DNA of 40,074 nucleotides from an uncultured Opitutia bacterium (lineage in GTDB: Bacteria; Verrucomicrobiota; Verrucomicrobiia; Opitutales; Opitutaceae): assembly GCA_903839035.1 (NCBI GenBank), contig CAIMAQ010000021.1, forward strand, positions 1-40,074. The letters run 5' to 3'. The notes under the pieces are model-generated. The model saw only the letters and a program-made list of their open reading frames with translations, was not told the origin of the DNA and did no database searches. Shown one piece after another: positions 1 to 40,074 of this stretch. A program made the position numbers and the translations under genes. The number at the start of each line of letters is the position of its first letter. Position 1 is the first letter of the stretch.

Positions 1-94
1 AGACGAAGAGCGTGGTTAAACCCAGGCCGATCCAGAGAACGGTATTGGATCTCGGAGGACTACCTGCGGACGCTGGCAGGGTGGAAGTCGTCAT
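1..94 (-). CDS. N-terminal fragment of a predicted membrane protein
   Basis: An ATG at 94 on the minus strand opens a frame that stays open to the window edge, giving about 31 residues. The first 16 or so are polar and Ser/Pro-rich (MTTSTLPASAGSPPRSN). They are followed by a hydrophobic run (TVLWIGLGLTTLFV) that looks like the start of a membrane helix. The body of the gene lies outside the window, so no function can be given. There is no clear Shine-Dalgarno site upstream. It is divergent from the gene at 377, with about 280 bases between them. Confidence is limited because only the N-terminus is visible. Confidence 0.45.
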   Translation of the reverse strand, partial: MTTSTLPASAGSPPRSNTVLWIGLGLTTLFV

Positions 95-376
95 GGTTTG
101 CTTCGCAATGGGAGGGACCTGATTAGCTGGGCCGCATGGAGCGAGACGCGTAAAGCCGCCAAGTCGTTTCCCTGTCCTAGGGAGCCCGGGGATAAATGCA
201 TTACCCCATTTAAACACCGGAAATCGTGATTTGTCCCATTTCTGTGGTCACTCTGGTCACGCGGACCTTGATAAAATGAAAGCACACAGGGCACTGGGTG
301 GGCTAATAATGTAACATTGGGAGCGTTGCGGGCGCCTTCCCGACACATACAGTGGGCGCTTGCTTCCCCCCGACCC
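95..376. other. divergent intergenic region
   Basis: This stretch separates the divergent genes at 94 (minus) and 377 (plus) and is visibly more AT-rich than its surroundings. It contains a direct repeat of TGGTCAC at 245-251 and 254-260, spaced 9 bp start to start, which could be a protein-binding site. An AT-rich patch at 268-314 (TTGATAAAATG, TAATAATGTAAC) may hold a promoter, but no correctly spaced -35/-10 pair could be made. Open frames on the minus strand here have no protein-like composition. Confidence 0.3.
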
Positions 377-775
377 ATGACCACGAACCCCTCCCACCCC
401 GCCGCGGCCGCCAATAAGAAACTCCACACCCGGATCGCCGCGGCCCAGAAGCTGGCCGACGCCGCCAAGAAGGAGGCCAAGCTGGCCAAGGTCGATTTTC
501 GCAACGCCAAGCAGATCTACAAGGACGCCCGCCGCGCCGCGCGTAATCTCCGCAAGGAGGTCAAGGCCCTGAAGACCGAGCTGGCCAGGCTCGCCGTGAA
601 AAAAACCCGGCTCAAACCCAAGGTCGCCAAGCCCGCCGCGCCGAAAACGGCGGCCAAGCGCGTCCGCCTGATCGTGGCGCCCGCGACCAGCACGACCCAG
701 TTCGAAACCTCCCCTTTGCCGGTTGAAAACGTGGCCATCCCGGTGGTGATCCCGCCGTCCGAGCCGACGGCCTGA
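377..775 (+). CDS. Lys/Ala-rich coiled-coil small protein
   Basis: The 132-residue product is not a recognised enzyme. Residues about 15-90 are very rich in Ala, Lys and Arg with heptad-like spacing, typical of a long helix or coiled coil. Next comes a basic Lys/Pro/Ala stretch (around 75-95) and a neutral, Pro/Val-rich tail. The composition resembles histone-H1-like or nucleoid-associated tails, but no family is established. I chose the ATG at 377 over the upstream ATG at 317 because the extra 20 residues have no helical pattern. The gene ends 16 bases before the convergent glyoxalase-like gene. A DNA- or RNA-binding role is only an inference from charge. Confidence 0.6.
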   Translation: MTTNPSHPAAAANKKLHTRIAAAQKLADAAKKEAKLAKVDFRNAKQIYKDARRAARNLRKEVKALKTELARLAVKKTRLKPKVAKPAAPKTAAKRVRLIVAPATSTTQFETSPLPVENVAIPVVIPPSEPTA

Positions 776-791
776 GCCGGGGCCCGGCCGC

Positions 792-1250
792 TCAATCGTA
801 CTGGGCCAGTTCGAGGATGACCCCGTCGGGATCGAGGAAATAGACGAGCGTCTTCCGGCCCGCATCGTGGCTCACCACTCCCGCCGGCACCGCCACGGGT
901 TCGCTGAACAGGGTGAGGCCCTGGGCGCGCAGCCGGGCGCAGGTGCCGGCCATGTCGTCCACCCGGAACGCCACGTGCCGCAGCCCCACGGTATTGGCCC
1001 GGGAATTCGCCACCACGTCGACGCCCGCCGGCTGGTCGTAGCAGAGCAGTTCAATGCGCGGCTCGCCCGCCGGCGCCAGCAGGTAGGTCACGCGGGCGCT
1101 GACCGTGGGCAAGCCGACAATGCGGCCGATCCACTCCCCGTGCAGATGGGCTTCCCGGACTTGGCGAAAGCCCAGCACCTCCGTGTAGAAACGCACCGAG
1201 CGCTCCAGGTCCGAAACCACGATGTTGATGTGATCAATGGCAGAAATCAT
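792..1250 (-). CDS. VOC/glyoxalase-fold metalloprotein
   Basis: The 152-residue product is a single vicinal oxygen chelate domain. It opens with AIDHINIVVSDLERSVRFY, where the first metal-ligand His lies on beta strand 1, and has the usual FYTEVLGF segment after it. The second half carries LRHVAFRVDDM and ends with FLDPDGVILELAQ, in which the late Glu is the usual last ligand. Length and motif order fit lactoylglutathione lyase-like or dioxygenase-like VOC proteins; the substrate cannot be read from sequence. The frame is open further upstream to 1610, but the domain begins at the ATG at 1250, so that start is preferred. It reads in the same direction as the PPK2 gene at 1325-2254, 74 bases away. 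Confidence 0.85.
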   Translation of the reverse strand: MISAIDHINIVVSDLERSVRFYTEVLGFRQVREAHLHGEWIGRIVGLPTVSARVTYLLAPAGEPRIELLCYDQPAGVDVVANSRANTVGLRHVAFRVDDMAGTCARLRAQGLTLFSEPVAVPAGVVSHDAGRKTLVYFLDPDGVILELAQYD

Positions 1251-1324
1251 CCAGCGAGCGTGAAATGCCGCTCCCGGGCGGCAAGCGCGTTTTCCCGGCC
1301 GGGGCGCACAGTCGCCGCCCCTCC

Positions 1325-2254
1325 TCAGTAAATTTCCGGCACGATCATGTCGCGGCGGACCGGCTCGCGGTGATAGTCGGGGTGATGCACCCGAGGCGGC
1401 AGCGCGATGGGTTCGTGGGCCACCTCGGAATATTTCACCTGCGAGAGCAGGTGGTGGATGCAATTGAGCCGGCCCTTTTTTTTGTCCGCCGCCTGCACCA
1501 CCCACCACGGCGCCTCGGGGATGTGCGTGCGCTCGAACATCACTTCCTTGGCCTTGGTATAGATCTCCCAGCGCTTGCGGGACTCGAGGTCCATCGGGCT
1601 GAGCTTCCACTGCTTGAGCGGGTCGTTGATCCGGCAGCGGAACCGGAACTCCTGCTCCTCGTCCGGGATGGAGAACCAGTACTTGATCACCTGGATGCCG
1701 GAGCGCACGAGCATCTTCTCAAACTCGGGCACCGAGCGGAAAAACTCCTCGTACTCCGCGTCCGTGCAGAAGCCCATCACGCGCTCGACGCCGGCGCGAT
1801 TGTACCAGCTGCGGTCAAACAGCACCATCTCGCCGGCCGCCGGCAGGTGCGCGATGTAGCGCTGGAAATACCACTGCGTCTTCTCGCGGCTGGAGGGGGC
1901 GGGCAGCGCGGCGACGCGGGCCACGCGGGGGTTGAGCCGCTGGGTGATGCGCTTGATCGCCCCTCCCTTGCCGGCCGCGTCGCGGCCCTCGAACACGATC
2001 ACCAGCCGGTGGCCGCTGGCCACGATCCAGTCGTGCATCTTGACCAGCTCGCCCTGCAGCCGGAAGAGCTCGCGGAAATATTTGTTGCGGGCCGCCGCCG
2101 TGGCATCTGCCTCGACCGGCCGCGCGGGCGCGTTGGGATCCACGTGCTCCCAGTCCTCGCGCTCCATCTCCAACTCCTCGTCGTAGTCGTCGATGATTTC
2201 GCGGTGCACGCGCTTAATGAGCTGGTTGTCGTGGGCGAGAGGGTCTTTGGCCAT
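1325..2254 (-). CDS. ppk2: polyphosphate kinase 2, single-domain type
   Basis: The 309-residue protein is a cytosolic PPK2-family kinase that moves phosphate between polyphosphate and a nucleotide, most probably ADP to ATP or GDP to GTP. The Walker A loop GRDAAGKGG is at residues 90-98 and the lid/Walker B signature DRSWYNR at 147-153. Further family motifs are YWFSIPDEEQ, SPMDLESRKRWE and the late APWWVV segment. Length matches single-domain PPK2 enzymes. The start at 2254 (MAKDP) is chosen over the ATG at 2305, which adds only a Ser/Pro leader. It is divergent from the two-domain PPK2 gene at 2493, so polyphosphate use appears clustered here. The class I subtype is inferred from architecture. 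Confidence 0.93.
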   Translation of the reverse strand: MAKDPLAHDNQLIKRVHREIIDDYDEELEMEREDWEHVDPNAPARPVEADATAAARNKYFRELFRLQGELVKMHDWIVASGHRLVIVFEGRDAAGKGGAIKRITQRLNPRVARVAALPAPSSREKTQWYFQRYIAHLPAAGEMVLFDRSWYNRAGVERVMGFCTDAEYEEFFRSVPEFEKMLVRSGIQVIKYWFSIPDEEQEFRFRCRINDPLKQWKLSPMDLESRKRWEIYTKAKEVMFERTHIPEAPWWVVQAADKKKGRLNCIHHLLSQVKYSEVAHEPIALPPRVHHPDYHREPVRRDMIVPEIY

Positions 2255-2492
2255 GGATTCCGGGATGGAGGGCGTGAGGATGGAAGTCGAGCGGCCGCGG
2301 GGCAAGCCGGCAGCAGGCGGCGGGCCACGGGTCGGCGGGATTTAACCTGACCGTGACATGGGCGGACCGGTTCCGCAACCGGGCGAGTCCTTGACCGGCC
2401 TTCCCACCCGGCGACAAAGATTTCTCGGTGGCGTTCCTGTTTCCCGCACCTCCGGCTCGACATCCCGGGGTCCGGCGCCAGCTTGGGGGCGC

Positions 2493-3968
2493 ATGGCGAA
2501 AGCACGGCAGCGGTTGACGAAGAGGGTCTATCAGAACCAGGCCCGCATCCTCCGGGAGCAGCTGGTCCAGCTGCAGGTGGAGCTGAAGAAGATGCCCTTC
2601 AAGGTGCTGCTCATCCTCACCGGGCCCGAGGGCGCCGGCCGCGGCAGCCTCCTCAACACGCTCGCCGAGTGGCTCGATCCGCGCGGCGTGGAGACGTTCT
2701 CCTACCACGCACCGACCGACAACGAGCTCGCCCATCCGCACCAGTGGCGGTTCTGGCGGAGCCTGCCGGGGATTGGCCGCATCGGGCTCTATGCCGGCTC
2801 GTGGTACACCGAGACCCTTCGTGAGGAGGCCCGCACCGAGCGTGCCCACCGCCATGTCGCCGAGGACGCCGAGCGCATCCGCGATTTCGAAAAACTCCTC
2901 GCCGCCGGCGGCACGCTCATCGTGAAGGTCTGGCTGGACCTTTCAAAGGAGGCCCAGGGCCGGCGCCTGCGCACGCTCCGGGCCGACCCGGCCACCGCCT
3001 GGCGCGTGACGGAGGAGGACTGGCACCACCACCGCATCTACGACCGGCTGGCCGAGACCGCGCGGCTCATCCGCGCCAAGACCGACCGGCCCGGTGCGCG
3101 CTGGCACCTCATCGACGCCGGCGACGAGCGCGCCCGCGACCTTGCGGTCGGCCGGTTGCTGCTTACCCAGGTCCGGTCCCAGCAAAAGCGGATGGCGCGC
3201 CTGATGCGGCCGGCCCGGCGCCATGCGGTCAAGCCGGTGCGCCCGTCCGGCCTGCAGCGGTTGCGCGCGCTGCCGCTGGACCAGGAGCTGTCGGAAAAAG
3301 ACTACGACTCGCTGCGCGAGAAATGGCTCGGCCGGCTGAACCGCGCCGTGCGTGCCGCCCTCGGGGCGGGCCGGTCCATCGTATTCGCCTTCGAGGGCTG
3401 GGACGCCGCGGGCAAGGGCGGCGCCATCCGCCGGCTGACCAGTGCGATCGACCCGCGCGACTACAGCGTGATTCCGGTGGCCAAGCCGACCGAGGAGGAG
3501 AAGCACGCGCATTACCTGTGGCGTTTCTGGCGGGATATCCCGCGCAACGGCCGCATGGCGGTGTTCGACCGCTCGTGGTACGGCCGGGTGCTCGTCGAGC
3601 GGCTCGAGGGCTTCTGCCGCGAGGACGAATGGCGGCGGGCTTTCGGCGAGATCAACGCCTTCGAGCGCGAGCTCACCGGCCACGGCACGATCGTCCTGAA
3701 ATACTGGCTGCACGTGTCGCACGCCGAGCAGCTGCGCCGCTTCCGCGAACGCGAGGCCACGCCGCACAAGCAGCACAAGATGAACGCTGAGGACTGGCGC
3801 AACCGCCGGAAGCGCGCCGCCTATGAGATCGCCGTCGGGGACATGCTCGCGCTCACCGAGCAGGCGAACGCCCCCTGGCACCTGGTGCCGGCCGACAACA
3901 AGCGTTTTGCCCGCCTTGAGGTGCTCCGCTCCGCCAGCCGCCAGATCGAGGCGGTGCTGGCGCAATAA
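2493..3968 (+). CDS. pap: two-domain PPK2 (polyphosphate:AMP phosphotransferase type)
   Basis: The 491-residue protein contains two tandem PPK2 domains, the layout of polyphosphate:AMP phosphotransferases that make ADP from AMP. The C-terminal domain (about 260-491) is intact, with GWDAAGKGG at 302-310 and DRSWYGR at 349-355. The N-terminal domain (about 30-230) keeps the fold-level pattern but has a broken P-loop, GPEGAGRGS at 44-52, without the Lys. It also has AGSWY in place of DRSWY at about 101-105, so it is probably non-catalytic. This asymmetry is usual for the family. The start at 2493 (MAKARQRL) is used; the frame runs upstream to 2358 but that part is Pro/Gly/Arg-rich and not family-like. 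Together with the neighbouring ppk2 it could take AMP to ATP. Confidence 0.9.
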   Translation: MAKARQRLTKRVYQNQARILREQLVQLQVELKKMPFKVLLILTGPEGAGRGSLLNTLAEWLDPRGVETFSYHAPTDNELAHPHQWRFWRSLPGIGRIGLYAGSWYTETLREEARTERAHRHVAEDAERIRDFEKLLAAGGTLIVKVWLDLSKEAQGRRLRTLRADPATAWRVTEEDWHHHRIYDRLAETARLIRAKTDRPGARWHLIDAGDERARDLAVGRLLLTQVRSQQKRMARLMRPARRHAVKPVRPSGLQRLRALPLDQELSEKDYDSLREKWLGRLNRAVRAALGAGRSIVFAFEGWDAAGKGGAIRRLTSAIDPRDYSVIPVAKPTEEEKHAHYLWRFWRDIPRNGRMAVFDRSWYGRVLVERLEGFCREDEWRRAFGEINAFERELTGHGTIVLKYWLHVSHAEQLRRFREREATPHKQHKMNAEDWRNRRKRAAYEIAVGDMLALTEQANAPWHLVPADNKRFARLEVLRSASRQIEAVLAQ

Positions 3969-4039
3969 GGCACTGAACGTTGGGGCCGGGGTGGATGGAA
4001 GAGGAAGAGTCCTGAGGCGCCGCCCGAGCCGGCCGGCAC

Positions 4040-4828
4040 CTAGAAATCCCGGAGGAAACCGCCGGCCGTCCAGCCGCCGTCCACGCTTAAAATCTGTCCG
4101 GTGACGTAGCCGGTTTCCGGCGCGGCAAAAAAGAGCACGGCCTGCGCGACCTCGTCCACCTGCCCCGGCCGGCCGGCCGGGACGTGGCTGAGCAGGCGCT
4201 GGGCCTGCGCTTGCTTGGCCGCATCCTCCCCGCCATAAAACAGCTGCGCGGTGGCGTCCGTCAGCGTCGAGCCCGGGGCCACGCAATTCACCGCGATGCC
4301 CGACGGGGCCAGCTCGATCGCCATCGTGCGCGTGAGGTGCGCCACGCCCGCCTTGGCCGCCGTGTACGCGCACTGCAGTCGCGCCGGCACGAGGCCGAGC
4401 ACCGACCCGATGTTCACGATGCGGCCCGACTTCTGCGCCACCATGAGGGCGGACACCGCGCGGCTGACCAAAAACACCCCGCGCAAATCCACGGCCATGA
4501 TCCGGTCCCATTCCTCGATGGGAAACTGGTCGATGGTCACCCGGTGACTCGTCGTGTTGATGCCGGCGTTGTTCACCAAAAGATCGATGCGGCCAAACTG
4601 GGCCTGGATTTTCCGCACGCCCGCGTCCACCTCGTCCGCCGAGGATACGTCCATCCGCAGCGCCGTGGCCCCGGGCAGGCCTGCCGCGGCGGTCGTCGCC
4701 CCGGCCTCGTCAATGTCGGCGAGGATGACACGTGCCCCGTTCGCCGCCAGCAACCGGGCCGTGGCGAAACCGATGCCGCGCGCCGCGCCGGTCACGAGGG
4801 CCACCTGATTCGAGAGATTCGCTTTCAT
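4040..4828 (-). CDS. SDR-family NAD(P)-dependent oxidoreductase
   Basis: The 262-residue protein is a classical short-chain dehydrogenase. The Rossmann glycine motif TGAARGIG is at 14-21, NNAG at 86-89, and the catalytic Ser142, Tyr155 and Lys159 (YTAAK) are all present. The end, TGQILSVDGGW, is typical of the FabG/glucose-dehydrogenase-like group. The Asp at the end of strand 2 (ILADID) suggests NAD(H) preference. The substrate is unknown; sugar, polyol or 3-oxoacyl substrates are all possible. It is divergent from the E1-lipoyl fusion gene, with a 343-base region between that contains a 22-bp perfect palindrome. Confidence 0.9.
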   Translation of the reverse strand: MKANLSNQVALVTGAARGIGFATARLLAANGARVILADIDEAGATTAAAGLPGATALRMDVSSADEVDAGVRKIQAQFGRIDLLVNNAGINTTSHRVTIDQFPIEEWDRIMAVDLRGVFLVSRAVSALMVAQKSGRIVNIGSVLGLVPARLQCAYTAAKAGVAHLTRTMAIELAPSGIAVNCVAPGSTLTDATAQLFYGGEDAAKQAQAQRLLSHVPAGRPGQVDEVAQAVLFFAAPETGYVTGQILSVDGGWTAGGFLRDF

Positions 4829-5171
4829 GGACCGGCATCATCGCCGGGGAACGGGCGAAGTTCACGAGAAAAAGACGCCGCCTCACTGCTCCCCTCCGCA
4901 GCCGAACCACCCCCTCACTTCTACATCTCTCACTTCCACCTCTCTCACCCCGCAGCCCACCTCCGCCCCCATGTCGCGACATGGGGGGCGCAACTGCCAA
5001 CGCGGGCCGGCTGGTTTTGCGGGTGAGTGCCTCCGGTCAGGCCAGTCCCCTTTCACCAGCGAGGCGAAACCGGCGAAGCGAACTTCCCTCTTCCCCCCCC
5101 GGTTGTGCCGGACCGCCGAACACCGCAACCCATTCCGGAAAAAGAAAGTCGCCCGCCGCGCCCGGATCCCA
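4829..5171. other. divergent intergenic region, low-complexity and palindromic
   Basis: This region separates the SDR gene (minus) from the E1-lipoyl fusion (plus). A frame is open through it in phase with the fusion gene, but the translation is low-complexity (Thr/Ser/Pro-rich) and lacks dehydrogenase features, so it is treated as non-coding. It contains a pyrimidine tract with a 15-bp tandem duplication at 4916-4930 and 4931-4945 (13 of 15 positions equal) and a 22-bp perfect palindrome at 4966-4987. The remainder, 4988-5171, shows no clear promoter or terminator. Confidence 0.5.
4966..4987. promoter_or_regulatory. 22-bp perfect palindrome, possible operator
   Basis: The two 11-base halves (CCCCCATGTCG and CGACATGGGGG) are exact reverse complements with no spacer, centred between 4976 and 4977. 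Symmetry stops at both ends. It lies between two divergent genes, 138 bases from the SDR start and 185 bases from the fusion-gene start. Uninterrupted symmetry suits a dimeric regulator better than a terminator, and there is no T tract. It may instead be a genome-wide repeat; only one copy was seen in this window. Confidence 0.4.
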
Positions 5172-7613
5172 ATGCTCCCGGCTGCCGTGGCGAACCCCCT
5201 CCGCAAACCGCAACCCCCGCGCGCGCGCGCCGCGACCCCAAAGACCGCGCCCACCCTGCCTGACCGCACCGAATTGCTGCGGCTCTACGAGCAGATGGTC
5301 CTGCTGCGCCAGTTCGAGCTGGCCGCGCAGGCCCGCTACAAGGCGGGCGAGATGCCGGGTTTCATCCATCTCTACATCGGCGAGGAAGCCGTCGCCGTCG
5401 GCGTGTGCGCCCACCTGGATGACGCCGACTGGATCACCAGCACGCACCGCGGCCACGGCCATGCGCTCGCCAAGGGCCTGCCGCCCACCGCGCTCATGGC
5501 GGAGCTTTACGCCAAGGCCACCGGCTGCTGCGGCGGACGCGGCGGCAGCATGCATCTGTACGATCCGCAACACGGCGTGCTCGGCACCAACGGCATCGTG
5601 GGCGGCGGCATTCCCCATGCCGTCGGCGCCGCCCTCAGTGCGCGGACCCGGGGCACACAGGGTATCGCCGCCGCGTTCTTCGGTGACGGGGCCGTCAACC
5701 ACGGGGCGTTTCACGAGAGCCTGAATTTCGCCGGCGCCCAGCAGGCCGGCGTGCTGTTCGTCTGCGAAAACAACCTTTACGCCACCGCGACCCCCCTGAA
5801 CCAGGTCACCCGCAACGCCGAGATTGCCACACGGGCCACGGCCTACGGCGTGCCGGGCGTGGCGGTGGACGGCAATGACGTGCTCGCGGTCTGGTCGGCG
5901 GCCCGCACCGCCGTGGCGCGCGCCCGGACCGGCGGCGGCCCCACCCTCATCGAGGCCAAGACCTACCGCGTCGTTGGCCACCACGAGGGCGACCCGCTCA
6001 CCGGCGTCTATCGCTCGCAGGAGGAGCTCGACGCCTGGAAACTCCGCGACCCGATCCGGACCTTCCGCCGGCGCCTCACCGGTGAGCTCAAGGCCGCCCG
6101 GCCCGCCGAACTTGATGCGATCGACGCCCGTGTGCTCGCCGTCGTCGCCGACGCCGTGGAGTTCGCGCGCCAATCGCCGGAACCGGACCCGGCCACGGTC
6201 CATGCCCACTGCTGGTCGGAGGCCATCAACCCGCCCCGGCCCGCCGCCAAGCCGGATCCTCGGACCGAGACCTTGGGCTGGCTCGACGCCGTGCGCGACG
6301 GCATCGCGGAGGAGATGCGGCGCGACCCGCACCTGCTGTATTTCGGCGAGGGCATCGGCCAGCGCGGCGGGAGTTTTGCCCACACCAAGGGCCTGTGGCA
6401 GGAATTCGGCGCGGGCCGGGTGATCGACACGCCGATCTGCGAACTGGGCTTCACCGGTGCGGCCATCGGCGCCTCGGCGACGGGTTGCCGTTCGGTGGCC
6501 GACCTCATGTTCGTGGACTTCCTCTTTGAAACCGGCGGACAGATTCCGCTGCAGGCCGCCAAGCTGCGCTACATGAGCAACGGCGCAATGACCGTGCCGG
6601 TCGTGGTGCGCGCGCCCTGCGGCGCGGTCAAAAGCGCCGGACCCCAGCACAGCGGCACGTATCATGCGATGTGGTCGCATCTCCCCGGGCTGATCGTCGC
6701 CCTGCCCTCGAATCCCGCCGACGCGAAGGGACTCATGAAGTCCGCCCTGCGCGGGGCCAACCCGGTGCTGTTCCTCGAGCCCAAGGCACTTTTCTCGTCG
6801 AAGGGCGAGGTGCCCGTGGGCGAACATCTCGTCCCGTTCGGCGTAGCCCGGATCGCCCGCGCCGGCGCAGACCTCACCGTGGTCGCCGCCGGCCGGATGG
6901 TTTCGCTGGCCCTCGAGGCCGCCGAAATCCTGGCCCGCGACGGCGTGGACTGTGAGGTCATTGACCTGCGCACCATTGTCCCGCTCGACGTCGAGGCCAT
7001 CACCACCAGTCTGGAAAAAACCCACCGGCTGCTGGTCGTGGACGAGGGTTATGCCGCGTTTGGCCTCGGCGCGGAAATCGCCGCCACCGTGGGCGAACTC
7101 GCGTTCGATGCCCTGGATGCGCCGGTCGGCCGGCTGCACTTGGAGCCGGTTCCCCATCCTTTCAATCCGCAGCTCGAGGCCGCCGTGCTGCCCAGCGCCG
7201 CGAAGATCGTCGCCGCGGCGCAAGGCGTGGTCGCGGGCGTGGTTTCTGCGCCCCGCCGCCCGCGCGCCCAGGCTGCCGCCGCCGATCGTCTCGCCCCGGC
7301 TCCGGAGGGCAAACCCGCGGCCCCGCGGCCGGCCCCGGAAATTTCTCCCGCCGCCCGCGAAAAAAACCCGGCAGACGGCGAGGCGATCAGGTTGCCGCAC
7401 GGGGATCTCACCGTCAGCGAGGCCAAGGTCCTGAACTGGCGCAAACAACCGGGGGATGGATTCAGCGCGGGCGAAGTCATCGCCGAGGTCGAGACCGACA
7501 AGGCCGTCATGGAGGTGGAAGCTCCCGCCGCTGGCCGCTTGGTGCGGATTGCCGCGCCCGCGGGCGCGATGGTGCCGATGGGTGGATTGCTCGCGGTGTT
7601 TACCCGGGAGTGA
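5172..7613 (+). CDS. fused 2-oxoacid dehydrogenase E1 (alpha+beta) with C-terminal lipoyl domain
   Basis: The 813-residue protein carries out the thiamine-diphosphate-dependent decarboxylation step of a pyruvate- or branched-chain-type dehydrogenase complex. Residues about 30-355 are the E1 alpha part, with THRGHGHALAKG and the ThDP motif starting GDGAVNHG at 171 and closing at Asn200-Asn201. Residues about 375-700 are E1 beta (LLYFGEGIGQRGGSF, PICELGFTGAAIG, TYHAMWSHLPGL). A Pro/Ala-rich linker leads to a biotinyl/lipoyl domain, about 735-813, with ETDKA; Lys777 is the predicted lipoylation site. No E2 or E3 gene is nearby. The start at 5172 (MLPAAV) or the GTG at 5187 is a judgement: the frame is open from 4827, but upstream translation is low-complexity. 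The alpha-beta fusion is known in bacteria; the attached lipoyl domain is less usual. Confidence 0.9.
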   Translation: MLPAAVANPLRKPQPPRARAATPKTAPTLPDRTELLRLYEQMVLLRQFELAAQARYKAGEMPGFIHLYIGEEAVAVGVCAHLDDADWITSTHRGHGHALAKGLPPTALMAELYAKATGCCGGRGGSMHLYDPQHGVLGTNGIVGGGIPHAVGAALSARTRGTQGIAAAFFGDGAVNHGAFHESLNFAGAQQAGVLFVCENNLYATATPLNQVTRNAEIATRATAYGVPGVAVDGNDVLAVWSAARTAVARARTGGGPTLIEAKTYRVVGHHEGDPLTGVYRSQEELDAWKLRDPIRTFRRRLTGELKAARPAELDAIDARVLAVVADAVEFARQSPEPDPATVHAHCWSEAINPPRPAAKPDPRTETLGWLDAVRDGIAEEMRRDPHLLYFGEGIGQRGGSFAHTKGLWQEFGAGRVIDTPICELGFTGAAIGASATGCRSVADLMFVDFLFETGGQIPLQAAKLRYMSNGAMTVPVVVRAPCGAVKSAGPQHSGTYHAMWSHLPGLIVALPSNPADAKGLMKSALRGANPVLFLEPKALFSSKGEVPVGEHLVPFGVARIARAGADLTVVAAGRMVSLALEAAEILARDGVDCEVIDLRTIVPLDVEAITTSLEKTHRLLVVDEGYAAFGLGAEIAATVGELAFDALDAPVGRLHLEPVPHPFNPQLEAAVLPSAAKIVAAAQGVVAGVVSAPRRPRAQAAAADRLAPAPEGKPAAPRPAPEISPAAREKNPADGEAIRLPHGDLTVSEAKVLNWRKQPGDGFSAGEVIAEVETDKAVMEVEAPAAGRLVRIAAPAGAMVPMGGLLAVFTRE

Positions 7614-7631
7614 GGCCCGGGCCCTGGGCCC

Positions 7632-9236
7632 TTACTGCTGCTGGTAGCCGTGCCGCTGGAGCACCCAGGCGGCCTGGTAATCGTTGATCTCCGCGACCGT
7701 CTGGTTGCTGGCGAGCGCGTGCTGGCGCAGTGCGCGCGCGGGGTCCGGCGTCTGCAGCCGGTTGAGCGCGTTCATCGCGGCGATTTCCGTGTCCACCGCG
7801 CGGATCGCCTCGAGATCGGTGCGGATTTGTACGCGGGCGTCCTCCGTGACCTGCTTCCGCATGCCGTTCTCCAGCGCCTCGACGAATTTGTCCACGCTGC
7901 CCTGCGGTCCGACCAGCAGGTTGAGATGCTGCCAGAACGCCATCGTGGAATAGGGCCCCACGCCCATGTACTGGGGGCCGGCGCTGTGGCCGTCCATAGT
8001 CCCGCGGTAGATTTCCATCTCCGGCGGAACCTTGACGCCGCGCACCGAGGACAGCCAGCCGCTGTGGTCCATGAAGAGCTGGCCACCCTCCACGCTGGTC
8101 AGGAAGCGCAGGAAATCGAGCGCCTCCGCCTTGTGCGGGCTTTGCTTGTTGAGGTACATCTCGAAGCTCGTGCCGAGATAGCCGTCCTTGTACGGCCCCA
8201 CCACGTAGGGTCCGACCACCGGGTCGTCCTTCGTGGGCTGCGGCAGGCGCATTGCCTGCACCGGGAAGGCCGCCAGCCGCTTCAGGCTGGTCGCATCATA
8301 CGTGCCCGAATAGATGAACAGCGCCTCACCCCGGACAAATTCCTGGAGCGCATCATCCCGCGAGAGCTGGCTGAAACCCGGCCGCATCTGCTGGGTGAAC
8401 TCCCGCAGCATCGCGAACCCCGCCTTCACCTCCGGCCTCCGGTAGTTCCAACGGCCCAGCAGGTAATCGGACTGGGCCTGCCAGGGCCAGCGGGCGAGAT
8501 AACCTTCGCGGTCGAGTTCCAGACTCATGCCCGTGAGGGTCCCGAACATCACGAAATCGGCCAGCCATTGCGCATTGCTGTAGGAGCCGGCGAGCGGGTG
8601 CAGCACCACACCGGTGCGCCGGGCGTAATCATCCACCTGCGCACACAGGGTGCGGAAGTCCGCCAGCGTCACCGGCGGCGCGGCGGAGCCGGTGATTTTC
8701 TTCAGCAGCTCGCGGTTGCAGAACAGCCGGCTGCTGCCCTGCGACAGCGTCGCCCCGTAAACCTGCCCGATCTCCGGGCTCTGGCTGATCATCTCGTAAA
8801 GCCCGTCGGCAAAGGTCTGCCGCCACGGCACTTTTTCCATCGGGGTGCCGCGGTTGTACGGGTTCGTCTCGCTCATCGCCGCCGTCAACGGCTCAAAGTA
8901 CCGCACCGGCACGTCATTCATGCCCTGCAGCCAGTACGCAAACTCAATGAGGTCGGTCGCGGTGCCCCCCGTCAGGTTCGTCCGCACCCACTGCCGGTAA
9001 ACCGGCCCGGGCACCTCCACCTGCTCGACCTTCACCCGCGGGTTCAGCTCCTCGTAGCGGCGGATCACCGCGCGAATGCCGTCCGGCGGGCCCTTTTCAA
9101 TCTGCCAGTGCGCAAACCGGATTGTCACCGGCCGCGCACTCACGAGCGGCGCCGACCGCGTGAACACCCACCAAAGGGCCACGAGGTAGCACGCCGCAAA
9201 CACCGCCAGCATCAGCCGGAATTTACCCCGCCTCAT
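7632..9236 (-). CDS. extracellular solute-binding protein, family 1 type
   Basis: The 534-residue protein resembles the substrate-binding proteins of carbohydrate ABC importers. It begins with a membrane segment (about residues 8-26, LMLAVFAACYLVALWW); the embedded FAAC is a poor lipobox, so an uncleaved anchor is as likely as a lipoprotein. The family pattern VTIRFAHW..., AVIRRYEELNP and the later segments KAEALDFLRFLTS and EGGQLFMDHSGWL are visible. Start is the ATG at 9236, which overlaps the stop of the upstream gene by 4 bases (ATGA), so the two are translationally coupled. No permease or ATPase follows; the gene ends 18 bases from the convergent dehydrogenase. The ligand is probably a sugar, by family only. 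Confidence 0.85.
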   Translation of the reverse strand: MRRGKFRLMLAVFAACYLVALWWVFTRSAPLVSARPVTIRFAHWQIEKGPPDGIRAVIRRYEELNPRVKVEQVEVPGPVYRQWVRTNLTGGTATDLIEFAYWLQGMNDVPVRYFEPLTAAMSETNPYNRGTPMEKVPWRQTFADGLYEMISQSPEIGQVYGATLSQGSSRLFCNRELLKKITGSAAPPVTLADFRTLCAQVDDYARRTGVVLHPLAGSYSNAQWLADFVMFGTLTGMSLELDREGYLARWPWQAQSDYLLGRWNYRRPEVKAGFAMLREFTQQMRPGFSQLSRDDALQEFVRGEALFIYSGTYDATSLKRLAAFPVQAMRLPQPTKDDPVVGPYVVGPYKDGYLGTSFEMYLNKQSPHKAEALDFLRFLTSVEGGQLFMDHSGWLSSVRGVKVPPEMEIYRGTMDGHSAGPQYMGVGPYSTMAFWQHLNLLVGPQGSVDKFVEALENGMRKQVTEDARVQIRTDLEAIRAVDTEIAAMNALNRLQTPDPARALRQHALASNQTVAEINDYQAAWVLQRHGYQQQ

Positions 9237-10063
9237 GACGATGGCCCCTCCGCCCGTTGCGCGGCGGCGATCTCCGCCAGCTTCGCCTTCACCGTGGCCA
9301 TCCGCCCGTCCACCTCGTTCTCGGCAAGGTAGCGCTCGAAATAAACTCGCGCCTGTTCCCAATGTTTTTCCCGTCGCGACAGCTCCGCGATCTGCAGCTG
9401 CAGCTCCACGCGCCGGAGCCCCGTCAACCCGCCGATCCGGTCGGCCGCCAGCAGGTCGGCCAGCACGCCGGCCACCGGCTGCCCGTGAAAGAGCCGCCCC
9501 CGGCCGAGCACAATGAGCGCGTCGCGCTGCAGTTCCGGCTGCGTCATGCGCGGAAGCAAAGCCCCGGCCGCCGCGACGCGCGCCGCGGGGTCACCCGCCT
9601 CCGGCAACACGTAGAGGCGGAGCAGCATCAGCTTCACGAGTCCGAGCTGCGCCCAGAAACTGGCCGGACTCTTGTCCGCGAGTTGCGCGTAGATCTGCGC
9701 CGCCCGCGCCGGGTCCGGCGTGAAAAAGTGCACTTGATACAGCCGGCCGGTCAGGTAGGCAGCCGCGGCGGCAATCTCATCCCGTCCCCGCGCCAGCTCG
9801 GACAACTGCGCCTCCACGTTCCGCAAGCCCGCGTCGGTGACCGGCTGCAGGTCAATCCGCACCACCGCCTCGGCCAACGCCGCCTCGCGGCTATCCGGCC
9901 CGCCGGATTTCTGCAGCGCCCCCAGCGCATCGTTGGCCAGGTGCCGTCCGAGGTGCTCCCACGCGACCGCCACGTCCGCGTCGGTCGCCCGCACCGCCGG
10001 CGGCACGCACACCACGCCCAGCAGCAAGGACATCCAAAACGCAGCTGGGGTAACGCGGGACAC
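9233..10063 (-). CDS. secreted helical-repeat (TPR-like) protein
   Basis: The 276-residue product has an N-terminal signal peptide with hydrophobic core FWMSLLLGVVCV and a likely cut after AVRA. The mature part is Ala/Leu-rich with repeated paired helices (for example around AAAAAYLTGRLYQ and WEQARVYFERYLAE), as in TPR or Sel1-type solenoids, although strict TPR consensus repeats cannot be assigned. The start is the GTG at 10063, which gives the better signal peptide; an ATG at 10033 is possible. It is coupled by a 4-base overlap to the solute-binding protein, so a shared envelope role, such as presenting or assembling a binding complex, is an inference. It is not a family I can name. Confidence 0.7.
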   Translation of the reverse strand: MSRVTPAAFWMSLLLGVVCVPPAVRATDADVAVAWEHLGRHLANDALGALQKSGGPDSREAALAEAVVRIDLQPVTDAGLRNVEAQLSELARGRDEIAAAAAYLTGRLYQVHFFTPDPARAAQIYAQLADKSPASFWAQLGLVKLMLLRLYVLPEAGDPAARVAAAGALLPRMTQPELQRDALIVLGRGRLFHGQPVAGVLADLLAADRIGGLTGLRRVELQLQIAELSRREKHWEQARVYFERYLAENEVDGRMATVKAKLAEIAAAQRAEGPSS

Positions 10064-10182
10064 GCCCCCACGGTGAAAGGTTGCCCGGAGACGACAAGCC
10101 TCGGTTTGGGAATTAGGGCGGGCGTGGCCGCGGGGCGCGACGGTTTGGCCGACAGGGCAAATCCTTCGGTTGAACCATCAGC

Positions 10183-10316
10183 GGTGGGGCGGGTCTCTGT
10201 CCCGCCCTTGGAGCCGCGACGCCTTCGTCGCGTTCTGAACGCATACGCGGTGAGGGCGCGGCGTCCCCATGCAAAATCAACCCTCGAGCCAGGGCGGGGC
10301 AGAGACCCGCCCTACC
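10183..10316. repeat. long inverted repeat, GGGTCTCTGNCCCGCC family
   Basis: Arms at 10183-10208 and 10291-10316 are reverse complements at 24 of 26 positions. Each arm can also fold on itself (GGCGGG with CCCGCC around TCTCTGT). The 82-base loop holds a second small hairpin, GCGACG and CGTCGC around CCTT. It lies in the gap between two minus-strand genes and ends six bases from the stop codon of the isomerase gene at 10323. A related arm is present at 31353-31378. There is no T tract, so it is not a standard terminator. Confidence 0.8.
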
Positions 10317-10322
10317 CCGGAA

Positions 10323-11210
10323 TCACACCGACTGCAGGCAGTCCCGCGCGGCGAGGAAACCGCGCTTCTCGCCGTCAACCGTGCCGTTGTAGTCCACATC
10401 CTCGAGCTCGATGGACACGAAGCCGCCGAAGTTCGCGGACTTCAGCACGGTGAAGATCTTCGTCCACGGCGCCGCGCCCGCGCCCGGGATCGTGTAGCGC
10501 CAGAACGGGCCGCCCCACGGCAGGCCCGCGGCGAACACCGGCGCCTGCTCGGTGCCGAGGTGGTAGAGCCGTTCCGCGTCAATGAAGGTGTCCTTGCCGT
10601 GCACATGCACGACGTGCGGCGCGAACTCCGACACGAAGCGCAGCGGATCGATGCCCATGCGGAGCAGGTGCGAGGGGTCGTAGTTGATGCCGTACGCCGG
10701 AGAATTCATCTCCTTGAGGAACGCGCGGTACGATTCCGGCGTGCAACATTGCGCATTGCAGCCCGGCCAGCCTTCGACGGAGAGCTTCGTCTTCGTCTCC
10801 TTGAGCACGTCGCGCAGCGCGCCGTACGTTTCGACCATGTAGCCAAACGTCTCCTTGCGGGGAAGTTTTTCATCCTCCGCGAGCATGACGATGAAGAACA
10901 GCTTCACGCCCGCCGCCGCGCTGTCGCGGATCATCTTCTGCGCCAGCGCGACCGTGGCCTTCCGTTTGCCCGCATCGGCCGACATCATGCCGAACCATTC
11001 CGGGCCGAACAGATCGATCGTGCCGATGGGCAGCCCGCCCTGCTGGAACGCCGGCACCTGGGGCAGCCGGTTGGCGCCCACGTCGATGCAGTTGAAGCCG
11101 TTCGCCGTGGCCCACGTCGCGACGTCGCCGGCGGCCAGCTTGTCGAATTCACCGGTCATGCGGATGCCGATGGGAAAGCCACCGGTCTTGGTTTTGGCGG
11201 AGGTGCTCAT
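10323..11210 (-). CDS. sugar phosphate isomerase/epimerase (xylose-isomerase-like TIM barrel)
   Basis: The 295-residue cytosolic protein belongs to the AP-endonuclease-2/xylose isomerase-like TIM-barrel group. Motifs that probably carry the divalent-metal ligands are KLSVEGWPG (Glu), GINYDPSHLLRMGIDP (Asp and His), VVHVHGKD (His) and FVSIELEDVDY (Glu) near the end. Such enzymes isomerise or epimerise keto-sugars or inositol derivatives; the exact substrate is not readable. The ATG at 11210 overlaps the upstream stop by 4 bases (ATGA), so it is coupled to the paralogous gene at 11207-12049. The frame is open upstream to 11465 but that translation is Arg-rich and out of register with the fold. 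Confidence 0.88.
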   Translation of the reverse strand: MSTSAKTKTGGFPIGIRMTGEFDKLAAGDVATWATANGFNCIDVGANRLPQVPAFQQGGLPIGTIDLFGPEWFGMMSADAGKRKATVALAQKMIRDSAAAGVKLFFIVMLAEDEKLPRKETFGYMVETYGALRDVLKETKTKLSVEGWPGCNAQCCTPESYRAFLKEMNSPAYGINYDPSHLLRMGIDPLRFVSEFAPHVVHVHGKDTFIDAERLYHLGTEQAPVFAAGLPWGGPFWRYTIPGAGAAPWTKIFTVLKSANFGGFVSIELEDVDYNGTVDGEKRGFLAARDCLQSV

Positions 11211-12049
11211 GGGAGTTGGGAAAAGACGGTTTGCATCGCGGCGAACATTTTCTGGCACGCGGCTGCGGGCGGCATCGCCCAGAGCTCGTCGTTGAACATC
11301 TCGATCGCGTAGTTGCCCTTGTAGCCGAATTTCTCGAAGCGGCCGAAGAGATCGACGAGGTTGTACGCGCTCGCCGGGTCGCCGGGCAGGAGGCGCGCCG
11401 TGTTGCAGTCGGTCGTTTCCGCCGGCGTCATCGGCATGTTGTCCACGTGCACGTGTTTGATCCACTTCGCGGTCTCCGCGGTGATGTGCTCCGTCTTGCT
11501 CGGCGTGCAGTGGAAGTGCGCCGGGTCGAACAGTACGCCGACGTTGGCGGCGCCCGAGCGTTGCGCGATCTCCACCACGGAGAGGAAGGTCTTCACCATG
11601 CCCCAGTTGAACTCGATGGCCATGGTCACATTGAACGGCTTGATGCGGTCGGCGACGGCCTTGGCGGCCTCGGCCATGCGTTCGATCACGTTGGGCACGT
11701 CCTTCGCCGCCGGCCAGTTGATGTAGTCGGTGCCGACCACCATCATCGAGCCGCCCAGCTGGGCGATCAGCTCGGCGTTGGCGACGTGCTCGTCCTGGCT
11801 CTGCTTGATCTCGGCCGGGGTGCCCAGGCCGACGAGGTTCTGGTTGAAGCCGCCGGAAACGCTAATCTTGTGCCCGTTGATGATCGCCCGGGCCTGCGCG
11901 GGGGTCATCCCCTTCGCGAGCTCCCGCCGGATCTGGTCGAGCGGGCACTCAATCGTGCGAAAGCCCGCGCCGGCGGCGGCGGCGGCCATTTCCTCGAGGT
12001 TGGAAAACTTGATGGAGACGGTGTTGAGACCGAGTCGGTTGATATTCAT
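11207..12049 (-). CDS. sugar phosphate isomerase/epimerase, second paralogue
   Basis: The 280-residue protein is a hydroxypyruvate-isomerase/xylose-isomerase-like TIM barrel. Expected metal-site positions appear in VTMAIEFNWG (Glu), VGVLFDPAHFHC (Asp, His), IKHVHVDNMP (His, Asp) and YAIEMFNDE (Glu). It begins at the ATG at 12049 (MNINRLGLNT) and ends in an ATGA overlap with the next isomerase. Two TIM-barrel isomerases in tandem with a Gfo/Idh/MocA dehydrogenase upstream suggest a pathway that oxidises, isomerises and cleaves an unusual sugar or cyclitol, an inference from context. The substrate is unknown. Confidence 0.87.
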   Translation of the reverse strand: MNINRLGLNTVSIKFSNLEEMAAAAAGAGFRTIECPLDQIRRELAKGMTPAQARAIINGHKISVSGGFNQNLVGLGTPAEIKQSQDEHVANAELIAQLGGSMMVVGTDYINWPAAKDVPNVIERMAEAAKAVADRIKPFNVTMAIEFNWGMVKTFLSVVEIAQRSGAANVGVLFDPAHFHCTPSKTEHITAETAKWIKHVHVDNMPMTPAETTDCNTARLLPGDPASAYNLVDLFGRFEKFGYKGNYAIEMFNDELWAMPPAAACQKMFAAMQTVFSQLP

Positions 12050-12075
12050 GGGGGTAAAAATGAGGAAGGGTTGTT

Positions 12076-12154
12076 AACCGCGAATGGACGCAAATGAACG
12101 CGAATGCAGAAAAGCTCGGGAGCTCTCCGTTTCGATTCGCGTCCATTCGCGGTT
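12076..12154. repeat. inverted repeat, CGCGAATGGA family
   Basis: Arms at 12076-12095 and 12135-12154 match at 19 of 20 positions as reverse complements. The left side reads as three degenerate 10-bp units (CGCGAATGGA, CGCAAATGAA, CGCGAATGCA). The centre contains a small AGCT-based palindrome around 12113-12125. It occupies most of the 118-base gap between the isomerase gene and the Gfo/Idh gene, both on the minus strand. There is no T tract. Confidence 0.85.
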
Positions 12155-12167
12155 CAAAAAATCCGGC

Positions 12168-13241
12168 TCAGAAGCTGAGCTTGATGCCTGCGCCCTTCTG
12201 CTGGAGGCGGAGGAAGTCGCGCGCGATCTCGAGGTCCTTGGTCGCCTCGGCGGCGGTGCAGAGCGGGGTTTTTTCGCCTTGGACGGCGCGAATGAAGTTC
12301 GCGGCCTGCGAGCGCATGGCGTGCCACGGCGCAAAGACCGGCTCGATGAGCTTCGGCGTCTCGCTGCCGCCGAGGTCCTCGAACACCTGCAGCTTGCCCG
12401 GCCGGTCGATCACCATCGGCGCCGGCAGATCGAGCTTGAGGTAACCCTTGTCGAAGCCGACGAGCGCCGACTCCTGCCAGTCCTGGGTCGTATGATAGGG
12501 CGCCATCTCCAGGATGCCCGACACGCCGCTCGTCGAGCGGATGCCCATGTACTGGCCGTTCTCGTCGGCCACGGTGACCTTGAAATCCTCGCCGAGCAGG
12601 TAGCGCAGCAGGTTGATCTGGTGGATGTAGAAATTCGTCAGCTCGAAATTCCGCTTGGCGCCTTCCGCATCAAATCCCGCCGGCGGCGCGTCCGCCTTCA
12701 TGTCCGGGTATTTCTCGTCCGTGACGATGCGGGTGGAGAAGCCCTCGGCGTCCCACTTGCCGGGCGGCATCGTGACGCGGACGTAGCGCATCTGGCCAAA
12801 TTTGCCCGAGGCCTTCCATTCGCGGATCTTTTCGGCCGCGGCGACGGAGGCGAGGTCACTGCGCTTGTGGTAGGCCACGTAAACCGGCGCCGAGTGCTGC
12901 TGGGAGAGGGCCGTGAGATTTTCCGCGATCTCGACGCTGTGCGCGAGGGGCTTCTCGATCATGATCGGTTTGCCCGCCGCGATCACCGCCGGGAGCAGGC
13001 CACCGTGGAACCAGAAGCACTGGATCGCGACAAACGCGTCCACCTTCGCCTTCGCAATCAGCTCGGCATCGGTGGCGTACACCTCGGGAATGTTCCAGTG
13101 CTTGGCGACCTGCGCCGCGAGCTGCGGTCGCAGTTCCGCCATGGCGACGACCTCGCAGTTGGGAAGGGTCGCGTAATTGCGCAGGTGCGCCATCTGACCC
13201 ATGTTGCCGGTGCCGATGAAACCCAGTCGGATTTTTTTCAT
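12168..13241 (-). CDS. Gfo/Idh/MocA-family NAD(P)-dependent oxidoreductase
   Basis: The 357-residue cytosolic enzyme has an N-terminal Rossmann domain with GTGNMG at 10-15 and the family signature EKPLA at 96-100. It is followed by the mixed alpha/beta C-terminal domain (about 130-340). Members oxidise or reduce carbon-bound hydroxyls of sugars and inositols. A Lys in the EKP motif is present; the catalytic His usually near NFYIHQINLLRYL is plausible (YIHQ). The start at 13241 (MKKIRLGFIG) is preferred to the ATG at 13265. It is the first gene of the minus-strand sugar module and lies upstream of the two isomerases, separated from them by an inverted repeat. Confidence 0.92.
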   Translation of the reverse strand: MKKIRLGFIGTGNMGQMAHLRNYATLPNCEVVAMAELRPQLAAQVAKHWNIPEVYATDAELIAKAKVDAFVAIQCFWFHGGLLPAVIAAGKPIMIEKPLAHSVEIAENLTALSQQHSAPVYVAYHKRSDLASVAAAEKIREWKASGKFGQMRYVRVTMPPGKWDAEGFSTRIVTDEKYPDMKADAPPAGFDAEGAKRNFELTNFYIHQINLLRYLLGEDFKVTVADENGQYMGIRSTSGVSGILEMAPYHTTQDWQESALVGFDKGYLKLDLPAPMVIDRPGKLQVFEDLGGSETPKLIEPVFAPWHAMRSQAANFIRAVQGEKTPLCTAAEATKDLEIARDFLRLQQKGAGIKLSF

Positions 13242-13620
13242 GAACGTAAGTTGAGAAAGCCGCAAAACCTAAGCCGTCCTGTGACGAGGGATAAGCGCAG
13301 CACTCCGCCGGGCGGCGGGGATGGCGTAAAGCTGAATCCGACGGCGATGGCAGCAATGACACAATGCGCTCGCTCACCTCCGCGCGGGCCAATCGCCGGG
13401 GATTCACCCGTTTCCCAGCTAAAAACACCGTAAGGGAATCCCCAAGGTAATCGCGCCTGCGGACCCAAAACGGGTCCGATTCGGAGATGTTATCGGTAAT
13501 GACCTGATGCCAAGTACTTTAAATTACTAGATAATGTACCCTAGACGGAAATGGTCAAAACCTGAGCTGCGTTGCACCTCGTGTCCACCGGCGGAAATTC
13601 GGCTTCTGCACGTCGGCCAA
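13242..13620. other. intergenic region without a supported gene
   Basis: This stretch lies upstream of the Gfo/Idh gene and contains no protein-like frame. A hairpin is visible at 13460-13478 (CGGACCC and GGGTCCG around AAAAC). Past 13480 the composition turns markedly AT-rich, with a patch at 13510-13545 that includes GTACTTTAAATTACTAG and ATAATGTACC, suggesting a promoter region. It probably belonged to the gene whose remnant starts at 13621. Confidence 0.4.
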
Positions 13621-13740
13621 ATGAAGACCGCGCAAATTCGATTGCTGGCTGTGTCCGGGGTGTTGGCACTCACCGCCCACTCGCAGACTGCCATCTATTG
13701 GAATTTCAGCGGCGGGTCCGAGGGGCCGGGCAACTGCGCC
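13621..13740 (+). pseudogene. remnant of a secreted protein gene, PEP-CTERM-like leader
   Basis: An ATG at 13621 encodes a good signal peptide (MKTAQIRLLAVSGVLALTA, with a likely cut after HSQ). The next residues are TAIYWNFSGGSEG. The string IYWNF just after the signal is, as I recall, common at the start of PEP-CTERM-type exported proteins of Verrucomicrobiota. After about 40 residues the translation becomes Arg/Ser/Pro-rich and runs out of frame into the start of the aminopeptidase gene, so the rest of the protein is missing. The AT-rich region upstream could be its old promoter. The end coordinate is approximate. It could also be a short real peptide, which seems less likely. Confidence 0.5.
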
Positions 13741-13862
13741 GCCTTAAACCCGCGGGCAGCTGAGTCGAAGCGGCCCGGCCAGTCTTCCGGCCGAAGGTCG
13801 TCGGAACGATGGCGGCACTTTAGTTTTTGCCTGACACGACGCCCGGCCCCAGTGTCGGCCCC

Positions 13863-15137
13863 ATGTCCACGTTTCTCTCCGGCCGGCGCGCACGGATCGC
13901 GGCGGCTCTTTCTCTTGGCGATGCCGTCCTGCTCGTCGGCGCCGGTGAGCCCGTACCGCTGCCCGAGGGCAGCGACCAGACCTACCCGTTTCGCTCGCAC
14001 GCCGAATACTACTACCTCACCGCGCAGGAATGTCCGGGCGGGGTCGTCGCCTACGATCCGCACGACGGTGCCGGCGGCTGGGTCTCTTTCGTTCCCGATG
14101 TCACCGAGGGTGAACGCGTCTGGGAGGGCCGCGCGCAACTCCCCGGCGCCTCCGTCGCCACGCTCGAGCCCTGGCTCACCTCGCGCCGCGGCCGGCCGAT
14201 CGTGATGCTCGGCGCGCCGCTCCGCGGCGTGCTCGCCGACGAGACCCGCACGCTCCAGGCCCGGGAACAGCTGAAGCACGCCCGCCGGTTGAAGGACGCC
14301 ACCGAAACCGCCCTGCTGCGCCGCACCGCCGTCGCCACCGCCGCGGGTTATGAACAGATGCGGGCCAGCCTGCGCCCCGGCGTCACCGAGCGCGCCCTGC
14401 AGATCGAACTTGAGACCGGCTTTTTCCGCGCCGGCGGCGACCGGCCCGGTTACGGCAGCATCGTCGGCCTCGGCGCCAACTCCGCCATCCTGCATTCCAC
14501 GCCCAGTTCGCGCGCCGCGGTCACGGGGGATTTCCTTCTTGTGGATGCCGGCGCCGAGATCGGGCGCTACATGAGCGATGTCACGCGCACCTACGTCGTG
14601 GGCACGCCCTCGGCCTTCCAGCGTGACCTCTACCAGATCGTCCTCGCCGTCGAGGCGCACGCCCTCGCGCGCTGCGTGCCGGGCGCGGAATGGCGCGAAG
14701 TCCACCTCGCCGCCGCCGTCGAGCTGACCGCCGGCCTCGTCAGCCTGGGCGTGATGCGTGGCGCGGCCGAATCCCTCGTCGAGCAGGAGGCGCATACCTT
14801 GTTTTTCCCGCATGGACTCGGCCACATGGTCGGCCTCGGCGTGCGCGATGGCAGCGGGATGGAACCGGGCCGCACCAAGTCTCCCCGCGCCAGCCTTTCG
14901 ACCCTGCGCATGGACCTCCCCCTCCGGCCGGGCTACGTTGTCACAGTTGAACCCGGCCTCTATTTCATCCCCGCCCTGCTCAACGACCCAAAGCGCCGCG
15001 AGCGCTTCCGCGATGCCGTCAACTGGCCGCTGGTCGAGTCGCACCTCTCGCTCGGCGGCGTGCGGATCGAGGACAACGTGCTGGTGACCGCCGGCGCCCC
15101 CGAGAACCTCACCGCCGCCATCCCAAAGACGTTATAG
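13863..15137 (+). CDS. Xaa-Pro aminopeptidase, M24B family
   Basis: The 424-residue protein is a cytosolic metallopeptidase that removes an N-terminal residue preceding proline. An N-terminal aminopeptidase P domain (about 1-130) includes FRSHAEYYYLTA. The pita-bread domain follows, with all five expected metal ligands: Asp228 and Asp239 (VDAGAEIGRYMSD), His321 (HGLGH), Glu373 (TVEPG) and Glu403 (RIEDN). Length matches PepP. The start at 13863 (MSTFLSGRR) is taken because the extra residues from 13827 are not conserved-looking. It stands alone on the plus strand, with a long inverted repeat after the stop. Confidence 0.93.
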   Translation: MSTFLSGRRARIAAALSLGDAVLLVGAGEPVPLPEGSDQTYPFRSHAEYYYLTAQECPGGVVAYDPHDGAGGWVSFVPDVTEGERVWEGRAQLPGASVATLEPWLTSRRGRPIVMLGAPLRGVLADETRTLQAREQLKHARRLKDATETALLRRTAVATAAGYEQMRASLRPGVTERALQIELETGFFRAGGDRPGYGSIVGLGANSAILHSTPSSRAAVTGDFLLVDAGAEIGRYMSDVTRTYVVGTPSAFQRDLYQIVLAVEAHALARCVPGAEWREVHLAAAVELTAGLVSLGVMRGAAESLVEQEAHTLFFPHGLGHMVGLGVRDGSGMEPGRTKSPRASLSTLRMDLPLRPGYVVTVEPGLYFIPALLNDPKRRERFRDAVNWPLVESHLSLGGVRIEDNVLVTAGAPENLTAAIPKTL

Positions 15138-15148
15138 GACCTGTTATT

Positions 15149-15257
15149 GCCCACGGAACACATAGAAAACACGGAAGGCATCCGACTGATCAATTCCCGC
15201 TTTCGGAGGTGGTTGGCCCAGGGTTTTCATTCCGTGTGTTCCGTGGGTTTCGTGGGC
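15149..15257. repeat. inverted repeat, CACGGAACA family
   Basis: Arms at 15149-15176 and 15230-15257 are reverse complements at 23 of 28 positions. Each arm is three degenerate 9-bp units, for example CACGGAACA, CATAGAAAA, CACGGAA on the left. It begins 12 bases after the aminopeptidase stop codon and ends about 50 bases before the next start codon. The same family is found nested inside larger repeats at 21511-21593 and 24675-24776. Confidence 0.82.
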
Positions 15258-15307
15258 AAAAATTTTCCGTGGACAAGCCCCGGGTTCCTGCTCTCCCTTG
15301 GACCCTC

Positions 15308-15544
15308 ATGGAGCAGCCCACCGAAAAATTCACCACGCCCCTCAGCCTCGTCGTCGACGTCGTGCTGCTGGTCCTGTTTTTCGCCTATCTTTTCAGCGTG
15401 CTGAAGTCGCATGTGCCCTCGGGCAACCCGAAGATGATCACCCTCTGGGCCGCCCTCGCCGCCTCCTGCCTGACCGGCGTGTTCTGGCTCGCCCTGCAGA
15501 TGTTCCGCGTGGTGTTCCGCGCCTACCGCGCCGCGAACAAGTAA
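15308..15544 (+). CDS. small membrane protein, two predicted helices
   Basis: The 78-residue product starts at the ATG at 15308 (MEQPTEKF). Two hydrophobic segments are clear: about residues 15-34 ([18 protein letters not shown]) and about 44-66 ([19 protein letters not shown]). A polar loop containing SHVPSGNPK lies between them and a short basic tail (FRAYRAANK) follows, so both ends are probably cytoplasmic. No family is recognised. It is followed by a good terminator at 15566-15592, which supports it as a real transcription unit. Confidence 0.7.
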
Positions 15545-15565
15545 CGCAGGTTCGGGCGGATGCCG

Positions 15566-15592
15566 GGCGGGGTCGCCTAACCCCGCCTTTTT
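15566..15592 (+). terminator. intrinsic terminator
   Basis: The stem GGCGGGGT (15566-15573) pairs perfectly with ACCCCGCC (15580-15587) around a 6-base loop, and five T residues follow. It lies 22 bases after the stop codon of the small membrane protein gene and upstream of the pyruvate phosphate dikinase gene. Confidence 0.85.
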
Positions 15593-15665
15593 CATGCCCG
15601 GAGCCGGGCTTCTGATGACACCCGGCGGGAGCGGCGACTCCCGTCCGACATTTCTGGCTGAACGG

Positions 15666-15693
15666 TTGACAGCCCCCGCCGCCAAGCTATGCC
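15666..15693 (+). promoter_or_regulatory. putative sigma-70 promoter of ppdK
   Basis: A consensus -35 box TTGACA (15666-15671) is followed after 16 bases by TATGCC (15688-15693), a weak -10 box. A start point near 15700 would leave a leader of about 50 bases before the start codon at 15753. The position, right after a terminator, fits. The -10 match is poor, so this is provisional. Confidence 0.4.
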
Positions 15694-15752
15694 GTTGCCC
15701 TCTGCGTGCCCGCTCCGGGCCGATGATTTTTAACCGCGAAATCCACCATTCC

Positions 15753-18521
<2,769 letters not shown>

Positions 18522-18524
18522 AGC

Positions 18525-18713
18525 GCGCTCAGCCGTAAACCCTAAGCCCTAAGCTTTAAGCTCCCTCCGCCCCGCGCCTCATCCGCGCGGGGCTTTTTTT
18601 TGCCTGCCTTTCGCGCCCCCGTCGAAATCCAGTGTAACCTATTGGGTGACACTTTGGCTTCCCGCTTGCCGCTTCGACACCGGGCTTACAGCTTATCACT
18701 TACCGCTTAGCGC
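18525..18713. repeat. inverted repeat of TAAGCYC units flanking a terminator
   Basis: Arms at 18525-18554 and 18684-18713 are reverse complements at 22 of 30 positions. Each consists of short degenerate units such as GTAAACCC, TAAGCCC and TAAGC. The left arm starts four bases after the ppdK stop and the right arm ends five bases before the dioxygenase start codon. The intrinsic terminator of ppdK sits in the loop. If the arms paired in RNA, they would enclose the leader of the downstream gene. Confidence 0.65.
18569..18601 (+). terminator. strong intrinsic terminator of ppdK
   Basis: A perfect 9-bp GC stem (18569-18577 with 18585-18593), a 7-base loop (CTCATCC) and eight T residues (18594-18601) form a textbook rho-independent terminator 48 bases after the ppdK stop codon. 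Confidence 0.95.
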
Positions 18714-18718
18714 TCCCC

Positions 18719-19636
18719 ATGCCCGTCACGTTTCCGCTCTCCTCCGCCGGTTACGAACTCGACACCTCCGCCTCGGCCTTCGGGTTCATGCGCAGCTCCG
18801 CGGACTCGGCCGGTGATCCGGTCGAACTCGCGCGGCGGCTGGCGGACGACGGTTATCTCTACCTCCCCGGCTTCTTTGATCCCGCGCTGATCCTCGCCGC
18901 GCGCGCCGCGATCACCGACCGGCTCGCGGTCGAGGGCTCGCTCGATCCGGCCCATCCGTCCATCGCCGCCATCGCCCGTCCCGACAAAAAACTTTCCTAT
19001 CGCGGCGACCTCGCCCGCCATAACGCCGCCGTGGAGCGCGTGGTCTACGGACCCGAGCTGCTGGGATTTTACGCGGCCCTCTTCGGCGAGGCGGTGCGGC
19101 ACTTCGACCACACCTGGTTCCGCGCCGTCAGCCGCGGCATGGGCACCACCCCGCACTGCGACCTCGTCTACATGGGGCGCGGCACGCGCGAGCTGCTCAC
19201 CGCCTGGATTCCGTATGGCGACATCCCGCTCGAGATGGGCGGGGTGATGCTGCTCGAGGACTCGCACAAAAAATCCGCGCGCATCAAAAACTACCTCGAG
19301 GTGGACGTGGACTCCTACTGCGAAAACCGCCCCAAGGAGGTCGAGAAGGTCGCGGTCAAGGGCGGCTGGAGCCACCCGGGCTTCCTCAGCAAAAATCCCG
19401 CGACCCTCCGCGCCAAGCTCGGCGGGCGCTGGCTGACCTGCCCGGATTACAAGATCGGCGACTTCGTCACCTTCGGCATGACGATCGTGCACGGCGGCCT
19501 CGACAACCAGACCGACCGCCTGCGCTTTTCCTCCGACACCCGCTACCAGCGCGCGAGCGAGCCGATTGACGAGCGCTGGATCGGCGCCAATCCGCCCGCC
19601 AACACCCTCGCCGGCAAGCGCGGCCGGGTGTGCTGA
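18719..19636 (+). CDS. phytanoyl-CoA dioxygenase (PhyH)-like Fe(II)/2-oxoglutarate oxygenase
   Basis: The 305-residue protein has the double-stranded beta-helix pattern of the PhyH family. The iron-binding HxD is His146-Cys147-Asp148 (TPHCDLVYM), the distal His is His258 (IVHGGLD), and Arg residues about ten positions later (TDRLRF) can bind 2-oxoglutarate. An N-terminal segment (LADDGYLYLPGFFDP) is the usual family opening. These enzymes hydroxylate small molecules; the substrate is unknown. The ATG at 18719 follows a C-rich leader (GCGCTCCCC) with no Shine-Dalgarno. The gene is monocistronic, with a hairpin right after the stop. Confidence 0.88.
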   Translation: MPVTFPLSSAGYELDTSASAFGFMRSSADSAGDPVELARRLADDGYLYLPGFFDPALILAARAAITDRLAVEGSLDPAHPSIAAIARPDKKLSYRGDLARHNAAVERVVYGPELLGFYAALFGEAVRHFDHTWFRAVSRGMGTTPHCDLVYMGRGTRELLTAWIPYGDIPLEMGGVMLLEDSHKKSARIKNYLEVDVDSYCENRPKEVEKVAVKGGWSHPGFLSKNPATLRAKLGGRWLTCPDYKIGDFVTFGMTIVHGGLDNQTDRLRFSSDTRYQRASEPIDERWIGANPPANTLAGKRGRVC

Positions 19637-19667
19637 GGTGGGCGGGCATGGGACGTACCCGCCCACC
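19637..19667 (+). terminator. perfect hairpin after the dioxygenase gene
   Basis: GGTGGGCGGG (19637-19646) pairs perfectly with CCCGCCCACC (19658-19667) around an 11-base loop, starting at the first base after the stop codon. There is no T tract, so it may act as a weak terminator or an RNA-end stabiliser. It could also be a single element of the GGTGGGCGGG-type repeats seen at 10183 and 31256. Confidence 0.5.
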
Positions 19668-19797
19668 CCCACGACCCCTCAGGGCCATTCGCACCTGCCC
19701 GCCCAGGCCAAAAGATCAGCCTTCCCCTCCGGCTTCCGCCTTGCCGGTGTCACCCGGTGACAGCTAGGCTGTCCGTGTCGCAGTCCCCCGCCTCCCC

Positions 19798-20187
19798 ATG
19801 AAGACTTCACGCAATCTCCTCGCGGCGTTGGCCGCTGTTTCCGTTTTCGTTGTCACCACTTTTGCCGCCGATCTTTCCGGCCATTGGAAATGGACCTCGG
19901 TGACGAAGTCCGGCGGGCCTTCCGAAGTCGTCGCCGCCCTCGTGCTCAAGGACGGTGTTCTCACCGGTACCGTCACCGGCCGCCAGGGTCCCGCAGAAAT
20001 CGCCGGCGCCTCGCTCAAGGGCGATCTCATCACCTTCACGGTCACCCGGTCGTCAGGCAATGTAACCGTGGTCTTCAACTACTCCGGCCAGCTCAGCGGC
20101 GACACGATCACCGGGACCATTGAAAAAACCACTGTGGGCGGAGCTGCTCCCGCCAAGACCGACTGGAAAGCCACCCGCGGTCACTGA
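19798..20187 (+). CDS. small secreted beta-rich protein
   Basis: The 129-residue product has a clear signal peptide (KTSRNLLAALAAVSVFVVTTFA, cut near AA/DL). The mature domain starts LSGHWKWTSV and is a run of short beta strands ending in Gly turns (GVLTGTVTGR, GASLKGDLITFTV, GQLSGDTITGTIE). This resembles small lipocalin- or META-like barrels that report a weight or difference value in annotation pipelines as hypothetical. No catalytic residues stand out. It is followed by a good terminator, which supports a single-gene unit. Function is unknown. Confidence 0.75.
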   Translation: MKTSRNLLAALAAVSVFVVTTFAADLSGHWKWTSVTKSGGPSEVVAALVLKDGVLTGTVTGRQGPAEIAGASLKGDLITFTVTRSSGNVTVVFNYSGQLSGDTITGTIEKTTVGGAAPAKTDWKATRGH

Positions 20188-20213
20188 CGCCCCGCCGCGC
20201 GTCCGCTCGCCCT

Positions 20214-20241
20214 CCCCCGGCCTTCCCGCCGGGGCTTTTTT
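20214..20241 (+). terminator. intrinsic terminator
   Basis: CCCCGGC (20215-20221) pairs with GCCGGGG (20228-20234) around a 6-base loop, then C and six T residues (20236-20241). It follows the small secreted protein gene by 27 bases. The remaining gap to 20467 contains only a single unpaired repeat arm (CTCCGCGCG, CTCCGCGTT near 20421-20438) and no gene. Confidence 0.85.
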
Positions 20242-20467
20242 GTGTCCGGCACCCGGCGATCACCGGCGGGTAACACCCCATTTTCCCAGCCCAGTTCGGC
20301 GGTACTGTACGCTGCACCAGGAGCAAGTCTCGTTGACCGGCCCCCATGCCGCATTTGCCGTCACCGCTCCGCTCCCACATCCGTAAACGAAAGGGAGGGG
20401 TGAAAGTGTCCTCCGCGCGCTCCGCGTTGGGTCTTGGATGCGCGGCTTGAAGCTGACCGCAGTTCGC

Positions 20468-21415
20468 TCAGGCCCCCTGCTTCCGCCACCACGCGCCGGC
20501 CTCGGCCATGCCTTCGAAATACGAGCGCACCGGCGCGTAGCCGAGCTCCGCCACCATCCGGTCGTTCGGACAGTGCCCGATGAACTTGTCGCCGGGCTTC
20601 GCCGCCTCGGCCGGGATCACCGGCGCCGGCGGTGCGCCCGGAAACCACGAGCGCATGTCCTCGATGAAATCCCGCCACGCCACATCGCCATCCACGACGT
20701 TGTAAGCGCGGCCGATGGACTCGGACCGGTCGAGCGCGAGGCCGATGGCGTGCGTGACGTTGTCCACGTGCGTCCACGGCATGATGTCCGAGCCGTCGCC
20801 CAGCACCGGCACCTTACCCGTCCGCACCTTCGCGGGCACCTTCACCGCCCAGCTTGACGTCGGATGCACCCCGAGCACGGCACCGAGCCGGAAGATCGTC
20901 GCGGGCAGTCCGTGGGACATTTCCACCTGCAGCACCCGCTCGGCCTCCGCCTTCGTGATGCCATAGTGCGGCGTCGCGGCGGGGGAATGTGCGTAGGTCT
21001 TGCCGATCATCCGCAACGGGGAGTCCTCGGTGAAGGCCTCGCGCCCGCTCTGGAAATCGTAGACCGACAGCGTCGAGATGTGGATGAAGCGCTGGCAGTG
21101 CGCCATGCGCGCCGCGCCCGAAAGGATCGCCGTGCCGGTGACGTTGACGTGCAGGGCCTCGCCGAGGTCCTTGCCCACGGTGGCGGCGGCATGAAAGACC
21201 AACTCGCGCCCCCCGCAGATGTACCGGGCCATGATCGGGTCGGTGAAATCCCCCTGCACCTGCGTGATGTGCGGCGAATCCAATCCCGGGTGCGGTCCCA
21301 CCTTCCGCACCACGGCGCGGACATCCGCCCCCTGCTTCGCCAGCCACGCCGCGATGCGGCTGCCGACAAAACCGCTGCCACCGGTGACGAGAACGGGAAC
21401 ACCCAGCAAATTCAT
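20468..21415 (-). CDS. NAD-dependent epimerase/dehydratase-like SDR
   Basis: The 315-residue protein is an extended SDR of the sterol-dehydrogenase/epimerase type. It has the glycine motif TGGSGFVG at about 11-18, the HAAATVGK segment after strand 4, a catalytic Ser in HISTLSVYD and the active-site Tyr/Lys in YGITKAEAE. It probably uses NAD(H) or NADP(H) on a nucleotide sugar, a sterol-like compound or a flavonoid-like carbonyl; the substrate is not readable. The ATG at 21415 is chosen; it is preceded by GGAGGGCG, one of the very few purine-rich leaders in the window. It is divergent from korA, with 332 bases between them filled by a nested inverted repeat and a putative promoter. Confidence 0.88.
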   Translation of the reverse strand: MNLLGVPVLVTGGSGFVGSRIAAWLAKQGADVRAVVRKVGPHPGLDSPHITQVQGDFTDPIMARYICGGRELVFHAAATVGKDLGEALHVNVTGTAILSGAARMAHCQRFIHISTLSVYDFQSGREAFTEDSPLRMIGKTYAHSPAATPHYGITKAEAERVLQVEMSHGLPATIFRLGAVLGVHPTSSWAVKVPAKVRTGKVPVLGDGSDIMPWTHVDNVTHAIGLALDRSESIGRAYNVVDGDVAWRDFIEDMRSWFPGAPPAPVIPAEAAKPGDKFIGHCPNDRMVAELGYAPVRSYFEGMAEAGAWWRKQGA

Positions 21416-21460
21416 CGCCCTCCACACTCCTCAACCCGCCGCGCAGGACAAGCCGGATGA

Positions 21461-21634
21461 TTTTAACCAAGAAACACCCGAAAAGCACGAAACCGAACCC
21501 ATCGGATTTTGGCCCACGGAACACACGGCAATATTCATATCAGCAATTCAACGCCCAGACCTGTTCGGATCCATTCCGTGTATCCCGTGGGCCAAAGGTT
21601 CGGGCCAACCGATTTCGAGTGTTTCGTGGTAAAA
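21461..21634. repeat. nested inverted repeat (CACGAAA outer, CACGGAACA inner)
   Basis: The outer arms, 21461-21483 and about 21612-21634, pair with one gap and a few mismatches and belong to the CACGAAA(C/G)A 9-bp-unit family. Inside lies a second pair, 21511-21528 and 21576-21593, matching at 16 of 18 positions and belonging to the CACGGAACA family. The inner pair sits in the outer loop like a nested insertion. The repeat fills the gap between two divergent genes, upstream of the korA promoter. Confidence 0.8.
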
Positions 21635-21705
21635 AAACTCCGAACCTATGCGTCCGTTACGCTCTGCGTGCGCAGGGAAAAACAAGGAGTGACCATATCC
21701 TCAGG

Positions 21706-21733
21706 TTGACGGGCACCCCCGGGGAGGCATGCT
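21706..21733 (+). promoter_or_regulatory. putative promoter of korAB
   Basis: TTGACG (21706-21711) is followed after 16 bases by CATGCT (21728-21733), similar in layout to the TTGACA-16-TATGCC pair upstream of ppdK. A start point near 21740 would leave a leader of under ten bases before the ATG at 21748. The -10 match is weak. Confidence 0.33.
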
Positions 21734-21747
21734 CAACTTCCTCAATT

Positions 21748-23616
21748 ATGGTAAGCCCAAACTCTCCCGAAACCACGGGCGCTCCCGGCAAGCCCGGCTC
21801 ACCCCGCACCCTCAACGACGTCGTCATCCGCCTCGCCGGCAATTCCCAGGACGGCATCCAGGCCATTGGCGGCTTCCTCGCCCGCCTCGCCGGCCGCTCC
21901 GCGCAGGAGGTCATGACCTACATGACCATCCCGTCCACGATCTCGGGCGGTCCCTCCATCTTCCAGGTGCGCATGGGCACCGGCGACATCCAGTCCTCCG
22001 GCGACCGCGCCGACGTGCTCGTCGCCTTCTACCAGCACAGCTACGAGAGCCACCGCAGCTCGCTCCGGCCGGGCGGCGTGCTGCTCTACGACTCGGACCA
22101 CGTCCAACCCAACCTCGACGACAAGGGAATCACCGCCGTCGGCGTGCCAATGACGAGCGCGACGGTCGAGGCTGTGGGCGGCTCCAGCAAGGAAAAGGGC
22201 AAGAACATCTACGTGCTCGGCCTACTCGCGCGCATGTTCGACCTCGACGTCGCCAAGCTCACCGCGCTCATCAAGGAGCGCTTCAGCGGCAAGAACGAGG
22301 ACATCGTCCGCAACGCCCTCCTCGCCTTCGACGCCGGCCACGCCTATCCCGCGGAAGGCCTCCGCGACTGTCTCTACCAGCTCGACCGTCGCACCCCGTC
22401 GCCCGGCGCGCGCCCGCAGATCACCACCGACGGCAACACGGCCCTGGCTTACGGTCTCATCGCGGCCGGCGTGCGGTACGGTGCCGGCTACCCCATCACA
22501 CCCTGGTCCTCCATCATGGAGACCCTTCGCGTCGAGCTGCCGAAATACGGCGGCCTCTTCGTGCAGTGCGAGGACGAGATCGCCGCGATCTCCACCGCGC
22601 TCGGCTTCTCCTACGGCGGCAACCTCGCCGTCACCGGCAGTTCCGGCCCGGGTCTCTCCCTCAAGGCCGAGGCGCTCGGCTGGGCCGTCATGGCCGAGAT
22701 CCCGCTCATCGTCGTCAACGTCCAGCGCGGCGGCCCGTCCACCGGCCTGCCCACCAACATCGAGCAGAGCGACCTGATGCAGGCCATCTACGGCAGCCAT
22801 GGCGACGCCCCCCGCGTCGTGCTCGCGCCCCGCACCGTCGAGGACTGCTTCTACACCGCCCTCGAGGCCGCCCGCCTCGCCCGGGAGTTCAGCACGCCCG
22901 TCATCATTCTCACCGACCAGGCCCTCGCCACCCGCATCGAGGCGTTCGACGAGCCCGACCTGGAACGCCTCATGGTCACCGTCAAGGCCGACCTGAGTCC
23001 TCGCCCCGTCGGTTTCAAACCCTACCCGCTCAACGGCCCGACCCGCCACGCGCCCCCGGGCTCGATCATGGAGGACGGCAAGTATCCCACGGTCACCGGC
23101 CTCGAGCACGATGAACTCGGCCACCCGACCGCCAATCCCGCGCTGCACGCCAGCATGACCGTCAAGCGCCGCGAGAAGATCAAGGCCGTCGCCGCCACCT
23201 ACAAGGCCCCGCCGGTCTTCGGCGACCAGTCCGGCGACCTCCTCCTGCTCGGCTGGGGCTGCACCTTCGGCCCGATCCACGAGGCGGTCGGCCGTCTCCA
23301 GGCGTCCGGCCTCAAGGTCGGTCACCTCCAGATCCGCCACATCCATCCGCTGCGCTCGGACCTCGAGCAGGTCATGGCCCACTACAAGCACATCCGCGTC
23401 ATCGAGATCAACGACGAGGGTCTTTACGGCTTCGGCCAGCTCACCACGTTGCTCCGCGCGCGCTACTGCAACCCCGAGATCCAGAGCATCACCAAGACCG
23501 ACGGCCTGACCTTCCGCGTCAGCGAGATCGTCGAGCTCGTGGCCAAGAACCTCGGCATCACCAGCATCAAGAGCGCCCGCGCCCAAAGCGTGCTCGCCCC
23601 GCCCACCCGCGGCTGA
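21748..23616 (+). CDS. korA: 2-oxoacid:ferredoxin oxidoreductase alpha subunit with fused gamma domain
   Basis: The 622-residue protein is the KorA-type subunit of a 2-oxoglutarate (or related 2-oxoacid) ferredoxin oxidoreductase, which oxidatively decarboxylates the acid to an acyl-CoA. Residues about 20-190 form the gamma domain (VVIRLAGNSQDGIQ, GPSIFQVRMG). Residues about 225-600 form the alpha part (YGAGYPITPWSSIME, CEDEIAAISTALG, TGSSGPGLSLKAEALG, GGPSTGLPTNIEQSD). The fusion is normal for two-subunit enzymes of aerobic bacteria. The start at 21748 (MVSPNSP) is chosen; the frame extends to 21457 but crosses the inverted repeat. KorB follows after 53 bases. The substrate is inferred from overall similarity. 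Confidence 0.93.
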   Translation: MVSPNSPETTGAPGKPGSPRTLNDVVIRLAGNSQDGIQAIGGFLARLAGRSAQEVMTYMTIPSTISGGPSIFQVRMGTGDIQSSGDRADVLVAFYQHSYESHRSSLRPGGVLLYDSDHVQPNLDDKGITAVGVPMTSATVEAVGGSSKEKGKNIYVLGLLARMFDLDVAKLTALIKERFSGKNEDIVRNALLAFDAGHAYPAEGLRDCLYQLDRRTPSPGARPQITTDGNTALAYGLIAAGVRYGAGYPITPWSSIMETLRVELPKYGGLFVQCEDEIAAISTALGFSYGGNLAVTGSSGPGLSLKAEALGWAVMAEIPLIVVNVQRGGPSTGLPTNIEQSDLMQAIYGSHGDAPRVVLAPRTVEDCFYTALEAARLAREFSTPVIILTDQALATRIEAFDEPDLERLMVTVKADLSPRPVGFKPYPLNGPTRHAPPGSIMEDGKYPTVTGLEHDELGHPTANPALHASMTVKRREKIKAVAATYKAPPVFGDQSGDLLLLGWGCTFGPIHEAVGRLQASGLKVGHLQIRHIHPLRSDLEQVMAHYKHIRVIEINDEGLYGFGQLTTLLRARYCNPEIQSITKTDGLTFRVSEIVELVAKNLGITSIKSARAQSVLAPPTRG

Positions 23617-23669
23617 CCCGCACCCCACGTAGCCCATAACACGTAAAACCTAGCCCCTTCGTCCGCCCC

Positions 23670-24614
23670 ATGTCCGCCCCCACCCTCGCCCCCGCCCCCG
23701 ACGCCCCACGCGCGCCGCTCACCAAGAAGGCCCTCACCGCCGACCACCCCACGTGGTGCCCCGGCTGCGGCGACTTCGCCGTGCTCGCCTCCTTCTACAA
23801 GGTACTCGAGAAGCTCAACTACCCGCAGGAGAAAATCGTCACGTTCGCCGGCATCGGCTGCTCGTCGCGCTTCCCGTATTTCGTCAACTCCCACGGCGGC
23901 CACTACATCCACGGCCGCGCCCTGCCCTTCGCCGCCGGCATCAGCCTCGGCCGCGATGACCTGCATGTGTTCGTCTTCGGCGGCGACGGCGACGGCTTCT
24001 CCATCGGCGGCAACCATCTCGTCCACACCGCGCGCAAGAACCCGCGCCTGACCTACGTCATCATGGACAACTCGGTCTACGGCCTGACCAAGAAGCAGAC
24101 CTCCCCGACCTCGCCGCTCGGCTTCAAGTCCAAGACCGACCCGTGGGGCGCCTTCGACCAGCCCATCAACCCGATGCGCACGCTGATCAACAGCGGCGCC
24201 ACGTTTGTCGCCCGCAGCCATGCCACCCAGGTCAACCACATGGTCGAGATGATGCACCGCGCGGCGCAGCACGATGGCTTCTCCGTCGTCGAGATCCTCT
24301 CCGAGTGCGTCGAGTTTTTCCCCGGCGCCTTCGACACCTCCATCCCCCGCAAGGGCGGCACCTTCCAGGCCATCGACCTCAAGAAAAACGACGGCTCGCC
24401 CGAGGATGCCACACGCCATGACCCGACGGACGAACTCGCGGCCTTCCAGCTGGCCCTCGAGCCTTGGCCCGGCAAGTTCGGCGTGTACTACGAGAACAAG
24501 ACCCGCCCGACGAAGAACGCCCTCGAGCAGAAACTGATCGCGAACACCCGCGAGAAGACCAAGAACGCGAGCGACCTCGACCTCCTGCAGAAGACCTTCG
24601 CCAAGATGCGCTGA
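23670..24614 (+). CDS. korB: 2-oxoacid:ferredoxin oxidoreductase beta subunit
   Basis: The 314-residue protein binds thiamine diphosphate and an iron-sulfur cluster and pairs with KorA. The cluster Cys are visible as Cys30 and Cys33 (WCPGCGD), Cys64 (GIGCSSRF) and Cys213 (SECVEFFPG). The ThDP motif starts at GDGDG (about 105) and ends near VIMDNSVYGLTKKQTSP. There is no ferredoxin-like delta subunit, as in other two-subunit enzymes. It begins at 23670 behind a C-rich leader and ends just before a large nested inverted repeat. It is co-transcribed with korA, to judge from spacing and direction. Confidence 0.94.
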   Translation: MSAPTLAPAPDAPRAPLTKKALTADHPTWCPGCGDFAVLASFYKVLEKLNYPQEKIVTFAGIGCSSRFPYFVNSHGGHYIHGRALPFAAGISLGRDDLHVFVFGGDGDGFSIGGNHLVHTARKNPRLTYVIMDNSVYGLTKKQTSPTSPLGFKSKTDPWGAFDQPINPMRTLINSGATFVARSHATQVNHMVEMMHRAAQHDGFSVVEILSECVEFFPGAFDTSIPRKGGTFQAIDLKKNDGSPEDATRHDPTDELAAFQLALEPWPGKFGVYYENKTRPTKNALEQKLIANTREKTKNASDLDLLQKTFAKMR

Positions 24615-24626
24615 GGTCAGGCGTGG

Positions 24627-24825
24627 TCACTACGAAAGACCCGAACGGCACGAAATACGATCCTCCGGAGGTTCGCCCAAGGAACCCACGGCGGACACGG
24701 AATGGGTGAATCCCGCTACTCACCATCCGGGGATGAGGTTTGGAATATTTCCGTGTGATCCGTGTCTTCCGTGGGCTAAAAGTCAGACGGATCGGATTTC
24801 GTGCCGTTCGGGTCTTTCGTGGTGA
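24627..24825. repeat. nested inverted repeat, best conserved copy
   Basis: Outer arms at 24627-24663 and 24789-24825 match as reverse complements at 35 of 37 positions. Each is built of 9-bp units (CACGAAAGA, CCCGAACGG, CACGAAATA, CGATCC). A second inverted pair, 24675-24702 and 24749-24776, is nested inside. It matches at 22 of 28 positions and belongs to the CACGGAAGA family. It lies between the convergent korB and hydrolase genes. Directly after it, near 24843-24866, is a lone arm of a third type (TCTTTTGCGCCCTTCGCGG) with no partner. Confidence 0.9.
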
Positions 24826-24873
24826 AAATCCGTGGCTTGGCGGTCTTTTGCGCCCTTCGCGGTTAAACCGGGT

Positions 24874-25692
24874 TCACCGGAGCGCGTGTTTCACGAGGAA
24901 ATCCACGATCGGCGTCGGGTCGACCAGGCTGTGCGGGTGGTGTTTTCCACCCGGCTTGATCACGACTTCGATCAATCCGCCCGCGGCGCGGTAGCGCGTC
25001 ACGAGCAGGCCGAGGTTCGCTGGGTACGGCACCGACTCGTCGGCGTCACCGCTCACCCCGAAGATCGGAATGCCCGCCCGGGCCACGGTCTCGTACCGGT
25101 CGATCGGGTTCACCTTCGCCGTGGCGAACTGCGCATCCGTCACGCCGTAACCCGCCAGGCACTCGGCCCAGAGCCGGCTTTTCCGCCCGGGCCAGCTCAG
25201 CAGGTCCAGCGCCGGCGCATCGAGGTACAACGCCGCGACGCGCTCGGGCCAGGTCGCGGCAAAGTTCATCGCATAATGCCCGCCGCGGCTGAACCCTTCC
25301 ACCACCACGCGAGGCGCGAGCCCGTACCCGGCCCGGACGTGCTGGTAATAGGCGTCCATCAACTTCATCGACGCCGGGTCGCCGTACATGTCCTTCACGT
25401 TCATGTAGCCCACGTGCCACCCGCGCGCGACCAGCGCCAGGTCCGCCTGCGGAAAATGCCCGAACCATTCCGTCCGCCAGATCCACGGCTTGCCTGGCGC
25501 CGGCGTGGCCGGGACGATCAGCAGCGCGGGTCGGCCGGCCACGACAAAGTCGAGGCGCAGGCAGCCGAACCAGTCGGAGGGGGTGACGGAGGGATTGGAA
25601 TCCATGGGAGTGGTAATGACGGCCCGGGCGGCGGGCAGGAAGGAAGACAGGAGAACCGCCGCGAGGCAGAAAAGTCGGGAAGGGAATTTCAT
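24874..25692 (-). CDS. secreted alpha/beta hydrolase (prolyl oligopeptidase/esterase-like)
   Basis: The 272-residue protein starts with a signal peptide (KFPSRLFCLAAVLLSSFLPAARA). The alpha/beta hydrolase core has the nucleophile elbow GFSRGG (Ser at about 134), a likely acid in SGDADESVP and a likely catalytic His in GGKHHPHSL. It is short for an esterase/acetyl-esterase with no accessory domain. It lies 88 bases downstream of the GH95-like gene on the same strand, so the two are probably co-transcribed. Deacetylation or de-esterification of a carbohydrate acted on by that glycosidase is a reasonable guess. Confidence 0.85.
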   Translation of the reverse strand: MKFPSRLFCLAAVLLSSFLPAARAVITTPMDSNPSVTPSDWFGCLRLDFVVAGRPALLIVPATPAPGKPWIWRTEWFGHFPQADLALVARGWHVGYMNVKDMYGDPASMKLMDAYYQHVRAGYGLAPRVVVEGFSRGGHYAMNFAATWPERVAALYLDAPALDLLSWPGRKSRLWAECLAGYGVTDAQFATAKVNPIDRYETVARAGIPIFGVSGDADESVPYPANLGLLVTRYRAAGGLIEVVIKPGGKHHPHSLVDPTPIVDFLVKHALR

Positions 25693-25780
25693 TCGTTCAG
25701 GCAGGGCTGGGATTCCGGGAGGAGGCAGTCCTGCCCCGGTGGTCCAAAAATTTAAGCGCGTTCTCCATCATGGCGCCGGA

Positions 25781-28138
25781 TCAGTAGGTCATGCGCGTAC
25801 CCATATCCTTTGGCGGTTTCGGCACGTCGTCGAGATAAGCGTTGGCCGGCGGGGCCGGCCGGGCAGCGGGTTTGGTCAGGGTCGCCTCGACGACCTCCCC
25901 GGCCTGCACGGTGAACACAAAGTCATCCCCGGATTTATTCACCCCGGCGCGGGACCAGACCGGCGCGCGGCCGCCGAAATTGTCGCGGATGCGCAGCTCG
26001 CCGGCCCGCGCCGCCACGACCCGCAGCCAGACCGTCGCGTTGTTCTCCCGCCGGGCCGAGACCTTGTGCCCGCCCTCGGCGACGAGGTCGGTGAACGCCG
26101 CCTCAGGCCAGGCCCACGGTGTCGCCGGGAAAACCCGGATCGTCCCCCACCCGCCCGCGCCGGGCCGGGCATCCCAGCTCTGCAGCAGCATTTCGTGCAC
26201 CGCCGCATCGGCGAGAAAGTTACCCTCCAGCGTGAACGGACGGTAGTCGAACGCCGAGAACCCCGACTTGGTCTGGTCGCCGTTCGCGTGAAACCCGTTC
26301 CGCAGGATGAACGCGTGCAGGTAGGCCTTGAGATGCCAGAGCGCCGCCTCGGGCTCGCCAATCCGCGCCCGCAGCGCCGCCATCCACGTGTAGCTGTAGC
26401 CGCACCACTCGATCACGCCGAGCCGGTCAATGTCGGGAATCGTCGCGTGGATGATCGCCCGGTCCGACGCCGACCCCTCGATCGTCATCAGGTTGAAGGG
26501 GTAAACCGCCATCAGCGTCGCGAAATGCCGGTGGCTGAAGGTCAACTCCTCCACGGCGTTGAGCTTGAGGATGTTTTTGCCCGTGACGTGATACGGGCCG
26601 AGGCGGCGCGCCGTGTCGCGCCAGTCCGCCGCTGCCGCCGGGTCGCCCAGCTCCGCCGCCATCTCGGCGTTGCCGAGGAACAGCATGCGCAGGCACATGA
26701 GGTCGTAGTTGCTGTTGGGCTGGAGCCACGCGCGGCTGTCGTTGTTGAACGACTCGGGCGAGGACGAGAGCGGCAGCACGAGCACGCCGTTCGCGTCGGG
26801 CCGCAGCAGCCCGCGCAGCGCCCGGCCGACCTCGCGGCACCAGGGATAGGCCACGTCGCGCAGATAGGTCGCATCGCGGGTGTAGCGCCAGTGCAGGTAA
26901 TACAGGTGGCCCACCCAGGCGCCGTTCACCGGCGCGAGGCTGTACATCGCCCAGCCGCCGAGCGGCTCGCCCGCAAGGGTCATCACCGCCGGCACCGCGG
27001 CGCCGGGCTGGCCGAGAAATTCCGACGCGAACTTCCGAAACGCCGGCAGCCGGGCGTGCATGAAATCCAGAAACACCCGGCCCTCGTCGAAGCGCCCGGC
27101 GGCCTGGTAGGCCATGTACGTCATCTGCGTGTTGAGGTCGTGGTGGTAATCACCCTTCCACGGCGGCAACTCGCCCGCATCGGCCGTCCATACGCCCTGC
27201 AGCGGGATCGGCGGCGCCCCGGTGCGCGAGGCCGCGCCATAAAAATACTGCACGAGGTTGTAGTGCTGCTGCACCTGCGCGTCGGGCACCGTGACGGAGG
27301 ACTTCGCCCAAAAAACCCGCCACCATGCCGCATGGGTCGCGTGCCGCGCCGCAAATCCGGCGCGCAGAGCGGCCTCCACCTGGGCGCGCGCCGCCGCGAG
27401 CACGTCCACGCCGTCGTGCGGGGAAAAGGTCACTGTCGTGGCAATGAGCGTGGTGTCCGCCTCGCGCCGCGTCGCGACGTACACGCAGGTCACGTGGCCC
27501 TCGGCCGTGGACTGCGTGAACCACTGCGCGTCTCCCGCGCGGCCACGCACGGGATCGGGAAAGCCGATTTTCTTCACCGCCAGCGGCGCCAGCAACCGCA
27601 GCTCCCGGGGCGCGGCGCCCGGGACGCGCAGCAGCGCCACCGGGTGATCCGCGCTGAAAAACGCCTCCACTGCCCCGACCTTGCCCAGTGCCGCGCGGCC
27701 CGTGGCCGTGGTCAGGTCCAGCTCGAAACCCGTCACCGTCTGGCCCGGCGCCAGGTCGAGCTCCAGCCGGCCCGCCGGGATCTTCGTGGGATGGTCCGAG
27801 AAATAAGCGCCGTCCACGATCTTGCTGATGCCGGCGTTGTCCTTCGCCGCCACCAGCTTCTCCAGCTGCGCGTAGGTGAAGCCCTTGAGCGGGTTGCCGG
27901 GCGCGGGGCGCTCGTCCCACAGATCGCCGCGGTCAAGCGACAGGCGCAGCGTCCCACCCTCGCCCCACAGCAAGCCGCCCAGCAGGCCGTTGCCGAGGGG
28001 CAGGGCCTCATCCCACGTGGTGATCGGCGCGGTCAGGGCAAGCTTCATGGGATCAGCGGACGCCGGGGCCGCGCCGGCCAGGAGGGAAGCGGAGAGCAAC
28101 ACGGCAGCCAGACTCGCCCAGCGGGAGAATATTTTCAT
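25781..28138 (-). CDS. secreted GH95-like glycoside hydrolase
   Basis: The 785-residue protein begins with a signal peptide (core SLAAVLLSASLLAGAA). Its N-terminal domain opens with DEALPLGNGLLGGLLWG and LSLDRGDLWDERP, characteristic of glycoside hydrolase family 95 (alpha-L-fucosidase/galactosidase). The (alpha/alpha)6 barrel follows, with PLQGVWTAD, HHDLNTQMTYMAYQAAG, the SPESFNNDSRAW loop and FSHRHFATLMAVYP. A C-terminal beta domain contains ELRIRDNFGGRAPV. The usual HRHxSH motif is altered to SHRHFAT. Start at 28138 (MKIFSRW); the frame extends upstream to 28345 but without signal-like sequence. It would act outside the cytoplasm; the exact sugar is unknown. Confidence 0.85.
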   Translation of the reverse strand: MKIFSRWASLAAVLLSASLLAGAAPASADPMKLALTAPITTWDEALPLGNGLLGGLLWGEGGTLRLSLDRGDLWDERPAPGNPLKGFTYAQLEKLVAAKDNAGISKIVDGAYFSDHPTKIPAGRLELDLAPGQTVTGFELDLTTATGRAALGKVGAVEAFFSADHPVALLRVPGAAPRELRLLAPLAVKKIGFPDPVRGRAGDAQWFTQSTAEGHVTCVYVATRREADTTLIATTVTFSPHDGVDVLAAARAQVEAALRAGFAARHATHAAWWRVFWAKSSVTVPDAQVQQHYNLVQYFYGAASRTGAPPIPLQGVWTADAGELPPWKGDYHHDLNTQMTYMAYQAAGRFDEGRVFLDFMHARLPAFRKFASEFLGQPGAAVPAVMTLAGEPLGGWAMYSLAPVNGAWVGHLYYLHWRYTRDATYLRDVAYPWCREVGRALRGLLRPDANGVLVLPLSSSPESFNNDSRAWLQPNSNYDLMCLRMLFLGNAEMAAELGDPAAAADWRDTARRLGPYHVTGKNILKLNAVEELTFSHRHFATLMAVYPFNLMTIEGSASDRAIIHATIPDIDRLGVIEWCGYSYTWMAALRARIGEPEAALWHLKAYLHAFILRNGFHANGDQTKSGFSAFDYRPFTLEGNFLADAAVHEMLLQSWDARPGAGGWGTIRVFPATPWAWPEAAFTDLVAEGGHKVSARRENNATVWLRVVAARAGELRIRDNFGGRAPVWSRAGVNKSGDDFVFTVQAGEVVEATLTKPAARPAPPANAYLDDVPKPPKDMGTRMTY

Positions 28139-28357
28139 CAGCGGACAATCCGACCCTGTTAAAACCGCAGCCCCGCCGGACGGGAAGCGTATTCCCGCGC
28201 AAATTCCCCCCCGGAAAGGCGGACAGGTTCCGCGGCGGCCGTTCTGCTTGGGCACCCGCCGGGGTGTAAATTTTGTAATCTCTGACTCCTGCCCCGGTGC
28301 GCGATGGATTGACGCCCGAATTCCCGCTCGCCATTTAAGGCACATTCGTCCGCCCGC

Positions 28358-29317
28358 ATGAACGCATCCCTTCCCGCCGAAATCGCCTCACTCCTCCAGG
28401 ATGAGGCGTATGCCGTTCTCTGCCGGGAATCGCTGGTGGAGGAACTGGACAAGATCAAATCCGCCAAGGAACAGATCCTCACCACTCGTCCGCCCTTCGG
28501 CATGCTCGCCTCCAGCGAGGTCCGCCAGGAATTCCGGACCTCCCTCCGCGCCGCCATGGACAACGAGGCGGGCTTGCAGGCCCGCCTCGATCAGATCAGC
28601 CAGATCGATGCCTGGCTGAAGGATGACATCGATAAGGCGCTGCAGAATTACCTGCCGCTGGGCAGCCAGGACTACCGCATCTGCCACGAGGCCACCCAGG
28701 TCGTCGGCCACTGGGAACACACCATCCAGGCCCTGCATGAGCTGGCCGTGGCCCTGGCCCGGGACGCCCATGCGCTGAACGTGCTCGTGAAGGGTGGCAC
28801 CGTCTCCGACATGAAAGTGTCGCTCGTCCAGCAGATGCGCGCGCGCGCGCTTGCCAATCTCCGCGCCACGGCCCTCGGCATGCAGGCCGGGCTCAGCAGC
28901 GTGCTCGACGTGCAGCAGGAATTCATCCGCCTCTGCGACAGCGAGGCCGACGGCCTGAAGCTGCCCTCCCCCCCCGCCTTTCATGACGCCGCCTGGGTCG
29001 ACCACGTGGCCAAGCTCAGCGACTCCCAGGCCGGCGACGAACTCGGCGCCTGCGAGATTGAGTGCCGCGCCTTCTGCGCCACCGGCATGATCGCGCTCCT
29101 CCGCGAGGGCGGCGAGGTGCGCGAGTCCTGCATCGACGCCGGCCGCGCCCTCCTCGCGAAATACTGGCGCCAGCTGCAAATCCACGCCCAGGAGCATTAC
29201 GTCAAGGCCCGCGAGGTGGACGAGGTGATCGCCGAGCTGTCCAAGCACCGCGAGTCCGCCGACGCCAAGCGCCGGCAGGCCACCTTCGAAAGCGCCACCG
29301 TCGCCCACCTGCGCTGA
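28358..29317 (+). CDS. unrecognised helical cytosolic protein
   Basis: The 319-residue product has no signal peptide or membrane segment and is almost entirely helical. It carries charged heptad-like stretches at residues about 25-95 (ELDKIKSAKEQIL, ARLDQISQIDAWLKDDIDKAL) and about 255-315 (YVKAREVDEVIAELSKHRESADAKRR). In the middle are Cys residues at CDSEAD and a Cys pair in CEIECRAFC, not spaced like a classical zinc site. No family is recognised. It is divergent from the GH95-like gene and followed by a nested inverted repeat. A weak promoter candidate, TTGACG at 28309-28314, lies upstream with CATTTA 17 bases later. Confidence 0.75.
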   Translation: MNASLPAEIASLLQDEAYAVLCRESLVEELDKIKSAKEQILTTRPPFGMLASSEVRQEFRTSLRAAMDNEAGLQARLDQISQIDAWLKDDIDKALQNYLPLGSQDYRICHEATQVVGHWEHTIQALHELAVALARDAHALNVLVKGGTVSDMKVSLVQQMRARALANLRATALGMQAGLSSVLDVQQEFIRLCDSEADGLKLPSPPAFHDAAWVDHVAKLSDSQAGDELGACEIECRAFCATGMIALLREGGEVRESCIDAGRALLAKYWRQLQIHAQEHYVKAREVDEVIAELSKHRESADAKRRQATFESATVAHLR

Positions 29318-29333
29318 GTGGATTCGGGGTTGA

Positions 29334-29506
29334 ACCACGAATCACACGAAAACCGGACTATCGGAGTTTGCCCGCGAATCACGCCAATTTACGCGAATTG
29401 ATTCCGAACCCAAATCCTAAACTTTGGATCCGATCCATTCGCGCAAATTCGCGCGATTCGCGGGCAAGGATCGACGTTCCCGGGATACTTTCGTGTCTTT
29501 CGTGGT
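29334..29506. repeat. nested inverted repeat (CACGAA outer, CGCGAAT inner)
   Basis: Outer arms at 29334-29351 and 29489-29506 match at 16 of 18 positions and belong to the CACGAAAGA family. Nested inside, 29369-29394 and 29441-29466 match at 23 of 26 positions and belong to the CGCGAATGGA family, with weaker pairing continuing inward. The whole element fills the gap between the helical protein gene and the thymidine kinase gene, both on the plus strand. Confidence 0.85.
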
Positions 29507-29560
29507 GACCTACCCCACCGCGGACTGGCTTTTTCCCCGGGGTTCCGGAAACTGCCGGTC

Positions 29561-30142
29561 ATGGCCAAGCTCTACTTTTACTATTCGGCGATGAATGCGG
29601 GGAAGAGCACCGTGCTCCTCCAGTCGAGTTACAACTACCAGGAACGCGGCATGCGCACGCTGATGTTCATCCCCGCGATCGACACCCGCGCCGGCGCCGG
29701 CCGCATCGAGTCGCGCATCGGCCTCGGCGCCGATGGCATCGCCCTGCGCCTGGCGGAGAACATTTTCGAGGCCGTCCGCACCGCCCACGCCACGAAGCCC
29801 GTCGCGTGCGTGCTGGTGGACGAGGCGCAGTTTCTCACCCGCGCCCAGGTCGAGCAACTCACCGAGGTCGCCGACGTCCTGCGCATCCCCGTGCTCTGCT
29901 ACGGCCTGCGCACGGACTTCCAGGCGCAACTGTTCCCCGGCAGCGCGGCGCTGCTCGCCCTCGCCGACGACCTGATCGAGCTGAAAACCATCTGCCACTG
30001 CGGGCGCAAGGCCACCATGAACCTCCGCATCGCGGACGGCGGCCGCGCCGTCACCCAGGGCGTGCAGGTCGAGATCGGCGGCAACGGCCGCTACGTCGCG
30101 ATGTGCCGCCGCCATTACAAGGAGGCCGTCGCGTCGGCCTGA
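29561..30142 (+). CDS. tdk: thymidine kinase
   Basis: The 193-residue cytosolic enzyme phosphorylates thymidine with ATP for salvage. The P-loop AMNAGKST lies at residues 10-17, the DEAQ motif with catalytic Glu88 is at 87-90, and the zinc-binding ends Cys145/Cys147 (CHCG) and Cys182/His185 (CRRH) are both present. Length and order match type II thymidine kinases. Start at 29561 (MAKLYFYYS). The next gene begins 13 bases after the stop, so the two may be co-transcribed. Confidence 0.96.
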
Positions 30143-30155
30143 CCCGCGGTTGTCC

Positions 30156-31253
30156 ATGCGCCTGCTGCTTTTTCTCCTCATGACGCTTTCCGCCTCCGCC
30201 GGACAACTCCTCTTCATCGGCACCTACACGCGCACCACCAGCAAGGGTATCTACGCCGTGCGGCTCGACGAGACCACCGGGGCGCTGTCCACGCCGGTCC
30301 TCGCCGCCGCGACGCCCAGCCCGTCGTTCCTCGCCTTCGCCCCGGACCAGAAAACGCTCTACGCCGTGAGCGAGTCCAACGCGATGGCCGCAGCCTTCGG
30401 CACCGACCTCACGCACGGCACGCTCCGTCCGCTGCAGCCGCCCCAGCCTTCCGGCGGCGCGGCGCCGTGCCACCTCGTGGTGGACGCCACGTCGCGCATC
30501 CTCCTCGTCGCAAATTACCACACCGGCATCGTGGCCGCGATTCCGCTGCTGGCCGACGGCACCCTCGGAGCGCCCCACGCCATTCAGCATACCGGCCACA
30601 GCGTGGATCCCTCGCGCCAGACTTCGCCGCACGTGCACTCGGTCACGCTCTCCCCGGACGACCGTTTTGTGCTCGTCTGCGATCTCGGGCTCGACCGCAT
30701 TTTCACCTACCGGCTCGACGCCGCGAAGGCCACGCTCACCCCCGGCGAGCCGCCGTTTGTCGCCACCACCCCTGGCGCCGGCCCGCGGCATTTCACCTTC
30801 GGCGCCGACGGCCGCCACGCCTACGCCATCACCGAGATGGGCAGCACCGTCATCGCCTTTGACTACGACCCCGTCACGGGAGCGCTCACGATGCGGCAGA
30901 CGCTCTCGACCCTGCCGGCGAATTTCACGGGGACCTCCTCCGGCGCGGAAATCCGGCTGCACCCGAACGGCCGGTACCTCTACGCCTCCAATCGCGGCCA
31001 CGACAGCATCGCGGTGTTCGCTGTGGACCAGGCCACGGGCCGGCTCAGTCTCGTCGCCATCACGCCCTGCGGCGGAAAAAACCCGCGGAATTTTTCGCTC
31101 TCCCCGGACGGCGCCTGGCTCGTCTGCGCCAACCAGAATTCCAATTCACTCAGCGCGTTTAGCGTGGACGCCGCCACCGGCCGGCTCACGCCCACCGGGC
31201 ACACCGCCGAGGTGCCGCTGCCGGTCTGTGTACTGTTCGCGCGGCCGGCGTGA
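30156..31253 (+). CDS. secreted beta-propeller lactonase (6-phosphogluconolactonase-like)
   Basis: The 365-residue protein is a seven-bladed propeller of the lactonase/Pgl family. It starts with a signal peptide (RLLLFLLMTLSASAG) and then LLFIGTYTRTTSKGIYAVRLD, the standard family opening. Repeated blades contain LAFAPDQKTLYAVSE, VTLSPDDRFVLVCDLG and IRLHPNGRYLYASNRGHDS. Cytosolic Pgl hydrolyses 6-phosphogluconolactone; the signal peptide suggests a periplasmic lactone or other sugar lactone instead. The ATG at 30156 is used; a TTG at 30150 in frame would add two residues. It ends next to a composite inverted repeat. Confidence 0.88.
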   Translation: MRLLLFLLMTLSASAGQLLFIGTYTRTTSKGIYAVRLDETTGALSTPVLAAATPSPSFLAFAPDQKTLYAVSESNAMAAAFGTDLTHGTLRPLQPPQPSGGAAPCHLVVDATSRILLVANYHTGIVAAIPLLADGTLGAPHAIQHTGHSVDPSRQTSPHVHSVTLSPDDRFVLVCDLGLDRIFTYRLDAAKATLTPGEPPFVATTPGAGPRHFTFGADGRHAYAITEMGSTVIAFDYDPVTGALTMRQTLSTLPANFTGTSSGAEIRLHPNGRYLYASNRGHDSIAVFAVDQATGRLSLVAITPCGGKNPRNFSLSPDGAWLVCANQNSNSLSAFSVDAATGRLTPTGHTAEVPLPVCVLFARPA

Positions 31254-31255
31254 GG

Positions 31256-31380
31256 TAAGGCCGGGGCGTTGACCCAGCCGGTTTGGGGTGGGCGTCGGCG
31301 TCCCCACCGACGCATTCGCCGATGGGGACATCGGCGACCACCAAATAAAGACGGGGTCAGCGACCCCATCCTACAAAACC
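31256..31380. repeat. composite hairpin array between convergent genes
   Basis: Three hairpins lie in tandem: 31292-31298 with 31307-31313, 31317-31324 with 31329-31336 (perfect, loop GGGA), and 31353-31358 with 31362-31367. The first two are also roughly inverted relative to each other, and the last resembles the arms at 10183-10316. The outermost parts pair only loosely. The array fills the gap between the lactonase gene (plus) and the response regulator gene (minus), where a bidirectional terminator would be expected, but there is no long T tract. Confidence 0.6.
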
Positions 31381-31388
31381 CTCATCCC

Positions 31389-31823
31389 TCAAGCCGGCTT
31401 GGGCACCGGCAGCGGCCCGGGCATCGGGGCCGTCGTGGTGCTGCCGGGCTGGGTGGAAAATGCCGTCTCCAGGCAGCTCAACAGTTCCGACAGGGTGAAG
31501 GGCTTGGGCAGCAGCGCATGCGCCCCGCTTTTCCGCGCGATGTGGAGATAACTCTCGCTCGAGACGCGCCCGCCACCCGACGCGGCGATGATGCGGATCT
31601 CGGGATGGTGCCGGCGCACATCCGCCATGACCTCCAGGCCGTCCTTGTCGGGCATCAGCATGTCCGTGATGACGGCGTCAAATTTCTGCTCCTTCATCAA
31701 GCGCGCCGCCACGCGGCTGTCCGTCGTCCAAGTCACGTCGTGACCGGCCTTTTCAAGGAGGATCTTGGTCATCTCACAAATGTCCTCCTCGTCATCGATC
31801 ACTAAAATTTTGCGTTTGGTCAT
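31389..31823 (-). CDS. single-domain response regulator (CheY-like receiver)
   Basis: The 144-residue protein is a receiver domain without an output domain. The acidic pocket Asp10/Asp11/Glu12, the phosphoacceptor Asp54 (VITDMLMPDKDG), the Ser82 switch position (IAASGG) and Lys107 (LPKPF) are all in place. Residues about 127-144 are a Thr/Pro-rich tail (TTTAPMPGPLPVPKPA), not typical of the family. No histidine kinase is nearby, so its partner is unknown. It may act in a phosphorelay or by protein-protein contact. Confidence 0.92.
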   Translation of the reverse strand: MTKRKILVIDDEEDICEMTKILLEKAGHDVTWTTDSRVAARLMKEQKFDAVITDMLMPDKDGLEVMADVRRHHPEIRIIAASGGGRVSSESYLHIARKSGAHALLPKPFTLSELLSCLETAFSTQPGSTTTAPMPGPLPVPKPA

Positions 31824-32035
31824 AGCTGGAATCCCGACGCTACGGGCACCCCACCCCTGCTCAAGCCTACAGCTGTCAAAACCGTGTAAAGCTTTTCGGC
31901 GTACGCGTTTTTACCCGGATTTGACGGCCGACGGCATGCCAGCCCGCCCAACGGAACGGCCCGCCTGAAATATCATCCTGAAGCCACGGCGCGGGCTTGC
32001 TGCACGCGGGTCGTTCCGGCACAGCACTCCTCGCC

Positions 32036-32848
32036 ATGGCGAAACCCGACATCGATACCCCTTACCCGCTCACGCCCGCCCAGATCGCGCAGTTCCGTCG
32101 CGAGGGATTCATCAAACTCAAGCATGTTCTCTCGCCCGAGGCCATCGACTACTACGCCAAGGTCATCACGCCCGAGGTGTTCCGCCTCAACACCATGCAC
32201 CTGCCGATCGAGCAGCGCACCACGTACAACAAGGCGTTCCTCCAGGTCGGCAACATCTGGACCAAGAACGAGACCGTGAAGGAATTCTGCTGGAGCCAGC
32301 GCCTCGCCCGCCTGGCCGCCGAGCTGCTCGGCGTCCGCGGCGTGCGCATGTACCACGACCAGGCCCTCTACAAGGAGGCCGGCGGCGGCATCACCCCGTG
32401 GCACGCCGACCAGTACTACTGGCCGCTGAGCAGCGCGCAGAGCGTCACCGCGTGGATTCCCCTCCAGGCCGTGACCCAGGAGATGGGCCCGCTCGCGTTC
32501 TCCATCGGCAGCCACCAGTTTGAAGCCGGCCGCGAACTCGCCATCAGCGACGAGAGTGAGGCCCTGATCGGCCGCTCGCTCAAGGAGCGGAATTACCCGC
32601 TCAACGACACGCCGTTCGACCTCGGCGAAGTGAGCTTCCATTACGGGTGGACCTTCCACCGCGCCGGCCCGAACACGACGAAGATCCCGCGCGCCGTCAT
32701 GACGATCATCTACATGGACGAGGACATGCGCCTCCTCGAACCGAACACCAAGGCCCGTGAGGGCGATCGCGCCTACATCGCCCCCGACGTCGAAGTCGGC
32801 GCCGTCTTAAACGGCAAGATGACCCCGGTCATCTACCACGCCAAGTAA
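32036..32848 (+). CDS. phytanoyl-CoA dioxygenase (PhyH)-like oxygenase
   Basis: The 270-residue protein is a second Fe(II)/2-oxoglutarate oxygenase of the PhyH group. The iron ligands are His123-Ala124-Asp125 (TPWHADQYYWPL) and the distal His208 (TFHRAGPN), with an Arg about ten residues later (IPRAVMTIIYMD). The opening AQFRREGFIKLKHVL is family-like. It is not closely similar to the paralogue at 18719 outside these motifs. The ATG at 32036 is used because the residues read from 31997 lack family character. The substrate is unknown. Confidence 0.88.
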   Translation: MAKPDIDTPYPLTPAQIAQFRREGFIKLKHVLSPEAIDYYAKVITPEVFRLNTMHLPIEQRTTYNKAFLQVGNIWTKNETVKEFCWSQRLARLAAELLGVRGVRMYHDQALYKEAGGGITPWHADQYYWPLSSAQSVTAWIPLQAVTQEMGPLAFSIGSHQFEAGRELAISDESEALIGRSLKERNYPLNDTPFDLGEVSFHYGWTFHRAGPNTTKIPRAVMTIIYMDEDMRLLEPNTKAREGDRAYIAPDVEVGAVLNGKMTPVIYHAK

Positions 32849-32864
32849 GCCGGGATTTTCAGAG

Positions 32865-32944
32865 GATCGCAAAAGCGCGAAAGGGCAAAAACGAGGATAG
32901 GCGTCAGATTCCCGGTTTTCGCTCTTTCGCGCTTTTGCGATCCC
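32865..32944. repeat. inverted repeat, GCGAAAGG 8-bp-unit family
   Basis: Arms at 32865-32892 and 32917-32944 match at 26 of 28 positions. Each has three 8-bp units: GCAAAAGC, GCGAAAGG, GCAAAAAC on the left and GCAAAAGC, GCGAAAGA, GCGAAAAC when the right arm is reverse-complemented. It follows the dioxygenase gene by 16 bases. A lone arm of a related type (TTTGCGCTGCTTGCGCCTC) follows at about 32960-32985 without a partner. Confidence 0.88.
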
Positions 32945-33003
32945 GATCGAATCCGAGTCTTTGCGCTGCTTGCGCCTCTTCGCGGCCAATCTTCCGAGGC
33001 CTG

Positions 33004-33032
33004 TTGACCGCACCGTCGGCTCCAGCCACTGT
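33004..33032 (+). promoter_or_regulatory. putative promoter of hflX
   Basis: TTGACC (33004-33009) is followed after 17 bases by CACTGT (33027-33032), ten bases before the start codon. The same pair, TTGACC with CACTGT, occurs upstream of the tRNA-Gln gene. The -10 box is a poor match to the standard consensus, so the call rests on this parallel. Confidence 0.3.
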
Positions 33033-33042
33033 CTGACCTCCC

Positions 33043-34323
<1,281 letters not shown>

Positions 34324-34331
34324 ACCCGGAG

Positions 34332-34497
34332 TTTATCGCTAAAGCGCAAAAGAGCGAAAATTGGGAGGGTTGTCATTGCGAGGAGGCTGCAGGCCGACGC
34401 GGCAATCTATCCGGATGGATTGCCACGTCGCCCGTTGGGCCTCCTCGTAATGACAATCGGTTTCCCCCGTTTTGCTCCTTCGCGCTTTTGCGATAAA
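34332..34497. repeat. nested inverted repeat (GCAAAAGC outer, GTCATTGCGAGGAGG inner)
   Basis: Outer arms at 34332-34361 and 34468-34497 match at 24 of 30 positions and belong to the 8-bp-unit family seen at 32865. The inner element, 34370-34456, is a nearly complete long hairpin with arms starting TTGTCATTGCGAGGAGGC. Its sequence is of a widespread palindromic intergenic type, as I recall from unrelated bacterial genomes. The element lies between the convergent hflX and OppF-type genes, where it could also end transcription. Confidence 0.87.
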
Positions 34498-34506
34498 AAG
34501 CGTTAC

Positions 34507-35391
34507 TCAGCGATCCAGCTTCGCCAGCTCCTCGGCCACGCCGAAGTTCATCGGCACATCCGGATCGGACGACGGGATCGCCGACAACAACAGCTTGGTG
34601 TACGGATGCTCCGGTGCCGCAAAGATCCGCGCCGTCGGCGCCAGCTCGACGATCTTCCCGCGGCGCATCACCGCCACGCGGTCGCAGAAGTTGCGCACCA
34701 CATCCAGGTTGTGCGCCACAAACAGGTAGGTCAGCCGGAACTCCGCCTGCAGTTCCTTCAGCAAATCCAGCACCTGCGCCTGGATCGTCACGTCGAGCGC
34801 CGACGTCGCCTCGTCGCACACGATCAGCGACGGCCGCATGATCAGCGCCCGGGCGATGCCGATGCGCTGACGCTGCCCGCCGCTGAAGGCATGCGGGTAA
34901 CGCACCCGGTGCTCCGGCTTCAACCCCACCCGCCGCAGCGTCTCCGCCACCCGTTCGGCCAGCTCAGGGCCACGGGCGAGGCGGTGGATCACCAGCGGTT
35001 CGCCGACGATGTCGCCGACGGTCATGCGCGGGTTGAGCGAGGAAAACGGATCCTGGAACACCATCTGCGCGTGCTGCCGCAGCGGCTTGAGCGCGCGGTC
35101 CGACAGGCTCGCCAGGTCCACCGTGCGCCCGTCCGGCAGCCGGAAAATCACCTGACCCGCCGTCGGCTCGATCGCGCGCAGGATGCAACGCGCCGTTGTC
35201 GTCTTGCCCGAGCCGCTCTCGCCGACGAGCCCCAGCGTCTCGCCCGGCGCGAGATCGAAGCTCACGTCATCCACCGCCTTGGTCACACCTGTGACCTTCG
35301 GCCGGAACCCCCGGCTCATCACCGGGAAGTGCTTGCTCAGCCCGCGGACGGACAAGAGCGGGCTGGGCACGGGTGAGGGGTTATGGGCCAT
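34507..35391 (-). CDS. OppF/DppF-type ABC transporter ATP-binding protein
   Basis: The 294-residue protein is a peptide-type ABC importer ATPase. Walker A GESGSGKT is at about 57-64, the Q-loop in AQMVFQDPFSSLNP, the signature FSGGQRQRIGIARAL and Walker B LIVCDEATSALD are intact. The usual C-terminal Cys-rich extension (oligo_HPY) is missing: the protein ends soon after EHPYTKLLLSAIP. The start at 35391 (MAHNPS) is used. It is downstream of the OppD-type gene, with an inverted repeat at 35418-35497 in the 132-base gap. Permease and binding-protein genes are not in the window. Confidence 0.9.
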   Translation of the reverse strand: MAHNPSPVPSPLLSVRGLSKHFPVMSRGFRPKVTGVTKAVDDVSFDLAPGETLGLVGESGSGKTTTARCILRAIEPTAGQVIFRLPDGRTVDLASLSDRALKPLRQHAQMVFQDPFSSLNPRMTVGDIVGEPLVIHRLARGPELAERVAETLRRVGLKPEHRVRYPHAFSGGQRQRIGIARALIMRPSLIVCDEATSALDVTIQAQVLDLLKELQAEFRLTYLFVAHNLDVVRNFCDRVAVMRRGKIVELAPTARIFAAPEHPYTKLLLSAIPSSDPDVPMNFGVAEELAKLDR

Positions 35392-35417
35392 GGGCGATGG
35401 GAAAAATCCCAATGCAG

Positions 35418-35497
35418 ATCGCAAAAGTGCCAAAGTGTGAAAGCGCGAAAACCAGGAATTCCGATTCCCAGTTTTCGCACTTTCGCCCTTTTGCGAT
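35418..35497. repeat. inverted repeat with unequal 8-bp unit counts
   Basis: The left arm, 35418-35459, has four 8-bp units (GCAAAAGT, GCCAAAGT, GTGAAAGC, GCGAAAAC). The right arm, 35464-35497, when reverse-complemented has only three (GCAAAAGG, GCGAAAGT, GCGAAAAC). Both arms share the ends ATCGCAAAAG and the innermost GGAAT. The loop is four bases. It lies between the two Opp-type ATPase genes, apparently interrupting an operon. Confidence 0.85.
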
Positions 35498-35523
35498 AAA
35501 GATCGTTTCCGGATTCATGGCTC

Positions 35524-36360
35524 TCAAGCGACGCGAACGCGGCGCGATGGCAGCGCCTCGAGCAGCGCGCGCGTGTACGCGTGCTGCGGGTTTTTGAGCA
35601 CGGCCCGCACCGTCCCGTGCTCGACGATCTTGCCGTGGTGCATCACGGCGACGTCATCCGCCACCTGCGCCACCACGCCGAAGTCATGCGTGATCAACAG
35701 CACCGAGCAGCCGAGTCCGCGCTGCAGGGTTTTGATGAGCCCGAGGATCTGCGCCTGGATCGTCACATCGAGTGCCGTCGTCGGCTCGTCCGCGATCAGC
35801 AGCTCCGGCCGGCAGACGAGCGCCATGGCAATCACCACGCGCTGACGCATCCCGCCGGACAGCTCGTGCGGATACTGGTCGAAGCACATCTCCGCCTGCG
35901 CGATGCCCACCTGCCCGAGCATCTCGACCGTCAGCCGCCGCGCCTCGGCCTGGTCCACCTTCCGGTGCAGCAGGATGGCCTCGGCGATCTGGCTGCCGAC
36001 GGAGTGGACCGGCGAGAGCGCCGTCATCGGCTCCTGGAAAATCATGCTGATCAACCCGCCCCGCACCTTGTACAGCGCCTCCGATGTCTCGCCCAGCGCC
36101 GCGAGGTCAATCTCCCCCGCCCGCGCCGAGCGAAACAGGATCTTCCCGCCCGTGATTCGCCCCGGCGGCTGGATGAGCCGCAGGATGGAGTACGCCGTGA
36201 CGCTCTTCCCCGACCCGCTTTCGCCGACCAGGGCTAGGGTCCGCCCCCGCATGAGCGAAAACGACACCCCATCCACCGCCGGCACCACCCCCTCCTCCGT
36301 AAAAAACCCGGTCGATAGATTCTCGACCTCAAGCAACGGAAGTTCAGCGGGGTAAGCCAT
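35524..36360 (-). CDS. OppD/DppD-type ABC transporter ATP-binding protein
   Basis: The 278-residue ATPase has Walker A GESGSGKS at about 46-53, the Q-loop in [13 protein letters not shown], the signature [15 protein letters not shown] and Walker [13 protein letters not shown]. As with its partner, the C-terminal oligo_HPY extension is absent: it ends at [12 protein letters not shown] plus seven residues. The start at 36360 (MAYPAELP) is chosen. Both genes face away from tRNA-Gln. OppD and OppF normally work as a pair on the same permease for peptides or glycosides. Confidence 0.9.
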
Positions 36361-36470
36361 CGCCGCCAGCAAACGCGCGGCAAGTGGTCGCTGCAAGTTC
36401 CGAGGTGGAACGCGTTGTCCCTAACGCGTTTGCTTGGGAATGCGGCGCCTCCACCGCGTTCGCTCGGCGC

Positions 36471-36498
36471 TGACAGCTGACCGCTGACAGCTGACCGC
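36471..36498. repeat. tandem 14-bp duplication
   Basis: TGACAGCTGACCGC occurs twice without a gap, at 36471-36484 and 36485-36498, perfectly conserved. It lies in the gap between oppD-type and tRNA genes, just upstream of the putative tRNA promoter. Nearby, AACGCGTT is repeated at 36409-36416 and 36423-36430. Each copy is a palindrome, so they can fold as an 8-bp hairpin. Confidence 0.8.
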
Positions 36499-36510
36499 TA
36501 GTTTAGTGCC

Positions 36511-36538
36511 TTGACCGTCCCCGCCCCCGGCGCACTGT
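36511..36538 (+). promoter_or_regulatory. putative promoter of the tRNA-Gln gene
   Basis: TTGACC (36511-36516) is followed after 16 bases by CACTGT (36533-36538), placing a start point near 36546, about 8 bases before the tRNA 5' end at 36554. The distance is right for a tRNA promoter, and the element repeats the hflX pattern. Confidence 0.45.
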
Positions 36539-36553
36539 TTGGCGCTCCATCAC

Positions 36554-36627
36554 TGCCTGATGGTGTAATGGTAGCACAGGCGACTTTGACTCGCCTAGTC
36601 ATGGTTCGAATCCATGTCGGGCAGCCA
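36554..36627 (+). tRNA. tRNA-Gln (anticodon TTG)
   Basis: The gene folds into a standard cloverleaf: acceptor stem 36554-36560 with 36617-36623, D arm around GTG...CAC (36563-36577), anticodon stem GGCGA/TCGCC with a 7-base loop CTTTGAC, and T arm CATGG/CCATG around TTCGAAT. The anticodon TTG is at 36586-36588. A discriminator G at 36624 and an encoded CCA (36625-36627) end it. The acceptor stem has one G-T pair. No second copy of its 3' end was found downstream, so no attachment site can be shown. Confidence 0.96.
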
Positions 36628-36833
36628 TTCGACGCGGCCCTCGCGCCCGCCCTGCTTGGTAGCCACCCCATCAGCCACCATGCTGCGAGCGATGGCCCCA
36701 AGGGTCATGCCGCCAGCCCTATAAAACCCACCGGCCGCGGTTTCAGGGAGTACCGGCACGGCGTGGCAATGCTGCGACAGTACACCGCCGCGATATACTT
36801 CGCTATGTCGTTTGAACTGGATAATATCACCTT

Positions 36834-37295
36834 GTGGCCATCAACAATGAAGATGAATCCAAGCTCAGCATCGCCAGTAAAAATACACGCGCCGCAGCCT
36901 ACGTAGCTGCGCGTGATAATAGAACAGCGGCTTTTGTCGCTGCGGTTGTTGCGGCCAAGGATGAGTATTTTGACTTTCTTGTTGCTGCTCTCGCCATCTC
37001 TACTGCCGCGGCTAAAGCCGCTGCCGAAGCTGCCGCTCATGTCGCTGAAGCCGCTGCCGAAGCTGCTAGTAAAGCCGTTACCGAAGCTGCCGCTGCCGCG
37101 GCCTTTGCCGCGGCATCGGCATCGGCCTTTGCTATTTCTTCTGAAGTAGCGAGGAAAGCTGGGGACGCCGAGTTTGGTGCGAGCTTGAAGGCCAAATATT
37201 TGGCCGACCACGCCTACGAACACGCCGAAGTAATATACAAGGCCGCCCTCGAAAAGGCGGACGCCGAATACAGCGCAAGCCTGCTAGCCAACTAA
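36834..37295 (+). CDS. Ala-rich ORF of atypical composition
   Basis: This 153-residue frame begins with a GTG at 36834 after an in-frame stop at 36822. The translation is strongly Ala-rich and helical, with segments AAAKAAAEAAAHVAEAAAEAAS and AASASAFAISSEVA, and ends with AYEHAEVIYKAALEKADAEYSASLL. The run AAKAAAEAAAHVAEAAAEAA has a 30-bp-scale repeat at DNA level, with copies of AAAGCCGCTGCCGAAGC starting at 37014, 37047 and 37071. Third codon positions are far less GC-rich than in neighbours, by eye near half, which suggests transfer. The composition resembles small immunity proteins or coiled-coil proteins, but no family is established. The opposite strand also has an open frame, so the call is uncertain. 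Confidence 0.4.
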   Translation: MAINNEDESKLSIASKNTRAAAYVAARDNRTAAFVAAVVAAKDEYFDFLVAALAISTAAAKAAAEAAAHVAEAAAEAASKAVTEAAAAAAFAAASASAFAISSEVARKAGDAEFGASLKAKYLADHAYEHAEVIYKAALEKADAEYSASLLAN

Positions 37296-37311
37296 GGCTC
37301 ACGCCTCTGAC

Positions 37312-37527
37312 CTAGAACGCGCAGTCCTTGGCGGTCCCGAGAGGCAATTCGGCCACCTCGGCTGAAGTCATAGGTCGCCCCGCCAATTTCCCGCGCCACG
37401 AGTTTTCCCGCGGAGTTGAAATACTCCGTACGCCCCCCCGCACATACCCCACGACCTTCCCCATGGTGGCCGATAAGGGGGCAGGCTGATCCTTGATACC
37501 ATCTTGACCGCTTTCCCGAACCGGCAT
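37312..37527 (-). pseudogene. frameshifted remnant of a GxxxGYxRxGxTEYF-type repeat protein
   Basis: Two overlapping minus-strand frames look like one broken gene. The first, from 37527 or 37464, reads GKVVGYVRGG and then turns to nonsense. The second begins at 37432 with RTEYFNSAGKLVAREIGG and continues ATYDFSRGG. The switch is at a run of seven G residues (37439-37433): one more G or two fewer would join the frames as YVRGG-RTEYF. The repeating pattern (GKxVGY, YFxxxGKLVAREIGG, YDxS) is like small beta-flower repeats found at the ends of toxin or surface proteins. The start is missing and the end uncertain, so it is treated as a pseudogene. Confidence 0.4.
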
Positions 37528-37605
37528 TCGTGCCGTTCATCCTTCGCTCTGCTCCGCTCGACGCGAAACCCTTGAGTTTAGGGGTGGGCGGGGCTGACTC
37601 GGGGG

Positions 37606-39414
37606 ATGCAACCCAAACTTCTGTCATTACGCCTGATCGGTTCCTTGGTTCGTGCCGGCTTGGTCGCCGGTGTCGCGATCTTCACGGCCGCGAGCGCGCG
37701 GGCCACTGATCAGGCGGACTGGATCACCAAGAGTAACCTCAACGCCCAGGTGCTGCTCGACGCGACAGCCAAGGTGGCGCCGGAATTCGCGGGCCGCATC
37801 GGCGTGCGGGGTTTGGATGACCAGATCGCCGACCTCACCGCCGGCAATGACGAGCGCACGCGCCTGCTGACGACCGCGGCGCGGGACGAGCTCGCCAAAC
37901 GGGCGATGATCGAGACCGACCCGCGCGTGCAGCAGGACCTCGCCATCCTGATCAAGTCCGCCAACGACCGTCTCACCACCTCCGCGCTCAACGAAAAGCT
38001 CACCCTGCCCTACGGCAACGTGCCACAGCTGATCTTCTTCGGCGAGTTCAGCCTGCTCGACGACCAGATCGAGGCCGCCCGCCGGCCCGCCGCGCTGGTG
38101 CGCCTGAAGCGTTACACGGGTCTCATGCCCGGCACCCAGCCGATCACCGAGCTCGCCAAGGAGCGTTACAACGAACGGGTCGGCAACCCCGCGCTGCTCC
38201 CGCCGTTCAAGGGCGAAGTCGAAAACCACCTCGCGGCGATCCCGCAGTACGCCGCCGGCATCCGAAAGCTCTACGCCAAATACGGCATCGACAAACTCGA
38301 CGGCGCGCCGGCCACCCTCGCGGCGCTCGACGCCCAGCTCAACGATTACGCGGCGTGGCTGCGCAGCACGGTCCTGCCCAAGGCGCGCACCGACGCCCGC
38401 CTCCCCGCCGAACTTTATGCCGACAACCTCAAGAACATCGGCCTCGATCTCTCGCCGCAGGACCTGATTAAGAAGGCTCAGCTCGCGTTCGCCGAGTACC
38501 GCAACGAGATGAAGGCGCTCGCGCCGCTGGTCGCGAAGGAACACGGCTTCATCGATCCCGATTACCGCGCCGTCATCCGGGAATTGAAGAAGTCCCAGCT
38601 CACCAAGGCCGAGGTCGAGCCGTATTACCACGAGATCATCGGCCAGATTGAAGAGATTATCCGCCGCGAAAAGATCGTGACGCTCCCCGACCGTCCGATG
38701 CAGATGCGCATCGCCTCCGACGCCGAAAACGCCGCGCAACCCGCGCCGCATTTCCAGCCGCCGCCGCTCATCGGCACGAAGGGTGAACAGGGCGTGTTCG
38801 TCCTGACCACGAGCAACCCCGGCGCCGGCGGCAAGGCCGCGTCGTTCGACGACTTCACGTACAAGGCCGGCGCCTGGACGCTCACCGCGCACGAAGGCCG
38901 TCCCGGCCACGACCTGCAGTTCGCCGCGATGGTCGAGCGCGGCGTGTCGCTCGCGCGCAGCCTCTTCGCGTTCAACAGCGTCAACGTCGAGGGCTGGGCG
39001 CTCTACGCCGAGGCCGAGACGAAACCCTACGAGCCGCTCGACGGCCAGCTGATCGCGCTGCAGCACCGGCTCATGCGCTCCGCGCGCGCGATGCTCGATC
39101 CCATGCTCAACCTCGGGCTGATCACGCGCGAGCGCGGCTTCGAGATCCTCACGCAGGACGTGTGCCTGTCCGAGGGCATGGCCAACCAGGAGCTCGACCG
39201 CTATACCTTCCGCTCACCCGGCCAAGCTTGCGCGTATTTCTACGGCTACACCCGCCTGATGGAGACGCGCACCGCCACGGAGCTCGCGCTCGGCAAGAAA
39301 TTCGACCGCCAGACGTTCAACGATTTTGTCATCGGCGAAGGCCTGCTCCCGCCCGAACTGCTCGCCAAGGCTGTCCGCGAGAAGTTCATCCCGGCGCAGC
39401 AGAAGAAGGAGTGA
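37606..39414 (+). CDS. secreted DUF885-family protein, metallopeptidase-like
   Basis: The 602-residue protein starts with a signal peptide (core VRAGLVAGVAIFTAAS, cut near ARA). The DUF885 body is alpha-helical and carries the zinc-binding-like motif HEGRPGH with His429, Glu430 and His435. A downstream Glu462 in VEGWALYAE follows, as in gluzincin-type peptidases. The late segment GQACAYFYGYTRLMETR is also family-like. Members are widespread and mostly uncharacterised; peptidase or carboxypeptidase activity is inferred from the motif only. The ATG at 37606 directly follows GGGGG, one of the few purine-rich leaders here. It is convergent with the GreA-like gene. Confidence 0.88.
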   Translation: MQPKLLSLRLIGSLVRAGLVAGVAIFTAASARATDQADWITKSNLNAQVLLDATAKVAPEFAGRIGVRGLDDQIADLTAGNDERTRLLTTAARDELAKRAMIETDPRVQQDLAILIKSANDRLTTSALNEKLTLPYGNVPQLIFFGEFSLLDDQIEAARRPAALVRLKRYTGLMPGTQPITELAKERYNERVGNPALLPPFKGEVENHLAAIPQYAAGIRKLYAKYGIDKLDGAPATLAALDAQLNDYAAWLRSTVLPKARTDARLPAELYADNLKNIGLDLSPQDLIKKAQLAFAEYRNEMKALAPLVAKEHGFIDPDYRAVIRELKKSQLTKAEVEPYYHEIIGQIEEIIRREKIVTLPDRPMQMRIASDAENAAQPAPHFQPPPLIGTKGEQGVFVLTTSNPGAGGKAASFDDFTYKAGAWTLTAHEGRPGHDLQFAAMVERGVSLARSLFAFNSVNVEGWALYAEAETKPYEPLDGQLIALQHRLMRSARAMLDPMLNLGLITRERGFEILTQDVCLSEGMANQELDRYTFRSPGQACAYFYGYTRLMETRTATELALGKKFDRQTFNDFVIGEGLLPPELLAKAVREKFIPAQQKKE

Positions 39415-39447
39415 GGGGGTACGCGCCTCTGAGCACCGAAGATGTCC

Positions 39448-39527
39448 CGCAGAGACGCTGAGACGCAGAGGGATTTGAAGGTTCTTCTGATCACAACTCA
39501 CTTTCTCCACGTCTCAGCGTCTCTGCG
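39448..39527. repeat. inverted repeat, CGCAGAGA 8-bp-unit family
   Basis: CGCAGAGACGCTGAGACG (39448-39465) has a perfect 18-base reverse complement at 39510-39527. The left side reads as 8-bp units CGCAGAGA, CGCTGAGA, CGCAGAGG. The 44-base loop is AT-rich. It lies between the convergent DUF885 and GreA-like genes and could serve both as a transcription stop. Confidence 0.9.
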
Positions 39528-39536
39528 TGAGACATT

Positions 39537-40074
39537 TTAATCTTCTTCGATTTCGGGCGGGCGGATGGCGGTGAGCAGTCGGTCGAGCTCGGCTTGGGTC
39601 GGGTTGCGGAGGGCGCGGATGGTCAGGAGGGCGGCACCGGCGGGGAGCGTGACGGTGGCGGGCGTGTTGGGCGTCAGGCCCAGCACGGCGGCGGCCAGGG
39701 GGGAATTGTGCGGCAGGCATTCGATGCCTGACTCGGGGTCGGTCGCGGTCTCGCCGTGCGTCGTGATGAGAAACGTGAACGTGTGCTTTCGCTTCGTCGC
39801 CAGGTCCTGCTTCTCCAGCGTGACCACGTGCCCGAGTAGCAGCGTGTCCGTCGGCTTGGTCAGCCACAGGGTGGGATCCACCTCGATGAACGTGTTGCGG
39901 GCGACAAACCGGTCGAGCGCCGTCATCTTGCGGTCCACCGCGCGGATGGCGTCCTTCGCCGCCTTGAACCCGAAGTTCTCGCGCAGGTCGCCCTGGCTGT
40001 GCGCCTCCACCTTGTCCTTCACCAGGTCCACGCGCTTGCGCTTCAGCGCCTCGAACTCCTCCGCCAGCACGCGG
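39537..40074 (-). CDS. GreA/GreB-family transcription elongation factor, 5' end cut by the window
   Basis: About 178 residues are visible. An N-terminal coiled coil contains EALKRKRVDLVKDKVEAHSQGDLRENFGFKAAKD, where GDLREN...AAKD is the family signature. A C-terminal FKBP-like domain follows, with VVTLEKQDLATK and SPLAAAVLGLTPNTPATV. These factors insert their coiled coil into the RNA polymerase channel to cleave backtracked RNA. A GTG at 40070 is in frame, but the frame continues to the window edge, so the real start may lie outside. The acidic tip residues are less clear than in GreA, so GreB-like or a lineage-specific paralogue is possible. Confidence 0.85.
   Translation of the reverse strand, partial: RVLAEEFEALKRKRVDLVKDKVEAHSQGDLRENFGFKAAKDAIRAVDRKMTALDRFVARNTFIEVDPTLWLTKPTDTLLLGHVVTLEKQDLATKRKHTFTFLITTHGETATDPESGIECLPHNSPLAAAVLGLTPNTPATVTLPAGAALLTIRALRNPTQAELDRLLTAIRPPEIEED

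Follow-up and report, generated by a model that had tools for sequence, protein, structure and literature searches.

The focal palindrome lies between two oligopeptide-ABC-transporter ATPase genes in the window, the 40,074-nt stretch of DNA analysed here, which belongs to a genome (G000) of 3.39 Mb in 126 contigs. Its parts, its neighbours and the other elements of the window are collected in Table 1. The true start of the left-hand gene is probably downstream of the listed one, because the listed ORF overlaps the palindrome. The preliminary description had counted four 8-nt units in the left arm and three in the right, which the unit coordinates confirm, and the 8-nt periodicity of the arms was matched by none of 300 shuffles. 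Folded as single-stranded DNA, the element gives z = -6.6 against shuffled DNA. The gap that holds it measures 161 nt in the window, as against 16-40 nt in seven relatives.

Table 1. Elements of the window and the genes beside the focal palindrome
Feature	Position	Strand	Remarks
Focal palindrome, ATCGC family, putative gene-less miniature element	35418..35497	.	between two oligopeptide-ABC-transporter ATPase genes
Focal left arm, four 8-nt units	35420..35451	+	CGCAAAAG 35420-35427, TGCCAAAG 35428-35435, TGTGAAAG 35436-35443, CGCGAAAA 35444-35451
Focal inner stem-loop CCAGGAAT..ATTCCCAG	35452..35471	.	
Focal right arm, three 8-nt units	35472..35495	-	as reverse complement: CGCAAAAG 35488-35495, GGCGAAAG 35480-35487, TGCGAAAA 35472-35479
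ABC-transporter ATPase (oligo_HPY), left neighbour	34507..35433	-	listed ORF
ABC-transporter ATPase (oligo_HPY), right neighbour	35524..36396	-	
Single array, 7-nt units (GGGTTAT type)	35369..35402	+	adjoins focal element
Second ATCGC-family palindrome	32864..32943	.	
Third ATCGC-family palindrome	34332..34497	.	TTGTCATT palindrome (34370-34456) nested in loop
Palindrome, CGCGAAT units (AACC ends)	12071..12159	.	best match cassette G002:C73; G000:C79 arms similar
Palindrome, CACGGAA units	15144..15262	.	arms match cassette G000:C125
Nested pair, CACGAAA arms outside	21454..21642	.	CACGGAA palindrome 21508-21596 inside
Nested pair, CACGAAA arms outside	24627..24825	.	CACGGAA palindrome inside
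Palindrome, CGCGAAT units (TTGCCC ends)	29368..29467	.	within outer CACGAAA-type arms; arms match cassettes G009:C16 and G002:C79
Palindrome, CGCAGAG units	39445..39530	.	arms match cassette G000:C70
Weak palindrome, 7-nt units (TAAGCNN), class B	18525..18713	.	
Single array, 7-nt units (GCTGACA/C), class B type	36461..36502	+	

A profile of the focal family matched 26 places in the two genome samples described below and two sister contigs, of which two were dropped for their E-value and four could not be parsed. The 20 parsed copies carry 4/3 units in ten cases, 4/4 in four, 3/3 in one and other values in five, three of these five being clear parsing failures. The alignment consensus is itself 4/3, with CGCGGAGG as the second unit, AGCGGAAN as the third and a fourth on one side only, and the units tend to be ordered and specific to their position, unlike a random tandem run. 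An inner palindrome, ACCGGGAA..TTCCCGGT, resembling the focal inner stem-loop, is present in several other copies. Given that 4/3 is found in the consensus, in half of the parsed copies and in the same-site copy of the sister genome G002 (where the fourth unit is only just above threshold), the asymmetry looks inherited, and its earlier reading as a sign that units are gained or lost is unsupported. Some slippage does exist, since the right arm of the copy at L137:9525 has four near-identical units, and the focal asymmetry can be explained without it. In that copy (L137:9525-9614) the left arm is A-rich and degenerate and the right arm consists of near-identical GGCGGAAG units; the arms can diverge separately. 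In a CM search at most 78 candidates were scored per genome and each palindrome was counted on both strands, so that its numbers are not copy numbers.

All 12 unit-arm sets tested in the window, cut by hand, match the arms of gene-bearing cassettes of the same genus, with none of 200 shuffles as good in each case. No match to these cassette arms was obtained for a GTAG-type REP (p 0.07) or for a control palindrome (p 0.52), and Rfam at gathering thresholds found nothing in the window except one tRNA. GTAG-type REPs (GTAGGGCGGGTC...GACCCGCCC) form a separate class, seen at 10178-10321 of the window and at L138:2880-2945, L209:14466-14543 and L130:2707-2777, and the RAYT gene L008 adjoins GTGGGTGGGGCTTTATGCCCCAC repeats. 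Palindromes of the type TTGTCATT(C/G)..., about 90-110 bp long and in some cases nested in unit palindromes, occur at 34370-34456 of the window and at L121:6325-6431, L128:3380-3472 and L203:11628-11720.

Unit palindromes at genome scale

Palindromes were sought in 725,553 of the 3,392,666 bp of G000 (window included) and in 951,327 bp of the approximately 2.9 Mb of G002, which gave 70 and 79 palindromes respectively, against two in the dinucleotide shuffles of each sample. Most are intergenic (62 of 70 and 70 of 79), intergenic DNA being about 11% of bases, and arms are periodic (p<=0.02) in 31 of the 62 intergenic palindromes of the own sample and 41 of the 70 of G002. These 72 periodic palindromes are non-coding, span 60-190 bp and have arms of 17-84 nt with periods mostly of 7, 8, 9 and 10 nt. 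The 8-, 9- and 10-nt units of the preliminary description are thus present, but its list omits the 7-nt class, which is the commonest in the own sample (13/31) and equals the 9-nt class in G002 (11/41). A constant unit length within each arm was claimed as well; this holds for the 8-nt units at 35418 and not for the TTGCCC-CGCGAAT family, whose arms, as read, run 9 then 10. That families unlike in sequence have one common architecture is borne out. The further proposal, that this plan reflects a common process rather than common descent, needs division: within the focal family descent is plain from the alignment, and across families the plan belongs to a single type of element, in which ends and encoded protein vary together. 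In periodic palindromes purines predominate in the 5' arm, with a mean fraction of 0.65 in the own sample and 0.61 in G002, and above half in 26/31 and 35/41 respectively.

Palindromes nest in the loops of others at 21454, 24627, 29368 and 34332 of the window and at L130:2664 and L193:1926; a GTAG-type REP lies within L130:2664-2817 and a CACGGAT palindrome within a CGCGAAT one at L193. When the loops of same-family copies within one genome were compared, none of 91 pairs reached the set score, as in shuffles, the exception by eye being the focal family, in which the inner part is common to copies. The periodic palindromes outnumber the genes of the cassettes described below: the 1.68 Mb sampled contain 72 of the former, one GxxExxY gene and two IVP genes. 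In the palindrome loops no trace of either gene was detected, which indicates that the palindromes are not simple internal deletions of cassettes.

Unit repeats were also met in other replicons. A plasmid search with a CACGAAA palindrome gave no match, and one with a CGCAGAG array gave 24 records, in each of which less than 80% of the query was covered; a Thiodictyon plasmid (L269) and a Sphingomonas plasmid (L271), both from another phylum, carry exact or near-exact CGCAGAG/CGCGGAG palindromes with no listed gene over them. Among the matches listed, dense CGCRGAG arrays extend over 30-40 kb at G018:C1:304485-336514 and G024:C1:5330574-5372569, and GxxExxY or IVP genes lie in or beside these clusters at G018:C1:336647 and at G024:C1:5351137 and 5340960. 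Single arrays of CACGAAA units, in one orientation and for the most part located between open frames, are present in L219 and L261 (IMG/VR 3300044477) and in L264 and L257 (3300042691), and in L264 the array forms the start region of the next open frame (ACGAAATGAGG).

Cassettes with genes between unit arms

The first cassette was found in a G002 gap matching a focal-family copy of the own genome (L204:15701), where three-unit CGCGGAT arms surround an open frame of 110 residues. Its product is a GxxExxY protein (TIGR04256, E 1.9e-31; PF13366 PDDEXK_3, E 4.6e-30). A full-size cassette is about 450 bp long and holds one GxxExxY gene of approximately 110-150 residues, a member of the PD-(D/E)XK nuclease superfamily, tightly between inverted arms of three units (four in the focal family), each unit typically a 7-nt core CRCRRAN with 1-3 spacer bases. 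PF13366 is present in 40 of 57 genomes, the own genome included, and in 164 of 288 Verrucomicrobiota genomes sampled, often in several copies per genome. Cassettes of CACGGAA, CGCAGAG, CGCGAAT and ATCGC type are present in G000 itself. The ATCGC four-unit arms of the focal family bound open GxxExxY genes at G008:C39 (TIGR04256, 8e-36) and G010:C1 (4e-38), and at G000:C69 a GxxExxY gene with one in-frame stop; these ATCGC cassettes may represent one old cassette site, because the flanks shown share neighbouring gene sequence by eye.

The association between gene and arms was found in several sets of loci; here and for the IVP genes below, the loci are the best-scoring gene matches rather than a random draw, with ancestry uncorrected. 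In relatives, 26 of 30 GxxExxY loci have flanking inverted repeats beyond those of 60 shuffles, against 5/56 when the same geometry was shifted by 750 bp; these loci are one per genome, own included. By eye nearly all of their arms consist of two or three units, three being the usual number, with CGCAGAG, CACGGAG, CGCGGAT, CACGAAA and CGCGAAT among the cores, and of the four loci below threshold three (L281, L288 and L289) have unit arms by eye and the fourth (L273) scored 22 on re-reading. Among further Verrucomicrobiota 25 of 28 loci pass, compared with 0/55 for the control and 8/320 random intervals; 21 of the 25 have at least two CRCNRAN cores in both arms, two more have CAGGAT units, and in L323 and L326 no CRCRRAN units can be clearly made out. 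The flanks of L317, L329 and L330 did not pass. Within the genus 17 of 18 loci pass (one of the 18 already being in the first set), together with one of two in G027, L339 and L351 being those that did not. The best arm lag is 8-10 in 82 of 90 GxxExxY arms, all of 18-50 nt with a score of at least 14, and in a flank table of 28 hand-picked loci of 58, 32 of 56 flanks are periodic, 30 of them with lag 8-10.

Outside these genomes, a plasmid protein search returned two records from other phyla (a Fusobacteria plasmid locus and Gemmatirosa), the arms of neither of which passed. A first viral scan with a divergent query gave no relative; on viral contigs, all five GxxExxY loci (four distinct) score above their shuffles, and three of the four distinct sequences do so with other units. 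In the viral contigs L393-L396 the GxxExxY genes lie between AT-rich repeats, the units of L393 being about 13 nt long (TACTTAAAATTT), and L396 also has direct copies of its arm.

All eight own-genus cassette proteins examined, together with L186, score 109-150 bits with TIGR04256 (cut-off 35). Both alignments keep the D and (D/E)xK of the PD-(D/E)XK residue pattern: D, E and K are invariant in an alignment of eight GxxExxY proteins, and in an alignment of ten D and K are invariant and E is present in nine, the tenth (L186) having D in its place and so DxK. Searches of solved structures with a GxxExxY profile gave no significant relative (T7 endonuclease I at E 0.74 and 0.83, not used) and a second profile nothing up to E 1. 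The AlphaFold model of the protein is poor (mean pLDDT 53), and PADLOC returned weak Cas4 and PDC-M36A matches only.

Genes of PF05635 (23S_rRNA_IVP, a four-helix bundle) were examined because the palindromes with 7-nt units suggested a second gene. The family is present in 39 of 57 genomes and, like PF13366, often as more than one copy, and 22 of 30 IVP loci have inverted repeats beyond shuffles, against 1/56 in the control; the other eight did not pass this test. Of the 60 IVP flanks 44 are periodic, with lag 7 in 39 and lag 8 in five. An IVP gene of the own genome, G000:C39 (L214), is flanked by GGGAGAT-like arms, the same unit as that of palindrome L134:7551, and the other of the two IVP genes in the samples (L146) has no arms. 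Units of 8-10 nt therefore go with GxxExxY (class A) and units of 7 nt with IVP (class B).

Protein and arm were compared as well. Over 54 cassettes (the 58 loci minus L309, read on the wrong strand, and L317, L329 and L330, with scores under 14) protein similarity and arm similarity are correlated, with a Mantel rho of 0.285 that lies above all 2000 permutations. With a single own-genus genome kept, rho is 0.274 (n=47), and the covariation is also seen within each of two subfamilies (p 0.0015 and 0.003). The final base of the 7-nt core differs with the protein subfamily. Of 16 GFLE-type proteins, 15 have cores that end in A or T or are of the CAGGAT kind, and of 38 GPGLLE-type proteins 34 have G-end cores, with four unclassed. 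These subfamily and core labels were assigned after seeing the data, and a Fisher test also omitted four unclassed rows (L272, L290, L323 and L326).

The palindrome at 35418 is probably a gene-less miniature of a small cassette that carries a GxxExxY gene between unit arms, with a second class of such elements around IVP genes. It is possible that the genes are instead passengers, the unit palindromes arising first in some other way and GxxExxY and IVP genes having merely inserted in their loops, as REPs and TTGTCATT elements do; the frequent nesting described above and the lack of gene remnants in the loops speak for this. However, this is unlikely for three reasons: first, protein and core co-vary. 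Second, unit length differs between the two gene families. Third, in the G008 cassette L347 only a few bases separate one arm from the start codon, and the stop codon abuts the other.

Turnover in shared gaps and distribution across genomes

Of the 62 sites of intergenic palindromes in the own sample, 31 were located in G002 or in a second sister, G005. Unit number had been expected to vary among strains more than arm sequence; the opposite was found, in that unit sequence, and even unit family, changes more between sisters. The same gap holds GGGTTAT (7) in one sister and CGCGAAT (10) in the other at L134:401, with flanks 99% identical; CACGGAA (9) and the focal family (8) at L121:11262; CGCAGAG (8) in the window and CGCGAAA (10) in G002 at 39445; and TTAGGTG and TTTTCGA at L211:12858 (flanks 95-98%). 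In G002 the copies at the window's three focal-family sites have kept their ends, but most of their unit bases have changed, from A-rich to G-rich. The nested TTGTCATT part of the third ATCGC palindrome is missing from G005, the inner CACGGAA palindrome of the nested pair at 21454 is absent in G002, and the G002 site corresponding to the pair at 24627 has no palindrome. One particular gap could be traced in eight genomes of the genus, G000 among them, and not in G005. In it lie four GxxExxY cassettes with three kinds of arm, namely CACGGAA in G000, CGCGAAT in G002 and G009 and CACGAAA in G010; G004 and G008 have 7-nt GTGACGT palindromes there, and G003 and G006 no clear unit palindrome. Presence is thus patchy and replacement in the same gaps is fast. 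The gaps differ wholly between species, so that no junction can be fixed, and neither a target duplication nor a clean empty site was found in them, nor was movement of an element seen in these sister and genus comparisons.

Nineteen comparisons of conserved palindromes, a few of them made in both directions, gave 73 one-sided arm changes that alter pairing (49 lost and 24 gained in the compared copy) and four two-sided ones, two of them independent, that keep it. This indicates that the arms mostly decay rather than being corrected, and compensatory maintenance of pairing, with just the two independent cases, was rejected. Template switching has been described to homogenise arms and invert spacers (PMC8604942; PMC8794818, each as excerpted), and an enzyme-free origin, in which replication slips and switches template between inverted repeats, would account for the loop of 29368-29467, which is inverted between G000 and G002, for the four near-identical units in one arm at L137:9525 and for one two-sided matching change at L132:4236. 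As a source of the elements as a whole it is nevertheless improbable, given that identical cores recur in many genera, CGCAGAG even in other phyla, that the arms mostly decay, with little homogenisation, and that a link to two gene families is not predicted.

The palindromes might also be RNA devices under selection, acting as terminators or as stabilisers of mRNA 3' ends or intercistronic regions. Their placement could be taken to favour this, since in both samples they are over-represented in convergent gaps (18/62 palindromes against 46/331 gaps of at least 60 bp in the own sample; 16/70 against 66/425 in G002) and under-represented in divergent ones (7/62 against 87/331; 11/70 against 123/425). 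The same orientation bias is, however, reported for REPs in the excerpted source (PMC3733652), pairing is mostly not maintained, and the focal gap is far shorter in seven relatives. Furthermore, TTTT directly follows the stem in just two of the 72 periodic palindromes, so intrinsic terminators, which need a U-tract, are rejected and an RNA role of any of these kinds is very improbable.

Three array patterns were compared with gene content over 57 genomes, ancestry being uncorrected throughout: they are present in 34 of the 40 genomes that have GxxExxY and in 3 of the 17 that lack it (rho 0.69), and in 33 of 41 genomes with RAYT and 4 of 16 without (rho 0.43). Within the family, no association is seen between the presence of arrays and that of GxxExxY (p 0.38), nor any relation between RAYT and array counts (rho 0.07). 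G028, G031 and G035 have arrays and no GxxExxY, and six genomes have GxxExxY without any of the three patterns. The own genome has two RAYT genes as well as GTAG-type REPs, such as that at 10178-10321, and a single 7-nt array lies upstream of one of the RAYT genes. In spite of this and of the correlation over 57 genomes, an origin as REP/BIME elements moved by RAYT transposases is scarcely credible and was rejected: the flanks of both RAYT genes have no inverted unit arms, the arms of the unit families carry no GTAG or CGTC tag (their ends by eye being ACC, GCCC or ATCGC), the within-family correlation vanishes, and no RAYT was found in the array-rich genomes G027 (43 focal-family matches) or G007, G011 and G033 (at least 10 arrays each).

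Proposed mechanism and relation to known elements

The window palindromes, then, look like gene-less miniatures of two fast-turnover cassette classes. The arms would be the recognised ends of the cassette: the nuclease encoded inside may recognise its own unit core, probably as a hairpin or cruciform, and cut there, and repair or strand transfer after cutting would move or copy the cassette. Gene-less copies could use the same protein in trans, which is consistent with the excess of periodic palindromes over cassette genes. Their position in intergenic and operon gaps and their orientation bias could be explained by insertion tolerance, as for REPs, and template switching probably contributes the loop inversion and some arm repair. 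Two simpler routes to the miniatures were set aside, namely internal deletion, given the lack of gene remnants in the loops, and classical MITE copying with a common inner part, which is unsupported in the families tested (the 91 loop pairs), the focal family differing by eye.

The palindromes resemble miniature inverted-repeat transposable elements (MITEs) in being short, non-coding and intergenic, with patchy copy number and inverted ends in common with coding elements of the same genome. They differ from them in that no target duplication was found and no transposase is known, that the inner sequence is unrelated in most families and that the arms are built from units. GTAG/CGTC REPs with their RAYT genes are likewise intergenic palindromes with the same orientation bias, and also sit inside other palindromes; as described in the excerpts of the source, however, they are 20-40 bp long and tagged (PMC3733652), whereas the unit palindromes are untagged and occur also where no RAYT was found. 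The same excerpts name Opitutus terrae as a rich REP host (PMC3733652). The P6b stem of the cyanobacterial tRNA-Leu(UAA) intron is built, in the part of its description drawn on here, from 7-nt repeats of either of two classes, which replace each other repeatedly while the structure stays similar, but it is one locus in a group I intron with no linked gene (PMC4476775). The TAACTGA heptamers of Beggiatoaceae and cyanobacteria are also 7-nt units, mostly intergenic and patchy across phyla, for which a mobile binding protein has been considered; they are almost always direct, and the excerpted text names no S23 or four-helix gene partner (PMC4679880).

The closest parallel to class B concerns the S23p protein, which we take to be IVP, of the PF05635 family. 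In Coxiella the 23S rRNA IVS is 428-444 nt long, with the S23p gene in a hairpin loop formed from terminal inverted repeats; such IVSs lie in helix 45, are excised by RNase III, are sporadic in bacteria and have been called selfish, according to the excerpts of one source (PMC4990558). Class B is alike in having a PF05635-type gene between inverted repeats (at 22 of 30 loci). It is unlike the IVS in that the latter lies in 23S rRNA, whereas class B loci were picked by gene alone and have arms that are arrays of 7-nt units; the gene of class A is different from that of the IVS altogether. A wider reading, which we put forward tentatively and would sooner doubt than accept, is that GxxExxY nucleases and S23/IVP proteins each mobilise one of two sister classes of minimal hairpin element by reading a short unit code in its arms, that the gene-less palindromes are moved in trans, that the 23S rRNA IVS represents a class B element trapped within an rRNA helix, and that both classes account for much of the unexplained intergenic short repeats, tandem and inverted, in several phyla.

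A search of open-licence papers found no description linking GxxExxY or IVP genes to unit arms, and both are, to our knowledge, named families without a settled role. That each is tied to its own kind of repeat gives the two families a testable role, and the GxxExxY cassettes amount to a ready-made list of nuclease variants, each paired with the core it is likely to target. Should the nuclease indeed recognise hairpins through a code in their sequence, it would represent a mobile-element enzyme of a new kind, and if the reading of the palindromes is true, a large part of the unannotated intergenic DNA would be the traces of two element classes.
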